Assembly: GCF_030817835.1 (NCBI RefSeq)
Contig: NZ_JAUSZR010000001.1
Location: 2,356,001-2,420,000 of the forward strand
DNA length: 64,000 nucleotides
From: Pseudarthrobacter sp. W1I19
GTDB taxonomy: Bacteria > Actinomycetota > Actinomycetes > Actinomycetales > Micrococcaceae
Direction: 5' to 3'
The position numbers and the translations under genes are program-made. Below are positions 1 through 64,000 of this stretch, piece after piece; position 1 is the first letter of the stretch, and every line of letters begins with the position of its first letter. The notes beneath the pieces are model-generated. The model was not told the DNA's origin and searched no databases. It saw only the letters and a program-made list of their open reading frames with translations.

Positions 1-1
1 C

Positions 2-1096
2 CAGGACATGGTCCGGGGTGCCCGGACCGTCGACGAAGGCTGGAAGTCCGAGGATGTCCGCGAGGCATTGGATCTGTGCCTGGCGTGCAAGGCCTGCTCG
101 AACGACTGTCCTGCAGGCGTCGACATGGCCAGCTACAAATCGGAGTTCTTCTCGCACTACTTCGAGGGGAAATTGCGGCCCATGTCGCACTTCTCCCTTG
201 GCTGGTTGCCACGGTGGCTCAAAATCACCACGCTGATCAGCCCGCTGGTGAACCTTGTACTGGCCAGCCCGCTCGGCAACCTCGTGGCTGCTGCCGGTGG
301 CCTCACCACCGAGCGGAAGATGCCGAAGTTTGCTTCCCGGAAGATGCTTCGTGGCACCCTTGCCCCCTACAGCACACCGACGAAGGCGGCCGACGCCGTG
401 CTGTTCGTTGATTCGTTCACCAAGGGTTTCAGGCCTGAAGTGGCCGGGGCTGCTGCGCGGGTCATGGAAAGCACGGGAAGGCAGGTCGGCTGCGAATCCG
501 ACGTCTGCTGCGGGCTGACCTGGATCTCCACGGGTCAACTCGACACCGCAAAGAAGCTCATGGGTAAGGCCGTCGCGAAGCTCGACGACGGCAGCGACGC
601 ACCGATCGTCGTTATCGAACCGAGCTGCGCCGCCGCCTTGAAGAAGGATGCACCGGAACTGCTCGGCACCGAGGCCGCCGAACGCGTATCCCACCGGATC
701 CGCAGCTTCGCCGAAGCCGTGAAGGAATGGGTCGACGCAGGGTGGACGCCACCGGTCGTACCCACGGACGTGACTGTGCAGACGCACTGCCACGAGTACT
801 CAACCTTCGGGGCCACCGTACAGCGCAAGGCACTCGCCGCCCTCGGCGTCGCCAATGTCACCGAGGCGACCGGCTGCTGCGGGGTCGCCGGGAACTTCGG
901 CTTCGAAGCCAACCATTACGACATCTCCATGAAGGTGGCGGAACAGGCGCTGGTTCCTGCCCTCGCCAAAACCGCCCAGGACACCCCGGTCCTCGCTGAC
1001 GGCTTCAGCTGCGCGATGCAGGTCAAGCAACTGGAACCGGAGCGCAAGAGCCTTCACCTTGCCGAACTCCTTGATCCGCGGAACACTGTCCCCTAG
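2..1096 (+). CDS. C-terminal part of a 4Fe-4S / CCG-domain oxidoreductase (FAD-linked oxidase-GlpC fusion type), cut by the window edge
   Basis: The frame is open to the first base, so the true start lies upstream. Near the beginning is a ferredoxin-type cluster motif, Cys-x2-Cys-x2-Cys-x3-Cys followed by Pro (around bases 77-112). Two cysteine-rich CCG motifs follow, at about bases 505-513 and 874-882, as in GlpC/LutA/glycolate oxidase iron-sulfur subunits. In actinobacteria this module is often fused behind an FAD-binding oxidase type 4 domain (D-lactate or 2-hydroxyacid dehydrogenase-like), and that is the likely whole protein. It would pass electrons from a hydroxyacid to the membrane quinone pool. 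The substrate cannot be read from this part. It ends about 70 bp before the IS30 element. Confidence 0.8.
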   Translation, partial: QDMVRGARTVDEGWKSEDVREALDLCLACKACSNDCPAGVDMASYKSEFFSHYFEGKLRPMSHFSLGWLPRWLKITTLISPLVNLVLASPLGNLVAAAGGLTTERKMPKFASRKMLRGTLAPYSTPTKAADAVLFVDSFTKGFRPEVAGAAARVMESTGRQVGCESDVCCGLTWISTGQLDTAKKLMGKAVAKLDDGSDAPIVVIEPSCAAALKKDAPELLGTEAAERVSHRIRSFAEAVKEWVDAGWTPPVVPTDVTVQTHCHEYSTFGATVQRKALAALGVANVTEATGCCGVAGNFGFEANHYDISMKVAEQALVPALAKTAQDTPVLADGFSCAMQVKQLEPERKSLHLAELLDPRNTVP

Positions 1097-1164
1097 GACA
1101 TTGCGGGACCTGTCGGACCGCGTTCATGACCACATCAGGCAGTACGAAGCAGGGCAGATTCATA

Positions 1165-1179
1165 TGGTGGTTGCAACGC
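1165..1179 (+). repeat. Left inverted repeat of the IS30-family element
   Basis: TGGTGGTTGCAACGC; pairs with the repeat at 2392-2406, with two mismatches at positions 7-8. Confidence 0.85.
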
Positions 1180-1199
1180 TCTGATTGAAGGAGCGTTTG

Positions 1200-2384
1200 A
1201 TGCCGAAGTTGTTCGCTGCTCATGTTCGTGATGATTTTCTCGACCTGGTGTGCTCGGGCATGTCGGTCAGTGCTGCTGCCCGGCGTGTCGGGGCCTCGCG
1301 CGGGACCGCGAAGAAGTGGTGGGGCGAATCTGGTCAGATGACGCTGAATATCTCTGTTGTTGGTGGTCTGGCCGATCCTGTCCCGTCCTCTGGTGGACCT
1401 TGCGGGCGGGCGTTGAGCGAAGCCGAGAGGGGGATGATCCAGATGGGCCGGCTGACCGGGATGAGTTACCGGGAGATCGGTGAAGCGATCGGCCGGGACA
1501 AATCAGTGGTCTGGCGGGAGGTGAAGCGTAACTGCGACGGCGAAGGCAGGTACAACGCCTTGGTCGCGCACGCGAAGGCGCATCAGGCACGGCGCCGGCC
1601 CAAGCCCTTCAAGCTCGTCGAGGACGAGGATCTGTGCCGGCTGATCGCGGTATGGATGGACGACGGGTGGAGCCCGAAGCTGATCGCCTCGATGCTGGCG
1701 TTCTACTTCGCCGATGACAAGACTATGCAGGTGAGCCACGAGACCATCTACCAGGCACTGTACGTCCAGACCCGCGGGAAACTGCGGGCGGACCTGTCCG
1801 AGAACCTCAGCCTCAAACGTAAAGAACGCGTCCCTCACACCGCCGACCGGCGCAAGAGCAGCCCCTACAAAGAGGCGTTCAAAATCAGCGAACGCCCCGC
1901 AGAGGTCCAGGACCGGGCCATCCCCGGACATTGGGAAGGGGACCTGATCATCGGCTCGGACGGGACCGCGATCGGCACCCTCGTCGAACGCTCGACCCGG
2001 TTCACCATCCTGCTGCACCTGCCCGGGGACCACACCGCAGAAACCGTCGCCGCGGCGATGATCCGGGAGATGGCCCAACTCCCGGACCACCTGCGCCGCT
2101 CCATCACCTGGGACCGCGGGACAGAACTGGCCGGCTACGCAAAGATCCAGACCGCCCTCGAGACCACCCTTTACTTCTGCGACCCGCACTCACCCTGGCA
2201 GCGGGGCACCAACGAGAACACCAACCGGCTCCTGCGCTTCTGGTTCGAGAAAGGCTCCGACCTCTCAGTCCACACCCCCGAAGACCTCAACCGGATCGCA
2301 GCAAAGCTCAACCGCCGGCCCCGACCCACCCTGAACCTCGATACCCCAGCCAACCGGCTGAACCAGCTGCTGCAAGCGGCATAA
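1200..2384 (+). CDS. IS30-family transposase
   Basis: A DDE transposase of 394 residues, the usual size for the family. The N-terminal part has two helix-turn-helix regions: residues about 10-40 with the Ser-Ala-Ala-Arg-Arg-Val-Gly type, then the IS30 signature Gly-Met-Ser-Tyr-Arg-Glu-Ile-Gly near residue 90. The catalytic core shows the Asp of HWEGDLI (about residue 248), the Asp of TWDRGTE (about 305) and the Glu of RGTNENTNRLLR (about 339). The 33-34 residue D-E spacing is typical. ATG 1200 was chosen because GAAGGAG lies 6 bp upstream; an in-frame TTG at 1185 overlaps that site. No truncation or frameshift is seen, so the copy may be active. Confidence 0.93.
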   Translation: MPKLFAAHVRDDFLDLVCSGMSVSAAARRVGASRGTAKKWWGESGQMTLNISVVGGLADPVPSSGGPCGRALSEAERGMIQMGRLTGMSYREIGEAIGRDKSVVWREVKRNCDGEGRYNALVAHAKAHQARRRPKPFKLVEDEDLCRLIAVWMDDGWSPKLIASMLAFYFADDKTMQVSHETIYQALYVQTRGKLRADLSENLSLKRKERVPHTADRRKSSPYKEAFKISERPAEVQDRAIPGHWEGDLIIGSDGTAIGTLVERSTRFTILLHLPGDHTAETVAAAMIREMAQLPDHLRRSITWDRGTELAGYAKIQTALETTLYFCDPHSPWQRGTNENTNRLLRFWFEKGSDLSVHTPEDLNRIAAKLNRRPRPTLNLDTPANRLNQLLQAA

Positions 2385-2391
2385 CCACCAC

Positions 2392-2406
2392 GCGTTGCTC
2401 CCACCA
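2392..2406 (-). repeat. Right inverted repeat of the IS30-family element
   Basis: Read on the minus strand it is TGGTGGGAGCAACGC, matching the left repeat at 13 of 15 positions. Confidence 0.85.
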
Positions 2407-2446
2407 CTTGACTTTGCCCAGGCAGTTCCAAGGACAAGAAGAGCGA

Positions 2447-3343
2447 ATGCTGGATGTTCACCGCCTCACGCTGCTGAGGGAAGTCAAACTGCACGGCAGC
2501 ATGAGCGCAGCAGCGCGTGAACTCGCGTACAGCCATTCCGCTATTTCCCAGCAGCTGGGGGTCCTGGAGAAGGAAACTGGAGTGATCCTGCTGGAGAAGG
2601 TCGGGCGGAACGTCAAACTCACGCCGGCCGGCGAGGAGCTGGTGCGGAACACCGAAGCGATCCTGGCCGCCATTGAGCGTGCGGAGTCGGATTTGGCGTC
2701 CTCACATCAGCGGGCCCAAGGCACAGTGACAGTCGCTGCGTTCGCAACCATCAGTCGCAGCGTTATGCCTACCGCTATGGCTCAGCTGGCCCGAAAGTTT
2801 CCAGGACTGGACGTGCGTCTACGTCGCGAGGAACCGGAAACCGCTGTTTTGCAGCTCATGTCACGGCACGTTGATGCCGTGGTGACGGACGCTTTTCCCG
2901 GCACGCAAGGGGCTCCCGACGGCGGCATCCACACGACTGTGATTGGTCAGGACCCCATTCGGGGGTATCTGCCTCATGGCGTGGCCTTTGAGGACTTCGA
3001 TCAGCTCCGCAGCGCGCGCTGGGTTGTGGAGCCCCTGAGCGCGGCGTCCACGCAGTGGGCCTTGCGAGTATGCCGGGAGCGGGGAATCGAGCCTGTCATT
3101 GCACACGTATCATCCGACGTCCTCTTCCACCTCAGGATGGTCGAACATGGGCTTGCGGCCGCATTCCTGCCTGACATGGTGGTGCGGGAGGCGGGCAGTG
3201 ACGTGATCCCGAGTTCCTGGCTTCCCGCCGACCAGCATCGAAGCATCCAGTTTCTGGTGCGGGCCGGCTCAGAGCACAGCGCGGCTCTGGTGGCAGTACG
3301 GGAGGCCATACTCCATGCCTTCCAGCAGAACTCGGACCTGTAA
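2447..3343 (+). CDS. LysR-family transcriptional regulator
   Basis: The protein has 298 residues, normal for LysR. The winged HTH is at the N-terminus (LHGSMSAAARELAYSHSAIS, then QQLGVLEKETG and LTPAGEELV). The effector-binding domain starts near residue 90. An open frame extends far upstream through the IS element, but ATG 2447 gives the correct LysR N-terminus and has a purine-rich stretch (AAGAAGAG) before it. The gene starts 40 bp after the right end of the IS30 element, so its native promoter has probably been separated from it. It points toward the aldehyde dehydrogenase at 3620, the most likely target by position. The inducer is unknown. Confidence 0.9.
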   Translation: MLDVHRLTLLREVKLHGSMSAAARELAYSHSAISQQLGVLEKETGVILLEKVGRNVKLTPAGEELVRNTEAILAAIERAESDLASSHQRAQGTVTVAAFATISRSVMPTAMAQLARKFPGLDVRLRREEPETAVLQLMSRHVDAVVTDAFPGTQGAPDGGIHTTVIGQDPIRGYLPHGVAFEDFDQLRSARWVVEPLSAASTQWALRVCRERGIEPVIAHVSSDVLFHLRMVEHGLAAAFLPDMVVREAGSDVIPSSWLPADQHRSIQFLVRAGSEHSAALVAVREAILHAFQQNSDL

Positions 3344-3619
3344 ACAGCCCTTACATATAAGTGTCAAAAAGATTCGCTTTTATTTACCGGTTTGGGTAGC
3401 TACATTGACTTTGTGCCGTCGCTCTAGCTGGCACGCAGACGACGACGGTGCCCGGGCCGGCAGCTCATCCTCCCAGAGTTTGGGTCCCACGTTCGAGTTG
3501 GGCTAGATCGCCCAGCCCCTCCGCGGCATCACCATGCAGGCTGGCCTCCAGCATCAGCTACCTGGACTCAAGCTATTTGTCACGGCCAGCGAGCCAGCCA
3601 CTACCGAAAGAGAGAACCG
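3344..3619 (+). other. Intergenic region between LysR and aldehyde dehydrogenase genes
   Basis: No coding region is supported. An AT-rich stretch at 3353-3384 contains a loose inverted repeat (ATAAG at 3357-3361, CTTTTAT at 3377-3383) that could be a LysR-type site. This is a weak suggestion only. Confidence 0.3.
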
Positions 3620-5107
3620 ATGAGCCTCACAACAAACGTCGCTACACCGCTGATTACTGCGGACGCCGGCAGCCTCCGGCACGCGGATGAAGTCATCCAA
3701 TCCATCGGACTGCCCAGCCAGGGCATCGCCGTACAGGACCCTGCCACCGCCGAGACTATAGCCCATGTCCCTGACAATGATGTCGAGGCTGCACTGGAAG
3801 CTGTTGCGAAGGCCGACGCGGCCGGAGCCGACTGGGCGAACACCACCCTTCGTCAGCGCGCGGACGTGCTGCACGCTTGGTATGGCAAGCTCGTCGCCCA
3901 CACCGAAGACCTCGCACACCTGATCTCGCGCGAAATGGGCAAGCCCCTGGCCGAGGCCCGCGGCGAGGTCAAGTACGGCACCGACTTCGTCCGCTGGTAC
4001 GCAGAGGAGGCCGTGCGGCCCGCAGGAAACTTCCGGGACACCCCGGACGGCGGCGCGAGCCTGCTGACCCGCCGCTCCCCCGTTGGCCTGGCGGTACTGA
4101 TCACGCCCTGGAACTTCCCGCTGGCCATGGCCACCCGGAAGATCGCACCGGCGCTGGCGGCCGGATGCCCCGTCGTGATCAAGCCGGCGACCCTCACTCC
4201 CCTGACGACGTATTTTGCCGTCCAGCTCGCCATCGAAGCCGGCGTGCCCGAAGAGCTGATCCAGGTCATCACCACCTCCAAGTCAGGGGCCTTCAGCGAA
4301 GCCGTCCTGCTCGACCCCAGGGTCCGGAAGGTATCGTTCACCGGGTCGACCCCCGTCGGCCGACAGCTCCTGAAGCTGGCCTCCCAGAACGTGCTCCGCA
4401 GCTCCATGGAACTCGGCGGCAACGCACCGCTGATCGTCTTCAACGACGCTGATCTTCAGCGCGCGGTGGAGGGAACCTTCGCCGCGAAGCTGCGCAACGG
4501 CGGGCAGTCCTGCATTGGCGCCAACCGTATCTACGTCCAGGACGGAATAGCCGATGACTTCGTCGCGGCGCTCACCGAACGCTTTGCCCGGGTCGCGGTC
4601 GGAAGCGGCCTCGGACAGCAGACCGGGCTTGGTGCACTGATCGATGACCGCGCGGTAGCCCAGATGCAGGCCTACACCGATAACGCGGTGAGCCTGGGCG
4701 CCACCCTGCTCACCGGCGGTCACGGATACGACTCGGCAGGCAACTTCTTCGCCCCCACCGTCCTGGACCACGTCACCGAAGACTCCGACGTGGCCCAGTC
4801 CGAGATCTTCGGCCCCATCGCCGCCATCCAGCGGTTCAGCTCAGAAGACGAAGCCGTCACGCGGGCCAATGCTACAGAATTCGGCCTCGCCGGCTACGTG
4901 TTCACCGAAAACCTCGACCGCGCCCTTAACGTCGCCGATCGCCTCGAGACCGGAATCGTGGGCATCAACCAAGGCGTACCGTCCAACGCCGGCGCCCCGT
5001 TCGGCGGCATCAAGCAGTCGGGCCTCGGACGCGAAGGAAGCGCCGAAGGCCTCGAGGAATATGAGAACATCCGCTTCTACAACATGGCGCGACGCGCCAC
5101 TGTTTAG
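3620..5107 (+). CDS. NAD(P)-dependent aldehyde dehydrogenase (succinate-semialdehyde / aminoaldehyde dehydrogenase type)
   Basis: A full-length ALDH of 495 residues. It has the nucleotide-binding segment TPWNFPLA (about residues 156-163), the general base Glu in MELGGNAP (about 265) and the catalytic Cys in GGQSCIGANR (about 298). The C-terminal [15 protein letters not shown] motif resembles the GabD/semialdehyde subgroup. It would oxidise an aldehyde to the acid in the cytoplasm. It precedes the kinase/phospho-lyase pair at 6348-8829, whose expected product is a semialdehyde, so it may be the next step. This is inferred from proximity. ATG 3620 follows GAAAGAGAG. A close paralogue at 18676 is broken. 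Confidence 0.92.
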   Translation: MSLTTNVATPLITADAGSLRHADEVIQSIGLPSQGIAVQDPATAETIAHVPDNDVEAALEAVAKADAAGADWANTTLRQRADVLHAWYGKLVAHTEDLAHLISREMGKPLAEARGEVKYGTDFVRWYAEEAVRPAGNFRDTPDGGASLLTRRSPVGLAVLITPWNFPLAMATRKIAPALAAGCPVVIKPATLTPLTTYFAVQLAIEAGVPEELIQVITTSKSGAFSEAVLLDPRVRKVSFTGSTPVGRQLLKLASQNVLRSSMELGGNAPLIVFNDADLQRAVEGTFAAKLRNGGQSCIGANRIYVQDGIADDFVAALTERFARVAVGSGLGQQTGLGALIDDRAVAQMQAYTDNAVSLGATLLTGGHGYDSAGNFFAPTVLDHVTEDSDVAQSEIFGPIAAIQRFSSEDEAVTRANATEFGLAGYVFTENLDRALNVADRLETGIVGINQGVPSNAGAPFGGIKQSGLGREGSAEGLEEYENIRFYNMARRATV

Positions 5108-5284
5108 CGATCACACCATCGTTGAGACCGTCGCCAGATGTTGGCGCCGGCCTCAAGGATGCGTAGTGACGGATGTTCGGACCGGGTGCGCCCGCTTCCG
5201 CTGACCATCCTGGCCGCCAAATACGCAAAGTGCAGCTTCGGGAAGAGCAAATGAAGAGTCCACCATTTAACTCGTTGGTCCACA

Positions 5285-5301
5285 GGTCTACAGTTCAATA
5301 G
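5285..5301 (-). promoter_or_regulatory. Candidate GntR operator upstream of the GntR gene
   Basis: Read on the minus strand, CTATTGAACTGTAGACC. It matches 14 of 17 positions of CTGTTGAACAGTAGAAC at 6259-6275 before the kinase gene. It lies 17-33 bp before the GntR start codon, a position suited to autoregulation. The link to this regulator is inferred from placement. Confidence 0.5.
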
Positions 5302-5317
5302 CCCTTACGCTAAAGGG

Positions 5318-5992
5318 ATGGTTGAGCAGATAAAGATAGTCCATTCATCTACGGTGCAACAGGTCGCGGATGGTCTCACAGCCATGATCCTCAGCGGTGG
5401 TCTCAAGCCCGGTGAACGTGTCAGGGAAAGTGTCATCGCCGACGACCTGGGACTTTCCAGGAACACCATCCGCGAAGCCGTGCGCATTGTTCAAGCGGGA
5501 GGCCTCATCCGCCACCGAGCGAATCAGGGGGCGGTCGTTTGGGATCCCACCGATGCCGAGATCATGGACGCTTACAACGCGCGTTACCACTTGGAGACTA
5601 CGGCCGCGCGGAGCATCTCCGAAAACACCTCCATGGATGAGGTCCACGCAGCCATGGAGGAGTTCCGGGAAGTCTTGAAGAGTGGAGATCCATTCCAGAT
5701 CGTCGAGAAGGACCTCGCCGTGCACAGCGCTATCATCGGCCTTCTCGGCAGCCAGAAGTTGAGGTCCTTCTATCAGCAACTGGTGACCGAACTGAGGTAC
5801 TTCATGTTCGTGCTTTCCATCGAGCATCACGAGTACGAAGATCCGGACACACTCGAAACCGAGCACCAGGCCATAGTTGACGCGCTTGACTCCCGCGATC
5901 CTGTCCTGGCGGAAAAAATCGTGTCAGATACCATCATCCAATATCGTGAATCAATCCGGCAGATCGTAGCAGAACGACACGGAGCCAGCTAA
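5318..5992 (+). CDS. GntR-family regulator, FCD (FadR) subfamily
   Basis: 224 residues. The N-terminal winged HTH contains the family hallmark GERVRESVIADDLGLSRNTI followed by REAV (residues about 31-55). The FCD effector domain starts near residue 75 (YNARYHLETTAARS). These proteins usually repress a nearby catabolic operon and release DNA on binding a small carboxylate or amino acid. An AAAGGG stretch touches ATG 5318 with no spacing, so the leader may be very short or the start slightly different. The likely targets are its own promoter and the kinase/phospho-lyase operon, which share a 17-bp motif. Confidence 0.9.
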   Translation: MVEQIKIVHSSTVQQVADGLTAMILSGGLKPGERVRESVIADDLGLSRNTIREAVRIVQAGGLIRHRANQGAVVWDPTDAEIMDAYNARYHLETTAARSISENTSMDEVHAAMEEFREVLKSGDPFQIVEKDLAVHSAIIGLLGSQKLRSFYQQLVTELRYFMFVLSIEHHEYEDPDTLETEHQAIVDALDSRDPVLAEKIVSDTIIQYRESIRQIVAERHGAS

Positions 5993-6252
5993 GCAACCTA
6001 GCAGCCATCTTCAAGGCTTTGGCCGACGCGTTTTCGTGGACTTCGACGCCGATCGGTGGGGTGGTGTCAAATGGCTGGTGCACGCTGGCCGCGGTAACGA
6101 CGGGTCCTAACGCCCTGCAGCCATCGCAGAGCAAGCAGCCGGCGGTGGTGGAATCAGTTATTCCAGTTGATCATGTGCCGTAGATTGCGGCTGGGATGTA
6201 GAGAGTAAATCAGTCTTGCGAGCTCCGGCAGCACCGTGTCATACTCGGAAGT

Positions 6253-6275
6253 GTAGAACTGTTGAACAGTAGAAC
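6253..6275 (+). promoter_or_regulatory. Candidate GntR operator upstream of the kinase/phospho-lyase operon
   Basis: Two direct GTAGAAC copies (6253-6259 and 6269-6275) flank and overlap an inverted repeat ACTGTT-g-AACAGT (6258-6270). Part of it, 6259-6275, recurs with 14 of 17 matches in the leader of the GntR gene. The rest of the 355-bp gap (5993-6347) holds no gene that I can support. Confidence 0.5.
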
Positions 6276-6347
6276 AACCCGCACCCCAAGTGCGACAGCC
6301 TACTGACGCAGATTATGGAAGCCCCTTCAGCGGCAGGAGCCTAGGAG

Positions 6348-7436
6348 ATGAAAATCAGTACTGACTCTGAATTTATTGAGGCGGTGGCAGCTGAGAGCGG
6401 GCTCCTGGCAGGGCAGTCCCAGCTTGCTCACTCAACTGTTTTAGGTCTGCTGGAAGGCGCCTACGGCCTGAAGGGGCTGCTTGTGCGCATTCCCACCGAG
6501 AAGGATGAGACTTTCCGGCTCAGGGATGGTGAAGAAACCTATCTTGTGAAGGTTTCACCGCCGGATGAGGATCCGGTGATCGTGCACCTTCAGACCGCCT
6601 GCATGGAGCATTTGGAGGCTACTGCCCCTGAGCTTCCGGTCCAGCGTATGGTCAGGAGCCTGACCGGTGATCCGCAGGTCCTTCTCCCGTCCCCTGAAGG
6701 GCTGTTTGACCGGGTACTTCGGGTGATGCGGTATATGCCCGGGGATCTGCTGGCCGGCCAGGACGCCTCGGCCGGCCAGCTGCAGCTGGTCGGGTCAAGC
6801 CTTGCCCGTGTAGGCCTTGCGTTGCAGAATTTCGATCATGCCCGCGCGGACCGGTTGCTCCTGTGGGACCTGAAGCACTTTCACCGGATGCGGCCGCTGC
6901 TGGACTACGTCGATGAGCAGCACGAACGCTCCCTGGCCGAAGACATTTTCGACCGCTTCGATCAGAAGGTGGTCCCGCTGCTGGGTTCCCTGACCGCCCA
7001 GGTTGTCCACGGAGATTTCAGTCCCTTCAATGTCCTGATCGACCCGGAGAGGCCGGACTACGTGGCCGGGATCATCGACTTTGGCGACGTCGTGCGCACT
7101 CCAGTGATCTTCGACCTCAGTGTCATCATGGCCAACCTGCTGGGAACAGATGCATCCAGCCCCTGGAAACACGCATTGCACGTCATGGACGGCTATCTGA
7201 ACATCCGCCCGCTGCCCGACCAGGAGCTGGAAGCCCTGTTCATCTCAGCCCAGGCCCGCCTGCTTCTGCGCGCCCTGATCACACAGTGGCGGGCAAGCCA
7301 TTTGCCGCAAAGACGCGATTATCTGCTCTCCCACTCCAAACCGGACTGGGACCGCCTGGCCGCAACCGCAGCCGCCCCCACCCCACAGCCCGCACCCACT
7401 CTGAACCACAACGCACCCTCAATCACATCCACCTGA
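6348..7436 (+). CDS. APH-family small-molecule kinase (hydroxylysine kinase / homoserine kinase II type)
   Basis: 362 residues with the aminoglycoside phosphotransferase fold. It has the catalytic-loop motif HGDFSPFNVL (about residues 220-229) and the metal-binding Asp in IIDFGDV (about 242-248). The N-terminal lobe carries the ETYLVKV strand with the ATP-binding Lys near residue 67. Family members phosphorylate hydroxyls of amino alcohols, choline, hydroxylysine or homoserine. The next gene, 31 bp downstream, is a PLP enzyme of the kind that removes phosphate and ammonia from phosphorylated amino alcohols, so the two probably act in sequence. It is unlikely to be a drug-resistance enzyme. 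ATG 6348 has CAGGAG 9 bp upstream. Confidence 0.82.
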   Translation: MKISTDSEFIEAVAAESGLLAGQSQLAHSTVLGLLEGAYGLKGLLVRIPTEKDETFRLRDGEETYLVKVSPPDEDPVIVHLQTACMEHLEATAPELPVQRMVRSLTGDPQVLLPSPEGLFDRVLRVMRYMPGDLLAGQDASAGQLQLVGSSLARVGLALQNFDHARADRLLLWDLKHFHRMRPLLDYVDEQHERSLAEDIFDRFDQKVVPLLGSLTAQVVHGDFSPFNVLIDPERPDYVAGIIDFGDVVRTPVIFDLSVIMANLLGTDASSPWKHALHVMDGYLNIRPLPDQELEALFISAQARLLLRALITQWRASHLPQRRDYLLSHSKPDWDRLAATAAAPTPQPAPTLNHNAPSITST

Positions 7437-7467
7437 ACCAGACTCGCTAGCCTTCAAGGAGAAAATC

Positions 7468-8829
7468 ATGGGCAACACTCCCCAGACCGTCCGCAAGCCT
7501 TCCCAGGCCATGATCAATGGCTTTGATCCGAACCGACTCGATGAGCTCCCGGATCAGATGCAGAAGAGCATCCGACGGCGGGACCAGAGCCTGGGACCAA
7601 GTTACCGGCTCTTCTATGACACCCCGATCGAAGTCGTCCGCGGCAAGGGTGTGACGTTGTTTGACCCGGAGGGAAACGAGTATCTGGACGTTTACAACAA
7701 CGTCCCCTCGGTGGGCCACGCCCACCCGAAGGTTATCGCGGCTGTCCACGAACAGATGCAGATTCTGAACACCAACACGCGCTACGTCCAGGAATCCATC
7801 CTCGATTACTCTGAGCAACTCCTGTCCACGTTCCCGGCCGAGCTTGGCAATATCATGTTCACCTGCACCGGATCCGAAGCCAATGACCTCGCCATGCGCG
7901 TGGCCAAATACGTCACCGGAAGCCAGGGCATCATCGTCACTGCCGGCGCGTACCACGGCCTGACCGCGGAAGTTTCGTCCTTCTCGCCGTCCCTGGGCAT
8001 CGGAGTTCCGCTGGGTGCGAACGTGCGCGTCATCGACGCCCCCGACGCCCTGCGGCACTCCTCGGATCAAGGCTCCATGGAAGATCACCTGCGCAACCAG
8101 GTGCGGGCAGCTATCGCCGACCTCCACCGGCACGGCATCGGGCTGGCGGCCTTCATCGCCGACAGCATCTTCTCCTCCGACGGTGTTTTCGCCGGCCCGG
8201 CAGGGTTCCTGCGCCCGATCATCGAGGAAGTACACGCCGCCGGCGGGCTGTACATCGCTGATGAAGTCCAGCCCGGCTTTGGCCGTACCGGAGCCGAATG
8301 GTGGGGCTTCCAGCGCCACGGAATCGTTCCGGACATCGTGACCATCGGCAAGCCGATGGGTAACGGCATACCCGTCGCTGCAGCCATCTTCAAACCCGAA
8401 CTGCTGGTCGAGTTCGGGAAGAACATCCGCTACTTCAACACCTTCGGCGGAAACTCCGTAGCCATCGCCGCCGCCCAGGCCGTCCTGGACGTGATCCGCG
8501 AGGAATCACTGATAGAGAACGCCCGCAAGGTGGGCGACAAAATCATCACCGGACTCAAAGACCTCTCCCAAGGCCTGGACCAGGTCGCTGAAGTCCGCGG
8601 AAGTGGCTTCTTCATCGGCGTCGACCTCGTCACCGACCGGACCACACTCACACCCGACGGGCAAGCCGCCGCCCGGATCGTCAACTCCCTCCGGGAAGAC
8701 CGGATCCTCATCTCGGCCTGCGGCGCCCAAGGCAACGTCCTCAAACTCCGCCCTCCCATGCCCTTCTCCAGCACCGACGCCGACCACCTGCTCGAAGGAA
8801 TGAATCGCGCCTTCAAAACACTCCGCTAA
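7468..8829 (+). CDS. Class III PLP enzyme, phospho-lyase-like (AGXT2L family)
   Basis: 453 residues. It has the class III glycine-rich cofactor segment GSEANDLAMRVAK (about 131-143), the DEVQPGFGRTG motif (about 267) and the PLP lysine in TIGKPMGNGIPVA (about 294). The patterns around GKPMGNG and DEVQ resemble ethanolamine-phosphate and 5-phosphohydroxylysine phospho-lyases more than ordinary omega-transaminases. Such enzymes eliminate phosphate and ammonia from an O-phosphorylated amine, giving an aldehyde. This agrees with the APH-type kinase just upstream. A plain transaminase activity cannot be excluded. RBS AAGGAG; the operon ends at a hairpin at 8860. Confidence 0.85.
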   Translation: MGNTPQTVRKPSQAMINGFDPNRLDELPDQMQKSIRRRDQSLGPSYRLFYDTPIEVVRGKGVTLFDPEGNEYLDVYNNVPSVGHAHPKVIAAVHEQMQILNTNTRYVQESILDYSEQLLSTFPAELGNIMFTCTGSEANDLAMRVAKYVTGSQGIIVTAGAYHGLTAEVSSFSPSLGIGVPLGANVRVIDAPDALRHSSDQGSMEDHLRNQVRAAIADLHRHGIGLAAFIADSIFSSDGVFAGPAGFLRPIIEEVHAAGGLYIADEVQPGFGRTGAEWWGFQRHGIVPDIVTIGKPMGNGIPVAAAIFKPELLVEFGKNIRYFNTFGGNSVAIAAAQAVLDVIREESLIENARKVGDKIITGLKDLSQGLDQVAEVRGSGFFIGVDLVTDRTTLTPDGQAAARIVNSLREDRILISACGAQGNVLKLRPPMPFSSTDADHLLEGMNRAFKTLR

Positions 8830-8859
8830 AAGCAAACCGGTACCCCGGGATTGATCACA

Positions 8860-8900
8860 GCAAGAGGCAGTGCCCTCCACCTGAAGGCACTCCCTCTTGC
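8860..8900 (+). terminator. Hairpin after the phospho-lyase gene
   Basis: GCAAGAGGCAGTGCC pairs with GGCACTCCCTCTTGC (one mismatch) around an 11-nt loop. No T-tract follows, as is common in high-GC actinobacteria. It begins 30 bp after the stop codon. Confidence 0.6.
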
Positions 8901-9130
8901 GGTCGAAGCCAGGACTCACGTCTTTTTCCCGAACCGCACGGAAGATCGGAAGAGAAGTCACGACAAGCCGCTAGCTTTCCACGCTGGGACAGAACTATGT
9001 GCCTGCCCCGAGGCATTGGACGACAACAGAATAGGCCGTGGCTGTCTAGCAACTTGCCCTACTGTTCCTGTAAAGCGGGTGTGGGAAAACGACCGTGTTT
9101 GAGGGACAAGCGGTGGACGTGGCAGCTCAC

Positions 9131-9863
9131 ATGGAAGTGGCAGTGACCCGCGTCGGGACCATGGGCGCAAAGGTTCTTTGGCGACTCCGCCATCGTGGCA
9201 TGGTTGCGACAGGATCCGAAACCTATACCCCCGGCCATTCGAAAGCGCAGCCGGCACGGGAACCGCCTCGGTACAGCGCCCGAGAAACAGCTATCGACTA
9301 CGAGGTATTTCACGCTGAGCAACTTGCCGCCCGCTATCCTCAGTTCAAAATGCAGGACGGCGATCTGGCGACTCGATGTCCATGGAGGTTCCATGCGCCC
9401 CGAGTTAACAGTGGCGACACAACCGACCGCAGGAAACAGCATTTCGACCGGGCAATTCGCCCTTTCCTGCGAACTGAGCTGCGCGTATTGCTACAGCATT
9501 CCCGGCCGACTACACGGCAATGAAAATAGGTCCCGGAAACTCACAGCATCTTCAGGTTAATGACCCAGACACCGTCGGGCGGGTAGTCCGGCCTCAAGAA
9601 CTGGCACATTCCAGGAGAAGATTTCGCGCTGCCTCCCGGCCTTGACCTCAACCCCATGCGGACGGACACGTGCCCTCCAGACCTGCCCAGCAACACGCTG
9701 CGAACGGATCGCTTCGCATCGAAACATGGATAACGTCATCGTGCTTTCAGGATTCTCCGAACACGGATTCAAGATGTGCCCAGCCATCGGAGAAGCCGCT
9801 GCCCATCTTGCCCTGGACGAGCTTTCACCCCTGAATATTGGCTTCTTGGGGAATCCCGAGTTT
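9131..9863 (+). pseudogene. Remnant of a monomeric sarcosine oxidase / N-methyltryptophan oxidase-like FAD enzyme
   Basis: Pieces of one protein family appear in order but in different frames. At 9131 the dinucleotide-binding region survives (EVAVTRVGTMGAKVLWRL, then an E-x-YTPGHS stretch; the expected GxGxxG is already damaged). Near 9310 is the segment FHAEQLAARYPQFKMQDGDL. After a frame change comes LDVHGGSMRPE (near 9375). From 9726 the C-terminal flavin-binding segment NVIVLSGFSEHGFKMCPAIG is followed by LNIGFL. The same landmarks occur in the intact paralogue at 17508. At about 730 bp instead of about 1170, with at least one frameshift and internal losses, it cannot make a working enzyme. 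It fills most of the 1.2-kb gap before the HAD operon. Confidence 0.8.
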
Positions 9864-9945
9864 GACGCGAAGGGCAACTGGAAGGACATCTGTCAGCCCA
9901 CCCTGAGATCGCGAAGGTTCGCGGTCTTCAACAATCAACGATTCG

Positions 9946-9975
9946 TTGACAACCTACCTGCGCGCAGAGTATCGT
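9946..9975 (+). promoter_or_regulatory. Candidate promoter of the HAD-to-ALDH operon
   Basis: TTGACA (9946-9951), 18-bp spacer, TATCGT (9970-9975). The -10 element overlaps the first copy of the GTCGACAATCGAC palindrome, which is the expected geometry for repression. Confidence 0.5.
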
Positions 9976-9988
9976 CGACAATCGACAG
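9972..9988 (+). promoter_or_regulatory. Palindromic operator copy 1, HAD operon
   Basis: TCGTCGA-CAA-TCGACAG. The inner GTCGA/TCGAC arms are perfect. The same 14-base core TCGACAATCGACAG occurs over the -10 box of the GntR gene at 20455. Confidence 0.65.
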
Positions 9989-10002
9989 CACGTCTCAACG
10001 CT

Positions 10003-10019
10003 TCGTCGACAATCGACGA
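10003..10019 (+). promoter_or_regulatory. Palindromic operator copy 2, HAD operon
   Basis: TCGTCGA-CAA-TCGACGA, a perfect 7+7 inverted repeat placed exactly 31 bp (about three helical turns) after copy 1 and 23 bp before the HAD start codon. Confidence 0.65.
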
Positions 10020-10041
10020 GCGGCAATAATTGGAGGATCAC

Positions 10042-10737
10042 ATGGCATTCGAATTCGAAACCAAACCGAAGTTCGTGACGTTCGACATGAACGGAACGCT
10101 GATCAAGTTCGCTATCAGCGACGCGCTGCGTCAGGTTCTGGGCGACCGGCTGCCGGCCGAGCTCGCCGAAGACTACCTGCAGGCCTGCAAGGCGTACCGC
10201 ATCGACGAGTGCATGGGCGAGTACAAGCCATTCCGCGAGATCGTTGCCAACTCCATGGAACGCGCCTCGCGCAGGCTCGGCATTGAGTACCGCGAGGCCG
10301 ATGCTCAGGCTGTTTACGAGATCGTCCCCACCTGGGGCCCGTACCCCGGCGTCACCGAGGCACTGAACCGGCTGGCTGAAGAAATCCCGCTGGTCATCAT
10401 CACGAACAGCGATACCGCGGATGCTGCGCGCCTTTCGGCCAACCTCAAGGCCCCATTCGACGTCGTCATCAGCGCAGAGGAGATGGGCACCTACAAGCCG
10501 CGGCTCGGTGCGTTTGAGTACATGTTCGAGAAGCTGGGCGTGACACCGGATGAGATCGTGCACGTCTCCGCGAGCCCGATGTATGACCACCGCTCCGCGG
10601 CCATCATGGGCATCAAGAACAAGGTGTATGTCGACCGGGGCTTCGAGCACGACGAACACTGGCTCGGCTACGAGCGGATCACCGACATTGCCGACCTCCC
10701 CGTCCTCTTCGGCCTGCCGCGTCCCGCTGGCTCCTGA
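10042..10737 (+). CDS. HAD-superfamily hydrolase (haloacid dehalogenase type II-like)
   Basis: 231 residues. Motif I is FDMNGTLI with the nucleophile Asp near residue 13; motif II is VIITNSDTA; motif III is a Lys in EEMGTYKPRLG; the last motif is the SASPMYDHRSA segment. The overall pattern is that of 2-haloacid dehalogenase-like proteins, but motif I has Met-Asn where dehalogenases usually have a Tyr, so a phosphatase or other C-O/C-X hydrolase role is as likely. ATG 10042 was preferred over TTG 10030 because GGAGG (10032-10036) lies 5 bp before it. It is the first gene of a co-directional operon that reaches the broken ALDH at 20129. Confidence 0.82.
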   Translation: MAFEFETKPKFVTFDMNGTLIKFAISDALRQVLGDRLPAELAEDYLQACKAYRIDECMGEYKPFREIVANSMERASRRLGIEYREADAQAVYEIVPTWGPYPGVTEALNRLAEEIPLVIITNSDTADAARLSANLKAPFDVVISAEEMGTYKPRLGAFEYMFEKLGVTPDEIVHVSASPMYDHRSAAIMGIKNKVYVDRGFEHDEHWLGYERITDIADLPVLFGLPRPAGS

Positions 10738-10754
10738 CAGAGGCCAGAGACAAG

Positions 10755-11225
10755 ATGAGCGTCACCAAGGCCGACTCGGCTGTGGATCGGCTCCAGGCTC
10801 TTGGTCTGGAGCTTCCCAACCTCGCTGACAACGCGTACTACGTGGACCACCGGGCGGTGGACTCCAGCATCCACATCGCAGGCCAGCTGCCTTACAAGGA
10901 CGGTGTGCTGCTGGGCCAGGGCGTCGTGGGCCGGGACGTAGACCTGGAGACGGCGCAGGAGCTCGCGCGCCATTGCGTGTTGAACTGCCTGGCCGCCGCC
11001 GTGCAGGCCGTGGGCGACCTGGACCGGGTCCGGACCGTGCAGATGCTGGTCTTCGTGGCCAGCGGGCCGGACTTCGGTCTGCAGTCAAAGGTTGCCAACG
11101 CTGCCAGTGAACTGCTCATCAAAGTGTTGGGTGAGAACGGGCGGCACGCCCGGACCGCGATCGGTGTCGCCGGGCTGCCGCTGAACACTCCGGTCGAGAT
11201 CCAGATGATCTGCACGGCCGTTTAG
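10755..11225 (+). CDS. RidA/YjgF-family protein lacking the usual catalytic arginine
   Basis: 156 residues, a little longer than canonical RidA (about 130), with an N-terminal extension of the type seen in the COG0251 sub-branch (LQALGLELPN). The trimeric-fold landmarks are present (HIAGQLP, VQMLVFVAS, VEIQMICTAV). In the position where enamine/imine deaminases have Arg before Leu-Pro (VARLP), this protein has Gly (VAGLP). It may therefore not hydrolyse 2-aminoacrylate but bind or process another unstable intermediate. The neighbouring PLP enzyme and amine oxidases can generate imines. It follows the HAD gene after 17 bp. Confidence 0.85.
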   Translation: MSVTKADSAVDRLQALGLELPNLADNAYYVDHRAVDSSIHIAGQLPYKDGVLLGQGVVGRDVDLETAQELARHCVLNCLAAAVQAVGDLDRVRTVQMLVFVASGPDFGLQSKVANAASELLIKVLGENGRHARTAIGVAGLPLNTPVEIQMICTAV

Positions 11226-11274
11226 CCAGGGGCACGGCGGCGGTCCTACGGCGGCAGTGCTGGGGCGGTGGTGG

Positions 11275-11306
11275 TGTGCGGGACCCGCTGATGCGGGTTC
11301 CGCACA
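11275..11306 (+). terminator. Intra-operon stem-loop between RidA-like and D-threonine-aldolase-like genes
   Basis: TGTGCGGGACCCGC, loop TGAT, GCGGGTTCCGCACA: a 14-bp stem with one G-U pair. It may end a fraction of transcripts or set the expression ratio of the flanking genes. No T-run follows. Confidence 0.5.
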
Positions 11307-11374
11307 TTCTGCATCCGGGAAAGCCGGCACCGCTGCCCTCGATCATTCATAGACAGAATTAGAAGGAGTACAGC

Positions 11375-12481
11375 GTGAACCGCATTCAACGAGCCCTGGA
11401 TGTTCTCCTCGAGCGGATCGACACCCCCGCGCCGATCGTGCTGGCCGACGTGATGCAGGAGAACATCGACCGGATGCAGGCCTTCGCCGCCCGGAACAAC
11501 CTGGACGTACGCCCACACGTCAAGACGCACAAGTGCGTGGAAATCGGCCGGCGCCAGGTCAAGGCCGGGGCGGTTGGAATCACCGCGGGCAACGTGGGTG
11601 AGGCCCAGGTCTTCGCCGCGTCCGGGTTCAACGACATCTTCATCGCCTACCCGATCTGGGCCGCCGGAACGAAAGGGCCGCGGATCCGCAAGCTGGCCGA
11701 GAGCACCCGGCTGCGGGTCGGCGTCGACAACGTCGCGGCGATCAATGCCCTCGCCGACGCGATGGGGGACGAAGCCGGACTGCTGCAGGTTGTCATTGAG
11801 GTCGATTGTGGTGCCCGCCGTTCCGGGGCTGCTCCCGAAGCCGCAGGGGACCTCGCCCTGGCCGCACGAAAGCGCGGCCTGGTCCCGGTGGGGGTCTTCA
11901 CTTATCCGGGTCACGGCAGCGCCGGTCCTAATGCCCGCAAGGGTGCTGCGAAGGACCAGGATGCCGCGCTCACCACCGCCGTACGCAGCCTCAGCGCAGT
12001 GGGGATCACTCCAGAGGTGGTCAGCGCAGGTTCCACACCCACCGTGGAGTTCGCCACCAACAGCGTGATCACCGAGATTCGGCCCGGCGAGTACGTGTTC
12101 AATGACCTGAACAACACCCGGCTCGGGGCCTGCACCGAGGATCAGATCGCGTTGTTCGTCGCCGGGACGGTGGTCAGCGACTGGGTCCCCGATCAGGTCA
12201 TCCTCGACATCGGCACCAAAGCCCTCGGCCGTGAAGGCAGCCCCGAGATCGGCTTCGGCGCCATCGCCGGCACTACCGCTGTGCTGTCCAAGCTCAACGA
12301 ATACCACGGATTCCTCCCCCTGACTGACGGGGACTTCCGCCCGGGCGTCGGGACCGTGCTCCCGGTGGTCCCCAACCATGTATGCCCGGTCGTCGTGAAC
12401 TTCGAGGAGTACATCGTCACCGACAGCACGGGCACAAGGCTGGAACGATGGCCTGTCGACGCCCGCGGATTCCTCAACTGA
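11375..12481 (+). CDS. D-threonine aldolase / DSD1-like PLP enzyme (alanine racemase N-terminal fold)
   Basis: 368 residues. The PLP lysine sits in RPHVKTHK (about residue 50), inside the fold-III barrel characteristic of D-threonine aldolase, D-serine dehydratase and beta-hydroxyaspartate aldolase. The C-terminal metal site shows NHVCP followed by VNFEEY. Family members cleave D-beta-hydroxy-alpha-amino acids into glycine plus an aldehyde, or dehydrate them. In this operon an aldehyde product could feed the (now broken) ALDH and the glycine backbone could feed the amine oxidases. The exact substrate is not visible. GTG 11375 follows AAGGAG. Confidence 0.85.
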   Translation: MNRIQRALDVLLERIDTPAPIVLADVMQENIDRMQAFAARNNLDVRPHVKTHKCVEIGRRQVKAGAVGITAGNVGEAQVFAASGFNDIFIAYPIWAAGTKGPRIRKLAESTRLRVGVDNVAAINALADAMGDEAGLLQVVIEVDCGARRSGAAPEAAGDLALAARKRGLVPVGVFTYPGHGSAGPNARKGAAKDQDAALTTAVRSLSAVGITPEVVSAGSTPTVEFATNSVITEIRPGEYVFNDLNNTRLGACTEDQIALFVAGTVVSDWVPDQVILDIGTKALGREGSPEIGFGAIAGTTAVLSKLNEYHGFLPLTDGDFRPGVGTVLPVVPNHVCPVVVNFEEYIVTDSTGTRLERWPVDARGFLN

Positions 12482-12578
12482 CCGATCCGGACCGATCGCC
12501 CCCGGACCAATCACACGGGACGGGACGTCCGTCCCCAGCCCGCAACCCAAGCAACATACTCACAATGGAGTGACTGAC

Positions 12579-13313
12579 ATGAGACTTGATAAGACCACGG
12601 CCCTGGTCACCGGGGCCAACAGCGGAATCGGGCAGGCAGTATGTTCCCACTTCCGGAACGAAGGCGCCCGGCTGCTGCTCACCGGCCGCAAGGAGCAACT
12701 CGACAGCGCCCAGCCGGAGGACCTCTACGTCCCCGGAGACCTCAACGACGAGGCGTTCGTCGAAAGCCTGGCCCGGCAGGCCGCCGAATCCTTCGGCACC
12801 GTGGACGTCGTCGTCCTTAACCACGGCCTGCAGGTCAGTGGCCCGCTGACGGAGATGGCCTACGAGGACGCGAGGAACGTGCTGCACAGCAACCTGCTCA
12901 GCTCCTTCCTGGTGTTGAAGCACTTCGCGCCGCTGATGCCCGCTGCCGGCGGCTCGTTCGTGCTTGTCAGCTCACGGCTGGGGATTGTCGGCAAGCCCGA
13001 TGAAGTCCTGTACTCCGCAGCCAAGGGCGGCCTGATCATGCTCGCCAAAGGCGCCGCGATCGAATGGGCGTCGCGCAACATCCGCGTCAACGTCGTTGCA
13101 CCGGGGCTGACAGCGACCCCGATCATCGAAGCGTCGTTCCAGCGCAGGGAAGACCCAGAGGCCTACCGCGCCCAGCGCGAGGGCCAAATCCCGCTCCAGC
13201 GCCTGGCCACCCCCGAAGAGATCGCCGATGCGATCCTCTTCATGGCGTCCCCGGAATCTTCCTACATCACCGGCGCGGTCCTGCCCGTCGACGGCGGATA
13301 CACTGCCGCCTAA
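12579..13313 (+). CDS. Short-chain dehydrogenase/reductase
   Basis: 244 residues. Classical SDR motifs: TGANSGIG cofactor loop (about 13-20), NHG in place of NAG, active-site Ser in VLVSSRLG and Tyr-x3-Lys in YSAAKGG (Y145, K149). The TGxxxGIG loop followed by TGRK suggests NADP(H) as cofactor, though this is not certain. It would interconvert a hydroxy group and a ketone in the pathway. ATG 12579 was chosen because TGGAG lies 8 bp upstream; a GTG at 12570 lacks a site. It lies 97 bp after the aldolase-like gene. Confidence 0.9.
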   Translation: MRLDKTTALVTGANSGIGQAVCSHFRNEGARLLLTGRKEQLDSAQPEDLYVPGDLNDEAFVESLARQAAESFGTVDVVVLNHGLQVSGPLTEMAYEDARNVLHSNLLSSFLVLKHFAPLMPAAGGSFVLVSSRLGIVGKPDEVLYSAAKGGLIMLAKGAAIEWASRNIRVNVVAPGLTATPIIEASFQRREDPEAYRAQREGQIPLQRLATPEEIADAILFMASPESSYITGAVLPVDGGYTAA

Positions 13314-13414
13314 AGCACCAACGTGGGCGGTGACACATCGGATGCCGGCAAGGCTCCCGCGTGGTGGCCCCGCCGTCCTATTAGCTCAGCGGTTCCCAGA
13401 CAAAGAAGGACACT

Positions 13415-14821
13415 ATGACAGCCCTTGCGGCAACACCCCGAAATGGAGATCTCGGCTTCTGGATGGCCGGCCTCGCGGACAGCAGGCCCACGTACCCCCG
13501 CTTTAGCGGTCAGGACTCTGTAGACCTGGCGATTATCGGCGGCGGTTACACAGGCCTGTGGGCCGCGTACTTCGCCAAAAAACTCGAACCGTCGCTCAAG
13601 GTCGCGGTATTTGAGGCAGAGCAGATTGGCTACGGCGCCTCCGGACGGAACGGCGGCTGGCTTTCAGCAATGCCCCCTGGAAACCGGGCCACCTTCGCCC
13701 GCGCGTCCGGAGGCGGGCTGGACGCCAGCATCGCACTGCAGCAGGAGTTTGTCGCCGGCGTCGATGCCGTCCTGGACGTTCTCCAGGTCGAGGGCATCGA
13801 TGCGGACCAGCGCAAGGGCGGCGCGTTGGTCGCAGCCCACACCAAGGCGGGGCTGGGCCGGCTCGTGACCAGGCGTGACACCGATTGGAAGTACGGCCTG
13901 ACCGAAGACGATGTCCATCTGCTCGACCGGAACGAATTCCAAAGCGAAATCAACATCTCCACCGTCCACGGCGGGCTGTTCTACAAACACTGTGCCCGCA
14001 TTCATCCGGCGAAACTCGCCTACGGCCTCGGTGCCACCCTGGCCTCCATGGGGGTGAGCATCTACGAAGGCAGCCGCGTCGACAGCATCGACAGCAAGGT
14101 CCTTACCCTGGCCAACGGACGCGTCTCCGCGGCAAAGGCGTTCATCTGTACGGAAGGCTATTCTGGACAGCTGCTTGGCAGCAGGACGCTTGTACCCATC
14201 AATTCCTCGATGATCGTGACCAAGCCGCTGTCCGACGAGGCATGGCAGCAGATCGGCTGGAACGGGCCGCAGTGCCTTAACGACTCCGCGCACACTTTCA
14301 TTTATTCGCAGCGAACAGCGGACGGCCGGATCGCTATCGGCGGCCGCGGAGCGCCCTACCGCTACGGCTCAGGCACGGGGGGCACCGGTTCAACGCCCCA
14401 GTCCACCATTGACCTGATCTCTACAAAGCTTCGCTCCTTCTTCCCCGGTATCCCCTTCGAAGTGGATCACGCCTGGTCCGGAGTCCTCGGGGTTACCCGT
14501 GACTGGAACGGCGGCGTGCACTGGGACCAGGCATCCGGGATCGGATCGTCCACCGGCTACGCGGGACACGGCGTCACGGCAGCCTACGTCGGCGGCAGGA
14601 CACTCGCGGAGCTCGCCTTCGAACAAAAAACAGCACGGACAACACTCCCCTGGGTCGGCTACCGGTCACGGAAGTGGGAACCCGAGCCCCTCCGCTGGCT
14701 CGGTGTCCACGGCATGTACCGGCTCTTTGGACTTGCTGACCAATGGGAAGAACGCAGGGACTCCACCAAGACCTCACTCCTGGCCAAATTCGGCAGCAGG
14801 CTCGCCGGACTGCACGAATAG
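13415..14821 (+). CDS. FAD-dependent amine/amino acid oxidase of the DAO superfamily (OrdL / PuuB-like)
   Basis: 468 residues. The FAD-binding motif is IIGGGYTGLWAAY (about 35-47), preceded by about 30 residues (FWMAGLADSRPTYP) typical of gamma-glutamylputrescine oxidase-like proteins. The second flavin contact YGASGRNGGW (about 70) and the C-terminal GYAGHGVTAAY segment are intact. It should oxidise a secondary or primary amine to an imine, giving an aldehyde and hydrogen peroxide or reduced acceptor. It is followed by an amino acid ABC transporter, so its substrate is probably imported by that system. Confidence 0.87.
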   Translation: MTALAATPRNGDLGFWMAGLADSRPTYPRFSGQDSVDLAIIGGGYTGLWAAYFAKKLEPSLKVAVFEAEQIGYGASGRNGGWLSAMPPGNRATFARASGGGLDASIALQQEFVAGVDAVLDVLQVEGIDADQRKGGALVAAHTKAGLGRLVTRRDTDWKYGLTEDDVHLLDRNEFQSEINISTVHGGLFYKHCARIHPAKLAYGLGATLASMGVSIYEGSRVDSIDSKVLTLANGRVSAAKAFICTEGYSGQLLGSRTLVPINSSMIVTKPLSDEAWQQIGWNGPQCLNDSAHTFIYSQRTADGRIAIGGRGAPYRYGSGTGGTGSTPQSTIDLISTKLRSFFPGIPFEVDHAWSGVLGVTRDWNGGVHWDQASGIGSSTGYAGHGVTAAYVGGRTLAELAFEQKTARTTLPWVGYRSRKWEPEPLRWLGVHGMYRLFGLADQWEERRDSTKTSLLAKFGSRLAGLHE

Positions 14822-14869
14822 TCCGTCCACAGAAAACTTTTCACCTGAACCTCTTTGAAGGGAAGCACC

Positions 14870-15796
14870 ATGAAGACGATGAATAAAATCCAAACGGCGG
14901 CCGCGGGGCTTGCTGTCCTGTTGGCGCTGAGCGCCTGTGGCGGCGCGGCTACGGGCACCTCGGCAACGGATATTCCCAAGACGCAGAATACCCGTGACGT
15001 TTCCGAGGGCGTCCAGCCGGATGAGGCCGCGGTGGCTTTGCTGCCCGAGTCCTACAAGTCCAAGGGCGAACTGACCGTGGCGATGGATCTGAGCTCCCCG
15101 CCGATGACGTTCCTCGCTGAGGACAACAGCACCGCGATCGGAGTGAACCCTGACCTCGCCCGACTGGTGGCGAAGAAGCTGGGGCTGAAGCTGAAGTTTG
15201 AGAACACGGCGTTCGACACGATCATTCCCGGTATCGACGGCGGCCGGTATGACTTCACCGCCACCACGATGTCCGCCACGGAAGAGCGGCTGAAGGTCAT
15301 GGACATGATCAACTACCTCAAGGGCGGCTCGGCCGTCGCGGTAGCCAAGGACAACCCGTTAGAGCTGACCAACGACACGCTCTGCGGCAAGAACATCGCC
15401 GTGACGAAGGGCTCCACCCAGCAACTCAAGCACCTGCCAAACGTCTCGAAGTGGACCTGCGAGGAAAAGGGCCAGCCAGCCATCAACGCCATCACTCTGC
15501 CCAACATCCAGGAAGCCCTGACCCAGCTGGACTCCAAGCGGATAGACGGCGTGTTCTACGACGCCAGCGCCCTGGCTTGGGCCAACGCGCAGCAGCCGGA
15601 CCACTTCACCATCCTGGAGCCGCGGATGGATACCCGCACGAACACCAACGTCGCGATGGGCCTGAAGAAGGGCTCTGCGCTGACGCCGGCCCTGCAGGCA
15701 GCGATCCAGTCGGTGCTGGAAACCCCGGAATACAAGGAGTCCCTGGAGTACTGGGGCCTGGGCGAATCGGCCATTACTCAAGCCGCGATCCGCTAG
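14870..15796 (+). CDS. ABC transporter substrate-binding lipoprotein, polar amino acid type (family 3)
   Basis: 308 residues. An N-terminal lipoprotein signal with lipobox LSAC (cysteine near residue 23) anchors it outside the membrane. The body has the SBP_bac_3 landmarks: MTFLAEDNSTAIGVNPDLARL, then FENTAFDTIIPGIDGGRYDF, and a LDSKRIDGVFYD hinge-side segment. It would capture an amino acid or related amine. The start was set at ATG 14870 (GAAGGGAAG just upstream) rather than TTG 14855. The permease and ATPase follow directly. Confidence 0.92.
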   Translation: MKTMNKIQTAAAGLAVLLALSACGGAATGTSATDIPKTQNTRDVSEGVQPDEAAVALLPESYKSKGELTVAMDLSSPPMTFLAEDNSTAIGVNPDLARLVAKKLGLKLKFENTAFDTIIPGIDGGRYDFTATTMSATEERLKVMDMINYLKGGSAVAVAKDNPLELTNDTLCGKNIAVTKGSTQQLKHLPNVSKWTCEEKGQPAINAITLPNIQEALTQLDSKRIDGVFYDASALAWANAQQPDHFTILEPRMDTRTNTNVAMGLKKGSALTPALQAAIQSVLETPEYKESLEYWGLGESAITQAAIR

Positions 15797-15807
15797 TGGG
15801 TGATCCG

Positions 15808-16740
15808 ATGGTGAAAACGATTCCGCAGGGAAGTGGGACGGCGGTGGCCGGGCTGGATTCAGCGCTCAAGCCCCGGCTGAAGCGGCGCGGCACTTTTGAG
15901 TACGTTGCCTGGGTGCTGTGCAGCCTGATCGGCATCGGCATCCTGTTCTCCGTCTCGACCAACCCCAACTTCAAATGGGGCGTCGTTGCCCAATACTTCA
16001 CGCATGAATCCATCCTGCGCGGGCTGATGCTCACACTCTTCCTGACCTTTGCCAGCATGGCCCTGGGAACCCTGCTGGGCCTGGGCCTGGCGATCATGCG
16101 CGGCTCGAGCATCAAGCCGATCGCTGCTACGGCCGGGGTCTACATCACGATTTTTCGTGGCACCCCGGTTCTGGTGCAGCTGATCTTCTGGTTCAACGTT
16201 GCTGCGTTGTACCCGGACCTGTTCATCGGGATCCCGTTCACGGACATCGGCACCGCGATCGATGTGAACGCCCTAATGGCCCCTATCACCGCAGCCCTGA
16301 TCGGCCTGACCCTGAACGAGGGCGCCTACATGGCCGAGATTGTCCGAGGCGGGTTCTCCTCGGTCGGCAAGGGCCAGATCGAGGCCGCCGACTCCCTGGG
16401 CATGAGCGGGTCGATGAAGATGCGCAAGGTCATCATTCCCCAGGCGATGCCCTCGATCATCCCGGCGACCGGCAACCAGGTCATCGGCATGTTCAAAGGC
16501 ACCTCCCTGGTCAGCGTGCTCGGCGTTGCCGAACTGCTTCAAAGCGCGCAGCTGATCTACGCCCGCACCTACGAGACCATCCCGCTGCTGCTCGTGGCCA
16601 GCCTCTGGTACCTCGTGATGACCCTGCTGCTGAGCTACCCCCAGTCGAAGCTCGAACAGAAATACTCCCGCGCAACCTCCCGGCTGCCCCGCAAAGCCAG
16701 ACCCGTTGTGCTGACCGACCCTGAAGGCGCTGCACGATGA
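15808..16740 (+). CDS. ABC transporter permease, polar amino acid type (HisM/GlnP family)
   Basis: 310 residues with several hydrophobic segments and the EAA loop that contacts the ATPase ([21 protein letters not shown], then PQAMPSIIP). The N-terminal half has [11 protein letters not shown], typical of GlnP/HisM permeases. Only one permease gene is present, so it probably forms a homodimer. The start may be ATG 15808 or the in-frame GTG at 15796, which overlaps the SBP stop; neither has a strong ribosome site. Its end overlaps the ATPase start by 4 bp. Confidence 0.9.
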
Positions 16741-17504
16741 GTAACGACGGAACCATCCTTGCCCGCAAGATCCGAAAGTCCTTCGGACCCAAAACAGTCC
16801 TCAAAGACATCAACCTGGAGATCGCCAGCGGCGAGATTTGCTGCATCATCGGCCCCAGCGGCTCCGGTAAATCCACTATCCTGCGCTGCATTAACGGCCT
16901 GGAAACCGTCGACTCCGGAGTCCTGAAAGTCAACGGCGAGGACTTCGGCTACTACGAAACCGAGACCGCGTACCACGCCCTGCCGCCGAAGAAACTCGCC
17001 GAACAGCGCACCAGGGTGGGCATGGTCTTCCAGTCCTTCAACCTCTTCCCCAACATGACCGCGAACGAAAACATCATGTCCGGACCCGTCCTGGTCAAAG
17101 GCGCTGACAAAAATCAAGCCCTCAAACAAGCCCACGAACTGCTCGCCGGCGTCGGGCTTGGCAACTTCGGCGACTACTATCCCGCCCAGCTCTCCGGCGG
17201 ACAACAGCAGCGCGTCGCGATCGCCCGATCCCTGGCCATGGACCCCGAAATCATCCTCTTCGACGAACCCACCTCCGCCCTGGACCCCGAAAAAGTCGGC
17301 GAAGTCCTCGCCGTCATGAAAGACCTCGCCAAGAAGGGCATGACCATGGTGGTGGTCACCCACGAAATGGGCTTCGCCCGCGAAGTAGCCGACTCGCTGA
17401 TCTTCATGGACGACGGCTACATCGTCGAACGCGGCGACGCCCGCGAAGTCCTCGCCAACCCGCAGGAACCCCGCACCCAGGCCTTCCTGAAACAGGTCCT
17501 CTAA
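16737..17504 (+). CDS. ABC transporter ATP-binding protein, polar amino acid type (GlnQ/HisP family)
   Basis: 255 residues. Walker A is GPSGSGKST (about 40-48), the Q-loop follows at [10 protein letters not shown], the signature is [19 protein letters not shown], and Walker B is [13 protein letters not shown]. It energises uptake by the two preceding proteins. It starts inside the stop codon of the permease (ATGA overlap), and the following oxidase begins 3 bp after its stop, so translation is tightly coupled. Confidence 0.94.
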
Positions 17505-17507
17505 GCC

Positions 17508-18674
17508 ATGGACGGAAAACTCGCCGTCATCGGCCTGGGCAGCATCGGATCCATGGCCCTCTGGCAAGCCACCCGCCTGACTGACTCCGTCGCCGGATTC
17601 GAGGCCCACGTACCCGCCCATGCGCGCAGCGCCGTCGGCGGCGACACCCGGCTCTTCCGCATGATCTACCGCGGCAACCCCGATCTCTACCCCATCCTGG
17701 AACGCTCCCGCGATCTCTGGGCCGAACTTGAAGCCGAAACCGGCCAGGACATCCTCAGCCGCACCGGCGGACTGTCCATCGGCACCCAAGACGGCGCCTA
17801 CCTCAGCGCCCTGCTCGAAACCACCAACACCAACGGCGCGGACCACGAAATCCTCAGCCGCGAAGAGATGGCCCAACGCTACCCCCAGCACAACCTCCGC
17901 CCGGGCGACATCGCCGTCTTTGACCCGCACGCCGGCGCCCTGCGCACCGACCGCGCCGTCACAGCCGCCATCACCGCGGCCCAAGCGAACGGCGCAACCA
18001 TCCACACCAACACCCCCATCACCAGCATCGAAGAAACCGCCGACGGCGTCCTCATCACCTCCGGGGAGAAGACTTGGACCTTCGACAACGTCATCGTCTC
18101 CTCTGGCGGCTGGTCCCAACAGTTGATGCCCGACTATCTCAGAGGAGCAACCCAAACCAAACGGCTCATCCTGACCTGGTTCGTCGCAAAGGACGCAGCA
18201 GAGTTCTCACCCGAAAAGTTCCCCGTCTTCAGCCGGGTGCAGGAGGGCCGCTCCATGTATGGCGCACCCGCGGTCGACGGCGCCACAGTCAAGGCAACCC
18301 TTGACGGCCGCGGCAGGCCAACACCCAACCCCGACGCCGTGCCCAGGGAACTGACCTCCGCGGAAATAACCGAGACCACCGAAACCGTCACCGAGTTCTT
18401 CCCCGGACTCCACCCATCCATCGTCCGCTCCGACGCCTTCCCGGACCTCTTCACTTCCGATGGGCAGCCTCTGATCGGGCACTTCAATGAAGGCAGCAGA
18501 ATCTACGTTGCCACCGGCTTCTCCGGAGGCGGCTTCAAAAACGCCACCGGCTACGGCCAAATCGCGGCACAGGAAGCCCTCGGCAAACGAGCCGTCGGGA
18601 ACCTGGACTTCGTACGCCCACAACGATTCAAAAGCAGCTCGATTGGCAACCACTCCTACCTTTTGAAAGCGTGA
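17508..18674 (+). CDS. FAD-dependent oxidase, sarcosine / N-methyltryptophan oxidase type (SolA-like)
   Basis: 388 residues, normal for monomeric sarcosine oxidase-like enzymes. It has the FAD motif VIGLGSIGSMALW (about 7-19), the HARSAVGGDTRLFRMIY segment that shapes the active site, a DPHAGALRTDRAV stretch and the C-terminal ATGFSGGGFKNATGYGQ flavin segment. The usual covalent-FAD cysteine region is not obvious, so the flavin may be bound non-covalently. Likely reaction: oxidation of an N-alkyl or secondary amino acid. A decayed relative lies at 9131-9863, so the operon once had two such enzymes nearby. Confidence 0.86.
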   Translation: MDGKLAVIGLGSIGSMALWQATRLTDSVAGFEAHVPAHARSAVGGDTRLFRMIYRGNPDLYPILERSRDLWAELEAETGQDILSRTGGLSIGTQDGAYLSALLETTNTNGADHEILSREEMAQRYPQHNLRPGDIAVFDPHAGALRTDRAVTAAITAAQANGATIHTNTPITSIEETADGVLITSGEKTWTFDNVIVSSGGWSQQLMPDYLRGATQTKRLILTWFVAKDAAEFSPEKFPVFSRVQEGRSMYGAPAVDGATVKATLDGRGRPTPNPDAVPRELTSAEITETTETVTEFFPGLHPSIVRSDAFPDLFTSDGQPLIGHFNEGSRIYVATGFSGGGFKNATGYGQIAAQEALGKRAVGNLDFVRPQRFKSSSIGNHSYLLKA

Positions 18675-18675
18675 C

Positions 18676-20129
18676 ATGAGCTCCTCATTTGACCCGGGAG
18701 GTCTTCACACCGAACTGTTCATCGATGGCGTCTGGCAGAAGGCCGCCAGCGGCGCCACTTTCCGGGTGGAGAATCCGGCCACCCATGAGGTCATCGCCCA
18801 CGTCGCAGACGGTGGCCCTGAGGACACGGCCCGGGCCATTCAGGCTGCGGGCCGCGCCCAGGCTGCCTGGGCGAAGTCCACACCCCGCGAACGTGCCGAT
18901 ATTCTGCGCCGCGCCTTCGAGTTGGTCGTGGCCAACACCGACCGGCTCGCAGCCATCATGACAGCGGAGATGGGCAAACCCCTGGCCGAAGCACGGGGCG
19001 AGGTGGCCTACGGTGCCGAAATGCTCCGCTGGTTCTCCGAAGAAGCCGTTCGCATCGGTGGTGACCATACCGCCTCCGTGGACGGCAACATCCGGATCAT
19101 GATAACCAAGGAACCCGTGGGTCCCTGCGTGCTGGTCACCCCCTGGAACTTCCCGCTGGCCATGGGCGCCCGCAAGATCGCCCCAGCCATTGCCGCCGGT
19201 TGCACCATGGTCTTCAAACCCGCCGAACTGACGCCCCTGACATCCCTCGCCCTGGTACAGCTCTTCCGGGAGGCAGGCTTGCCCGACGGCGTCCTGAACG
19301 TCGTCACCACTACCAGCGCCGCCAGCGTGGTGGAGAACTGGACCAGCAGCGGCATTGCCCGCAAGATCAGCTTCACCGGATCCACCCAGGTAGGCAAGAT
19401 CCTGCTGCGCCAGGCCGCAGACAACGTCATGCGCTCCTCGATTGAACTGGGCGGAAACGCCCCGTTCATCGTCCTGGCCGACGCAGACATTGAAAAGGCA
19501 GCCGACGGCGCCATGAAAGCCAAAATGCGGAACATGGGTGAAGCCTGCACCGCGGCGAACCGCTTCTTCGTGCACCGGTCCGTCGTCGGGGAATTCAGCG
19601 ATAAGTTCGCCTAGAAGATCTCCGAACTGCAGGTCGGTAACGGCGCCCTGCCCGGGACCGAAGTCGGTCCCCTGATCGAGCAGAAGGGCCTGGACAAGGT
19701 CGAAAGCCTCGTGGCCGACGCCGTGTCCAAGGGCGCACGGGTCCTCACTGGCGGCACCCGCCCCGAAGGTCCGGGCTACTTCTACACTCCCACCGTCCTG
19801 ACCGACGTGCCCCTGAACGCCGACCTAATGAGCACTGAGATCTTCGGACCGGTAGCAGCAATCACCCACTTCGACAGCGAAGACGAAGTCCTCCGCGTCG
19901 CCAACAACACCCAACGGGGCCTCGTGGGCTACGTCTTAACCGAAAACATGGGCAAGGCCCTGCGATTCTCCCAAGAACTCGAAGTCGGAATGGTCGGCAT
20001 TAACACCGGGTTGTCTCCAACCCGGCCGCACCATTCGGCGGCATTAAGCAGTCCGGACTGGGACGCGAAGGCGGCAAAATCGGCATCGAAGAATTCCTCG
20101 AGTACAAATACACCGCGATAGCGGTCTAG
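18676..20129 (+). pseudogene. Aldehyde dehydrogenase disrupted by an in-frame amber codon and a frameshift
   Basis: The frame encodes an ALDH very like the intact one at 3620: TPWNFPLA, IELGGNAPF (general base Glu) and the catalytic Cys in GEACTAANR (about residue 291). At codon 313 (19612-19614) a TAG interrupts the frame where family members continue without a break (KISELQVGNGALPG reads on). Near 20008-20012 one base is missing: the frame should switch to give [20 protein letters not shown] and finish at the TAG at 20127-20129. A 312-residue truncated product keeps the catalytic Cys but loses part of the catalytic domain and the oligomerisation arm. Assembly error is possible, but two independent lesions make a pseudogene more likely. 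Confidence 0.85.
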
Positions 20130-20280
20130 ACAATATGCAGAACGGCGAAGCGGGAGATGAATGGGATGTCATTGGTGCCATCGGAACGACATCTTGGAGC
20201 AGTAGCACTGCAGCGGTTGTGCGAGGAGAATTCCTCGTCAGCCGGCGCAACTATGGTGTTTCGTCCTGGAAGTAAGAACG

Positions 20281-20358
20281 CATGGTCTAAGGGAGATCTA
20301 CGAGGTTCGTGAGTCCGTCGAATCTGCCGCCGCCCGCAGGCTGTTGGATTTCTCCTAA
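20281..20358 (+). pseudogene. Fragment of a GntR/FCD regulator
   Basis: A 25-codon stretch reads GLREIYEVRESVESAAARRL and a few more residues, then stops. It is the start of an FCD effector domain (compare the DLxEIYExRxxLE pattern of the family). The HTH part is not recognisable in the preceding bases. It lies just before the intact GntR gene and is probably left from an older regulator. The rest of the gap from 20130 to 20425 shows nothing else. Confidence 0.5.
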
Positions 20359-20425
20359 CCGCAGCACCATTCTCCAGCGGGGCCGCGACGATAAGGGCAG
20401 ACCGTTAGGACGTCCTTGACCGCGG

Positions 20426-20444
20426 TATAATCGACAATCGACAG
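20426..20444 (+). promoter_or_regulatory. -10 box and overlapping operator of the GntR gene
   Basis: A consensus TATAAT (20426-20431) overlaps TAATCGACAATCGACAG (20428-20444), whose last 14 bases are identical to the operator at 9975-9988. Binding here would block the promoter, consistent with autorepression. No convincing -35 is seen. Confidence 0.6.
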
Positions 20445-20454
20445 AGGGGGCCTC

Positions 20455-21120
20455 ATGGGCAGCAAGTTTCAGTGGCACGAACAGCGGACCACTACGCCTG
20501 ACGGCGTGTACCGTGTGCTTCGTACAGCCATCCTGGATGGAACCGTGCCTCCGGGGGAACAGCTGCGCGAGACGCATATTGCCACCGATCTCGGGATCAG
20601 CCGGTCCCCCCTGCGTGAGGCGCTCACCCGGCTTGAAGAGGAAGGGCTGGTCGTGAAGATCCCCTTCAAGGGATCGTTTGTTGTGGAAGTAAGCGCCCGC
20701 GACGTCGCCGAGATCGCATCGATTCGCATGCTTGTCGAGCCTTACGCTGCTGAGCTCTCGGCCGCAACGTTGCGCGGTCCTGAGCGGCTTCGGTTGAAGC
20801 AGACAATCGAGGAACTATACAGGGCCACGGACACCAACGATATCCCGGCAAGCATCGACGCCCACCTCCGCTTCCACAGGCTCTTCTACGAATTCTCGGG
20901 AAACGCCGCCTTGCAGGCTCTGTGGAACGGTTGGGAGAACAAGTTGCGGCTCTATTTCGCCGTCGACCATCCTACATACAGTGACCTCCACGAAATCGCC
21001 GTTGAGCACGAGAGACTGGCCGAGCTTGCTTTGGCGGGTGACATCGATTCTTTCCGTCAGGAGATGGAGAGCCAGTTCCACAATGCGCTCAGCGGGGAAG
21101 AAGATCTCAAAGCAACGTAA
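20455..21120 (+). CDS. GntR-family regulator, FCD subfamily, likely repressor of the HAD-to-ALDH operon
   Basis: 221 residues. The winged HTH holds GEQLRETHIATDLGISRSPL then REALTRLEEEGL (about 32-63). The FCD domain from about residue 80 has the expected acidic/histidine metal-ligand positions (DAHLRFHRLFYEF, EHERLAELALAGD). The GTCGACAATCGAC palindrome over its own -10 box and twice in front of the operon at 10042 points to it as the regulator of that 10-kb unit. The inducer is probably the pathway substrate or an intermediate. ATG 20455 follows a GAGGGGG site. Confidence 0.9.
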   Translation: MGSKFQWHEQRTTTPDGVYRVLRTAILDGTVPPGEQLRETHIATDLGISRSPLREALTRLEEEGLVVKIPFKGSFVVEVSARDVAEIASIRMLVEPYAAELSAATLRGPERLRLKQTIEELYRATDTNDIPASIDAHLRFHRLFYEFSGNAALQALWNGWENKLRLYFAVDHPTYSDLHEIAVEHERLAELALAGDIDSFRQEMESQFHNALSGEEDLKAT

Positions 21121-21209
21121 TACACGCCCCCGGTGTAGCAGCGAAGAACAAACGACAGTCGGCGCAACCGGAGATGGTCAACCAATACCTCCGCAACGCC
21201 AAACTGGGT

Positions 21210-21777
21210 TTAAAGCGTTCGACTGCAGCCGAGCACGCGCTCGGTGACCTCCTCGATGCTGCCCATGCCATCGACCTGGGTCAGGATGCCGCGCCGTGCA
21301 TACTGATCCACAACGGCGCTGGTTTGCTCATGGTAGAGGTCCAGGCGGTGGCGGATGACGGCCTCATTGTCGTCGGAGCGGCCGGTTTCCTTCGCCCGGT
21401 CAAGCAGGCGGTCAATGAGTTCGTCATTGCCTGCCGTCAGCTGCAGTACGGTATCGAGCTCCTGGCCGCCTTCGGCGAGGATCTGGTCCAGGTAGTCCGC
21501 CTGCGCGACGTCCGCGGATAGCCGTCCAGCATAAAGCCGTGGTCCACGTCGGGTCCGCTGAGGCGGTTACGCACCTCTTGTTGGTGACGCTGTCCGGAAC
21601 GAAGTCGCCAGCGTCCATGTACTTCCTGGCTTCCAGGCCAAGACGGGTCTGGCCCTGCACATTGGCACGGAAAATCTCACCTGTGGAAATGGCAACCACG
21701 CCAAGACGGGCTGAAATCCGCTCCGCCTGGGTTCCCTTGCCGGATCCGGGTGGTCCAATGATCAACATCCTCGTCAT
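21210..21777 (-). pseudogene. Second adenylate kinase gene with two single-base deletions
   Basis: From ATG 21777 on the minus strand the frame starts with [18 protein letters not shown] (Walker A P-loop), then [12 protein letters not shown] and [10 protein letters not shown], a clear adenylate kinase. One base is missing after the VTNK codons (about 21585). After restoring frame, the NMP-binding region ([10 protein letters not shown]) appears, then a second single-base loss (about 21525). After that the frame reads [31 protein letters not shown] and a C-terminal helix up to the TAA at 21210-21212. The essential adk is presumably elsewhere in the ribosomal protein region. This divergent copy is dead or wrongly assembled. 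It trails the aromatic operon. Confidence 0.82.
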
Positions 21778-21819
21778 AACAAAATGCACCTTGGAACTCT
21801 TAGTCGTTCTGCCGCCGGG

Positions 21820-22308
21820 TCACTCAGCAGAGCCCCGCAGGGCCCTGACGAAGTGCTCAGGCCAGGGCTGGGCAGCCGCGGCTCCCGCCGGGACGTACGC
21901 CGTGGTGACCGTGCCGAAAGCCGCCACCGTACCGAAGTCGGGATGGGCGCCGTCGGGAGCAAAGGTAGATTCGCCCCGGACCTCGAAACCCATGGTCAGC
22001 GAGGTCCGGCCAAGCGCGTTGATTTTCACCGTTGCCCTCACGCGCTGGCCGAACCACAGCTTTGCCTTGTAATTGACCACCTGCTGGACACGGGGCGCGC
22101 AAGGAAAGTATTCGGGCAGCCGCAAGCTGCGGAACAGTTCCGCCTCTGCCGCCTCCACCCACCGCAGGATGGCGGAATTGTGCTGGTGTCCCGAGGCATC
22201 GGTATCCACCCACTCCACTGTCCGCTCAACGCTTGCCTCCGGAAACGGCGTGCCCGGGCCTGCAGCACGCGCCGTGGAGGCACTCCCCCGTATGTCAGCG
22301 TGATCCAT
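21820..22308 (-). CDS. Acyl-CoA thioesterase, hotdog fold (4HBT-like)
   Basis: 162 residues. The segment WVDTDASGHQHNSAILRWVEAAE carries the Asp of 4-hydroxybenzoyl-CoA thioesterase-type proteins (VxxxDxxxGHxxN). It could release the free aromatic acid from the hydroxylated aryl-CoA made by the upstream monooxygenase. ATG 22308 was chosen because AGGAG stands 5 bp before it; the longer open frame to 22368 has no support. The stop codon of the MFS gene lies only 7 bp upstream, so the two are translated from one message. Confidence 0.82.
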   Translation of the reverse strand: MDHADIRGSASTARAAGPGTPFPEASVERTVEWVDTDASGHQHNSAILRWVEAAEAELFRSLRLPEYFPCAPRVQQVVNYKAKLWFGQRVRATVKINALGRTSLTMGFEVRGESTFAPDGAHPDFGTVAAFGTVTTAYVPAGAAAAQPWPEHFVRALRGSAE

Positions 22309-22315
22309 GATTCTC

Positions 22316-23689
22316 CTAGCGGGCGCCGATTCCGGCGACCTCTTCGTCAGTGTCGCCGTCGGCAGCATTCGAAGGAACCAGCGGTTCGGCCAGCGGCTTG
22401 GGAATCATCGCTACCGCCGCGGCGGCAAGCACCGCGATTCCGGCGAAGATCGCGAAGTTGGCCTCGAACGGCAGTTTGGAACCGGCGATCCAGCCGCCGA
22501 TCAAGGGGCCGGAGATGGCGCCCAGCCTGGCGAAGCTCAGGGCCCATCCTGTGGCGGTGCCACGGATCTTGGCGGGGTAGTAGTCGGCGATGTAGCCGGT
22601 CAGGACCAGGGACGTGGAGATGGACCCGATGCCGGCGAAGGCGACGAACAGCAGGTTGACCACCATGGTGTTCGGGAAGACCAGCAGCATGATGCCCAGG
22701 CCGCCCAGGATGTAGAACACCACGAGGATGAGCTTCTTGCCGTACTTGTCTGCGGCTCGGCCCAGGAGCAGGCCGCCGATGGCGGAAGCAAGGCTGAAGA
22801 CCAGCAGGAAGGTCAGTGATGAGCCCAGGTCGTAGCCGGCCTTCTTCATGATGCTCGGCAGCCAGGTGTTCAGGCCGTAGACGAGGAGCAGGCCGCAGAA
22901 GAGCGAGATCCAGAAGAAGACGGTGGAGCGCAGGTACTTGCGGGAGAACATGGTGGTGATGGTCTTCCACCACGGTTCCGCCACTGCCCCGGAGGTGGCC
23001 GGCGCAGGCGCAGCCACTGGCGTGTAATCGGCTATGTTGAGCTTGGCGGCCAGGGCTTTCGCCTCGGATCTGCGTCCCTTGGTCTCGAGGTAATCGAGCG
23101 ATTCGGGGAGTAGTTTCCAGATGATTGGGAGCAGCACGATCGGTGCGGCGCCGATCGCGATCACCGCCCGCCAGCCGCCCAAGGGCAGGACGAACATTGC
23201 AGCCAGGGCGGCAGCCACGATGCCCAGCGAGTACCCGGAGTACATAAGGCCATAGTTGAAAGAGCGCTTGTTGGGAGCCGAGTATTCGATGGTCAGCGCA
23301 GCTGCCACGGGAATGATGCCGCCCATGCCCAGGCCGCCGATCAGGCGGAAGAGTCCGAACAGTTCCGGGGTGGGCGCCCAAGCTGCCCCGGCCTGGGTCA
23401 GCGTAAAGATGGCCATGGAGGCCAGCAGCATCTTCTTCCGGCCCACGAGGTCGCTGAGGGTGCCTATGAAGAGAGCGCCGATCAGCATGCCTACCAGTGC
23501 GTACGATCCCAGCCCGCCAAGGGCGAGTGGACTGAGGTTCCATTCTTTGTACTCGGCCAGCGCCGGTAGGACGGCGCCGAGGACGCCGACGTCGTAGCCT
23601 TCGGCCAGGATGGCCAGCCAGCAGCAGAAGAGGACGAGTCCGGTGGTGCGGGAGGGGACTTTCCAGTCCGTCACAGGTGCGTTTGCCAT
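22316..23689 (-). CDS. MFS transporter, aromatic acid:H+ symporter family
   Basis: 457 residues and about twelve hydrophobic segments. The N-terminal part has the AAHS hallmark EGYDVGVLGAVLPAL after TM1, the loop 2-3 signature GTLSDLVGRKK, and GMGGIIPVAAALTIEYS. The central loop (KGRRSEAKALAAKL) and the C-terminal GRAADKYGKK motif are normal. Relatives import benzoate, hydroxybenzoates, gentisate or protocatechuate. Here it probably brings in the substrate of the aryl-CoA ligase. It starts 2 bp after the stop of the monooxygenase gene. Confidence 0.92.
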   Translation of the reverse strand: MANAPVTDWKVPSRTTGLVLFCCWLAILAEGYDVGVLGAVLPALAEYKEWNLSPLALGGLGSYALVGMLIGALFIGTLSDLVGRKKMLLASMAIFTLTQAGAAWAPTPELFGLFRLIGGLGMGGIIPVAAALTIEYSAPNKRSFNYGLMYSGYSLGIVAAALAAMFVLPLGGWRAVIAIGAAPIVLLPIIWKLLPESLDYLETKGRRSEAKALAAKLNIADYTPVAAPAPATSGAVAEPWWKTITTMFSRKYLRSTVFFWISLFCGLLLVYGLNTWLPSIMKKAGYDLGSSLTFLLVFSLASAIGGLLLGRAADKYGKKLILVVFYILGGLGIMLLVFPNTMVVNLLFVAFAGIGSISTSLVLTGYIADYYPAKIRGTATGWALSFARLGAISGPLIGGWIAGSKLPFEANFAIFAGIAVLAAAAVAMIPKPLAEPLVPSNAADGDTDEEVAGIGAR

Positions 23690-23691
23690 GG

Positions 23692-26082
23692 CTACTTCAC
23701 CAGGACCGGTGTCGAGGAGGAAGCGGGGGTCCAGCGAAGATGTGGGTTGGTGGTTTCAGCATCTGGTTCCTTCAATAGGGACAAGCGGGGACGTACAGCA
23801 TCGGTGCGGGAGCTTGGCGGCTTGCGGCGGCCCGCGCGGAATTGCGGGATCCATGTGGCGCCCGGGCCCTGGTAGCCCTGGTCCGCCGCTGCGTGCAGGG
23901 TCCACTGGGGGTCGTACAGGTGGGTGCGGCCCAGGGCGATGAGGTCGGCGCGGCCTGCGAGGAGGATGGAGTTGACGTCGTCGTAGCTGGAGATGGCGCC
24001 GACGGCGATCACTGCCGCGCCTGCCGGTGCGGCCACTTCCTGGCGGATGCGGTCAGCGAACGGGGTTTGGTAGCTGCGGCCGAAGGCCGGCTTTTCCTCC
24101 TTGGCCACCTGGCCGGTGGAGACGTCCAGGCCGGCTGCGCCGTGGGCTACGAAGGCCCGGGCGATTTCGATGGAATCGTCGGAGGTGTTGCCGCCCTCGA
24201 TCCAGTCCGTTGCCGAGATGCGCACCGTCACTGGCTTGTCCGCCGGCCAGGCTGCGCGGACGGCGTCGAAGACCTCCAGGGGGAACCGCAGCCGGTTCTC
24301 CAGGTTGCCGCCGTACTCGTCGGTCCGGCGGTTGGAAACCGGCGAGAGGAATGAGGACAGCAGGTAGCCGTGGGCTGCATGGACTTCGAGCAGGTCGAAT
24401 CCGGCTTCCTCGGCCCGCAACGTGGCGGCGACGAACTCCTCTTTGATCGAGTCCATCCCGGCGCGGTCCAGCTCCAGGGGAACCTGGTTCCGCGGGCCGT
24501 AGGCGAGGGCGGAGGGACCAACGGCCTGCCAGTTTCCGGCCTCCAGAGGTTCGTCGATGCCTACCCACATGAGCTTGGTGGAGCCCTTGCGGCCCGAGTG
24601 GCCGATCTGGGCGCCGATCTTGGCGGTGGACTGGCTGTGGACGAAGTCCACGATTTCCTTCCAGCTGTCCAGCTGGTCGTCGGTGTAAAGGCCGGTGCAG
24701 CCGGGGGTGATCCGGCCCGCTTCGGAGACACACACCATTTCGGTCATCACCAGGGCCGCACCGCCCAGGGCCTTGGATCCGAGGTGAACTTTGTGAAAGT
24801 CGCCGGGGATACCGTCAACGGCGGAGTACATGTCCATGGGAGAGACCACCACGCGGTTCTTCAGTTCCAGCCCGCCGATGCGGAAGGGCTGGAACATGGC
24901 CGGCGCGACCTGTGTCAGGCCCTGAGATTCGGCAAAATTCCGCTCCACGGCCGCGGCGAACTCCGGGTCGCGAAGGCGCAGATTCTCCTGGGTGATGCGG
25001 CGGCTGCGGGTCAGCAGGTTGAAGGCGAACTGTGTGGGGTCCTGGTCCTTGTACTGGCCGATCCGCTCGAACCATTCAAGGGATGCCTGGGCAGCACGCT
25101 GGGTGGAGGCCACCACAGGACGCCGTTCGGCCTCGTAGGCGGCAAGTGCAGATTCGACGTCAGTATGTTCATGCAGGCAGGCGGCCAAGGCCAGCGAGTC
25201 CTCCATGGCCAGTTTGGTGCCTGAACCGATGGAGAAGTGTGCCGTGTGGGCAGCGTCCCCAATGAGGACAATGTTGCCCTTGCTCCAGCTCTGATTGCGG
25301 ACGGTGTTGAAGTTCAGCCATTTGGAGTTGTTGGCGAGGACTTCGTAACCCTCCAGCTCCTCAGCGAAAATTTCACGGATCTTGGCGATCGCCTTCTCGT
25401 CAGAGACACCTGGCGGGAAGACTTCATTCGCGGTTTCGTCGAAGCCGGCGGCGCGCCACACGTCCTCGTGCATCTCAACGATGAACGTGGAACCCTCGTC
25501 CGAGTACGGGTAGCCGTGGATCTGCATGACGCCCCACTCGGTCTCTTTCACAAAGAACTTGAAGGCCTCAAAGACTTGGTCCGTGCCGAGCCACATGAAC
25601 TTGTTGGTGCGCGGATCCAGGTCAGGGCCAAAGGCATCGGCGTACTTTGTCCTGATCTGCGAGTTGACGCCGTCCGCGGCCAAGACCAGATCGTAGTTGG
25701 CTTCGAGCTCTTCAATGGCAGGGGCCAAGGTCTGGAAGCGCAGGTCAACGTTGAGCTCCGCGCAGCGGCGCTGAAGCAGCTCCAACAGTTCCTTGCGGCT
25801 CATGGCAGCGAAACCCTGGCCGCCCACGCTGATCATTTTCCCGCCGAAGTGGATGTCGATGTCAGCCCAGCGGGCGAAACGACGGCTCATGTAATCGGCC
25901 ACAACGGGGTCAGCGTTGCCGATCCCGCCCAGGGTTTCGTCGGAAAAGACGACGCCGAAGCCGAAGGTGTCTCTCGCAGCGTTCCGTTCCCAGAGCGTGA
26001 TCTCGTGGGCCGGGTCCAGCTGTTTCATCAGTGCTGCGAAGTACAGGCCGCCCGGGCCGCCTCCAACAATTGCGATTTTCAT
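23692..26082 (-). CDS. Fused aryl-CoA monooxygenase and old yellow enzyme (salicylyl-CoA 5-hydroxylase / anthraniloyl-CoA monooxygenase-reductase type)
   Basis: 796 residues in two domains. Residues 1 to about 390 form a class A FAD monooxygenase: IVGGGPGGLYFAALMKQ at the N-terminus and GDAAHTAHFSIGSGTKLAMED around residue 275. From about residue 400 an NADH:flavin oxidoreductase (old yellow enzyme) follows, starting FRIGGLELKNRVVVSPM, with QIGHSGRKGS and HAAHGYLLSSFLSP. This architecture is known for 2-aminobenzoyl-CoA monooxygenase/reductase and for salicylyl-CoA 5-hydroxylase of the gentisate route. Sequence alone does not decide between salicylate and anthranilate. ATG 26082 has AAGGAG 7 bp upstream; an open frame extends further but lacks homology. 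Confidence 0.9.
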   Translation of the reverse strand: MKIAIVGGGPGGLYFAALMKQLDPAHEITLWERNAARDTFGFGVVFSDETLGGIGNADPVVADYMSRRFARWADIDIHFGGKMISVGGQGFAAMSRKELLELLQRRCAELNVDLRFQTLAPAIEELEANYDLVLAADGVNSQIRTKYADAFGPDLDPRTNKFMWLGTDQVFEAFKFFVKETEWGVMQIHGYPYSDEGSTFIVEMHEDVWRAAGFDETANEVFPPGVSDEKAIAKIREIFAEELEGYEVLANNSKWLNFNTVRNQSWSKGNIVLIGDAAHTAHFSIGSGTKLAMEDSLALAACLHEHTDVESALAAYEAERRPVVASTQRAAQASLEWFERIGQYKDQDPTQFAFNLLTRSRRITQENLRLRDPEFAAAVERNFAESQGLTQVAPAMFQPFRIGGLELKNRVVVSPMDMYSAVDGIPGDFHKVHLGSKALGGAALVMTEMVCVSEAGRITPGCTGLYTDDQLDSWKEIVDFVHSQSTAKIGAQIGHSGRKGSTKLMWVGIDEPLEAGNWQAVGPSALAYGPRNQVPLELDRAGMDSIKEEFVAATLRAEEAGFDLLEVHAAHGYLLSSFLSPVSNRRTDEYGGNLENRLRFPLEVFDAVRAAWPADKPVTVRISATDWIEGGNTSDDSIEIARAFVAHGAAGLDVSTGQVAKEEKPAFGRSYQTPFADRIRQEVAAPAGAAVIAVGAISSYDDVNSILLAGRADLIALGRTHLYDPQWTLHAAADQGYQGPGATWIPQFRAGRRKPPSSRTDAVRPRLSLLKEPDAETTNPHLRWTPASSSTPVLVK

Positions 26083-26096
26083 GGTTCTGCTCCTTC

Positions 26097-27755
26097 TCAC
26101 GCCTGGCTCTGGCCGGCGGGGGTGAGTTCTTGGGTTTCGTCCGCGATGGAGTCGCGGAGTTTGAAGTGCTGCAGTTTGCCGCTGGGGTTGCGCGGCAGCT
26201 CGGTGACGAAGCGGATGTCCCGCGGGTACTTGTAGGGCGCGATGGTCGCTTTCACGAAGTCCTGGATTTCCTTGCGCTTGCCGGCGTCGCCGATGACGCC
26301 GTCGCGCAGCACCACGAAGGCGCACACCACACTGCCCCGCTCGGGGTCGGGGCGGCCAATTACGGCGTTTTCGACCACATCGGGATGCTGGTCGATGGCC
26401 GCTTCCACCTCGGGAGCGCCGATGTTGTAGCCGGAGGAGACGATCATGTTGTCCGACCGGGCCTGGTACGTGAAGTAGCCGTCCTCGTCCATGACGAAGG
26501 TGTCACCTGTGACGTTCCAGCCGCTGACCACATAGTTTGCTTGCCGTGCGTCATCGAGGTAGCGGCAGCCGGTGGGACCGATGACTGCAAGGCGGCCGCT
26601 CTGTCCAGGCCCGACCTCATTGCCTTCGCCGTCAAGGATGGTGGCCCGGTAGCCCGGGACAGCCCGGCCTGTGGTACCGGGACGGATGTCATCCCCCGCC
26701 GCGGAAATAAAAACGTGCAGCAGCTCCGTGGAACCGATTCCGTTGATCAGTCGCAGTCCGGTTGCCTCGTGGACAGCCTCCCACGTCTCCTTGGACAGAT
26801 GCTCGCCCGCGGAAACGGCAATCCGCAGGCCGCGGAGCAGGTCGCCTCGCCCCTCCTTGAGAATGGCACGGTATGCAGTGGGGGCAGTGAAGAGAACGGT
26901 AGCCCCGGCAACTGCAGCATGTTCGGCGAGCTCCACCGGTCCAGCCCTTTCAGTGAGCAGAGATGATGCGCCGAACCGTAAGGGAAAGACCACGAGTCCG
27001 CCCAGCCCGAAAGTAAAGGCCAGGGGCGGTGAACCCGCAAAGACGTCGTCCGCGGTGGGTTGCAGGATGTGCCGGGCGAAGGTGTCGGCATTGGCCAGGA
27101 TGTCCCGGTGGAAGTGCATGGTCACCTTCGGCGCGCCGGTGGTGCCCGAGGTCGGTCCCAAGAGCGCGACGTCGTCGGCTGCGGTATCCACAGCCGTGAA
27201 CCGCCCGCTTTTAGAAGCACAGCGCAAAGTGAGGTCGCCGTCATCATCGCTTCCGTAGGGCAGGACGGAGACGTCCTCCCCTGCCGCCAGGGCGAGCTCG
27301 GCAATGAAGCGGTGATCCGAGATGGCAACGACGGGTTTGGTGAGCTGGATCAGGGAAGCGACTTCGGCGGAGCGCAGCATGGGCATGGTGGTCACCACGA
27401 CTGCCCCGGCCTTCAGTACACCCAGCCAGGCGGCGACAATCCACGGATTGTTGGGACCGCGGAGCAGCACGCGGTTCCCGGGCACCACACCGAGGTCTTC
27501 CGTGAGGACCTGGGCTACCTGGTTGGCGCGCTTTTGAAGTTCCCCGTAGGTCCAGACGGGACCGCCCGGGGTTCGCAGCGCGGGCCGGTCCGCGCCGTGC
27601 TCGGCGACGGCACTGTCGATGAGCGCAACGGCGGCGTTAAGCCGTTCAGGGTACTGGAGTTCTGGAAGGGTGAATTCGAGCGCCGGCCAGGTGTCGGCGG
27701 GCGGCAGGTGGTCGCGGGTGAACGTGTCCACGTGGGCCGATGGCGTCATGCTCAT
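26097..27755 (-). CDS. Aryl-CoA ligase (benzoate / 2-aminobenzoate / salicylate-CoA ligase family)
   Basis: 552 residues. The AMP-binding P-loop is GPTSGTTGAPKVTMHFH (about 185-200). The A8 hinge and GYFTYQARSDNMIVSSGYNI segment follow, and the C-terminal catalytic Lys lies in RNPSGKLQHFKLRD. The MHFHRD after the P-loop and the ALAFTFGLGGL stretch resemble benzoate-CoA ligases. It would convert the imported aromatic acid to its CoA thioester with ATP. It sits 14 bp upstream of the fused monooxygenase, which uses such thioesters. RBS AAAGGA. Confidence 0.9.
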   Translation of the reverse strand: MSMTPSAHVDTFTRDHLPPADTWPALEFTLPELQYPERLNAAVALIDSAVAEHGADRPALRTPGGPVWTYGELQKRANQVAQVLTEDLGVVPGNRVLLRGPNNPWIVAAWLGVLKAGAVVVTTMPMLRSAEVASLIQLTKPVVAISDHRFIAELALAAGEDVSVLPYGSDDDGDLTLRCASKSGRFTAVDTAADDVALLGPTSGTTGAPKVTMHFHRDILANADTFARHILQPTADDVFAGSPPLAFTFGLGGLVVFPLRFGASSLLTERAGPVELAEHAAVAGATVLFTAPTAYRAILKEGRGDLLRGLRIAVSAGEHLSKETWEAVHEATGLRLINGIGSTELLHVFISAAGDDIRPGTTGRAVPGYRATILDGEGNEVGPGQSGRLAVIGPTGCRYLDDARQANYVVSGWNVTGDTFVMDEDGYFTYQARSDNMIVSSGYNIGAPEVEAAIDQHPDVVENAVIGRPDPERGSVVCAFVVLRDGVIGDAGKRKEIQDFVKATIAPYKYPRDIRFVTELPRNPSGKLQHFKLRDSIADETQELTPAGQSQA

Positions 27756-27811
27756 GGCCGTTCCTTTCAGTGGTGCGCCGGTGAGGCTGATGGTTGGGTG
27801 TATGAGGGGGG

Positions 27812-28684
27812 TCAGGCGCCTGGGCGGATCATGCCCTCTTGGGCGACGGTGGCAAGGAGCCGTCCCTGGCGGTCAAAGAAGCGGCCCATGGCCAGGCCCC
27901 TGTTGCTTTGGCCGGACACGGCCTCCTGGGCGTAAAGGATCCATTCGTCCGCACGGCCGTCGCGGTGGAACCACATGGAGTGGTCCAGGCTGGCGGTGGC
28001 GAGTCCGGGGCTGGACCAGTGGAGTCCGTTGACCCTCAGGAGCGGTTCGAGGATGGTGTAGTCGCAGACATAGGCAAGGGCGGAGCGGTGGAGGTCTGCG
28101 TCGTCCGGCAGGGCGTCGAAGGCCTTGACCCAGATGGCCTGCTGGGCCACGGGGCCGCCCTCGAGCTCAACGTAGACAGGTCCCGGGACATGCCGCATGT
28201 CGAAGCTGCGCCCGGCGGACCAGTAGTTGGCGGCCGGCCCTTCGGCTCCCGCCAGGCTTTCAGCTGCGCTGCGCAACGAGTCAGGTTCGACGGCGGCGGG
28301 AACTTCAGGCTGGAAGTCCGGGCCGTCCTCGGGAACCTGGAACGAACCCATCGCGGCGTAGACAGCCTTGCCGTTCTGGAATCCACGCACTGTCCGGGTG
28401 GAGTACCCCCGGCCGTCACGCAGGCGCTCCACTTCGTAGCGGATGGTTGCCCCGACGTCGACCGGCCGCATGAAGTAGCTGTGCATTGAGTGCAGCGCCC
28501 TGTCTTCATCGACTGAGCGCATCATGGCCGCTGCCGCCTGGGCCACCATGTCCCCGCCGTAGGCCTTCGGCCAGGGTACGTACTGGGTAGTGGCCTCATA
28601 GGCCTCGTCGTAAACCTCGGCCGGAGCGGGCGTCAGCTCCATGGCCCGCAGGAACGTCTCCGAGGTGAGGGTGCCCGTGATCAT
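27812..28684 (-). CDS. Acyl-CoA thioesterase II (TesB-like, double hotdog)
   Basis: 290 residues in two hotdog repeats. The first half has MHSYFMRPVDVGATIRYEV and the second DYTILEPLL with SLDHSMWFHRDGRADEWILY, the TesB pattern. With the 4HBT-type protein at 21820 the operon has two thioesterases of different folds; one may handle the aryl-CoA product and the other relieve trapped CoA. It begins 6 bp after the cupin stop with a weak ribosome site. Confidence 0.88.
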   Translation of the reverse strand: MITGTLTSETFLRAMELTPAPAEVYDEAYEATTQYVPWPKAYGGDMVAQAAAAMMRSVDEDRALHSMHSYFMRPVDVGATIRYEVERLRDGRGYSTRTVRGFQNGKAVYAAMGSFQVPEDGPDFQPEVPAAVEPDSLRSAAESLAGAEGPAANYWSAGRSFDMRHVPGPVYVELEGGPVAQQAIWVKAFDALPDDADLHRSALAYVCDYTILEPLLRVNGLHWSSPGLATASLDHSMWFHRDGRADEWILYAQEAVSGQSNRGLAMGRFFDRQGRLLATVAQEGMIRPGA

Positions 28685-28689
28685 CGCGG

Positions 28690-29172
28690 TCAGGCCCTGC
28701 GGTAGCCGGCGAGGGTCTCGTCGGCCACGTCGTCGAGGTTGACCACCAGGTTCTCCGGGGTGCGGGCGGTCAGCCAGACGAGCTCCTCGGTGACGGACAT
28801 GTTTGCCTCCACATGGGGCATGAACGGCGGGACGAAGACCCAGTCGCCGGCCTTCATGTCGAGGAATTCCTGGAAGTGTTCCCCGAAGTAGATCCGGCCG
28901 TGGCCGCGCAGCACGTAGCCGCCGGTTTCAGCCTCGCCGTGGTGGTGCGGAAGGGAGCGGTACCCGGGGGTGTTGGACACCTGGCCGAACCAGATCTTAG
29001 TGGCAGGGGTGTGCTGGATGCTGACGCCCGAGACGCGGATGCAGTCCCCTGACTGGGCCGTGTTGGTGTCCTCGTGCCCGGCCCGGGTCACCACGGGGAC
29101 CACCTTGCCGTCGGCCTGGGCATAGATGGAGTTGTCGCCTTCGAGGCGGTAATCGGTGGCTGTCTGGTTCAT
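28690..29172 (-). CDS. Single-domain cupin, possible metalloenzyme of the aromatic pathway
   Basis: 160 residues with both cupin motifs: the metal-ligand set in LPHHHGEAETGGYVLRGHG and GDWVFVPPFMPH. It is half the length of gentisate 1,2-dioxygenase (about 350, bicupin), yet stands where a ring-cleavage enzyme is needed, between an FAH hydrolase and thioesterase/ligase genes. A mononuclear iron dioxygenase, an isomerase, or a binding protein are all possible. ATG 29172 has AAGGAG 8 bp upstream, while the GTG at 29181 directly abuts that site. Confidence 0.75.
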   Translation of the reverse strand: MNQTATDYRLEGDNSIYAQADGKVVPVVTRAGHEDTNTAQSGDCIRVSGVSIQHTPATKIWFGQVSNTPGYRSLPHHHGEAETGGYVLRGHGRIYFGEHFQEFLDMKAGDWVFVPPFMPHVEANMSVTEELVWLTARTPENLVVNLDDVADETLAGYRRA

Positions 29173-29177
29173 TGCGG

Positions 29178-30029
29178 TCACTCCTTGGTTGATGTTGGAC
29201 GGATGCGGACGACGTTTTCAAGGCGTCCGATTCCGGTGATTTCGGTGGTGAGCACGTCGCCGTCGTTCAGGAACCGGGGCGGTGTCATGCCCATGCCCAC
29301 TCCTCCGGGCGTTCCTGTCAGGACGAGGTCCCCGGGGCGCAGGGTGGTGAACTGGGAGATGTAGGAAAGCAGTTTTGCCGGGCCGAACACCAGGGTGCCG
29401 GTGTTGCCTTTTTGGACGACGTCGCCGTTGACATAGCCAACGACGTCGAAGGTTTCGCCGGCCTCGTCTGCCGTGATCAGGACGGGTCCCACCGGGGTGG
29501 TGGCGTCGAATGCCTTGCCCTGGAACCACTGCAGTGTCCGGTTTTGCCAGTCGCGCATGGAGACGTCATTGGCGACCGTATAGCCGGCTATTGCCGCTGC
29601 TGCCCCGTCCTCGTCGGCCCGGAACAGTTCTGAACCGACGACGACGGCCAGCTCGGCTTCCCAGTCGACGCGGTCGCTTCCGTGGACCTCGATGGTGTCG
29701 GCCGCTCCCACCAGGGTGTCCGCGTACTTGGCGAACAGGGTGGGGTACAGGGGAAGTTCCCTGCCCATCTCCTGGATGTGGTCCGCGTAGTTCAGTCCGC
29801 AGCAGATGACCTTGCCGGCGCGGGGAAGAAGGGGGGCGTAGTCAGCGTCCGCCGCTTCAATCACCACCGGCTTCTCTGCACCAGCGGCCTCGCGGACCAC
29901 ATCCCGCCAGTCCGCCCGGGCCAGCAGTTCCCCGACGTCGGAGGCCGGGAGCGCAAGGTAGGCGTCGGCACCCGTGGCGAGTGCCGCCGTCGTTCCCTGT
30001 CCGGCTGTGCGCAAGGTGGCGAGTTTCAT
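29178..30029 (-). CDS. Fumarylacetoacetate hydrolase-family enzyme (acylpyruvate / fumarylpyruvate hydrolase type)
   Basis: 283 residues. The FAH catalytic core shows GLNYADHIQEMG, LFAKYADTLVG, the acidic metal ligands in VDWEAELAVVVG, and TGTPGGVGMGM near the end. Family members hydrolyse acylpyruvates such as fumarylpyruvate (last step of gentisate breakdown) or decarboxylate oxo-acids. It is the first gene of the minus-strand aromatic operon and diverges from ridA. ATG 30029 (GAAGGGACAG upstream) fits family N-termini; the open frame up to 30077 does not. Confidence 0.9.
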   Translation of the reverse strand: MKLATLRTAGQGTTAALATGADAYLALPASDVGELLARADWRDVVREAAGAEKPVVIEAADADYAPLLPRAGKVICCGLNYADHIQEMGRELPLYPTLFAKYADTLVGAADTIEVHGSDRVDWEAELAVVVGSELFRADEDGAAAAIAGYTVANDVSMRDWQNRTLQWFQGKAFDATTPVGPVLITADEAGETFDVVGYVNGDVVQKGNTGTLVFGPAKLLSYISQFTTLRPGDLVLTGTPGGVGMGMTPPRFLNDGDVLTTEITGIGRLENVVRIRPTSTKE

Positions 30030-30062
30030 TGATTCTGTCCCTTCGAGATGATGTGTCGACTT

Positions 30063-30077
30063 TTTTACGATCGTCAC
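30063..30077 (+). promoter_or_regulatory. Candidate PaaX-regulator operator in the FAH-ridA divergent region
   Basis: TTTTACGATCGTCAC, centred on the palindrome ACGATCGT. A near copy (12 of 15) is at 33396-33410 before the ThDP enzyme gene, and ACGATCGT itself recurs at 33378. It is 34-48 bp upstream of the FAH start. Assignment to the PaaX-type protein is inference. Confidence 0.5.
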
Positions 30078-30161
30078 ATATGCTCAACGTAGCACGGCGG
30101 AATTGATCTGCACAGAGCCTTTCCGGAACTTTTTCAGAAGCCACACAGCAGGAGGAACAGC

Positions 30162-30560
30162 ATGGGCCACAAGACGGTCAACCCGGAATCCCTTCCCAAA
30201 CCGTCCGGGTTCGCGCACGGGATTCTCGCCGGGAATACGGTGTTCCTGGGCGGCCAGACGGCGCTGGACAAGGACATGAAGATCGTCCCCGGCGGGATCG
30301 TGGAGCAGTTTACGCAGGCGTTCTCGAACGTCCTCACCACACTCCGCGAGGCCGGCGGCCAGCCCGACGACCTGGTCAACGTGACCATCTTCCTCACGGA
30401 CGTGGAGGACTACATGGCCCATGGACGCGAAATTGGCCGGATCTGGCGTGATATGGCGGGTTCGCAATACCCGGCCATGGCAGGCATCGGCGTCACCCGC
30501 CTGTGGCAGGAAGAGGCGTTGATCGAGATCCAGGCCATCGCCGTCATCAGCGAACGCTGA
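30162..30560 (+). CDS. ridA: RidA-family enamine/imine deaminase
   Basis: 132 residues, canonical length. Landmarks: VFLGGQTALD, NVTIFLTDVEDY and the C-terminal GVTRLWQEEALIEIQAIAV. The Arg of the VxRL segment, which binds the substrate carboxylate, is kept (unlike the RidA-like protein at 10755). It hydrolyses unstable enamines/imines. If the operon across the divergent promoter handles an aminated aromatic, it would have a direct job there. RBS AGGAGG is 6 bp before ATG 30162. It is the only plus-strand gene in this aromatic region and ends at a strong terminator. Confidence 0.9.
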   Translation: MGHKTVNPESLPKPSGFAHGILAGNTVFLGGQTALDKDMKIVPGGIVEQFTQAFSNVLTTLREAGGQPDDLVNVTIFLTDVEDYMAHGREIGRIWRDMAGSQYPAMAGIGVTRLWQEEALIEIQAIAVISER

Positions 30561-30625
30561 CCCGGGAAAGCAAAAGAGGATCCGGCCGGCCAAGCGGCCG
30601 GCCGGATCCTCTTGCGGTTCCCGGG
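30561..30625. terminator. Strong bidirectional terminator between convergent ridA and PaaX-type genes
   Basis: A perfect 18-bp stem (30574-30591 with 30596-30613, loop AAGC) is nested inside a second pairing, CCCGGGAA (30561-30568) with TTCCCGGG (30618-30625). It lies immediately after the ridA stop and 11 bp before the end of the PaaX-type gene, so it can serve both strands. Confidence 0.85.
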
Positions 30626-30636
30626 CTTCTTGTTTT

Positions 30637-31557
30637 CTAGGCTGCTTCCGCTTCCTCCACCAGGGACATGGCGTACAGCTCTGCGAGCGGAGCGATCAGG
30701 CGGTGCACGCTGAAGAAGATCCGGCGCGCCTCGGGCCCCTGCCAGCCCGGCGGCAGGTACTCCAGAGGCAGGCCGGGGTCGCGGTAGGGCAAGCGCCGCC
30801 ATAGGGTCAGCATGGGCACGTAGTAGCGGAAAGCGTCCCGGCGAAGCTCCTCCGAGGAAGAGGCCAGCGCCTTGTCGGGGTCATCCCCCACCAGCGCCGT
30901 CCAGTCCTCCAGCGATCCGCCGTACGTGTCCATGAACTCGGAGATCTGCGACTCCAGGGCCTCCAGGTCCCACCATTGGGCCACCTTCGCCCGCATGTCT
31001 GATTCCGCTGAGTAGTCGCCGGTGAAAAACTCCACGTACTCGTCCAGCCCCCGGGATTCGAGCCGCTTCCTTGCGCCCTCACGCACTCCGGAGGGAGCGA
31101 TCCAGACGCCCGCCCCCATGGAACCAAAACCCAGCCTGGTCAGCTCGGTGCGCAACTGGTGCCGCCGGTCCCGCATCGACTCCGGTACGGAAAAGATGGC
31201 CAGGACCCACGGGGCTCCGGTGGCTGCGCGGTAGGGGGCGAAGATGCGTTCATCGCCCTCACTCACCAGCTTCAGTGAACGCTCGGAGAGCTCGTACCTG
31301 GCCACTCCCCCGCTCTTGACGCTCGTCAGGACGCCTTTGGCCTTCAGCCGCGAAACGGCCGAGCGGACGCCGGGCGCATCGTGGCCCAGCTCGCCCAGCA
31401 TCTGGATCAGCACCGAAATGGGAAGCTGGCCGCCGCCGCGGCGCCCGTAGAGACCGTAGATCGTCAGGATGAGCTGCTGCTGGGGCAGGGAAGGAACAGG
31501 CACAGCAAGCATTCGGCCGGGTCTCGATTCTGTCAGGGTCACAGTCCTTCCAAGCAT
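30637..31557 (-). CDS. PaaX-family transcriptional regulator
   Basis: 306 residues, the usual PaaX size. The N-terminal winged HTH region (QQLILTIYGLYGRRGGG, then GVRSAVSRLKAKGVL) and the C-terminal PaaX domain (WWDLEALESQISEFMDTYG, RDAFRYYVPML, PPGWQGPEA) are clear. PaaX represses the phenylacetate pathway and responds to phenylacetyl-CoA, so an aryl-CoA is a reasonable effector here. It lies 23 bp behind the ThDP enzyme gene in the same direction. The start could be ATG 31557 or GTG 31542, which has GGAAGG close before it. Confidence 0.88.
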   Translation of the reverse strand: MLGRTVTLTESRPGRMLAVPVPSLPQQQLILTIYGLYGRRGGGQLPISVLIQMLGELGHDAPGVRSAVSRLKAKGVLTSVKSGGVARYELSERSLKLVSEGDERIFAPYRAATGAPWVLAIFSVPESMRDRRHQLRTELTRLGFGSMGAGVWIAPSGVREGARKRLESRGLDEYVEFFTGDYSAESDMRAKVAQWWDLEALESQISEFMDTYGGSLEDWTALVGDDPDKALASSSEELRRDAFRYYVPMLTLWRRLPYRDPGLPLEYLPPGWQGPEARRIFFSVHRLIAPLAELYAMSLVEEAEAA

Positions 31558-31580
31558 ATTTCACAGACGAGGCAGTCCAT

Positions 31581-33299
31581 TCAGTGGCCTTTAAACGCTT
31601 CCGCCAGCCACCACGCACCGCCGTCGGAAGCTATGCGGGCATCAATGACCAGGGGTGCTTCGCGGGAGCCTGCCAGCCATTCCGAGACCCCGGCAAGGTC
31701 TCCCACCGTACGGACCGTGAGCGCGGCAGCGCCATATCCGCGGGCGATCGAGGCGATGTCCACCTGCGGGAACCGCACGACGTCCAGGTCCTCGTCATCC
31801 GCGTCGAAGTGATGGACTTCCGCGCCATAGGCGGAGTCGTTGTAGACGATGGCAACCAGCGGGATTCGCTCGCGGACCAGCGTCTCCAGTTCGGAGATGG
31901 CCATCAGGAAACCTCCGTCGCCTGCTCCCAGGACGGGCAGCCGGTCAGGCCGGGCCTTGGCAGCACCAATAGCCGTGTAGAGACCAAGGCCGATCGATTG
32001 GAAGGCCTGGGTGAAGCAGAATCCGAACTCGTCCGGAACGGACAGGTAGGTGCTGGGATAGCCCATGAAGTTGCCGGAATCGATGGATACGATGCGTTCC
32101 GGCGGCAGGATGCGGTCCAGTTCCCGGCTCAGCACGCGGGGATCGATGGTCTCCGCGGTGGACAAATCTTCTGTTGGCTCGGTGTTCCACCGCGCATGGG
32201 CTGCGATGCGTTCCGCCATTTCCGGGCTCCGGAGGCCTACCTGGGCGTGGCCGAGGGACCGGAGCCTGGCCAGCACAGCCGCCGCCGTTTCGGCGCTGTC
32301 GCCCAGCACTCCCAGGTCGATGGGGCGGTTGGCTCCAAGGGCCCGGTCCTCAAGATCCACCTGCACTACTTTCGCGGTGGCGCTGATGAGTGAACCGTGG
32401 CGCATTGTCCACATGTTCAGGGCGCATCCCCACCCGACGATCAGGTCGGCTTCAGAAATGGTTGCCGCGGTGAAAGGAGAGGAAAAACCGCCCGATATGC
32501 CCAGGTTGAACGGGTCACCTTGGAACAGGCCGTGCGCTACGGCGGATGTTGCCACAAGTGCCCCCGCAGCCTCCGCCAGCGCGGCGATTTGAGGTCCAGC
32601 CGTACGGCCGCCGCGGCCGGCCACAAAGACCGGCCGCCGGGCGTTACGGAGAAGCTCTGCCAGCTCGTCAACAGCCGCATGCGATGGTGCGAACAGCTGC
32701 GGCGGTGCCAGCGGTCCCGCTGCCAGGTTCCCATCCGGCACGGGTGCCGCCTGGATATCAGTAGGCAGCGACAGCACCACCGTCCTGCGCTCATTGACTG
32801 CCGTCCGGTACGCCCGAACAGTGTCAGCCACTGCGCTTTGCGGTGAATGGATCCGCTCAGCCACTGCACCAACACTCCGGGCCAGCGCATCCTGGTCAAT
32901 CCTGAAGTTGGACCCCACGGCGGACGCGGCCGTGTCCGCCGTGAGCACGATCACGGGTGTGCGGCTCTTGGCAGCTTCGCCGATGCCGGTCACCGCATTG
33001 GTCAGCCCACAGCCTTGGTGGGTGGAGACGACGCCCACTTTTCCGGACATGCGCCCATAGGCGTCGGCCATGGTGGCAGCGCCTCCTTCATGGCGGGCTG
33101 CCGTATAGGGCACGCCGGCCCGGCGCAGCGCATTGGTCACCACGAAGTTCCCGCTGCCCACCACGCCGAAAACGTGCCCGACGCCGAGTTGGGCCAGCGT
33201 GTATCCGACGAGTTCGCTGATACTTCCGGCCTCAGGACGAGCCGAATCGTGTTGTTTAACCACGTCGCTGCCTCCCAACCTGCTGGTGATAACAGTCAT
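31581..33299 (-). CDS. Thiamine diphosphate-dependent enzyme (acetolactate synthase / benzoylformate decarboxylase superfamily)
   Basis: 572 residues in the three-domain layout. The N-terminal Glu that activates ThDP is in ARHEGGAATMADAYGR (about residue 70), the central domain follows, and the Mg-ThDP motif is GDGGFLMAISELETL to NDSAYG (about 460-490). Which 2-oxo acid it decarboxylates or carboligates is not visible. It is co-transcribed with the PaaX-type regulator and so probably belongs to the same aryl-CoA regulon. ATG 33299 has AAAGGAG 8 bp upstream; the open frame to 33374 crosses the promoter region. Confidence 0.85.
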   Translation of the reverse strand: MTVITSRLGGSDVVKQHDSARPEAGSISELVGYTLAQLGVGHVFGVVGSGNFVVTNALRRAGVPYTAARHEGGAATMADAYGRMSGKVGVVSTHQGCGLTNAVTGIGEAAKSRTPVIVLTADTAASAVGSNFRIDQDALARSVGAVAERIHSPQSAVADTVRAYRTAVNERRTVVLSLPTDIQAAPVPDGNLAAGPLAPPQLFAPSHAAVDELAELLRNARRPVFVAGRGGRTAGPQIAALAEAAGALVATSAVAHGLFQGDPFNLGISGGFSSPFTAATISEADLIVGWGCALNMWTMRHGSLISATAKVVQVDLEDRALGANRPIDLGVLGDSAETAAAVLARLRSLGHAQVGLRSPEMAERIAAHARWNTEPTEDLSTAETIDPRVLSRELDRILPPERIVSIDSGNFMGYPSTYLSVPDEFGFCFTQAFQSIGLGLYTAIGAAKARPDRLPVLGAGDGGFLMAISELETLVRERIPLVAIVYNDSAYGAEVHHFDADDEDLDVVRFPQVDIASIARGYGAAALTVRTVGDLAGVSEWLAGSREAPLVIDARIASDGGAWWLAEAFKGH

Positions 33300-33377
33300 T
33301 GTCTCTTCTCCTTTGGGACAACGCGCGTGACGCGCAGCCGGCGTCGTCATTGGTGCTGGCGGGATCCCGCGCATGGG

Positions 33378-33410
33378 ACGATCGTATAGCTAAAATTTTA
33401 CGGCCGTCAA
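33378..33410 (+). promoter_or_regulatory. Candidate PaaX-regulator operators upstream of the ThDP enzyme operon
   Basis: Two elements: the palindrome ACGATCGT (33378-33385) and TTTTACGGCCGTCAA (33396-33410), the latter matching 12 of 15 bases of the site at 30063. The surrounding bases are AT-rich (TAAAATTTTA), unusual here and suited to a promoter. Confidence 0.5.
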
Positions 33411-33429
33411 GTATTTGAAACAGCTACGC

Positions 33430-34404
33430 TCAAAGAACAGGGCTTGCTGGCCGTACTGCTGCGGGGGCCATCAGGAGATCGCGGCCGATTTCCTCGCCCA
33501 CTTCGCGGAGTTTCCGGGCAAACAGGTCTGCATTGGGGGCCAGTGGCCTGTCCGCATGGAGCAGGATGCCAACCTGCTGGGCGAGCCCGGCGAGGTGCAG
33601 CTCGAGCATCTGCAGGCCGGGTTCCGCTACTGCCATCGACTCCGGCATCAGGGCAAGGAAACCGGCCTCGGCCACGAGCGTGCGCAGGGTGGCCGGGGTT
33701 CCGGATTCCACCCGCTGAATGGGAGGAGCCAGGCCTGCAGTGCGGAAGTTCTCCTCGAGTTCGTCGCGCAATGGCGTGTTTGCCAGCGGCACTACCCAGG
33801 GGTACCCGACGAGGTCCTTTAGTGAGGCTTCCGAAAGGGCGTGCACGGGGTGGCCGACTGCGGCAACAACCCGGAATTCCTCCCGGTATAACGGGACAAG
33901 CCGCAATCGGGAGGTGCTGGGATGGTCCGTAACCCGGCCTACGAGAAGGTCCAGGTCGCCGCTGCCCAGCTCCTGGATGAGGGCTTCGGGCGGCGCCTCG
34001 CGCAGGAGGACCTCCACCCGGGGCCTATCGGCAGTGAATCGGGCCACAGCCCGCGGCAGCAGCAGGTTTGCGCCAGTAACGTGGGCGCCAACGCGCACCA
34101 CGCCGGCTTCCGGGTCCGTGAGCTCATCCACCCGCCGGCGCAGGGTACCCACGTGGCCCACAATTGCCTTGGCATGTTCAAGGCATACCTGCCCTGCAGG
34201 TGTGGGTACCATGCGGCGGCCGGTCCGCTCGAACAGCGGCGCACCGACGGCCTGCTCGGCTTCACGTAATGCCCTGCTCAACGCTGGCTGTGTCAGATAC
34301 AGTTCTTCGGCGGCACGGACCAGGCTGCCGTGTTCTGCAATGGCAAGCACAATCACAAGGTGGCGCAGCTTCAGGTGGGTGGTCAGCAGCGCCCGCAGGT
34401 CCAT
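33430..34404 (-). CDS. LysR-family transcriptional regulator (GbpR/PcaQ-like)
   Basis: 324 residues. The HTH is HGSLVRAAEELYLTQPALSRAL (read in two parts, about residues 25-46), then LFERTGRRMVPTPAGQ. The preceding LKLRHLVIVLAIAEH start is typical of the GbpR/PcaQ branch of aromatic and sugar regulators. It is the last gene before the ThDP operon and lies behind the ligase/DUF35/thiolase operon in the same direction. Either neighbour could be its target. Confidence 0.9.
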   Translation of the reverse strand: MDLRALLTTHLKLRHLVIVLAIAEHGSLVRAAEELYLTQPALSRALREAEQAVGAPLFERTGRRMVPTPAGQVCLEHAKAIVGHVGTLRRRVDELTDPEAGVVRVGAHVTGANLLLPRAVARFTADRPRVEVLLREAPPEALIQELGSGDLDLLVGRVTDHPSTSRLRLVPLYREEFRVVAAVGHPVHALSEASLKDLVGYPWVVPLANTPLRDELEENFRTAGLAPPIQRVESGTPATLRTLVAEAGFLALMPESMAVAEPGLQMLELHLAGLAQQVGILLHADRPLAPNADLFARKLREVGEEIGRDLLMAPAAVRPASPVL

Positions 34405-34432
34405 GTCCTCATCCTACTGGCGTACTTCCCCT

Positions 34433-34466
34433 CTCCCCTGCCGGGAGTGGTACCCCGGCAAGGGAG
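34433..34466 (-). terminator. Hairpin between the acyl-CoA ligase operon and the LysR gene
   Basis: CTCCCCTGCCGGG pairs with CCCGGCAAGGGAG (12 of 13) around an 8-nt loop. It stands 27 bp after the end of the ligase gene on the minus strand; no T-tract follows. Confidence 0.55.
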
Positions 34467-34492
34467 ACAACCGGCTGCGATCCTCCAGCGGA

Positions 34493-36097
34493 TCAGCGGG
34501 CCGCTGCCGCAGCTGCCGCAGCTGCCTGGCGGGGAAACGCAACCTCCCGGTCCCACTGCGAAGCCTCACGGCCGGCCGCCTTGAGGACCTGCTTGCGTAC
34601 CTTTCCGTTCTCGGTCTGCGGCAGGTGGTCAACCACCCGGAGGAAGCGCGGGATGGCGAACGACGCCAGCCGCGGAATGCAGAACTCGCACACTTCGGCG
34701 AAATCGACAGGTTCACGAAGGACCAGCGCAGCCATGACCTCGTCCTCACCCAGCTCCGAGTCAACCGCGTACACCGCAACGTCCTGGACGGCCGGATGCT
34801 GCCGGAGCACCTGCTCCACTTCAACCGAGGAGATGTTCTCCCCCCGCCGGCGGATAACGTCCTTGATTCGGTCAACGAAGCGCACCCACCCGTCCTCGTC
34901 GAGGACAACCCGGTCTCCGCTGTGGAACCACAAGTCCTGCCAGGCTTTGGTAGTGGCTTCGGGCATTGCATGGTAGCCGGTGGCCATGGCGTGCGGCTGG
35001 TCGCTGCGGATCAGCAACTCGCCCGGGACGCCGTCGGGAACGGGCACGCCGTCGGCGTCCACCACACGGATGGAGAAGCCCGGCCGTACTTTGCCCACGT
35101 AGCCTGGGCGCCACTGAGCCGGAGTTGATCCGATTACCGAATTCGTTTCGGTGGAGCCGTATCCGTCCAGCAGCAGCACGCCGAACCGTTCACGGAAGGG
35201 TTCCATAAGCCGGGCCGGCGTGGCAGGCGAGAGCGCCAGACGGATCCGGTGGTCCCGTTCGCCGGGCCCCGCTTCCTTGCCGGCAAGTATGCCCACCATT
35301 GCGCCGAGAAGGTAGGTCACCGTCGCCCCCGCCGAGGAGGCATCCGACCAAAAGCGCGTTGCGGAGAACCGCGGGCCCAGGACGTATTCACCCCCGCATT
35401 CGACGGCCTGCATAAACGCATTGAGTGCGTTTGTGTGAAACAGCGGTAAACACGTGTACAGCACGTCCTCGGGGCCGAGCCCCAGCTGGTCGGACATATT
35501 CACGGCCCACCAGTAGAACTGGCCCTGGGGGCACAGGACACCTTTCGAGACTCCTGTGGTTCCTGACGTGTAAAGGATGGCCGCGGTCTCGGCCGGAGCA
35601 GCATCCACTGGTTCGACAGCAGCAGCCGTTTCCGGCATGGGCAGGACTGCAAAGGGTGCCGGCAGATCCGGGGCGGGTCCGTCGATGACCCATGCTTCCC
35701 GAAGGTTCTCCGGAGCCACGGCCGCAAGGTGCGGCAACTGCTCCACTTCTGCCACCACCAGTACGGCCTGGGAGTTTTCCAGCACGTGCCTCAACTGTTC
35801 ACCCCGGCTGGCGGTGTTCACTGGAACTGCGACGGCGCCGATCCAGGCACAGCCAAGGATGAAGTCGAGCAGCTCAGGCCTGTTCGAGGACATCAGTGCC
35901 ACCGTCTGGCCGCGCTGGATGCCGGCGCGCCGGAGTATGCCGCCCGTAGATGCGGCGGCCTCCACCATTGCCTGGCTGTCACGGCTCACCTTGCCGCAGC
36001 GGAACAGCGGTGACGAGGGAGCCTTCCTCGCCCGCTCGAGGAGCATCTGGGGGATAGTCAGGGGACGCTGCGGCCGTTCGGCAAGTGTGGGGCTCAT
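34493..36097 (-). CDS. Acyl-CoA ligase (AMP-forming; CaiC/FadD-like)
   Basis: 534 residues. P-loop YTSGTTGVSKGVLCPQ (about 175-190), GYGSTETNS motif A5, and GDRVVLDEDGWVRFVDRIKDVI with the C-terminal Lys in TENGKVRKQ. It activates a carboxylic acid as CoA thioester; the chain type is unknown. An alanine run (about nine) occurs at the very C-terminus, an odd low-complexity tail. Its start overlaps the DUF35 gene stop by 4 bp, so ligase, DUF35 and thiolase-fold proteins are made together. Confidence 0.88.
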   Translation of the reverse strand: MSPTLAERPQRPLTIPQMLLERARKAPSSPLFRCGKVSRDSQAMVEAAASTGGILRRAGIQRGQTVALMSSNRPELLDFILGCAWIGAVAVPVNTASRGEQLRHVLENSQAVLVVAEVEQLPHLAAVAPENLREAWVIDGPAPDLPAPFAVLPMPETAAAVEPVDAAPAETAAILYTSGTTGVSKGVLCPQGQFYWWAVNMSDQLGLGPEDVLYTCLPLFHTNALNAFMQAVECGGEYVLGPRFSATRFWSDASSAGATVTYLLGAMVGILAGKEAGPGERDHRIRLALSPATPARLMEPFRERFGVLLLDGYGSTETNSVIGSTPAQWRPGYVGKVRPGFSIRVVDADGVPVPDGVPGELLIRSDQPHAMATGYHAMPEATTKAWQDLWFHSGDRVVLDEDGWVRFVDRIKDVIRRRGENISSVEVEQVLRQHPAVQDVAVYAVDSELGEDEVMAALVLREPVDFAEVCEFCIPRLASFAIPRFLRVVDHLPQTENGKVRKQVLKAAGREASQWDREVAFPRQAAAAAAAAAR

Positions 36098-36411
36098 GGC
36101 TGATCCTCATTCAGGTTCGAGGGGACGGGTATAAAGGCTGTGACGCCGGATGCGGCGTGGGGGTCGTTGGTGAGGGGCACATCCTGGCCCGGTTGCGCGC
36201 CAGATCCTGTCAGGCGGGCGATAACACGCAGCCCGCCGTCGATGCTCAAGGTTGCCAGGACGCTTCCGTCGGGAAGGGCGGTGGTCTGCTCGACAGTTCC
36301 CTGCCCTACTGCAACTGTTGAGAAACTGTCCCCGCCGCACACCGGACAGAAGAGGCGGTCCGGGAAGAGGCGGCTGCGGCAATTCCGGCATTCCTGCACC
36401 AGGGCGCTCAT
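36094..36411 (-). CDS. DUF35 / OB-fold protein with zinc ribbon, partner of the thiolase-fold protein
   Basis: 105 residues. The N-terminal zinc ribbon (C-x2-C, then C-x2-C; QECRNCRSRLFPD, LFCPVCGG) precedes an OB fold (GTVEQTTAL, RVIARLTG). Such proteins bind acyl-CoA and form complexes with thiolases or with thiolase-like aldolases such as Ltp2. It overlaps both neighbours by 4 bp, as expected for a stoichiometric partner. Confidence 0.87.
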   Translation of the reverse strand: MSALVQECRNCRSRLFPDRLFCPVCGGDSFSTVAVGQGTVEQTTALPDGSVLATLSIDGGLRVIARLTGSGAQPGQDVPLTNDPHAASGVTAFIPVPSNLNEDQP

Positions 36412-37547
36412 TGTGCCGCCTCCAGGACGGTCATGGTGGCGCAGGCACCGTAGCGGTACAGGACCATGCCGTATCCGCTGACCACGGCATGGCGGACGGA
36501 AACTTGCCGCGTCCCTGCAGTGCCCATCAGCTGCCGGGCTGCCTCAACAAGCCCGTGCATACCGCCGGCTGCTCCTGCCTGTCCTGCCGAGAGCTGGCCT
36601 CCGGAGGTGTTTACCGGCAGCTCGCGGGTGGCAATGCGACGCTTGATGAAATTCGCGGGATCGTCCTCTGCCGGCAGCAAACCAAGGTCAGCTAGCTGGG
36701 CCACCACCATGGCAGGGTAATCGTCGTAGACGCAGGCGAGCCCTAGGTCGCCAGGGCCTATCCCGGACTCTTCCCACCCGGCGGAGGCGCAGGTACGCAG
36801 GCCGGTTTCCAGCCCGTCACCGGCCTGCTGTTCGGCGTTGTAGGACGCGCGGACCGTGAGCACCTTTGCCCGCGGTGAGCCGCTGCCCGGGTCAGCCACG
36901 AGGACAACCGCGTCAGCGCCGGTCACCGGGGGTACGCAGTCGTAGCGGCCCAACGGTGTGGCGACCATCGGCGCGCTTAGGTATTCATCCATGGTGAGGG
37001 CTTTCCGATAGACAGCGTCGGGATTTCCTGCAGCCCACTCACGCTGCGCGATGGCGATGTGTCCGTAGTCTTCACGGGTGAGCCCGAGGGTCTCCATCTG
37101 GCGGGTGGTAAGCATTGCAAACAGGGCGTTCGGGCCCTTCATGGGCAATGGCGCGAGGTGGTCCTCCGTGGCCCGGTTATAGCTGGCCACCAGCTGCGAG
37201 AAGGCCGGTCCGTCCATCAGGTCTCCTGCTGCAAGGACGATGACCTTGGCATCACCGGCTTCGATCGCCCGCACCGCGTGCTGGAGCATGCCGCCGGCGC
37301 TGGCCCCGCCGTTCGTATCCTGCATCAGCCAGGTCAGGCGAAGTCCCATGCGCCAGGCCAGGTCAATGGCGTGGTCGGGGTTGAGAGTGAAGCTGGAGAC
37401 AGCGAAGCCGTCCACGTCTGCGGGATTGAGGCTGGCCTCATTCAAGGCGTTCCGGACAGCACGGGCGATGACCTGGGATGTGTTCGTCCCTGGGGCCGGA
37501 TGCCGGGTGTAAGGCGACTGCCCTGTTCCGATAATGGAGACCGTCAC
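36408..37547 (-). CDS. Thiolase-fold protein lacking the nucleophilic cysteine (lipid-transfer / Ltp2-like)
   Basis: 379 residues with the thiolase/SCP-x fold: MTVSIIGTGQSPYTRH at the start, DVDGFAVSSF, and a C-terminal VSGYGMV. In place of the N-terminal catalytic Cys the sequence is DTNGGASAGGML, and the usual histidine-glycine motif reads NTSGGQLSAGQAG, with Gln where thiolases have His. A Claisen thiolase reaction is therefore unlikely. The pairing with DUF35 and a CoA ligase is that of retro-aldolases that shorten CoA-bound side chains. That role is inferred, not shown. Confidence 0.82.
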   Translation of the reverse strand: MTVSIIGTGQSPYTRHPAPGTNTSQVIARAVRNALNEASLNPADVDGFAVSSFTLNPDHAIDLAWRMGLRLTWLMQDTNGGASAGGMLQHAVRAIEAGDAKVIVLAAGDLMDGPAFSQLVASYNRATEDHLAPLPMKGPNALFAMLTTRQMETLGLTREDYGHIAIAQREWAAGNPDAVYRKALTMDEYLSAPMVATPLGRYDCVPPVTGADAVVLVADPGSGSPRAKVLTVRASYNAEQQAGDGLETGLRTCASAGWEESGIGPGDLGLACVYDDYPAMVVAQLADLGLLPAEDDPANFIKRRIATRELPVNTSGGQLSAGQAGAAGGMHGLVEAARQLMGTAGTRQVSVRHAVVSGYGMVLYRYGACATMTVLEAAQ

Positions 37548-37597
37548 GTCGGGTCCTCTCTGGGTGGCTGTGATCAGGGAGCAAAGACGTGCTGCCG

Positions 37598-38929
37598 CTA
37601 AGACAGGACTTGTGCGGGCTGCCCGGTTTCGAGGTGCTGGCGGTTGTGCTTTTTGCGGCCGGCAGCAGCCACTGCAACCAGGGTCACCAGCACCATGCCA
37701 ATGAGGTACAGCGACACAGGGACGGAGGAGTTGTAGTTCAGCAGCAAAGCCGTGGCGATCAAGGGCGCGAACCCGCCGGCGAATACGGCTGCGACTTCGT
37801 GGGCAATGGCCATGCCGGAGTACCGGACTTCGGCGGAGAACAGTTCATGGAAGAATGCCGGCTGCGTTCCGATCATGGCACCGTGGCAAACACCGTTGGC
37901 AATAAGGAACGCAAGGATCACCACGGCCGGGGTATGGGCATCGATCATTGCAAAGAACGGGAAGGCCATCAGGCCCATGCCCACGGCACCAAAGGCGTAC
38001 ACGGGGCGCCGGCCGATCCGGTCAGAGAGGTATCCGAAGAAGATGTAGGTGCCGAAGGATACGAGCATGGATACGGCCACGGCCAACAGCAGAAGGCCCT
38101 TGTCCACTCCCACGTGGACGCCGTAGACGATGGAGAATGAAAGGAAGACGTAGGAACCGCCGTTTTCGGCGACGCGCAGGCCCATGGCAACCAGGATTTC
38201 GCGGGGATGGGCGCGCAGTGCATCCAGGGCGGCCAGGCGGTGCTGGGGACGGGTTTCGCGGGCTTCAGTGAACTCTTTGGACTCGGGAAGCTTGAAGCGG
38301 ATGTACGCGCCGACACCGAGCAGAACCACACTCACGATGAACGGCAGGCGCCAACCCCATGCCAGGAACTGGGGTTCGGGCATCAATTGGGCCAGGAAGA
38401 AGGCCAGTGAGGAGAGCACAAACCCGAGCGAGATTCCGCCCTGGCTGAATGCCGCGAGCATGCCCCGGCGGGAGGTGTTGGCGTTCTCGCTGATCAGCAG
38501 AACACCGCCGCCCCATTCGCCGCCGGCAGCGATGCCTTGCAGGATTCGAAGCGCGATAAGCAGCGCCGGGGCCAAGAGTCCCACCTGCGCGTAGGTGGGG
38601 AGCAATCCCATGAGCGCTGTACTGATTCCCATAATGGAAAGGGTCAGCACCAGCGAACGCTTGCGTCCCAGCCTGTCGCCGATGTGCCCGAAGATGATTC
38701 CGCCCAGGGGGCGGGCGGCGAACCCGACGGCGAAGCCGGCGAATGCGGCCATCGTGCCTACCAGCGGGTCCGTATCAGCGGGGAAGAAGAGCCGGCCAAA
38801 GACGACTGCCGATGCCGTCGCGTACAGGAAGAAGTCGTACCACTCGAGGGCATTGCCTACCAGTGAGGCGACAACGTACCGGCGGACGCCGGGACGTTGT
38901 CCCGGCAAGGTGGTCTGTGGGTGGGACAT
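37598..38929 (-). CDS. MFS transporter, metabolite:H+ symporter (MHS) family
   Basis: 443 residues, about twelve membrane segments. MHS hallmarks: SLVGNALEWYDFFLYATASA in TM1, FGHIGDRLGRKRSLVLTL in loop 2-3, RILQGIAAGGEWGGGVLLISE in TM4-5. Relatives import shikimate, citrate, alpha-ketoglutarate or proline/betaine. It probably supplies the substrate of the ligase operon that follows in the same direction after 50 bp. ATG 38929 (AGGAG 5 bp upstream) was chosen over 38947. Confidence 0.9.
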   Translation of the reverse strand: MSHPQTTLPGQRPGVRRYVVASLVGNALEWYDFFLYATASAVVFGRLFFPADTDPLVGTMAAFAGFAVGFAARPLGGIIFGHIGDRLGRKRSLVLTLSIMGISTALMGLLPTYAQVGLLAPALLIALRILQGIAAGGEWGGGVLLISENANTSRRGMLAAFSQGGISLGFVLSSLAFFLAQLMPEPQFLAWGWRLPFIVSVVLLGVGAYIRFKLPESKEFTEARETRPQHRLAALDALRAHPREILVAMGLRVAENGGSYVFLSFSIVYGVHVGVDKGLLLLAVAVSMLVSFGTYIFFGYLSDRIGRRPVYAFGAVGMGLMAFPFFAMIDAHTPAVVILAFLIANGVCHGAMIGTQPAFFHELFSAEVRYSGMAIAHEVAAVFAGGFAPLIATALLLNYNSSVPVSLYLIGMVLVTLVAVAAAGRKKHNRQHLETGQPAQVLS

Positions 38930-39195
38930 TGTTGCTCCTAGTGCCAAAGTCGGTGAGTGTGACGGGGATTACGTTTATTGATCTCAGTCTCCCTCCCGCA
39001 ATGGAGGCCGTCGAATGCCGAAATCGCCAGGGCCTATGCGTGTTCGGGTATGCCTGCCAAAGAGATGGCAGGAGGTGTTCCGGACCTCGGCAAGGTGGTG
39101 CTAACGTCGCAGCAATTGGCCCTGGGTGTCTGCCACGGGCAGTCACCAAACGCACGCCGGCCATACCCGGCGGGTGAAAATCCGGAGGAGCTCGC

Positions 39196-40002
39196 ATGGA
39201 ACTAAGCGCTGTGAATGATGCACGCCAGACAGGACTGGCAAGCCTGCTTGCAGACCTAGCCACTGGACGGACTGAACTGGTGGACCTCACCACCCCGCTC
39301 TCGGCGGCAACCCCCACCCTGGAGTTGCCGGAGCCGTTCGCCAATCTCATCGATTTCTCGCTCGAGGAAGTCTCCGCCTACAACGCGCCGGGACCTTACT
39401 GGAAGCACCACAACATCCATACCGGTGAGCACATCGGCACCCATGTGGACGCCCCCATACACTGGGCCACGGGGCGGGACGGCAAGGACGTTGCGCAGAT
39501 CGATCCGGCCCGCCTGCTTGGTCCCGCGGTTGTTTTGGACGTCAGGGCCGAGGCCGCGGCGGACCCGGATTTCTTAGTGGACATCCACCATATCCGCGCG
39601 TGGGAGTCGGAGCACGGAGCGTTGCCGAAGGGCGGCTGGCTTCTGGTGCGGACGGGATGGGACAGCCGCTCCCAGGACAGGGAAAGCTTCCTCAACAAGG
39701 ATGAGCAGGGCCACCCGCACTCCCCCGGGTTCACCGTCGAATGCGCGCAGTGGATCGGCGAAGAATCCCCACTGTCCGGTGTCGGCGTTGAAACGGTGGG
39801 CATTGACGCCGGTGCCGCCGGCGGGCAGCAGCCTCCTTTCCCGGCCCATCACTTCCTGTTGGGAAATGACAAGTACGGCGTCACTTCGCTTCGGAACCTG
39901 GCGCAGCTGCCGCCGGTAGGCGCAGCGCTCATCGTGGCTCCGTTGCCGATTGTCGGTGGAACCGGGAGCCCGGCGCGGGTATTCGCCCTGGTTGACGCCT
40001 GA
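39196..40002 (+). CDS. Cyclase-family metal-dependent hydrolase (kynurenine formamidase-like)
   Basis: 268 residues. The signature HTGEHIGTHVDAPIHW (HxGTHxDxPxH; about residues 75-90) binds the metal. Family members hydrolyse N-formylkynurenine, isatin or cyclic amides/lactones. The gene diverges from the MFS gene; the 266 bp between them contain no other gene, only a small CCTGCCA/TGGCAGG inverted repeat near 39050. RBS GGAGGAG before ATG 39196. Substrate unknown. Confidence 0.85.
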   Translation: MELSAVNDARQTGLASLLADLATGRTELVDLTTPLSAATPTLELPEPFANLIDFSLEEVSAYNAPGPYWKHHNIHTGEHIGTHVDAPIHWATGRDGKDVAQIDPARLLGPAVVLDVRAEAAADPDFLVDIHHIRAWESEHGALPKGGWLLVRTGWDSRSQDRESFLNKDEQGHPHSPGFTVECAQWIGEESPLSGVGVETVGIDAGAAGGQQPPFPAHHFLLGNDKYGVTSLRNLAQLPPVGAALIVAPLPIVGGTGSPARVFALVDA

Positions 40003-40033
40003 CAGAACGCATTTCCAGAAGACAGATAAATAG

Positions 40034-40070
40034 AAAGAAGCCCGCCAGCAATTGCTGGCAGGCTTCTTTT
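40034..40070 (+). terminator. Rho-independent terminator after the cyclase-family gene
   Basis: AAAGAAGCC-c-GCCAGCAA pairs with TTGCTGGC-a-GGCTTCTTT (one internal mismatch), ending in a short T-run. It begins 31 bp after the stop codon. Confidence 0.85.
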
Positions 40071-40131
40071 GCCTCCGCCTCCCCTGTGGTTGTTTTTACA
40101 CGGCGGGCGTGCCCACCATTAATGGGTGGGA

Positions 40132-40707
40132 ATGAAGTACGGGCGGCACCGGCTCGCGTTCGCTTTGTGCCTGCTGATCCCCCTGGGCGGAACGGCGGGC
40201 TGCGTCTATGAATACCCCGATTCCTTGCCTGCTCAGGCGCCCGCTCAGGGGCGAGTGCATGAGCCAACCGTAGAGCCTGCACCGGACATGGGGTCCCCGA
40301 AACCGTACAGCGATCCTCAGGTCCTGGAGCAGGAGGCCGTGAACTACGCCCAGCTGGACCGGCTCCTCGCAGCATCGCCGGAGCCAGTCCTTCTTTCCGA
40401 GGTGGGCCCGCTGGACGGCCCACTCAGGGGATTTGGCAATACCGGGAAGGTGCCGGCGGCCGGGCGGTACACCGTCACTGCGGCCTGCGTTGGTGCTTCC
40501 GGGGCGAAGGTGGCCGTGGGGCAGGAGCACCCGGGCGCCCCCTTCCGCCCGCTGGAGCTCGCCCTGGATTGCGCCGGCCCCACGTCCCAGGTCATTGCAC
40601 TTCAGCAGGGGTACGTATTCGCGCATCTCTCCCTGCCCGCCCCGGGCGATACGCCGTGGACGGGTGCGGTTGGCGGTGTCCGGGTGGGCGCTGCCCCTAC
40701 AGAGTGA
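40132..40707 (+). CDS. Hypothetical lipoprotein
   Basis: 191 residues. The N-terminus has basic residues, a hydrophobic stretch (LAFALCLLIPLGG) and a lipobox ending GTAGC (cysteine about residue 24), followed by a Pro-rich linker. The rest is predicted extracellular with no family that I recognise. Two cysteines in the mature part (TAACVG, ALDCAG) may form a disulfide. Start ATG 40132; GTG 40126 is an alternative. Its last 11 bp overlap the end of the opposite-strand lipoprotein gene. Confidence 0.7.
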   Translation: MKYGRHRLAFALCLLIPLGGTAGCVYEYPDSLPAQAPAQGRVHEPTVEPAPDMGSPKPYSDPQVLEQEAVNYAQLDRLLAASPEPVLLSEVGPLDGPLRGFGNTGKVPAAGRYTVTAACVGASGAKVAVGQEHPGAPFRPLELALDCAGPTSQVIALQQGYVFAHLSLPAPGDTPWTGAVGGVRVGAAPTE

Positions 40708-41185
40708 CAGTCAGGGGTTCGGTCCTGGCAGCGCACGAGGCCCGTTGCAAACCTGACGGGTGCGCCACCCGGTTGTTCCGGCCCGTATCGTCGCACCAGT
40801 CCAGGGCGTAGGGAACAGCCTCCACCGATGCCTCCCCTGCGGACGTCTGTTGCGGGAGGACGAACCGGAAACTGAATCCGCCGGCGTCGTTCATCGGGGC
40901 AGTTTCCTTGATGACATTCTGGCCGGCTGCATCGGTAACCGTGACCTGAATGAGGGCGTCCTGGCCGTAGCGGGGATTACAGAGCGCGTCGTCGGCGCCA
41001 ACCGCGACGATGTCGCCGGGCTTCGCAGATGAAGGGCTCACGGCGTAGTCGGGCGGGAAACACGGCGGTTCGTCCTGCCAGGAGGCCCGGCAAGCGGATG
41101 AAGCCGCAACGAGAAAAACGCCAATTGCCGCTACCAGGATTGCCCTCTGACAAATCTGGGCCGCCCCACCGGTTCGGAGTCGCAT
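40697..41185 (-). CDS. Hypothetical lipoprotein with Ig-like body
   Basis: 162 residues. A signal peptide (AILVAAIGVFLVAASSAC) with a lipobox cysteine near residue 32 is followed by a beta-rich stretch reminiscent of bacterial surface Ig-like modules (SPSSAKPGDIVAV, ALIQVTVTDAAGQNV, GGFSFRFVLP). Four or five further cysteines are spread through the mature protein. No family is recognised with confidence. It converges on and overlaps the preceding lipoprotein gene. Confidence 0.68.
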   Translation of the reverse strand: MRLRTGGAAQICQRAILVAAIGVFLVAASSACRASWQDEPPCFPPDYAVSPSSAKPGDIVAVGADDALCNPRYGQDALIQVTVTDAAGQNVIKETAPMNDAGGFSFRFVLPQQTSAGEASVEAVPYALDWCDDTGRNNRVAHPSGLQRASCAARTEPLTVTL

Positions 41186-41238
41186 GGGCTCATTATCGAG
41201 GGTGTTGACGGCAGGTAGTCCTGTCGCCGGGAGTTTTC

Positions 41239-41952
41239 TTGCATAGTTTTACTGGAGCAGTCGTCCTCGTCACCGGAGCAAACGGCGGCATCGGAACGAA
41301 CTTCGTCCACCACGCGCTCGCCCGCGGCGCCAGCAAGGTTTACGCCACCGCCCGGAACCCCCGGACCTGGGATGACGAGCGGATTGTGCCCCTCACATTG
41401 GATGTCACAGATCCCGCCTCAATCCAGGCAGCAACCGAGGCCGCCCGGGACGTCACTGTGTTGATCAACAACGCCGGAGCCGCTGTGGCCAGCGCGGGGA
41501 TCCTCACCCACACTGCTGAGGAAATCCGGACCAACGTGGAGACGAACTTCCTCGGCCCGCTGTTCCTCGCCCGCGCCTTCGCACCGGTCCTGTCGGCGAA
41601 GGACGAATCGGCCATCATCGACATCCACTCGGCCATGAGCTGGTACGCCGTAGGCGGCATTTACAGTGCCACCAAAGCAGCCCTCTGGTCAGCCACCAAC
41701 TCCTTGCGCCTGGAACTCGCCCCCGCGGGGGTCCACGTGGTGGGCGTCCACGTCGGATATGTCGACACTGCCATGGCCGCCAAGGCCACCGATCCCAAGA
41801 TGGAACCGGCCCACCTCGTACGCATCGTTTTGGATGCGGTCGAAGCCGGCGAGTACGAGGTACTCGCCGACGAGACATCCGCGCAGCTCAAGGCCGGACT
41901 CAGCGCCCCGATCGAGGTGATGTACCCACAGCTGGATGCCACGAACGTGTAG
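41239..41952 (+). CDS. Short-chain dehydrogenase/reductase
   Basis: 237 residues. TGANGGIG cofactor loop (about 12-19), NNAG (about 75), and YSATKAALWS with the catalytic Tyr/Lys (about 143-147). The start is TTG 41239, supported by GGGAG 5 bp upstream; no ATG precedes the cofactor motif. It resembles actinobacterial SDRs of unknown substrate. It is isolated, divergent from the lipoprotein gene and followed by the RibD-like reductase. Confidence 0.85.
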   Translation: MHSFTGAVVLVTGANGGIGTNFVHHALARGASKVYATARNPRTWDDERIVPLTLDVTDPASIQAATEAARDVTVLINNAGAAVASAGILTHTAEEIRTNVETNFLGPLFLARAFAPVLSAKDESAIIDIHSAMSWYAVGGIYSATKAALWSATNSLRLELAPAGVHVVGVHVGYVDTAMAAKATDPKMEPAHLVRIVLDAVEAGEYEVLADETSAQLKAGLSAPIEVMYPQLDATNV

Positions 41953-42068
41953 AAATTCCTGGTCGCCGTACCAGCCCCTCTTCCTAACCGGCGGGCACGA
42001 CTCACATGCTAGGCTGCCCGGAACCCCACGCGGCTGTATGAAGGCCGCGCTCACTCAGGAGGTACGCA

Positions 42069-42674
42069 ATGCCGGACACCACCTGCCACATGTCAATCTC
42101 GCTGGACGGCTTTGTCGCCGGGCCGGACCAGAGCCGGGAGAACCCGCTGGGCAGGCGGGGGCTGGAGCTGCACGGCTGGCACATCGGCGACCCGCGGGCC
42201 AACGATGCCGACAAGGTCGCGAACGGGTGGCTTATGCGTCCGCGGGGAGCGTATGTGATGGGTCGGAATATGTTCGGCCCCGTCCGCGGGGACTGGGACG
42301 AGGAATGGAGCGGCTGGTGGGGAGCCGAACCCCCGTACCACGCGCCGGTGTTCGTACTGACCCATCACGCGCACGAGCCGATCCAGATGACCGGCGGGAC
42401 GACCTTCCACTTCGTGACTGAAGGGTTCGATGCGGCCTACGCAGCAGCCCGCGAGGCTGCCGGGGACAATGGCGTCGATATCGCCGGTGGGGCCTCGACC
42501 GTCCGGCAGGCACTCATCGCCGGCGTGGTGGACGAGCTCACCCTCGACATCGCCCCGGTCCTGCTCGGCTCGGGCGAGCGCATCTTCGACGGCGTGGAAT
42601 CCTTCGACTTCGCACCCACCGAGGTGCTTCACTCACCCCTGGCTACCCACATCCGCTATCGGCGCGTCAATTAA
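42069..42674 (+). CDS. Dihydrofolate reductase-family protein (RibD C-terminal domain)
   Basis: 201 residues. RibD_C/DHFR-like landmarks: MSISLDGFVAGPD near the N-terminus, YVMGRNMFG, VDIAGGASTVRQALIAG and ELTLDIAPVLLGSGERIFDG. These stand-alone proteins are common in actinobacteria and of mostly unknown substrate; NADPH binding is expected. ATG 42069 follows CAGGAGG after 5 bp. Confidence 0.88.
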   Translation: MPDTTCHMSISLDGFVAGPDQSRENPLGRRGLELHGWHIGDPRANDADKVANGWLMRPRGAYVMGRNMFGPVRGDWDEEWSGWWGAEPPYHAPVFVLTHHAHEPIQMTGGTTFHFVTEGFDAAYAAAREAAGDNGVDIAGGASTVRQALIAGVVDELTLDIAPVLLGSGERIFDGVESFDFAPTEVLHSPLATHIRYRRVN

Positions 42675-42707
42675 CCATGTAGTCGGAACCAGTACCTGGC
42701 AGTCTCC

Positions 42708-42932
42708 ATGCGGTGGGAACTGCACCCGGTTCGACGAGGCCGAGCCGCGAATCAGCCCGAGCTCGACATCGTGGAGGAACTGGCCCAGGTAGCGCAATGG
42801 GCCGGGGTCACGCTCTTCGAGCTCGCCATCGCGTTCGTCATCAACCACCGGGGCGTCACGTCAGCCGTTGTGGGACCGCGCACCATGGAACAGCTGGAGT
42901 CCGGCTTCCCTCCCAACGCCAATGCGGCATGA
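42708..42932 (+). pseudogene. C-terminal fragment of an aldo/keto reductase
   Basis: The last 55 codons read like the end of an aldo/keto reductase: LAQVAQWAGVTLFELAIAF, VINHRGVTSAVVGPRT, then MEQLE. The barrel and active-site Tyr are absent and the sequence before 42760 does not fit. It is probably a deletion remnant. No ribosome site of note. Confidence 0.65.
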
Positions 42933-42949
42933 GCCAGGTCGTTCTCGCC

Positions 42950-42961
42950 TCACACGAGTTA
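42950..42961 (+). promoter_or_regulatory. Candidate LacI operator upstream of the first LacI gene
   Basis: TCACACGAGTTA matches 10 of 12 bases of the perfect palindrome TAACACGTGTTA at 44218. It lies 32 bp before the LacI start, next to a TATGCT box (42965-42970), suggesting autoregulation. Confidence 0.4.
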
Positions 42962-42993
42962 GCTATGCTAAATCGAGAGGCAAGGGGATCGGG

Positions 42994-44037
42994 ATGGGCA
43001 AACGTAAAGCGACAGCACTGGATGTGGCGCGACGGGCAGGGGTGTCCCGCAGCGCAGTCTCGCTGGTGCTGAACGGCAGGGCGAACGGCAACGTCACTGC
43101 CGAACGCCAGGAGCGCGTGCTCCGCGCCGCGGCGGAACTGGATTACACGCCCAACTCCGTTGCCCTCAGCCTGCGCAACCAGCAGACATCAACGATTGGC
43201 ATCATTACGGATGACATCGTCACCAGCCCATTCGCCGGCCGGCTGATCAGCGGCGCCTCACGCACTGCCCTGGCCCGCGGGTACATGGTCCTGGTAGTCG
43301 ATTCAGAACATGACACGGCCCGCGAAAGCTCCGCGGCGCAACAACTTGTGCACCGGCAGGTAGACGGAATCATGTACGCCACCGGCAGCCTGCGCGAAAT
43401 TACCGCCCCGCCGGCGATGCTCACCCTGCCGGCAGTTCTGGCCAATTGCACGGATGCCGGCTTCCAGCTCGAGTCGGTCATTCCGGCAGAGGTTGACGGC
43501 GGGCGCGCCGCAGCACAGCTGCTGATTGACCTGGGCCACCGCCGCATCACCCTGTTGACCGGAACTCTCAGCTCGCCTGCCGCCCCGCAACGCGAACAGG
43601 GTTACCGTGAGGCCATGGAACAGGCGGGGCTAGGCCTGGAACAACAGCACGTGCACATGACTGGATGGGACATCGACGAGGGCTACCGGGCCGCTTCCTC
43701 CGTCCTGGTCGCCAGCGACCGGCCGACGGCGATCATTTGCTCCAACGACAGGGTTGCCACCGGCGTTTTGCTGTACGCCGCTGCCGCGGGGCTGCGCGTA
43801 CCGCAGGACCTCTCGGTGGTGGGCTACGACGACCAACAGAACCTCGCTGCCAACCTTGTTCCCGCCCTGACCACGGTGGCACTTCCGCACGCCGAAATCG
43901 GGGCAGCGGCCATGTCCATGCTGTTGGATGCTGTAGAAGGAAAAGCCCCGGCAGCTGGGAAACCGGAATCAGGCACGCTCCACATGCCCTGCCGGATCAT
44001 CCCGCGGGCATCCACCGGAACGGTACCGGCCGGCTAA
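42994..44037 (+). CDS. LacI-family transcriptional regulator (first of two)
   Basis: 347 residues. The N-terminal HTH is ATALDVARRAGVSRSAVSLV followed by LNGRANGNV and the hinge helix region LDYTPNSVALSLR. A periplasmic-binding-protein-like effector domain follows (TIGIITDDI onward, with CSNDRVATGVL and LSVVGYDDQ). ATG 42994 fits LacI N-termini and has AAGGGG 6 bp upstream; the frame extends further but includes only the AKR remnant. It probably represses the sugar ABC/GH32/kinase operon at 44243. Confidence 0.92.
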   Translation: MGKRKATALDVARRAGVSRSAVSLVLNGRANGNVTAERQERVLRAAAELDYTPNSVALSLRNQQTSTIGIITDDIVTSPFAGRLISGASRTALARGYMVLVVDSEHDTARESSAAQQLVHRQVDGIMYATGSLREITAPPAMLTLPAVLANCTDAGFQLESVIPAEVDGGRAAAQLLIDLGHRRITLLTGTLSSPAAPQREQGYREAMEQAGLGLEQQHVHMTGWDIDEGYRAASSVLVASDRPTAIICSNDRVATGVLLYAAAAGLRVPQDLSVVGYDDQQNLAANLVPALTTVALPHAEIGAAAMSMLLDAVEGKAPAAGKPESGTLHMPCRIIPRASTGTVPAG

Positions 44038-44185
44038 CCTGGCGGGACATTTCCCAGCCATCTGGCTGCTGAAACCTCGGGACGGGGACGACCTGTTCGG
44101 CCCGCGGCCGGGAACGCACTGTTCAACCTGTGACTCTGGAGATCATCCTTGCTATACGAACCCCTTGACGACGACATAACGATAC

Positions 44186-44229
44186 TTGACACGTGTTAGG
44201 TGCCCATCTAACCTACTTAACACGTGTTA
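44186..44229 (+). promoter_or_regulatory. Promoter with two LacI-type operators before the sugar ABC operon
   Basis: TTGACA (44186-44191), 17-bp spacer, TAACCT (44209-44214). Operator 1, TGACACGTGTTA (44187-44198), overlaps the -35. Operator 2, TAACACGTGTTA (44218-44229), is a perfect palindrome just after the -10. The copies are 31 bp apart, on the same face of the helix. Confidence 0.75.
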
Positions 44230-44242
44230 GGAGGAACCGACA

Positions 44243-45703
44243 ATGACGTCTGAAAAGCCACCGGGCGAAACAAACCCCTCGTACGCGCCGCGGCCGGGCA
44301 GCAGGCTTTCACAGCTCACGCGGCGTTCCATGCTGGGCCTTACCGGCCTGGCCGTTGCGGGAGCCACGGTGGGCGCCTGGCCGCGGCTGACCGGGAGTGA
44401 CATTCCGGGGCGCGGGAGCAAGGCCCTGAACATCGCCATCCTTGGAACGGCGGCGGATGCGTCCGCCCGCCAGGGTCTGGTGAACGCCTTTACCGCCGCC
44501 CACCCTGATATTCCGGTCCGCCTGCAGGCTATTCAGGGCGCGGACTGGAAGGATTTCTTTTCCAAGATCCTCACCATGGCCGCCGCCGGAACACCGCCGG
44601 ACGTTGTCTACGTAGCCACCGAAGGCGCCCAACTGTTCGCCGATAAGCTCGCCGAGCCGCTGGATGACTATGTTCGCCGCGACGCTGCGGACATGGGCGA
44701 CTACTTCGATGACGTTCATCCGAGCCTGCTGGAAGCCTTCATGTACCAAGGCAACCTCTACCAGCTTCCCCTGGACTGGAACGCAGCGAACATGTACCTG
44801 AATACCACCACCTTCGCCCAGGCCGGGCTCGACCGGCCCAGGGACGATTGGACGCAGGACGACTTCAGTGCCACCCTTCGCGCCCTGCGGAAAGCACGCC
44901 CGGCCGACTTCACCCCGTACTACTGGACCAACCGGCTTTTCGGCGGAGTAGTGCCCTGGCTCTACGCCAACGACACCAGCTTCCTGACCGAAACCAAGGC
45001 TCCCGGTGGGGACTGGCTTTGGGACCGTTTTTACCCGAACGACTCCGCCCGGGCGACCCGCGGCGGCGGCTATCAATGGCTGGCTCCGAACGCGGAAGAC
45101 GGGCGGGTTATCGAGACCTTCGAGTACCTGCGCGAGCTCGTCGCCGAAGGACTGGGCGTGCGTCCCGAATCCGGGGGCGGCAACGCCCTGGTTGGCCTGT
45201 TCGGCAACAACCGTATCGGCACCACGCCTGCAGGCGGCTACTGGGCGCAGGGCCTGCACGAGGCCGGAATGACAGCCGACCAGTTTGACGTCCAGTTCTT
45301 CCCCCGTTGGCGGACGCAGCGGCATCAGTTCGGTGCCGCCGGCTACGCGATCATGCGCACGGCCAAAGACAAGGACGCCGCGTGGGAATGGGTCAAGTTC
45401 TGCTCCAGCCGCGAAGCGATGCAGTTGGCCATTCCCAAGCCGAACACCACTCCCACCCGCCGTTCGATGGTCAACGAGTCCTTTTACGCGACCACCGGAC
45501 CCAGGCATTGGAAAGTCTTCTACGACACCCTCGACAGGTTCCCCACCTCCGGCCCCATTCCCGCTCCGCCCCAGCAGGCCGCCGTCGAAACTGCCCTGAT
45601 GAAAAACGTTTCCACCGCCGTCAGCGGCAGCTCCGCTGATGTTAAGGCCGCGATGGGCACCCTGCAGCGCGATCTCGAACTGGCCCTGAGGAGGAACTCA
45701 TGA
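44243..45703 (+). CDS. Sugar ABC transporter substrate-binding protein (family 1), Tat-type signal
   Basis: 486 residues. The N-terminus has a twin-arginine motif (LTRRSMLGLTGLAVAGATVG, residues about 28-47), so it is probably exported folded by Tat; no lipobox Cys is seen after it. The body is SBP_bac_1: LNIAILGTAADASARQGLV, FSKILTMAAAGTPPDVVYV, and a C-terminal AAWEWVKFCSSREAM. Given the GH32 and fructokinase genes downstream, the ligand is likely a fructose-containing oligosaccharide. RBS AGGAGG. The stop overlaps the next start by 4 bp. Confidence 0.9.
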   Translation: MTSEKPPGETNPSYAPRPGSRLSQLTRRSMLGLTGLAVAGATVGAWPRLTGSDIPGRGSKALNIAILGTAADASARQGLVNAFTAAHPDIPVRLQAIQGADWKDFFSKILTMAAAGTPPDVVYVATEGAQLFADKLAEPLDDYVRRDAADMGDYFDDVHPSLLEAFMYQGNLYQLPLDWNAANMYLNTTTFAQAGLDRPRDDWTQDDFSATLRALRKARPADFTPYYWTNRLFGGVVPWLYANDTSFLTETKAPGGDWLWDRFYPNDSARATRGGGYQWLAPNAEDGRVIETFEYLRELVAEGLGVRPESGGGNALVGLFGNNRIGTTPAGGYWAQGLHEAGMTADQFDVQFFPRWRTQRHQFGAAGYAIMRTAKDKDAAWEWVKFCSSREAMQLAIPKPNTTPTRRSMVNESFYATTGPRHWKVFYDTLDRFPTSGPIPAPPQQAAVETALMKNVSTAVSGSSADVKAAMGTLQRDLELALRRNS

Positions 45704-46629
45704 CCACCCCTTCCACCGCTCCACACCAAACCGTGCAACCAGCCGCCGCGCGCCGCTCGTTCGTCGAGCGATGGCTGGCCATGATCTTCCTTGCTCCCAC
45801 GGTGCTCGGGATGGCCCTGTTCACTTTTCTGCCGATCATCGGCTCGCTGGTGCTTGCCTTTTTCCGCTGGGACATCATTTCGGCCCCCCAGTTCGTCGGT
45901 TTCGCCAACTTCGCCTCCCTGGCCGAGGACCCCACTGTCCGCGTGTCCTTTCTAAACACCATCGTGTTCGTCATTGTCGCGGTGGTGCTTCAACTGGGCA
46001 TCGCCCTTGGCCTGGCCTCCATGCTGCAGGCCAGAATGCCTTCCTGGCTGAGGGTTTTCCTTCGTTCCACCTTCTTCTTCCCCCTGGTCCTTTCCGCCGC
46101 GTCGGTGTCCATCTTCATGCGGTACATGTTCAACGAACAGTTCGGCGTAGTGAACTGGCTCCTGTCCCTGGCCGGCATTCCCGCAGTGCCATGGCTGACC
46201 AGTCCCGTGGCATCCGCAGCCGTGGTGGTCCTGGTCTACGTATGGCAGAACTTCGGGTTCTCCTTTCTTCTCTTCCTCGGCGCCTTGACCAACATTCCCA
46301 AGGAACTCCACGAGGCCGCGAACCTGGACGGCGCCACAGGCTGGAAACAGTTCAGCAATGTCACTCTTCCGCTGATCAGTCCCACGGTGCTCGTCGCCTC
46401 CGTGATGGCAATCATCAGTGCGCTGCAGGTCTTCGACCAGCCCTACGTCCTGACCAACGGCGGGCCAGGTGATTCCACCCGCACCGCCGTCATGGTCATC
46501 TTCGAATCGGCCTTCCAGCAACTCGAGTTCGGGGAAGCCTCGGCCATCGGCCTGATACTCACCGTGCTCATCCTTGCCGTCACCGCACTGCAATTCCGCC
46601 TCAGCCGCCGCTTCGTCTTCTACCAGTGA
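45700..46629 (+). CDS. Sugar ABC transporter permease (MalF/UgpA type, CUT1)
   Basis: 309 residues, six predicted membrane segments (first at about 30-50). The EAA loop is EAANLDGATGWKQFSNVTLPLI. It pairs with the following permease. Starts inside the SBP stop (ATGA). Confidence 0.93.
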   Translation: MTTPSTAPHQTVQPAAARRSFVERWLAMIFLAPTVLGMALFTFLPIIGSLVLAFFRWDIISAPQFVGFANFASLAEDPTVRVSFLNTIVFVIVAVVLQLGIALGLASMLQARMPSWLRVFLRSTFFFPLVLSAASVSIFMRYMFNEQFGVVNWLLSLAGIPAVPWLTSPVASAAVVVLVYVWQNFGFSFLLFLGALTNIPKELHEAANLDGATGWKQFSNVTLPLISPTVLVASVMAIISALQVFDQPYVLTNGGPGDSTRTAVMVIFESAFQQLEFGEASAIGLILTVLILAVTALQFRLSRRFVFYQ

Positions 46630-46637
46630 GGTCCCTC

Positions 46638-47549
46638 ATGTCCAGCCAGACCCTGCACACGGGGACCGACAAGCATTCCGGTTCCATCACAGGCAAACCT
46701 TCCACGCCTAAGCGCTACCGCAACACCCGCCTGCCGGCTGCCGGAACCGTCGGCAGGTACACCGCACTGGCCGTGGCGGCCGCTCTGACCCTCGGGCCCG
46801 TCCTGTGGACCCTGTCCACCTCCTTGCGGACGCCGTCGGAATCCTTCAACCTGCCACCGTCCTTCCTGCCCATCAACCCGGACTTCACCGCTTACCAAGA
46901 GGTGTTCAAGCAGATCAACGTGGGCCTCCTGGTCCTGAACAGCGCGCTGGTGACCGGGCTGATCGCGCTTGGCCAGATGGCTTCGGCCACCCTTGCCGGC
47001 TATGCCTTCGCCCGTCTGGACTTCCGCGGCAAGAAGGCCATCTTCTCGCTGGTGCTGGCCACCATGATGGTCCCGGTGCAGGTCACGATCGTCCCGGTGT
47101 TTATGCTCATTCGAGGGATGGGCCTGTCCGACACCCTGCTGGCCCTGATCCTGCCGGCCATACCCACGGCCTTCGGCACCTTCCTGATGCGCCAATATTT
47201 CCTGGGCCTGCCAAACGACTTCGCAGAAGCGGCCGCCCTGGACGGCGCCGGACCATGGCGGATCTTCCGTTCTGTCTACGTCCCGCTGGCGGTCCCCGGC
47301 ATGGCAATCGTCGGGATCCTGGCCTTCAATTTCCACTGGAACGAATTCTTCCGGCCGCTGATCCTCACCATCAGCGAACAGAACTTCACCCTCCCCCTCG
47401 GGCTGGTCACACTCCAAGGCAACCTCGGCACCGGGAGCATATCCGTGGTCCTCGCCGGCGTGATCCTGTCCATGCTGCCCGCACTGGTCGTCTTTATCTT
47501 CGGCCAGCGAACCCTACGCGAAGGCCTCACGGCCGGCGCGAGCAAATAA
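46638..47549 (+). CDS. Sugar ABC transporter permease (MalG/UgpE type, CUT1)
   Basis: 303 residues. Six membrane segments, PSFLPINPDFTAYQEVF near the N-terminus and an EAA loop EAAALDGAGPWRIFRSVYVPLA. ATG 46638 (GAGG 6 bp before) was preferred to the GTG overlapping the previous stop. No ATPase gene accompanies this importer anywhere in the operon, so it must borrow a shared MsmK/MalK-type ATPase encoded elsewhere. Confidence 0.92.
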   Translation: MSSQTLHTGTDKHSGSITGKPSTPKRYRNTRLPAAGTVGRYTALAVAAALTLGPVLWTLSTSLRTPSESFNLPPSFLPINPDFTAYQEVFKQINVGLLVLNSALVTGLIALGQMASATLAGYAFARLDFRGKKAIFSLVLATMMVPVQVTIVPVFMLIRGMGLSDTLLALILPAIPTAFGTFLMRQYFLGLPNDFAEAAALDGAGPWRIFRSVYVPLAVPGMAIVGILAFNFHWNEFFRPLILTISEQNFTLPLGLVTLQGNLGTGSISVVLAGVILSMLPALVVFIFGQRTLREGLTAGASK

Positions 47550-47572
47550 CACAAACCCTCAAAAGGAACCTC

Positions 47573-49090
47573 GTGGATACACTTACTTCGACTCACACGG
47601 CAGCCACAGCAGGCAGCTACCGCCCGGTCCTGCACTACACCGCAAAAGACACCTGGCTCAACGATCCCAACGGCCTGATTTTTCATGAAGGCGTCTATCA
47701 CCTCTACTACCAGAACAACCCGCTGGGTAACGTATGGGGGAACATGTCCTGGGGCCACGCCACCTCTACCGACCTGCTGACCTGGACCGAGCACCCCGTC
47801 GCTATCGCCTGCGACGAGAACGAAGACATCTTTTCCGGCAGCATCGTCTATGACCGTCACAACACCAGCGGATTCGGCAGCGGTTCCCTTGCCCCGCTCG
47901 TGGCGGTCTACACCAGCGCCTTCAAACCGGGCTCCGTACATGAGGGCGTCCAGGCCCAGTCCCTCGCCTACAGCCTGGACGGGGGCTATTCCTGGACAAA
48001 ACACACAAGCAACCCCGTTCTGACCCGCGGGTCCGCCGAGTTCCGCGACCCCAAAGTCTTTTGGTACGACGGCGACGCGGGCAGTTACTGGGTGATGGTC
48101 GCCGTCGAAGCCACAGACTTCCAGGTGGTCCTCTACAAATCCCAGGACCTGAAGAGCTGGGAACTGCTGAGCACCTTCGGTCCCGCAAACGCCACCGGCG
48201 GCGTCTGGGAATGCCCCGACCTGTTTCCGCTGCCCGTGGACGGCGATCCGGAAAACCTCAAGTGGGTCCTTACCGTCAACCTCAATCCCGGCGGGCCCAA
48301 CAACGGCTCAGCCGGCCAATACTTCATCGGCAACTTCGACGGAACCACGTTCGCCTCCGCCAGCACGGTAACTGAAGGCACCCAGGACCTCGACCGGCTG
48401 GCCGAATACCTTTGGCTGGACTGGGGCCGGGACTACTACGCCGCTGTCTCCTTCAGCGACGCCCCGGACAACCGCCGCCTCATGATCGGCTGGATGAACA
48501 ACTGGGAGTACGCCAACCACATCCCCACCACACCCTGGCGCAGTCCCATGAGCCTCGCCCGCGAAATTTCACTACAGACAAGGAACGGAAAACTGTGCCT
48601 GGTCCAGCAGCCGGCGGGTGACTGGGCTGGGCTGGCCGACCAGGAGCCATTCTCCCTTTCTGGAGCCACCATCCACGAGGGCGTGCAGGTTCTGGCCGGT
48701 GCGGCCGGCACGGTCCACTGCATTGATGTCAGCTTCACCCCCGGAAGCGCAGAGGAATTTGGCCTCATCCTGCGCGGGGACGGCGTCAACGGAACCCGAG
48801 TGGGAATCCGCCCCGATGAAGGAACCCTGGTGGTGGACCGGCGGGAATCCGGGCGGACAGATTTCCACGCAACGTTCGCCTCCATCGACACCGCTCCCGT
48901 CCCGGTGAAGCAGGGGACCTACGACCTCACCATCTTCGTGGACCGCTGCTCTGCTGAAGTCTTTGCCCAAGACGGCCAGGTGACCATGACCGAACTGATC
49001 TTCCCTTCCGAGAGCAGCACCGACCTCGCCGTTTACGCCCTCGGCGGCACGGCAACTATCAGCAGCATCAAGGTCACTCAGCTCGTCTAG
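47573..49090 (+). CDS. Cytoplasmic GH32 glycoside hydrolase (fructosidase), first copy
   Basis: 505 residues. GH32 catalytic residues: nucleophile Asp in TWLNDPNGLIF (about residue 29), transition-state stabiliser in EFRDPKVFWY and acid/base Glu in WECPDLFPL. The C-terminal beta-sandwich ends VEVFAQ-type (SAEVFAQDGQVTM). No signal peptide, so it cleaves an imported fructoside in the cytoplasm, releasing fructose for the kinase that follows after 22 bp. GTG 47573 has AAAAGGAA upstream; the frame further upstream is only a shadow of the permease. Confidence 0.92.
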   Translation: MDTLTSTHTAATAGSYRPVLHYTAKDTWLNDPNGLIFHEGVYHLYYQNNPLGNVWGNMSWGHATSTDLLTWTEHPVAIACDENEDIFSGSIVYDRHNTSGFGSGSLAPLVAVYTSAFKPGSVHEGVQAQSLAYSLDGGYSWTKHTSNPVLTRGSAEFRDPKVFWYDGDAGSYWVMVAVEATDFQVVLYKSQDLKSWELLSTFGPANATGGVWECPDLFPLPVDGDPENLKWVLTVNLNPGGPNNGSAGQYFIGNFDGTTFASASTVTEGTQDLDRLAEYLWLDWGRDYYAAVSFSDAPDNRRLMIGWMNNWEYANHIPTTPWRSPMSLAREISLQTRNGKLCLVQQPAGDWAGLADQEPFSLSGATIHEGVQVLAGAAGTVHCIDVSFTPGSAEEFGLILRGDGVNGTRVGIRPDEGTLVVDRRESGRTDFHATFASIDTAPVPVKQGTYDLTIFVDRCSAEVFAQDGQVTMTELIFPSESSTDLAVYALGGTATISSIKVTQLV

Positions 49091-49112
49091 GGCGGCACCT
49101 ACGGCAAGGAAA

Positions 49113-50021
49113 ATGGACATGCACACCAATGGCAAGCCGAACCCTCCCCGGCAGGTGTTGGACGTCGTCGTTATCGGCGAAGCCCTGATCGACGTCGTCA
49201 CCACGCCAGAAGGCACCATCGAACACCCCGGCGGGTCGCCGGCCAATGTCGCCTACGGCCTGGCCCGGCTGGGAGTCAGCACCGGGCTGCTCACTTCCCT
49301 GGGCACTGACCACCGCGGTGATGAACTCGAGGAGCACCTCGCGGGCGCCGGGGTGATGCTCTTGCCCGGCTCCCGCTCACTGGAGAAAACGTCGACGGCG
49401 ACCGCCACCATCGCCAGTGACGGCTCGGCGGGCTACGCCTTCGACATCGCCTGGGATGTCGAACCGCCGGACCTTGCGCACACCCCGCCCATGGTCCTTC
49501 ACACCGGGTCGATCGCAAGTTTCCTGTCACCGGGCGCCGGCAAGGTCAAGGCAATCCTCCAGCACCTCCAGGACGCGTGCACCATCACCTACGACCCCAA
49601 CATCAGGCCGGCGCTGCTCGGAACCCACGCCGAAGCACGCTGCACTTTCGAGGAACTGGTGCACCTCACCAACGTTGTCAAACTCAGCGATGAGGACGCC
49701 GCGTGGCTCTACCCGGAAAAGGCCTTGGAGGAAACCGCATCGCACCTCCTGGGGCTGGGAACAGAGCTCGCTGTCATCACCAGGGGCTCATCAGGCTCGT
49801 TGCTCGCCACTCCCTCCGCCTCCCTCAGCATCCCTGCCATGAAGACCCCTGTTGTTGACACCATCGGCGCCGGCGATTCATACATGTCTGCCCTGATCCT
49901 GGGGCTACTTACCCGCCGAGCCGGCGGCCTCGCGCCTTCTGTCCTTGACCAGCTGGGGTGCACGGCGGCCGCTGCCGCCGCGATCACCGTATCCCGGGCC
50001 GGCGCCCGGCCCCCCCACTGA
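49113..50021 (+). CDS. PfkB-family carbohydrate kinase (likely fructokinase)
   Basis: 302 residues. N-terminal VVVIGEALIDVVTTPEG and the GGSPANVAYGLARLG substrate-binding segment; C-terminal VDTIGAGDSYMSALI with the catalytic Asp. The GGSPANVA pattern and its place after a fructosidase gene fit fructokinase, producing fructose 6-phosphate. It is the last gene of the first LacI-controlled operon. Confidence 0.9.
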   Translation: MDMHTNGKPNPPRQVLDVVVIGEALIDVVTTPEGTIEHPGGSPANVAYGLARLGVSTGLLTSLGTDHRGDELEEHLAGAGVMLLPGSRSLEKTSTATATIASDGSAGYAFDIAWDVEPPDLAHTPPMVLHTGSIASFLSPGAGKVKAILQHLQDACTITYDPNIRPALLGTHAEARCTFEELVHLTNVVKLSDEDAAWLYPEKALEETASHLLGLGTELAVITRGSSGSLLATPSASLSIPAMKTPVVDTIGAGDSYMSALILGLLTRRAGGLAPSVLDQLGCTAAAAAAITVSRAGARPPH

Positions 50022-50128
50022 AGACGAACTCCGCGCAAAACTTCAGCTGCCTTCACACGCGTAGCCAAGCTTCCATTGCGGCCGCCCCGGATGCGCTGCT
50101 GCACCGATCCGGTAGCCAAAAAGGTCCC

Positions 50129-50180
50129 TTGACAGAGACCAGTAACGCGCGTAACCTAAATCACAAGTAACGCGCGTTAC
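50129..50180 (+). promoter_or_regulatory. Promoter with two LacI-type operators before the second LacI gene
   Basis: TTGACA (50129-50134), 17-bp spacer, TAACCT (50152-50157): the same promoter boxes as at 44186. Operator 1, GTAACGCGCGTAAC (50142-50155), covers the spacer and -10. Operator 2, GTAACGCGCGTTAC (50167-50180), is a perfect 14-bp palindrome 25 bp further. The core CGCG differs from the ACGT core of the other operon. Confidence 0.75.
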
Positions 50181-50213
50181 CTGACCCAGTACCAAAAAAC
50201 ACCGGAGCATTCA

Positions 50214-51284
50214 ATGGCGAAGACCACCACCTCGACCCCTGCCGGGGCTGCGCGGCAGCGGGGTGTCACCATGAATGATGTCGCCAAACACGCCGGCGTT
50301 TCCCGGACCGCCGTCTCGTTCGTGCTGAGCAACCGCGAAAATGCCAGCATCTCCGAGGAGACCCGCGCCCGGATCAACGAAGCTGTCCAGGCCTTGGGCT
50401 ACCGCCCGAATGCCGGGGCACGGGCGCTGGCATCCCAGCGCAGTGATTGGTACGGGATCGTCACCGAGATCGTGACGGCACCGTTCGCCGTCGACATCAT
50501 CAAAGGTGCCCAGGACCAAGCCTGGCTGGACCGCAGGTTCCTGCTCATCGCGCCCTCCGACCAGGCCGATGCCGTAGGACCCAACCAGGGCCTGGAAGAT
50601 GCCGCCATTGAGAAGCTGCTGGAACAACGTGTGGAAGGCCTGCTCTATGCAGCCACGTACCACCGGGGCGTGCACGTTCCTGACAGCGCCAATGAGGTAC
50701 CCACCGTCCTGATTAACTGCTTCGATGCGGACGGAAGGCTGCCCTCGATCGTCCCCGACGAGCGTGCGGGCGGCCGCGTCGCCGTCGAACGCTTACTCCA
50801 GGCCGGCCACCACCGGATCGGAGTGATCAACCTGGACCCGGATATTCCGGCAGCAGTCGGCCGTTTGGCGGGTGCCCGCGAAGCACTTGCCGAGGCCGGG
50901 CTGAAGCTGGACCCGCATCTCGTGGTGCCCGGGCATGCAACGGCGGACGGCGGATACGAGGCTGCGTGCCAAATCCTGGACCGCTACACGGAAAAGGACA
51001 GGCCAACCGCGCTGTTCTGCCTCAACGACCGCATGGCGATGGGCGCTTACGACGCCATTAAGGAACGGGGCCTGACCATCCCCGGAGACATCGCCGTGAT
51101 TGGCTTCGACAACCAGGAACTGATTGCGGCCTACCTTAGGCCCAAGCTGACCACGGTTGCGTTGCCGTTCGAAAAAATGGGCGCCCTGGGAGTCCAGACG
51201 CTCGCAGCTCTGACAGCAGGACAGCCGATAACTGCCGACCAGCAATTAGTCGGCTGTCCGCTGCTAGAACGCTCTTCGGTCTGA
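50214..51284 (+). CDS. LacI-family transcriptional regulator (second)
   Basis: 356 residues. HTH: GVTMNDVAKHAGVSRTAVSF, then VLSNRENASIS; hinge LGYRPNAGARALASQ. The effector domain contains FCLNDRMAMGAYDAI and IAVIGFDNQELIAAYLRPKL. ATG 50214 follows GGAG. It stands first in the unit that contains the Dpp-type importer and two GH32 genes. The GTAACGCGCGTTAC palindromes at its own promoter suggest autoregulation together with control of that unit. Confidence 0.92.
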   Translation: MAKTTTSTPAGAARQRGVTMNDVAKHAGVSRTAVSFVLSNRENASISEETRARINEAVQALGYRPNAGARALASQRSDWYGIVTEIVTAPFAVDIIKGAQDQAWLDRRFLLIAPSDQADAVGPNQGLEDAAIEKLLEQRVEGLLYAATYHRGVHVPDSANEVPTVLINCFDADGRLPSIVPDERAGGRVAVERLLQAGHHRIGVINLDPDIPAAVGRLAGAREALAEAGLKLDPHLVVPGHATADGGYEAACQILDRYTEKDRPTALFCLNDRMAMGAYDAIKERGLTIPGDIAVIGFDNQELIAAYLRPKLTTVALPFEKMGALGVQTLAALTAGQPITADQQLVGCPLLERSSV

Positions 51285-51362
51285 CCGCGAAATCAAAAAC
51301 GAAGAGCAACCCCTCCCCCACCCCTTCACCTTGCCGATGAAGATAGGAAAGAGATAACCATC

Positions 51363-53033
51363 ATGACACAACCCCGATTCCTGAGGGCTGCCCGCATGAC
51401 CGCGGCCGGCCTGGCGGTAGGCGCACTGCTGCTGACTGGCTGTGCAGCCAACAAGCCCGGCGGCACCGACGCCGCAGCGAACGCCAGTGCCTTTCTCACC
51501 ATTCCGCGTGAGGACATGGGCACGTTCGTGCAGAACTTCAACCCGTTCGCGCCCGCCGTCAACCCGATGGTCCAGCAGTCCATTTACGAGTCGCTGCTGA
51601 TCTTCAACCCGGCCAAGGGTGACACGGTGCCGTGGCTCGCTACTGACTGGAAAGCAGCCGACGACGGCAAGTCCATCACCTTCACCCTCCGGGACGGCGT
51701 GAAGTGGTCTGACGGCCAGCCCCTCGTGGCCGAGGACGTCGCCTACACCTTCGAGCTCCAGAAGAAGATTAAGGGTGGTTACGACTACCTGGACACCGTT
51801 GCCGCCGAAGGGACCAACAAGGTCACCTTCAACTTCAACAAGCCATGGTCCCCGGCCCTTTACGACGTCGGACAGCTCAGCATCCTGCCCAAGCACATCT
51901 GGTCCGCCCTCGCTGATCCGGACAAGGACGCCAACGCCAAGCCCGTCGGCACCGGCCCCTACACCGAGGTTGACAGTTTCCAGGCCCAGTCCTTCGTGCT
52001 GAAGAAGAACCCCAACTACTGGCAGCCGGAAAAGCAAAAGATCGCAGGCATCAAGATGCTCGCCTTTGCCGGGAACGACGGCGCCAACCTCGCAGCCGTG
52101 AATGGCGACGTGGACTGGGCCCCGCAGTACATCCCGAACATCGAAAAGACGTTCATCTCCAAGGACAAAGACCACCGCCACTACTGGTTCCCTGCCACGG
52201 GCTCCATGATCAACTGGCAGCTCAACACCACCAAGGCCCCCTTCAACGATGTTGATGTCCGCAAGGCCCTGAGCATGGCCGTAGACCGGGAGCAGGTCAC
52301 CAAGATCGGCATGAGCGGCTACGCCAAGCCCGCAGACTGCACCGGACTCTCCGGCAGCTACGAGACCTGGAAAAACGACGCAGTCAAGGACAACTGCACC
52401 TGGACCAAGCTGGACGTCCAAAAAGCCAACGAGCTGCTGGACAAGGCGGGCTACCCGAAGGGTGCTGACGGCAAGCGTACGCTCAAGGACGGCAAGCCCT
52501 TCGAATTCGAGATCTCCGTGGGCGCGACTTCTTCTGACTGGCTGTCGGTGGCGAATGTGATCGCGCAGAACCTGGCAGAAGTCGGCGTCACAGTCAAAGT
52601 GGAGTCCCCGGACTGGGCTGCTGTGGTTGCCGGCTACGAAACCGGCGACTTCGACTCCGGCATCGTCTGGAGCGCCAACGACCCCAGCCCGTACAAGTAC
52701 TTCAACAACTCCATGGGCACAACCACGGTCAAGCCCGTCGGAACCAAGACATTCGACAACTACCACCGCTTCGGCGATCCCCAAGCCGACGCCCTGCTGG
52801 CAGAGTTCGCTGCAGAGGCGGACGAGTCCAAGCAGAAAGACATCGCCAACAAGCTGCAAGAAGAGTACAACGACGCCGCACCCCTGGTGCCGCTCTTCTC
52901 CGGCCCGGAATGGGGCGCCTTCAATGACACCCGCTTCACCGGCTGGCCCACCGAGGACAACCCTTACGCCACCCTCTCGGTGAGGTCGCCCACCACAGTG
53001 CTCGTTCTGACCACGCTGGAACCGCGCAAGTAA
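51363..53033 (+). CDS. ABC transporter substrate-binding lipoprotein, peptide/nickel type (family 5)
   Basis: 556 residues. Lipoprotein signal with lipobox LLTGC (Cys near residue 22). SBP_bac_5 landmarks: SITFTLRDGVKWSDGQPLVAEDV (in parts), KPVGTGPY, LNTTKAPFNDVDVRKAL and MAVDRE. Most relatives bind peptides, but some bind oligosaccharides. Here it is enclosed by GH32 genes and a LacI regulator, so a fructan oligomer or difructose anhydride is the better guess. It is separated from the permeases by a hairpin that may raise its relative amount. Confidence 0.9.
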   Translation: MTQPRFLRAARMTAAGLAVGALLLTGCAANKPGGTDAAANASAFLTIPREDMGTFVQNFNPFAPAVNPMVQQSIYESLLIFNPAKGDTVPWLATDWKAADDGKSITFTLRDGVKWSDGQPLVAEDVAYTFELQKKIKGGYDYLDTVAAEGTNKVTFNFNKPWSPALYDVGQLSILPKHIWSALADPDKDANAKPVGTGPYTEVDSFQAQSFVLKKNPNYWQPEKQKIAGIKMLAFAGNDGANLAAVNGDVDWAPQYIPNIEKTFISKDKDHRHYWFPATGSMINWQLNTTKAPFNDVDVRKALSMAVDREQVTKIGMSGYAKPADCTGLSGSYETWKNDAVKDNCTWTKLDVQKANELLDKAGYPKGADGKRTLKDGKPFEFEISVGATSSDWLSVANVIAQNLAEVGVTVKVESPDWAAVVAGYETGDFDSGIVWSANDPSPYKYFNNSMGTTTVKPVGTKTFDNYHRFGDPQADALLAEFAAEADESKQKDIANKLQEEYNDAAPLVPLFSGPEWGAFNDTRFTGWPTEDNPYATLSVRSPTTVLVLTTLEPRK

Positions 53034-53067
53034 ACGCAGCGGGCCGCCCCGGGCGGACCCCCACACT

Positions 53068-53103
53068 GCACGCCCGGCGGGCAACCAACCCCGCCGGGCG
53101 TGC
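53068..53103 (+). terminator. Intercistronic stem-loop between the binding protein and the permeases
   Basis: GCACGCCCGGCGGG pairs perfectly with CCCGCCGGGCGTGC around CAACCAAC. There is no T-tract. As in other binding-protein operons it could stabilise upstream mRNA or partly end transcription. Confidence 0.6.
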
Positions 53104-53139
53104 CCCAAACACTCCACAATTCCCGAATGGAGGGAAACC

Positions 53140-54117
53140 GTGCGCTTCATCCTGCGCCGCCTGGGTTTCTACCTGATCGCCTTCTGGGCATCCATCACCC
53201 TGAATTTCCTGCTCCCGCGGTTCATGCCCGGGGACCCCGTCTCCCGTATGTTCGCCCGCTCCCAGGACAGAATGCAGCCCGAACAGATCGAGGCCCTGCG
53301 CAAACTGCTCGGCGTTGACGACCGGCCCCTCCTGGAGCAATACACTGACTACCTTCACAACATCTTCACCGGGCAAATGGGCGTCTCCATCTCACGTTTC
53401 CCCACCCCGGTCACCGAGGTCATCTCATCCCAGATCGGCTGGACCCTCCTGCTCGGCGGAACCGCACTGGTGATTGCCGCCGTCGCGGGTAACCTGCTGG
53501 GCATCCTGGCCGCCTGGCGGCGCGGCGGCGCGATCGACTCCGCACTCCCCCCGCTGCTCGTGTTCATTGGCTCGTTCCCGTACTTCTGGCTGGCGATGGG
53601 TGCCCTGTACCTGTTCGGCGTGGTGCTGAACTGGTTCCCCATCCGCCACGCCTTCACCGATGGTTTGGAGCCCGGGTTTACGTGGGAGTTCATCGGCGAC
53701 GCCGGCGCCCACCTGGTGCTTCCGGCGCTGACCATCGTGCTGGTTTCCGTCGGCGGCTGGATGCTGGGCATGCGGAACACCATGATCGCCACCAACTCCG
53801 AGGACTACATCACCATGGCCGAAGCCAAGGGACTCCGCCCGGGCCGCATCATGCTCCGCTACGCAGCACGGAACGCCATGCTGCCATCGGTCACGAGCTT
53901 CGGCATGGGCCTGGGATTCGTAGTGGGCGGTGCGCTGCTCACCGAGGTGGTGTTCGCCTACCCCGGCGTCGGCTATCAACTCCTCAACGCGGTCCAGGGC
54001 CTCGACTACCCCCTCATGCAGGGCCTGTTCCTGACCATTACCGCAGCCGTGCTGCTGGCCAACTTCCTGGTGGACATCCTCTACGTCCGCCTCGACCCGC
54101 GCGTGCGCAGCAACTAG
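53140..54117 (+). CDS. ABC transporter permease, DppB/OppB type
   Basis: 325 residues. N-terminal FILRRLGFYLIAFWASITLNFLL-type first segment (residues 2-24), PGDPVSRMF motif, and the EAA-like loop EDYITMAEAKGLRPGRIMLR with the following GMGLGFVVGGALLTEVVF. GTG 53140 has GGAGGG 5 bp upstream. Forms the channel with the DppC-type protein. Confidence 0.93.
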   Translation: MRFILRRLGFYLIAFWASITLNFLLPRFMPGDPVSRMFARSQDRMQPEQIEALRKLLGVDDRPLLEQYTDYLHNIFTGQMGVSISRFPTPVTEVISSQIGWTLLLGGTALVIAAVAGNLLGILAAWRRGGAIDSALPPLLVFIGSFPYFWLAMGALYLFGVVLNWFPIRHAFTDGLEPGFTWEFIGDAGAHLVLPALTIVLVSVGGWMLGMRNTMIATNSEDYITMAEAKGLRPGRIMLRYAARNAMLPSVTSFGMGLGFVVGGALLTEVVFAYPGVGYQLLNAVQGLDYPLMQGLFLTITAAVLLANFLVDILYVRLDPRVRSN

Positions 54118-54128
54118 GGGGACCAATC

Positions 54129-55055
54129 ATGACAACCGCACTTCTGAAGCAGCCAACTCAAACCCTGGCTGTCCGCAAGCCCAACCGCAGCTTCGTCCAC
54201 GGCCTCCTCAGCAACAAGAAAGCCCTGACGGGCATGGCCGTGATGCTCGTCTTCATCGCACTGGCCCTGCTGGCACCGGTGCTTTTCCCCGGCGACCCGT
54301 CGCGGATCACCGCCATGGCCTCCCTGGAACCATCAGCCGAGCACTGGCTGGGAACTACAGCCAAGGGACAGGACGTCCTCGCACTGACCGTCCACGGCTC
54401 CCGGAGTTCCCTGTTCGTCGGGCTGACAGTGGGCTTCGCGTCCACCTTCATCGGCATCCTGGTGGGCCTTGCCTCAGCCTACTTCGGCAAGTTCATCGAC
54501 GAAGCACTTTCCCTGGCAACCAACGTCTTCCTGCTCCTTCCCGGCCTGCCGCTGCTGGTCATCCTGGCCGCATTCCTGCCTCCGGGCCTGGGCACCGTAA
54601 TTCTGGTCCTCGTCGTCACCGGCTGGGCGGGCTCAGCACGCGTCCTGCGCTCACAGGCCCTGTCCATCCGCTCCAAAGACTTTGTGGCCGCCGCGGTCGT
54701 GTCCGGCGAACGGGCCGGCCGGATCATGTTCCGCGAAATCCTGCCCAACATGGCCTCGATCGTTATGGGCACCCTGCTGGCCTGTGTCATCTACGGCATC
54801 GGCGCACAAGCGGGCCTGGAGTTCCTGGGCCTGGGTGATGTCAGCACGGTCTCCTGGGGCAACAACCTCTTCTGGGCCGGCAACGAAGGCGCCCTGCTCA
54901 CCGGCAGCTGGTGGGTTTTCATCCCCTCAGGTGTCTGCATCGCGCTGGTCGCCTTCGCGCTCGCCCTGATCAACTACGCCGTGGACGAGGTCACCAACCC
55001 GCGGCTCCGGAAGATCAAAACCCCGAAAAATACCGAACGGAGCGCCTCCAAATGA
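54129..55055 (+). CDS. ABC transporter permease, DppC/OppC type
   Basis: 308 residues. Typical pattern: a cytosolic N-terminus, a first TM segment (MAVMLVFIALALLAPVLF), an extracytoplasmic part with HWLGTTAKGQDVLAL, and an EAA-like loop RSKDFVAAAVVSGERAGRIM. ATG 54129 with GGGGG 8 bp before it; the longer frame upstream is a shadow of the DppB gene. It overlaps the ATPase start by 4 bp. Confidence 0.93.
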   Translation: MTTALLKQPTQTLAVRKPNRSFVHGLLSNKKALTGMAVMLVFIALALLAPVLFPGDPSRITAMASLEPSAEHWLGTTAKGQDVLALTVHGSRSSLFVGLTVGFASTFIGILVGLASAYFGKFIDEALSLATNVFLLLPGLPLLVILAAFLPPGLGTVILVLVVTGWAGSARVLRSQALSIRSKDFVAAAVVSGERAGRIMFREILPNMASIVMGTLLACVIYGIGAQAGLEFLGLGDVSTVSWGNNLFWAGNEGALLTGSWWVFIPSGVCIALVAFALALINYAVDEVTNPRLRKIKTPKNTERSASK

Positions 55056-56014
55056 CCATCTCCCAAGTCTCCTTCGGCTCCCACGAACCCGTCCTGGACG
55101 TCAAGGACCTCACCGTCAAGTACATCGGCGACACCCGCTCCACTACCGCCGTCGACCGCGTTTCCTTCAGCATTGGCACCGGCGAGGTGTTCGGCCTCGC
55201 AGGAGAGTCCGGCTGCGGGAAGTCCACCATCGCCAACTCGATCATGCGGCTCCTGAAGGACCCCGCCAAGATCGCAGGCGGCAGCATTTCCTTCGGCGGC
55301 AAGGACGTCCTGGCCATGAGCGCGGAGGAGCTGCGGCGCTTCCGCTGGCAGGACGTGGCCATGGTCTTCCAATCAGCCATGAACTCACTCAACCCCGTGC
55401 TGACCATCGGCGAACAGATCGTGGACATCTTCACCACCCACGCCGGCTACTCGCGCAAGGAATCCCTGCGGCGGGCGGGCGAACTGCTCGAACTCGTGAG
55501 GATCGACCCCGCGCGCCTCAAGTCCTACCCGCACCAGCTCTCGGGCGGGATGCGCCAACGGGCTGTCATAGCCATGGCGGTGGCGCTGAAGCCGTCGCTG
55601 CTGATCCTGGACGAACCCACCACCGCGCTGGATGTGGTGGTGCAGCAGGAGATCATGGCGCAAATCAAGGAACTCCAGCGCGAGCTCGGGTTCTCGGTCC
55701 TCTTCATCACGCACGATATGTCCCTCATGGTGGAACTCTCGCACCGCATGGCCGTGATGTACGGCGGCAGGATCGTGGAGACCGCGAAGGCACAGGACGT
55801 TTACGCAACCCCCCGCCACCCCTACACCCAGGCACTGATGGGCGCGTTCCCGCCGCTCACCGGCCCGCGTGTGCCGCTCACGGGGCTGCCGGACGGCGTG
55901 AAGTTCCGCAATATCCCGGACCTCACCGAGGCGGCTCCCGGCCACTTCGTGGCTCCGGTTGGTGCCGACGCTTCAGCGATCGATTCCGCAAACCTGGCAG
56001 GAGCCGCACGATGA
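55052..56014 (+). CDS. ABC transporter ATP-binding protein, DppD/OppD type
   Basis: 320 residues. Walker A GESGCGKST (about 51-59), Q-loop MVFQSAMNSLNPV, signature LSGGMRQRAVIAMA, Walker B LLILDEPTTALDV, H-loop THDMSLM, then the oligopeptide-type C-terminal extension (HPYTQALMGAFPPL). ATG overlaps the permease stop; the frame before it is not coding. Confidence 0.94.
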   Translation: MTISQVSFGSHEPVLDVKDLTVKYIGDTRSTTAVDRVSFSIGTGEVFGLAGESGCGKSTIANSIMRLLKDPAKIAGGSISFGGKDVLAMSAEELRRFRWQDVAMVFQSAMNSLNPVLTIGEQIVDIFTTHAGYSRKESLRRAGELLELVRIDPARLKSYPHQLSGGMRQRAVIAMAVALKPSLLILDEPTTALDVVVQQEIMAQIKELQRELGFSVLFITHDMSLMVELSHRMAVMYGGRIVETAKAQDVYATPRHPYTQALMGAFPPLTGPRVPLTGLPDGVKFRNIPDLTEAAPGHFVAPVGADASAIDSANLAGAAR

Positions 56015-57105
56015 GCCACTCCCTGACGTCCCCCGCGGCTGCTTCCACCGCCAGCACCCCCGCCCTTGAAATTCGTGGCCTGGGCAAGTCCTTCCCCATT
56101 GGCGGGCTGTTCTCCCGCGGATCGGTCCGCGCCCTGCACGGTGTGGACCTGACCCTTGGCCGCGGCGAGATCGTGGCGCTCGTGGGCGAATCCGGTTCCG
56201 GCAAGAGCACCCTGGCCCGCTGTGTTGCCCGGCTCGAGAAGCCGAGCTCCGGCGCGATCCTGATCGACGGCGTCGACATCCTCAAGCGCGACCGTTTCCA
56301 AGCCTCCCGGGCGTTCCGCTCGCAATTGCAGATGGTCTTCCAGGACCCCTTCGGTTCCCTGAACCCGGCCCACAGGATCGAGCATTTCCTGCGTCGTTCG
56401 TTGGCGATCCACGGGAAGGGTGGCGGTTCCGAAGAGGAGACCCAGCGGCGGCTCGAAAAACTGATGACCACTGTTGGCCTGCAGGCTGACATGCTGAATT
56501 CATATCCGCACGAGCTCTCCGGCGGCCAGCGCCAGCGCGTTGCGATTGCCCGGGCCCTCGCTGTGGAACCGCAGGTCATCCTGGCCGACGAACCCACCTC
56601 CATGCTCGATGTTTCCGTCCGGATCGGCGTGCTGAACCTGATGCGCAAACTACGCGACGAGCAGGGCATCTCCATGCTCTACATCACCCACGACCTCGCG
56701 TCCGCCCGCTACCTGGCGGACCGGACGGCGGTCATGTTCGCCGGGGAACTCGTTGAGGAAGGAGAGTCCCTGGACCTGCTGTCAAACCCCGCGCACCCCT
56801 ACACCCAACTTCTGGTTTCGGCTGTGCCGGATCCAGCCCGGGCGGGCTCTTACGACCCCGTCCGCCGCGCGGAACTGAGGCAAGCGGTGATGGCTTCGAC
56901 GCAATGCGCTTACGACGGCGACCCAAACCAGGCTTGTTCGGCCGACGAACCCGTGCGCCATCAGGTGGGGGACCCCGAAAACCGCCACTGGGTGCGCTGC
57001 CACCTCTACCGGCCCTGGGCTGGTGCCGACGGCCATGCCCTGGCGGGCGAACCGGCGCAACCCAACTTCCCGGCGTCGAACGCCCAAGAAAAGGCCTCCG
57101 CATGA
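56011..57105 (+). CDS. ABC transporter ATP-binding protein, DppF/OppF type
   Basis: 364 residues. Walker A GESGSGKST, QMVFQDPFGSLNP Q-loop, signature LSGGQRQRVAIARALAVEP, Walker B VILADEPTSMLDV, and an oligopeptide-type C-terminal domain with clustered cysteines near residues 300-330. ATGA overlaps join it to the genes on both sides, so the following GH32 enzyme is translationally coupled to the importer. That is a strong hint that the importer carries a fructoside. Confidence 0.94.
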   Translation: MSHSLTSPAAASTASTPALEIRGLGKSFPIGGLFSRGSVRALHGVDLTLGRGEIVALVGESGSGKSTLARCVARLEKPSSGAILIDGVDILKRDRFQASRAFRSQLQMVFQDPFGSLNPAHRIEHFLRRSLAIHGKGGGSEEETQRRLEKLMTTVGLQADMLNSYPHELSGGQRQRVAIARALAVEPQVILADEPTSMLDVSVRIGVLNLMRKLRDEQGISMLYITHDLASARYLADRTAVMFAGELVEEGESLDLLSNPAHPYTQLLVSAVPDPARAGSYDPVRRAELRQAVMASTQCAYDGDPNQACSADEPVRHQVGDPENRHWVRCHLYRPWAGADGHALAGEPAQPNFPASNAQEKASA

Positions 57106-58658
57106 CTGGATTGACCCACCCGCTCGCCACCGTTCCCCAGGATGAGTTGGTTGCCCGCGCCGAGGCCGATCCCCTCCGGCCACGCTTCCACTTCGTGTCG
57201 CCAGCCGGCTGGCTCAACGACCCCAACGGCGTCAGCCAGTGGAACGGGACGTACCACCTCTTCTACCAGTACAACCCGGAGGGCGCTTTCCACCACCGCA
57301 TCCAGTGGGGCCATGCCACCAGCACTGATCTCGTCACCTGGACGGACCAGCCGGTTGCCTTGGAACCGTCCGCCGGACCCGACGCCGAGGGCTGTTGGTC
57401 CGGGGTATTGGTGAACGACGGCGGCACGCCCACCCTGGTGTATTCGGGGCGCTTCGAAGGCAAGGAGCTGCCCTGCGTCGCCGTAGGATCCCCGGACCTG
57501 TTGAGCTGGACAAAGGACCCCGGAAACCCCGTGATCGCAGCACCCCCGGCTGGAGTAGACATCACCGCGTACCGTGATCACTGCGTCTGGCGTGAAGGAA
57601 CGAAGTGGCGGCAGTTGGTGGGGTCAGGCATTCGTCAGCACGGCGGTACGGCGTTTTTGTACGAGTCCTCCGATCTGCGGCAATGGGACTACATCGGGCC
57701 GTTGTTCATCGGCGATGCCTCACAAGGCGATCCTGCGGACAATGACTGGACGGGGACCATGTGGGAATGCGTGGAACTGTTCCGGGCGGGACAAGGTTCG
57801 CTGGGGTCCATACCCTCAGACGGCTCGCCGGATGTGCTCGTCTTCTCCGCGTGGAACGACGGCGACACCCGCCACCCGCTGTACTGGACCGGCCGATACG
57901 CCGGCGACACCTTTGAGGCCGCGGCGCTGCACCGACTCGACTACGGCGGCCGGTTCTTCTACGCACCGCAGTCGTTCCAGGATGAGTCCGGCCGGCGGGT
58001 CATGTTCGGTTGGATGCAGGAAGGCCGAACCGACGCCGCAATGGTGGAGGCCGGCTGGTCAGGGGTCATGAGCCTGCCGCGGACGGTCACGGTGGCGGAC
58101 GACGGTGCTCTCCGCTTCGCGCCCGTACCTGAAATCAAGAAGCTGCGCCGTGAGCACACCAGTTTGCCCGGACAGGTGCTGACCGGCACATCAGGGCCCT
58201 TGGAACCCGGTGTGTCCGGCAACCAACTCGACCTCGAACTGGACTTCCAACTGGCACCGGGCGCTCTGCTGCGGCTAGGTGTACTCGGCTCCACCGACAG
58301 GGGCACCTCCGGCAGCCCCAACGAGGAGACGGTCATCGAGCTGCGCAGGGCCTCTGACGGCACCAACACTGGCACGCTTCGCCTGGACCGCACGCGGAGC
58401 AGCCTCGATCCAACCGTTGACGTGGACGACAAGTCCGGACCCGTCCCCATGCCCGAAGGGCAAGTGCACCTGCGGGTCATCCTGGACCGGTCCGCCGTCG
58501 AAATTTTCGCCAACGGAGTCCCGCTCACAGCGCGCGTCTACCCCACCCTGGGCGGGGAACACGTCAGCCTTGCCGCCGAAGGAACGGTACGTATACTCGC
58601 CCTCGACGCCTGGACCATGGCCACCATCCATGAGGGTACACGGACCCTCATCCCCTGA
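57102..58658 (+). CDS. Cytoplasmic GH32 glycoside hydrolase (fructosidase), second copy
   Basis: 518 residues. Nucleophile Asp in GWLNDPNGVSQW (about residue 46), the mid-domain aspartate region YRDHCVW (the canonical RDP is altered to RDH), acid/base Glu in MWECVELFRAG. The C-terminal sandwich has AVEIFANGVPL. Without a signal peptide, it acts on imported sugar. ATG 57102 overlaps the ATPase stop by 4 bp. The C-V-E form of the acid/base motif (instead of C-P-D) and RDH suggest a specificity different from the first copy. Confidence 0.9.
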   Translation: MTGLTHPLATVPQDELVARAEADPLRPRFHFVSPAGWLNDPNGVSQWNGTYHLFYQYNPEGAFHHRIQWGHATSTDLVTWTDQPVALEPSAGPDAEGCWSGVLVNDGGTPTLVYSGRFEGKELPCVAVGSPDLLSWTKDPGNPVIAAPPAGVDITAYRDHCVWREGTKWRQLVGSGIRQHGGTAFLYESSDLRQWDYIGPLFIGDASQGDPADNDWTGTMWECVELFRAGQGSLGSIPSDGSPDVLVFSAWNDGDTRHPLYWTGRYAGDTFEAAALHRLDYGGRFFYAPQSFQDESGRRVMFGWMQEGRTDAAMVEAGWSGVMSLPRTVTVADDGALRFAPVPEIKKLRREHTSLPGQVLTGTSGPLEPGVSGNQLDLELDFQLAPGALLRLGVLGSTDRGTSGSPNEETVIELRRASDGTNTGTLRLDRTRSSLDPTVDVDDKSGPVPMPEGQVHLRVILDRSAVEIFANGVPLTARVYPTLGGEHVSLAAEGTVRILALDAWTMATIHEGTRTLIP

Positions 58659-58729
58659 CGCGCGGGGCCAATACATCAAAGCCCACTTACACAGCAGCAT
58701 CGAGGCTGCCCAAAAACACGAAGGAACTC

Positions 58730-60325
58730 ATGGAAGATTCACCCACGGTCTCTCGTCGTTCACTCCTTACCGGAAGCGGAGCGGCGGCACTCACCGGATC
58801 GCTCGCACTGTCAGCAGCTTTCGCCGAACCCGTCGCAGCCGTACCAACCAAGACTGCTGACCCCGGATCACATGGCTCAACGTCAAAAGGATCACGCCGG
58901 ATGCGCCCCACCTATCACTTCAGCGTCCCCGACAACTGGAAGAATGACCCCCAGCGCCCCATCTACATCGACGGGGAATATCACTACTACTACCTGTACA
59001 ACGCTGACTACCTGCGGGGCGGCGGAGGAACGTCATGGCGCCGCGCGACGACCACCGACCATGTGGTGTTCACTGACCGTGGCGTCGCGATCCCGAAGTT
59101 CAGCGACGGCAACGGCGACTGCTGGTCAGGATCCCTTGTGGTCGACGAGCAGAACACCGCCGGATATGGCGAGGGTGCGGTGATCGCCCTAGTGACGCAG
59201 GCCCCCGAAGGCCGCCAGGGCCAGTACCTCTGGTACTCGGCCGACCGCGGACGCTCGTTCCAGGCCGGCGGTTCAGCCCCGGTGCTGCCGAACCCCGGAG
59301 TGCAGGACTTCCGCGATCCCAAAGTGATCTGGGACGCTGACCGCCAGCAGTGGTTCATGGTGAACGCCGAGGGGCAAAAACTCGGCTTCTACACATCCGC
59401 CGACCTGCGGTCCTGGCGTCGGGTCGGCGAGTTTTTGCGTACTGAGCTGGGGGTGCTGGAATGCCCTGACATCTTCCGCATGACCGCTGACGACGGCACC
59501 TCCCATTGGATCCTCGGCACGAGCGCCAACGGCAAAGGCCGCGGCCTGCCCGCGACCTACGCGTACTGGACGGGTGCCTTCGACGGGACATCGTTCACGC
59601 CCGATCGGCCCGAGCCCGAATGGCTCGACTACGGCTTCGACTTTTATGGAGCAGTCACCTACCCACATCACGACGCGACGGGCGCGGAAGATGAGACCCT
59701 CCGCCGGGCAATCGGCTGGGCGAACTTCTGGGACTACCCCCACAACACGCCAACCCTGGAGACGGACGCCTACAACGGCGATGACATGATCGTGCGCGAC
59801 CTCGGCCTCAAACACACGGACGGTGTGTACCACCTGGTCTCCGCCCCCACGTCGGCGCTGGAAAATCATGTGAAGCGTGACCACATCCTGGGCGACATAG
59901 TTGTCAGCGGCACGCACGATCTCGACGTCCGCGCCGCCGCTTACGACCTGACCTGCGAACTCGTGTGGGACCCTGCTTCCGCACCCGCCAACGTGGGTTT
60001 TGAGCTGTGCCGCCCACAGGGCGGCGGCAGGCACGTTGCCGCCGGTGTCTTCTTGGGAGGCCCCTTCGCCTACGTCAACAGACGGCCAACGATCAATCCA
60101 ACCGGCGGCCAAACCCAGACTCCGGTCGACCCGTCGGCAGGACGGCTCACCCTCCGCATCCTCGTTGACCTCACGAGCGTGGAGATGTTCGTCGGCGACG
60201 GACGGGTGGTGCACTCACACCGGGTATTTCCGCTGGAGGGCGACAACGGAATCCGCCTCTACGCTCATGAAGGAGCCGCCACTTTCCGCAACCTGACCAT
60301 TCGCGAAATCGACGCAACGCATTAG
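58730..60325 (+). CDS. Exported GH32 enzyme (levanase or levan fructotransferase-like)
   Basis: 531 residues. A Tat signal opens it: SRRSLLTGSGAAALTGSLAL (about 8-27) with a likely cleavage after the Ala-rich stretch. The GH32 core has NWKNDPQRPIYIDGEYHYYY (nucleophile Asp about residue 71; the usual NDPNG is changed to NDPQR), DFRDPKVIWD and LECPDIFRM, and a C-terminal module with TSVEMFVGDGRVV. These deviations recall levan fructotransferases of Arthrobacter, which convert levan to difructose anhydride IV. This is a family-level guess, not proof. It would make the transportable product for the importer upstream. It is the last gene of the fructan region. Confidence 0.85.
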   Translation: MEDSPTVSRRSLLTGSGAAALTGSLALSAAFAEPVAAVPTKTADPGSHGSTSKGSRRMRPTYHFSVPDNWKNDPQRPIYIDGEYHYYYLYNADYLRGGGGTSWRRATTTDHVVFTDRGVAIPKFSDGNGDCWSGSLVVDEQNTAGYGEGAVIALVTQAPEGRQGQYLWYSADRGRSFQAGGSAPVLPNPGVQDFRDPKVIWDADRQQWFMVNAEGQKLGFYTSADLRSWRRVGEFLRTELGVLECPDIFRMTADDGTSHWILGTSANGKGRGLPATYAYWTGAFDGTSFTPDRPEPEWLDYGFDFYGAVTYPHHDATGAEDETLRRAIGWANFWDYPHNTPTLETDAYNGDDMIVRDLGLKHTDGVYHLVSAPTSALENHVKRDHILGDIVVSGTHDLDVRAAAYDLTCELVWDPASAPANVGFELCRPQGGGRHVAAGVFLGGPFAYVNRRPTINPTGGQTQTPVDPSAGRLTLRILVDLTSVEMFVGDGRVVHSHRVFPLEGDNGIRLYAHEGAATFRNLTIREIDATH

Positions 60326-60559
60326 TCCAAGCGCCAACGGTCCGGCAGGGCGCCTGCAATTGCACCATGTACGAGCCAGTTCCGTTGCCGCAGGCAAATA
60401 TCACCCCTGCTCTGGACTCTTTGGCCGGGCCCAACCAGACTGTCTACAACAGCTGGCCCGGGGAGCCGGAATTGACGCATTTTGACCTCCAACGTTGGAC
60501 GGCTGGGTTTTATCGGAGCCTTACGCGATGCCTGTTCCACTCCTTGAAAGGATTTGGTC
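60326..60559 (+). other. Gap between the fructan region and the flotillin gene
   Basis: No gene or convincing terminator is recognised. GAAAGGA before ATG 60560 is the flotillin ribosome site. Confidence 0.4.
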
Positions 60560-61993
60560 ATGCCGGACTTCTCACCGTTCTTTCCGCTTCTTGCCACGAT
60601 TCTGGGGGTGCTGTTCGCCATCGCCGTTATTTGGGTGGCAACAAAGCTGATGTGGAAGGTGGCTGAGCCCAACGAGGCCCTGATCATTTCCGGGCTGACC
60701 CGCGGAACCCTTGAAACCCGGGCGGGGATGGATTTCAAGATTGTCACGGGGAAGGGTGCGCTCGTCCTTCCGGGCCTCCAAACAGTAAGGGCTTTGTCGC
60801 TCACGCTGAATGAAACTGAGCTGAAGGTCTCCTGTGTTACGTCCCAGGGCATCCAGGTGATCGTGGAGGGCGTGGTTATCTACAAGATCGGCGACGCACC
60901 GCCGTTTATCGCCAATGCGGCACGGCGGTTCCTTGGCCAGCAGCCCAAGATGGAAAGCCAGGTGTACAACGTGTTTGAGGGCCACCTGCGCTCCATCATC
61001 GGCAGCATGACCATGGAGGAGATCATCCGGGAACGGGACAAGCTCGGTTCCCAGGTCCGGAGCGCCAGCGGTGTGGAGATGGAAAAACTCGGGCTTGTGG
61101 TGGATTCGCTGCAGATCAAGGACCTGCAGGATCCCACGGGATACATCGAAAACATCGCAAAACCGCATATAGCCCAAGTGAAGATGGAGGCACGCATCGC
61201 CGAGGCCACCCGCAACCGTGAGGCGGCAGAGAAGGAAGCAGAAGCGGCGGCCCTGATCGCGGACGCACAAAGCGTTTCAGCGATCAGGCAGTCGGTAGCG
61301 CAGGCGAACGCCGAACGCGCCAAGGCGAATGCCGCCCAGGCCGGCCCGCTGGCCGATGCCACCGCGAGGCAACAGGTGGTGGTCCAGGAAACCGAAGTGG
61401 CCAAGCTTGAGGCGGACCGCGAAGAGCAGAAGCTCCAAACGATCGTGAGGAAACCGGCCGATGCAAAGGCCTACGCCACGCGAACCGAAGCGGAGGGCAA
61501 GAAGGCGGCGGACATCAGCGGCGCCGAGGCTCTGGCACGCCGTACAGAGCTTGAAGCCCAGGCCAACGCCCGCCGGACGGAACTCCTGGCCCAGGCAAAC
61601 GCCACCGCAGCGGCTGCCACCGCCGGGGCCACCAAGGTCACCGGTGAGGCGGAAGCCGCGGCAACCAAGGCCAAAGGTGATGCTGCGGCCTCCGCCATCA
61701 AGGCAAAGGCGCTGGCTGAGGCGGACGGCATCAAGGCGCGGGCTGAGGCCCTGGGGACCAACCAGGACGCCGTGATTTCGCAGCAGCTCGCCGAGAACAT
61801 GCCGGCCATCATTGCCGCAGCGGCCGAGCCGTTCTCCCACGTGGGCCAGATGACCGTCCTGAATGGCGGCGACGGCGTCAATAAAATGCTCGGCGGGATA
61901 CTTGCCCAGGCGGGCGGATACCTTCCCGCTCTTGCCTCGGCGCTCAAGAACGGCAAGGACCCCAAGCGGACGCCCCCGGCTCCCGGCGCCTAG
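60560..61993 (+). CDS. Flotillin-like SPFH-domain membrane protein
   Basis: 477 residues. A single N-terminal membrane segment (LLATILGVLFAIAVIWVATK, about 10-29), an SPFH domain (VAEPNEALIISG to about residue 200, with GHLRSIIGSMTMEEIIRERD), then a long Ala/Glu/Lys-rich coiled coil (about 205-390) and a short C-terminal assembly part (TNQDAVISQQLAENMPAIIAA). Flotillins form large oligomers in membrane microdomains. ATG 60560 was chosen because AAAGGA is 7 bp upstream, over TTG 60554. The partner gene follows after 10 bp. Confidence 0.93.
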   Translation: MPDFSPFFPLLATILGVLFAIAVIWVATKLMWKVAEPNEALIISGLTRGTLETRAGMDFKIVTGKGALVLPGLQTVRALSLTLNETELKVSCVTSQGIQVIVEGVVIYKIGDAPPFIANAARRFLGQQPKMESQVYNVFEGHLRSIIGSMTMEEIIRERDKLGSQVRSASGVEMEKLGLVVDSLQIKDLQDPTGYIENIAKPHIAQVKMEARIAEATRNREAAEKEAEAAALIADAQSVSAIRQSVAQANAERAKANAAQAGPLADATARQQVVVQETEVAKLEADREEQKLQTIVRKPADAKAYATRTEAEGKKAADISGAEALARRTELEAQANARRTELLAQANATAAAATAGATKVTGEAEAAATKAKGDAAASAIKAKALAEADGIKARAEALGTNQDAVISQQLAENMPAIIAAAAEPFSHVGQMTVLNGGDGVNKMLGGILAQAGGYLPALASALKNGKDPKRTPPAPGA

Positions 61994-62003
61994 GGACAAA
62001 AGG

Positions 62004-62246
62004 ATGCACCGGGAAGTTGACCGGAGCCTGACCGGGAAGGTCGGGCGGGTAACCGGGCGCATTGGGCCCGGCACTATTGGCGAAGTAATGCTGCCGTACC
62101 TCGGCGGCACCATGGCTTTCCACGCCCACCCCTTCGACAAGACGAGCGTCTTCGCCGTGGGTGATGAGGTGCTGGTGATCTACTTCGAGCCTCCGCAGAC
62201 GGTATACGTGGATGAACTGCCTGACGTGTTGAGGCACTGGGAATGA
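62004..62246 (+). CDS. Small soluble partner of flotillin, NfeD-like OB-fold candidate
   Basis: 80 residues, beta-rich: LTGKVGRVTGRIGPGTIGEV, then a GDEVLVIYFEPPQTVYV strand pair, the pattern of an NfeD C-terminal OB domain without its membrane part. Flotillin genes are often paired with NfeD proteins. It begins 10 bp after the flotillin stop with GGGACAAAAGG before ATG 62004. The OB-fold assignment is from pattern only. Confidence 0.7.
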   Translation: MHREVDRSLTGKVGRVTGRIGPGTIGEVMLPYLGGTMAFHAHPFDKTSVFAVGDEVLVIYFEPPQTVYVDELPDVLRHWE

Positions 62247-62381
62247 TTGCGCGCAGGTCGCACCGCACGCTTTGCGACGTGCGGAAATGGAGAGCTTGGG
62301 CATCAGAGGCCTAAATCCAGAACTGCTTTTTCAGTAACGCACGTTCGTCACCGAGCTGATGCGCAACTGGGCTAAATTGGA

Positions 62382-62678
62382 ATGCTTTCACCCCTAGTTA
62401 TTCGAGAACCCACGAAGGACTATCCGCGTATGGCGTTAACTGAAGACACCGAGCCTGCCAAAGAGCCCGAGAAGCAAACTACACCGGGGCTCAAACACGA
62501 TCCGCAATCCCTGCCCGGCCTTGTCGAGACCTTGGGTCATCTCGAAAAAATCATCAAATTCATCCTCACATCCATGGCAGGGTCCCCACTGAAAGTTAAC
62601 CTGTCTTCGGAATTTCATGCTTTACGACGAATGCTTGACGATGCCCGCGTGATGCGAAGGACCATCAGTGACGCATAA
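62382..62678 (+). CDS. Small hypothetical protein, possibly the 5' part of a split gene
   Basis: Up to 98 residues (ATG 62382; an internal ATG at 62430 would give 82). It has an acidic/Lys-rich N-terminus and a helical stretch LPGLVETLGHLEKIIKFILT. It ends at TAA 62676-62678, but the same frame remains open for another 113 codons that look like real protein (next entry). It may be an independent small gene or the front of a gene broken by that stop. No family recognised. Confidence 0.45.
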   Translation: MLSPLVIREPTKDYPRMALTEDTEPAKEPEKQTTPGLKHDPQSLPGLVETLGHLEKIIKFILTSMAGSPLKVNLSSEFHALRRMLDDARVMRRTISDA

Positions 62679-63020
62679 GCCATTATCGAAAGGAATGCGC
62701 CTCTGGCCGACAAATTTCCTGATGACTCGGCGACTTGGCGGAGCCAAGCGAAACCGCTCTCTCCCAAACAGCCCGCCTACCTTGCCGCCCTGGCGGAGAG
62801 TCACTCGGCCGCCACCGGACTAACCTCATACGCGGAGACCATGGCCGACCTTACGGCGCAGCCCCCTCACGTGGAGTATGCCTTACAGCAGAAGAGCATC
62901 CGAGCAGAGCTGGACGCTGCTATGGGCCGGCCATGTACCGCATGCGGGGTTGGGTCCGGGAAACCCTGCAGATCGAAAACTGGGAAAGAAACCTCAATTC
63001 ACAAAGCCCGCTGGTCCTAA
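62679..63020 (+). pseudogene. Reading frame ending in a CxxC...C...H zinc-finger motif, without a normal start
   Basis: The frame directly after TAA 62676-62678 encodes DKFPDDSATWRSQAKPLSPK, PAYLAALAESHSAATGL, then a helical segment and a C-terminal GRPCTACGVGSGKPC followed by HKARW. The C-x2-C-G-x3-G-x-P-C...H-x2-R pattern is a known small zinc-finger tail in actinobacterial and phage proteins. No ATG, GTG or TTG start was found before the conserved part; only rare starts such as CTG 62703 or ATT 62682 would work. Most likely it is the 3' half of the gene begun at 62382. Confidence 0.5.
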
Positions 63021-63188
63021 GCAATCTTCCACATAGCGAGCGGGGAGGCAGCTTGTCGGCAGACAAAAGGCGCAACCACGCTGGCGACGGTAGCCCATTT
63101 GTGAAGCGTGGATCGCGTTGTCCGAGGTTGACCGTATGGCCGGCGAATGATGCCTACCGTTTGAGCTTTTTAAACCCGAGGCCTTGGC
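63021..63188 (+). other. Stretch with no recognisable gene
   Basis: Nothing supported, apart from lying between two degenerate frames. Together with the adjoining fragment it is part of a roughly 360-bp non-functional stretch before the GntR gene. Confidence 0.4.
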
Positions 63189-63323
63189 ATGAAGGAAGGG
63201 CCGGCCAACTCCGATCCTGCCCCCCTGCCACCCCATGTCGGAAATGCTTCCGACATCGCATACGGCATGCTCTCTCTCGCGTCAGTCGAGGCTAAATACG
63301 TAACCGGTGAGGAAACCCGCTAA
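63189..63323 (+). pseudogene. C-terminal fragment of a short-chain dehydrogenase
   Basis: A 44-codon frame from ATG 63189 includes NASDIAYGMLSLASVEAKYV followed by TGEE, the end of a classical SDR (compare TPEEIADAILFMASPESSYI in the intact SDR at 12579). The rest of the enzyme is missing. Confidence 0.55.
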
Positions 63324-63382
63324 TCATCTGCCAACTGCGGTAGCTGGAGCAGCCTTTGCAAACGGAAAAAGTTGCCGTGATA

Positions 63383-64000
63383 TTAGGCGGTACTGTTCCG
63401 GGTCGGCGCCTGATCGTTCTCGCGGTCTTCCAGGGCTCCCGTCGCTGCAGCTGTGAGGCTGTTGGCGATGTGAACCCTGGCAAGTTCAGCCGCGCCCGCC
63501 CCATCCTGGGCAACGATGAGTTCAAGGATCTGGTGGTGCTGGTTCAGGTCAATCGTTCGGGGCTCATCGCCGGACGGCAGTTCGAGTCCGATACGCCGGT
63601 AGCGGTCAGATTTGTCCCACAGGTCATCAAGAAGCTTGATCATCGTGGTGTTGTGGGACGCGCTGTAGACGGCGCGGTGGAAATCGCGGTGAGCCGTGAT
63701 GGCGTCCTCGCCCCAGACCCGAGTGACCGGCAGCAGCTTTTCCGCAGCTATCCGGATGGCCTCAATGTCAGCGTCGGTCCGGCGGTACGCGGCCAATTCG
63801 GTCGCTGACGGTTCCAGCGACAGACGGACCTCCAGCAGTTCCCGGGCCTCGGCAGCGCTCATGTCAGCCACGCGGGAGTCGCGGTGGGTGTCCATGATGA
63901 TCAGGCCCTCACTGGAGAGCCGGCGGATCGCTTCACGCAGGGGGGTGATGCTCATCTGCATATTGTCAGCGAGTTCGTACTGGGAGATGCGCGACCCCGG
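63383..64000 (-). CDS. GntR-family regulator, FCD subfamily, N-terminus beyond the window
   Basis: At least 205 codons on the minus strand, open to the right edge. What is seen begins inside the winged HTH (RISQYELADNMQMSITPLRE, then AIRRLSSEGLI). The FCD domain follows with ELLEVRLSLEPSATELAAYR and HRDFHRAVYSASHN, whose His residues are likely metal ligands. Its target would lie to the right of the window or in the degenerate region to the left. Confidence 0.9.
   Translation of the reverse strand, partial: PGSRISQYELADNMQMSITPLREAIRRLSSEGLIIMDTHRDSRVADMSAAEARELLEVRLSLEPSATELAAYRRTDADIEAIRIAAEKLLPVTRVWGEDAITAHRDFHRAVYSASHNTTMIKLLDDLWDKSDRYRRIGLELPSGDEPRTIDLNQHHQILELIVAQDGAGAAELARVHIANSLTAAATGALEDRENDQAPTRNSTA

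Follow-up and report, generated by a model that had tools for sequence, protein, structure and literature searches.

Gene content of the locus

The window (the whole stretch of DNA that was analyzed, 64,000 nucleotides from the soil bacterium Pseudarthrobacter sp. W1I19) carries a cluster that a sequence-only reading had described as an aryl-CoA pathway. Open reading frames together with profile scans confirmed every gene named in that reading, that is, a ligase, a fused monooxygenase/old yellow enzyme (OYE), two thioesterases, an FAH-family hydrolase, an importer, a cupin, and a RidA protein. These genes and their relevant neighbors are as follows.

21820-22368, minus strand: 4HBT-type thioesterase (PF03061)
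22316-23689, minus strand: aromatic acid:H+ symporter-like MFS protein, the importer (TIGR00895, 297 bits, below the cut-off of 419; PF07690)
23692-26085, minus strand: fused FAD monooxygenase/OYE of the 2-aminobenzoyl-CoA monooxygenase/reductase type (NF006101, 1219 bits, cut-off 1078)
26097-27755, minus strand: AMP-forming aryl-CoA ligase, assigned as anthranilate-CoA ligase (TIGR02262, 316 bits, below the cut-off of 375)
27812-28684, minus strand: TesB-like acyl-CoA thioesterase (PF02551/PF13622)
28690-29181, minus strand: single-domain cupin of 163 aa, proposed ring-opening dioxygenase (Pfam Cupin_2/Cupin_1)
29178-30077, minus strand: FAH-family hydrolase, proposed acylpyruvase (succinylpyruvate hydrolase) (PF01557)
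30162-30560, plus strand: divergent RidA-family enamine/imine deaminase (PF01042)
30637-31557, minus strand: PaaX-family regulator (PaaX Pfam domains)
31581-33374, minus strand: ThDP enzyme (TPP_enzyme domains)
39196-40002, plus strand: isatin-hydrolase-like cyclase-family enzyme (PF04199; among solved structures closest to isatin hydrolases, 234 bits)

The cupin frame shares 4 bases with that of FAH, for which an internal ATG at residue 17 is the likelier start. Among NCBIfam models, a 2,4-diketo-acid hydrolase fits the FAH protein best, at 191 bits where the cut-off is 500. The protein is 49% identical to the FAH protein of a gentisate operon in the same genome and retains the motifs HxxE, ExE, and NDxSxRD, which we take to be a His-Glu dyad and acidic metal ligands. 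We propose that it may act as an acylpyruvase that hydrolyzes a 2,4-dioxo acid.

In contrast to the bicupin gentisate dioxygenase (GDO), which has two cupin domains and about 350 residues, the window cupin has one domain. Its model (AF2, mean pLDDT 79) shows the double-stranded beta-helix of the cupin fold, and the ligands H79, H81, E85, and H123 (ORF numbering) are invariant across 48 aligned sequences. The complete metal-ligand motif noticed earlier beside the FAH gene, HxHxxxE...H, is unbroken in all 99 homologous stretches from 96 loci. No NCBIfam model matched the cupin at E 0.001, and sequence and fold searches returned only generic cupins (oxalate decarboxylase, hydroxynitrile lyase, GDO), with Dke1 absent among the listed matches.

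Evidence for anthranilate as the substrate

The substrate of the cluster is almost certainly anthranilate, because orthologous clusters include that of plasmid pAL1 of Arthrobacter sp. Rue61a, for which ligase activity is shown, and others adjoin genes for the degradation of PQS, tryptophan, or isatin. These neighbors include aqdC1, TDO together with a kynureninase-type gene, isatin hydrolase, and an indole monooxygenase-family gene. The order on pAL1 (RidA|FAH-cupin-TesB-ligase-monooxygenase/OYE) is the same as in the window, whose monooxygenase/OYE is 83% and whose ligase is about 81% identical to the pAL1 copies. According to the main text on Rue61a, the pAL1 ligase (ARUE_113p00220, matched to this ligase by gene order) and a chromosomal ligase are active on anthranilate, and CoA esters C7H7NO3 and C7H8O4 were seen only on this substrate (PMC3534580). 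Anthranilate is the point at which the breakdown of tryptophan, indole, quinaldine, and PQS meets. The ThDP enzyme possibly converts isatinate to anthranilate in an upper pathway, and the cyclase-family enzyme may likewise serve isatin breakdown; matches to the two are found in 37 and 29 of the 96 cupin loci, respectively.

Two known systems share the upper part of this cluster. The aerobic 2-aminobenzoyl-CoA pathway of Azoarcus evansii is described as consisting of a ligase, 2-aminobenzoyl-CoA monooxygenase/reductase, and then beta-oxidation (PMC4539516), and like the window cluster it has a CoA ligase and a fused monooxygenase/OYE; the Rue61a and A. evansii flavoenzymes are given as 50% identical (PMC3534580). 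For Rue61a, the main text of the same paper assigns the ligase and the monooxygenase/reductase, and the terms cupin, fumarylacetoacetate, RidA, YjgF, deaminase, and enamine do not occur in it.

Evidence for a reduced, non-aromatic intermediate

Both the FAD (GxGxxG) and the OYE (HxxHxY) motifs of the window monooxygenase/OYE are intact, and the OYE motif is unbroken in all 31 proteins inspected. RidA, which would be expected only with a non-aromatic enamine, is matched in 93 of the 96 cupin loci. Together, these observations imply a reduced enamine. RidA is also present in 30 of the 31 fetched family loci as well as in the window, the sole miss (L218) ending at a contig end, which backs the earlier suggestion that RidA points to an aminated, anthranilate-type intermediate. 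The window protein contains the stretch VTRLW, as do most homologs in similar form, and its conserved Arg near the C-terminus is presumably substrate-binding. Furthermore, RidA occurs in all nine hydratase-type proteobacterial clusters inspected.

These findings bear on whether the cupin might instead cleave an aromatic substrate (5-hydroxyanthranilate, gentisate, or their CoA esters), with FAH as a maleylpyruvate hydrolase. Small cupins such as 3-hydroxyanthranilate dioxygenase do cleave aromatic rings. An aromatic branch draws some support from a presumed hydroxyanthraniloyl-CoA, assigned from its mass in Rue61a, a strain that also cometabolized 5-hydroxyanthranilate, although the main text reports no growth on gentisate, salicylate, or 5-hydroxyanthranilate, where an uptake effect is possible (PMC3534580). 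The genes that would be expected alongside also argue against it: of the 96 cupin loci, none has a maleate-isomerase-type gene and one (L075) has a match of the maleylpyruvate-isomerase type, whereas both monooxygenase/OYE loci that carry GDO (L180 and L184) have an Asp/Glu-racemase-like (maleate-isomerase-type) gene and lack RidA. Given these data, we consider an aromatic substrate improbable, and of the substrates named in the sequence-only reading, gentisate and 5-hydroxyanthranilate give way to the third, a reduced product, which fits best. The gentisate/salicylyl-CoA route (SdgABCD) resembles the window cluster in having a related 5-hydroxylase and an FAH hydrolase, but is its reverse in having a bicupin GDO and an isomerase-type gene without RidA.

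Apparent exchange of the ring-opening module

Among 48 class-wide monooxygenase/OYE loci, six carry the cupin, 34 an enoyl-CoA hydratase (28 of them with a dehydrogenase, and four, L151, L159, L173, and L187, with only 30-33% matches), two GDO, and six none of these; no locus has two together. Based on this mutual exclusion, the cupin and FAH pair appears to replace the beta-oxidation module (enoyl-CoA hydratase and acyl-CoA dehydrogenase) on what would be the same dearomatized intermediate. Neither a hydratase nor an acyl-CoA dehydrogenase was matched in the 96 cupin loci except in L090 (27-34%, without a fused monooxygenase/OYE), and tblastn at E 1e-10 found neither in the whole 64-kb window, which has cupin and FAH where the Azoarcus-type lower part has these two enzymes. 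In a tree of 74 sequences, which mixes cupin-chosen and unbiased sampling, the cupin state changes four times, and the Rhizobium and Alloyangia cupin types are sister to hydratase types with support 1.00.

A fused monooxygenase/OYE is present in 92 of the 96 cupin loci, which include the window, a short locus of its own genome (L002), and L090, whose 29% match to a stand-alone OYE was scored as monooxygenase/OYE. The 78-locus set and the cupin plasmid loci were selected by cupin, a bias that is absent only from the family and class samples. Twelve plasmid loci, hand-picked from 40 monooxygenase/OYE plasmid rows, comprise 11 hydratase-type (L092-L101, L103) and one cupin-type (L102). Contig ends cut L150, L151, L156, L162, L173, L179, L180, L185, L187, and L218. 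The cupin-FAH module also occurs next to stand-alone OYE or SDR genes.

Several observations lend some weight to a hydrolytic ring opening, in which the beta-keto thioester ring would be opened by FAH or by the cupin working as a metal hydrolase or isomerase, the cupin would act without O2, and 4-oxopimeloyl-CoA would be finished by general beta-oxidation encoded elsewhere. FAH-family enzymes act hydrolytically on 1,3-dicarbonyls, some of the nearest folds of the cupin belong to cupins that do not use oxygen, for example hydroxynitrile lyase and phosphomannose isomerase, and hydratase-type clusters may themselves open the ring by hydrolysis. Yet 4-oxopimeloyl-CoA would require a hydratase and a dehydrogenase from elsewhere, given the near absence of both from the cupin loci, and the cupin is retained where no FAH is found nearby. 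We therefore regard hydrolytic opening as unlikely, if the most serious of the alternatives.

FAH lies near the cupin in all 31 fetched family loci but has no match in 10 of the 96 cupin loci and in three of the six cupin loci of the class sample. Seven of the eight whole genomes with such an FAH-less locus encode a full-length GDO (the eighth has a shorter match adjoining an FAH gene), compared with six of 35 genomes in which FAH is near the cupin; this association was found post hoc, is uncorrected for kinship, and covers about four lineages. It looks as if the FAH of a gentisate operon can stand in, but the association can also mean flux through gentisate in those genomes.

Gentisate dioxygenase

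The sequence-only reading had found GDO and maleylpyruvate isomerase missing from the operon, and the same holds throughout the 64-kb window, where tblastn at E 1e-10 gave no match to either or to a maleate-isomerase-type gene. It had also suggested that the dioxygenase might be encoded elsewhere. This genome does encode a GDO elsewhere: about 2 Mb away lies a gentisate operon of 3-hydroxybenzoate 6-hydroxylase, GDO, FAH, and mycothiol-dependent maleylpyruvate isomerase (assigned by family scan or structure match), with an IclR-type regulator assigned by eye. As a general answer the suggestion is not supported. The cluster is present in 31 of 149 family genomes, with cupin and monooxygenase/OYE in the identical 31 (a 32nd cupin genome, G088, was dropped since it has a 53% cupin paralog without monooxygenase/OYE), and GDO was not found in 26 of these. 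The five that have it compare with 3.5 to 4 expected by chance. Thus, although the gentisate operon and the GDO of genomes with FAH-less loci speak for a cluster that makes gentisate for a GDO encoded elsewhere, with the cupin as an accessory, we think this very improbable.

Proposed pathway

We favor the hypothesis, at a probability of roughly 55%, that anthranilate is degraded by this cluster via CoA esters, with oxygenolytic opening of the ring once it has been dearomatized. The ligase would make anthraniloyl-CoA (step 1), an activity known for a close relative. By hydrolyzing the reduced enamine left by the monooxygenase/OYE, RidA would release ammonia and 2,5-dioxocyclohexane-1-carboxyl-CoA (step 3); a CoA ester of the formula expected after this step was detected by others in Rue61a (PMC3534580). 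The cupin would bind this beta-keto thioester as an enolate on Fe(II) and, by a Dke1-like cleavage between C1 and C2 with O2, yield 2,4-dioxopimeloyl-CoA (succinylpyruvyl-CoA; step 4). TesB would free succinylpyruvate (step 5), and FAH would split it into succinate and pyruvate (step 6). No maleylpyruvate isomerase would be needed because the OYE step has taken away the ring double bond. For steps 3 to 6 (RidA, cupin, TesB, and FAH), the reactions are inferred.

The placement of the cupin at the proposed ring-opening step is well supported by comparative genomics, and we consider it, as the earlier reading had allowed, the likely enzyme; O2-dependent cleavage is the chemistry we would assign to it. 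Dke1, the acetylacetone dioxygenase, is likewise a single cupin, about 150 residues long, that has a cupin metal motif, and it is described as cleaving many beta-diketones that form cis-beta-keto-enolates (PMC4019311), matching the beta-dicarbonyl cleavage proposed here. It differs in that specific sequence or fold kinship to the window cupin was not seen and in that the proposed window substrate is a cyclic CoA thioester. Dke1 is also reported to keep the motif Glu without needing it (PMC4019311), so the Glu of the window cupin does not discriminate.

More broadly, we give about even odds to the idea that O2-dependent cleavage of a non-aromatic cyclic beta-keto CoA thioester is the work of a single-domain cupin family for which we found no characterized member. 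Such a reaction would be a gentisate-like cleavage after reduction, leading through succinylpyruvate to succinate and pyruvate. On the same reading, the cupin-FAH module would be a general route for degrading cyclic 1,3-dicarbonyls. We found no assay of the cupin. In the open-licence literature, no relevant paper was found for anthranilate with cupin and RidA, and PMC3534580 was the only relevant one for succinylpyruvate, dioxopimelate, or cyclohexanedione-carboxyl-CoA. The comparison suggests that the cluster holds an uncharacterized oxygen-dependent ring opening that follows the loss of aromaticity, and it assigns testable roles to the catabolic genes in this actinobacterial cluster; the predicted activity, in which an alicyclic beta-keto thioester would be cleaved with O2, lends itself to a simple assay. 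A further suggestion from the comparison is that many of these monooxygenase/OYE proteins are misdescribed by their database name, "bifunctional salicylyl-CoA 5-hydroxylase/oxidoreductase".

Gene Content and Substrate of the Cluster

The genes considered here are as follows.

21820-30077, minus strand: cluster of 4HBT thioesterase, MFS importer, fused FAD monooxygenase/old yellow enzyme (OYE), AMP-forming aryl-CoA ligase, TesB thioesterase, cupin and fumarylacetoacetate-hydrolase-family hydrolase (FAH)
28690-29181, minus strand: the cupin of this cluster, 163 residues
30162-30560, divergent from the minus-strand cluster: RidA, of the enamine/imine deaminase family
Beyond RidA: PaaX regulator and ThDP enzyme
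39196-40002: isatin-hydrolase-like gene

Queries for gentisate 1,2-dioxygenase (GDO), maleylpyruvate isomerase, maleate-isomerase-type proteins, enoyl-CoA hydratase and acyl-CoA dehydrogenase had no match anywhere in the window (tblastn, E 1e-10). The sequence-only reading was correct in describing an aryl-CoA cluster without GDO or maleylpyruvate isomerase. The isatin-hydrolase-like gene and the ThDP enzyme suggest an upper pathway from isatin to anthranilate. Nearby, an aldehyde dehydrogenase gene (18676-20121, plus strand) is broken by one in-frame stop, and an open reading frame (21424-21789, minus strand) begins like adenylate kinase, soon loses the similarity and by eye looks like a degenerate copy.

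Evidence for anthranilate as substrate comes from pAL1, the quinaldine plasmid of Arthrobacter sp. Rue61a, which carries the same genes in the same order. In a study of that strain (PMC3534580), both the plasmid ligase and a chromosomal one are reported to be active as anthranilate-CoA ligases, and anthranilate seems to be metabolized only through CoA thioesters. CoA esters with the formulas C7H7NO3 and C7H8O4 were seen on anthranilate alone, and the strain failed to grow on gentisate, salicylate or 5-hydroxyanthranilate; according to the study's authors, C7H8O4 might be cyclohexanedione-carboxylic acid. The primers given there for the chromosomal ligase match the corresponding gene of related clusters, at its start in three loci and at its end in nine. 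Other clusters neighbor aqdC1, tryptophan 2,3-dioxygenase with a kynureninase-type gene, or isatin hydrolase with an indole monooxygenase-family gene. In loci L148, L149, L150, L157 and L164 the monooxygenase/OYE adjoins isatin-hydrolase-like genes, joined by a ThDP enzyme in L148-L150, and none of the tested ring-opening modules occurs within the fetched stretch.

A Gentisate Dioxygenase Elsewhere in the Genome

The sequence-only reading offered two possibilities, a GDO encoded elsewhere or ring cleavage by the small cupin, and the genome search that it proposed found a single GDO in W1I19 (620 bits against a protein of solved structure that is annotated as gentisate 1,2-dioxygenase), in the following operon.

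G000:C1:4469000-4487000 (L081, same genome as the window): 3-hydroxybenzoate/gentisate operon with 3-hydroxybenzoate 6-hydroxylase (356 bits, short of the 459 cut-off), FAH and a maleylpyruvate isomerase that depends on mycothiol; an IclR-type regulator was recognized by eye

A dioxygenase elsewhere exists in this genome, but the wider distribution does not support it as a general explanation. Among 149 genomes of the family, cupin orthologues (one 53% paralogue left out) and the monooxygenase/OYE each occur in 31, and the two sets are identical. GDO is found in 17 (protein query, E 1e-60) or 19 (TIGR02272, E 1e-15; E-values were used for GDO, the TIGR02272 cut-off being reached in none of the 149 or of 14 control genomes), and by either query in only 5 of the 31 cluster genomes, against a chance expectation of 3.5 to 4. 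The other 30 cluster genomes yielded 31 loci; every one carries FAH and 30 carry RidA, the exception being a locus that stops at a contig end. Both genes are present in the window.

Probable Alternative Ring-Opening Modules

Enoyl-CoA hydratase, acyl-CoA dehydrogenase and RidA are present in all of nine proteobacterial clusters picked by hand and found via the monooxygenase/OYE alone, three of which also have kynureninase. Clusters from Rhizobium (two) and Alloyangia (one), found via the cupin, contain cupin and FAH and lack hydratase and dehydrogenase. Across 296 genomes of the class, the monooxygenase/OYE occurs in 47 and the cupin in 7, all of them among the 47. The 48 loci fetched by monooxygenase/OYE match (our own was not refetched) contain the cupin in 6 cases, hydratase in 34 (four matches weak; 28 with dehydrogenase), GDO in 2 and none of these in 6, and no locus combines two. 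If draws were independent, an overlap of zero between cupin and hydratase would arise with probability 2.4e-4, kinship ignored. RidA accompanies 6/6 cupin, 30/34 hydratase and 0/2 GDO loci. Fitch reconstruction over a tree of 74 monooxygenase/OYE proteins gives four changes of the cupin state, and the two proteobacterial groups that join cupin types to hydratase types are each supported at 1.00. The two pairs, cupin with FAH and hydratase with dehydrogenase, thus appear to be alternative means of processing one shared intermediate.

Both GDO loci, L180 and L184, also have FAH and an Asp/Glu-racemase-like gene; maleate isomerases belong to this type of protein. With these genes, a nitrilase-like one (by eye) and no RidA, the two monooxygenase/OYE clusters are likely true salicylyl-CoA/gentisate types.

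Proposed Route

In both cluster types the flavoenzyme and RidA would be expected to yield 2,5-dioxocyclohexane-1-carboxyl-CoA, a cyclic beta-keto thioester; an excerpt of PMC6449761 gives 2-aminomuconate in aromatic degradation as an example of an enamine deaminated by RidA-family proteins. The cupin would then cleave at C1-C2 to 2,4-dioxopimeloyl-CoA, and TesB would release succinylpyruvate, a reduced analogue of fumarylpyruvate. What reaction the cupin catalyzes, where it cuts and whether it acts before TesB are inferred. The chemistry would resemble that of Dke1, a 153-residue cupin described in PMC4019311 as cleaving many of the beta-diketones able to form cis-beta-keto-enolates, with one oxygen atom entering each product. 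No isomerase would be needed because the double bond is already reduced, which would account for the isomerase gene that the sequence-only reading found lacking. The FAH in the window shares 49% identity with its counterpart in the genome's own gentisate operon, and the NCBIfam model that scores best on it is a 2,4-diketo-acid hydrolase, far short of the cut-off; the FAH of a Rhizobium cupin cluster scores 426 against the cut-off of 500 for that model. The AF2 model of the cupin (mean pLDDT 79) resembles cupins of many functions, and the predicted fold is therefore no proof of oxygenase activity.

Cupin Loci without FAH and Wider Relatives

An FAH match is absent from 10 of 96 cupin loci (L037, L049, L056, L077, L078, L080, L102, L143, L144, L145). 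The GDO search covered eight whole genomes behind these loci, with L077 and the L102 plasmid record set aside. A full-length GDO is present in seven of them, whereas G150 has a shorter GDO match adjoined by FAH and maleylpyruvate isomerase. In the three class-sample genomes with such a locus an FAH (49-51% identity) directly adjoins GDO, and three of the four other full-length GDOs have FAH and isomerase alongside. Where FAH lies close to the cupin, GDO occurs in 6 of 35 genomes (the 31 of the family plus G361, G271, G201 and G154), as against 7/8 (Fisher p 3.6e-4; post hoc, about four lineages, kinship ignored). This excess fits an FAH of the gentisate operon being borrowed to act on a similar acylpyruvate; alternatively, these strains could route the flux through gentisate.

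Four cupin relatives lie in loci without the fused monooxygenase/OYE.

L090, 5147-10423: adjoins a stand-alone alkene reductase, FAH nearby
L084, 9191-15640: with SDR and FAH
L091, 6289-8459: with SDR and FAH
L077, 10001 onwards: SDR match only

These relatives suggest a general module for cyclic ketones, and because the fused enzyme is absent from the cupin loci L077, L084 and L090, the substrate range of the cupin may be wider. In each of L005, L006 and L024 a single cluster has both the cupin and the ligase twice, in the order RidA-cupin-ligase-monooxygenase/OYE, then FAH-cupin-TesB-ligase.
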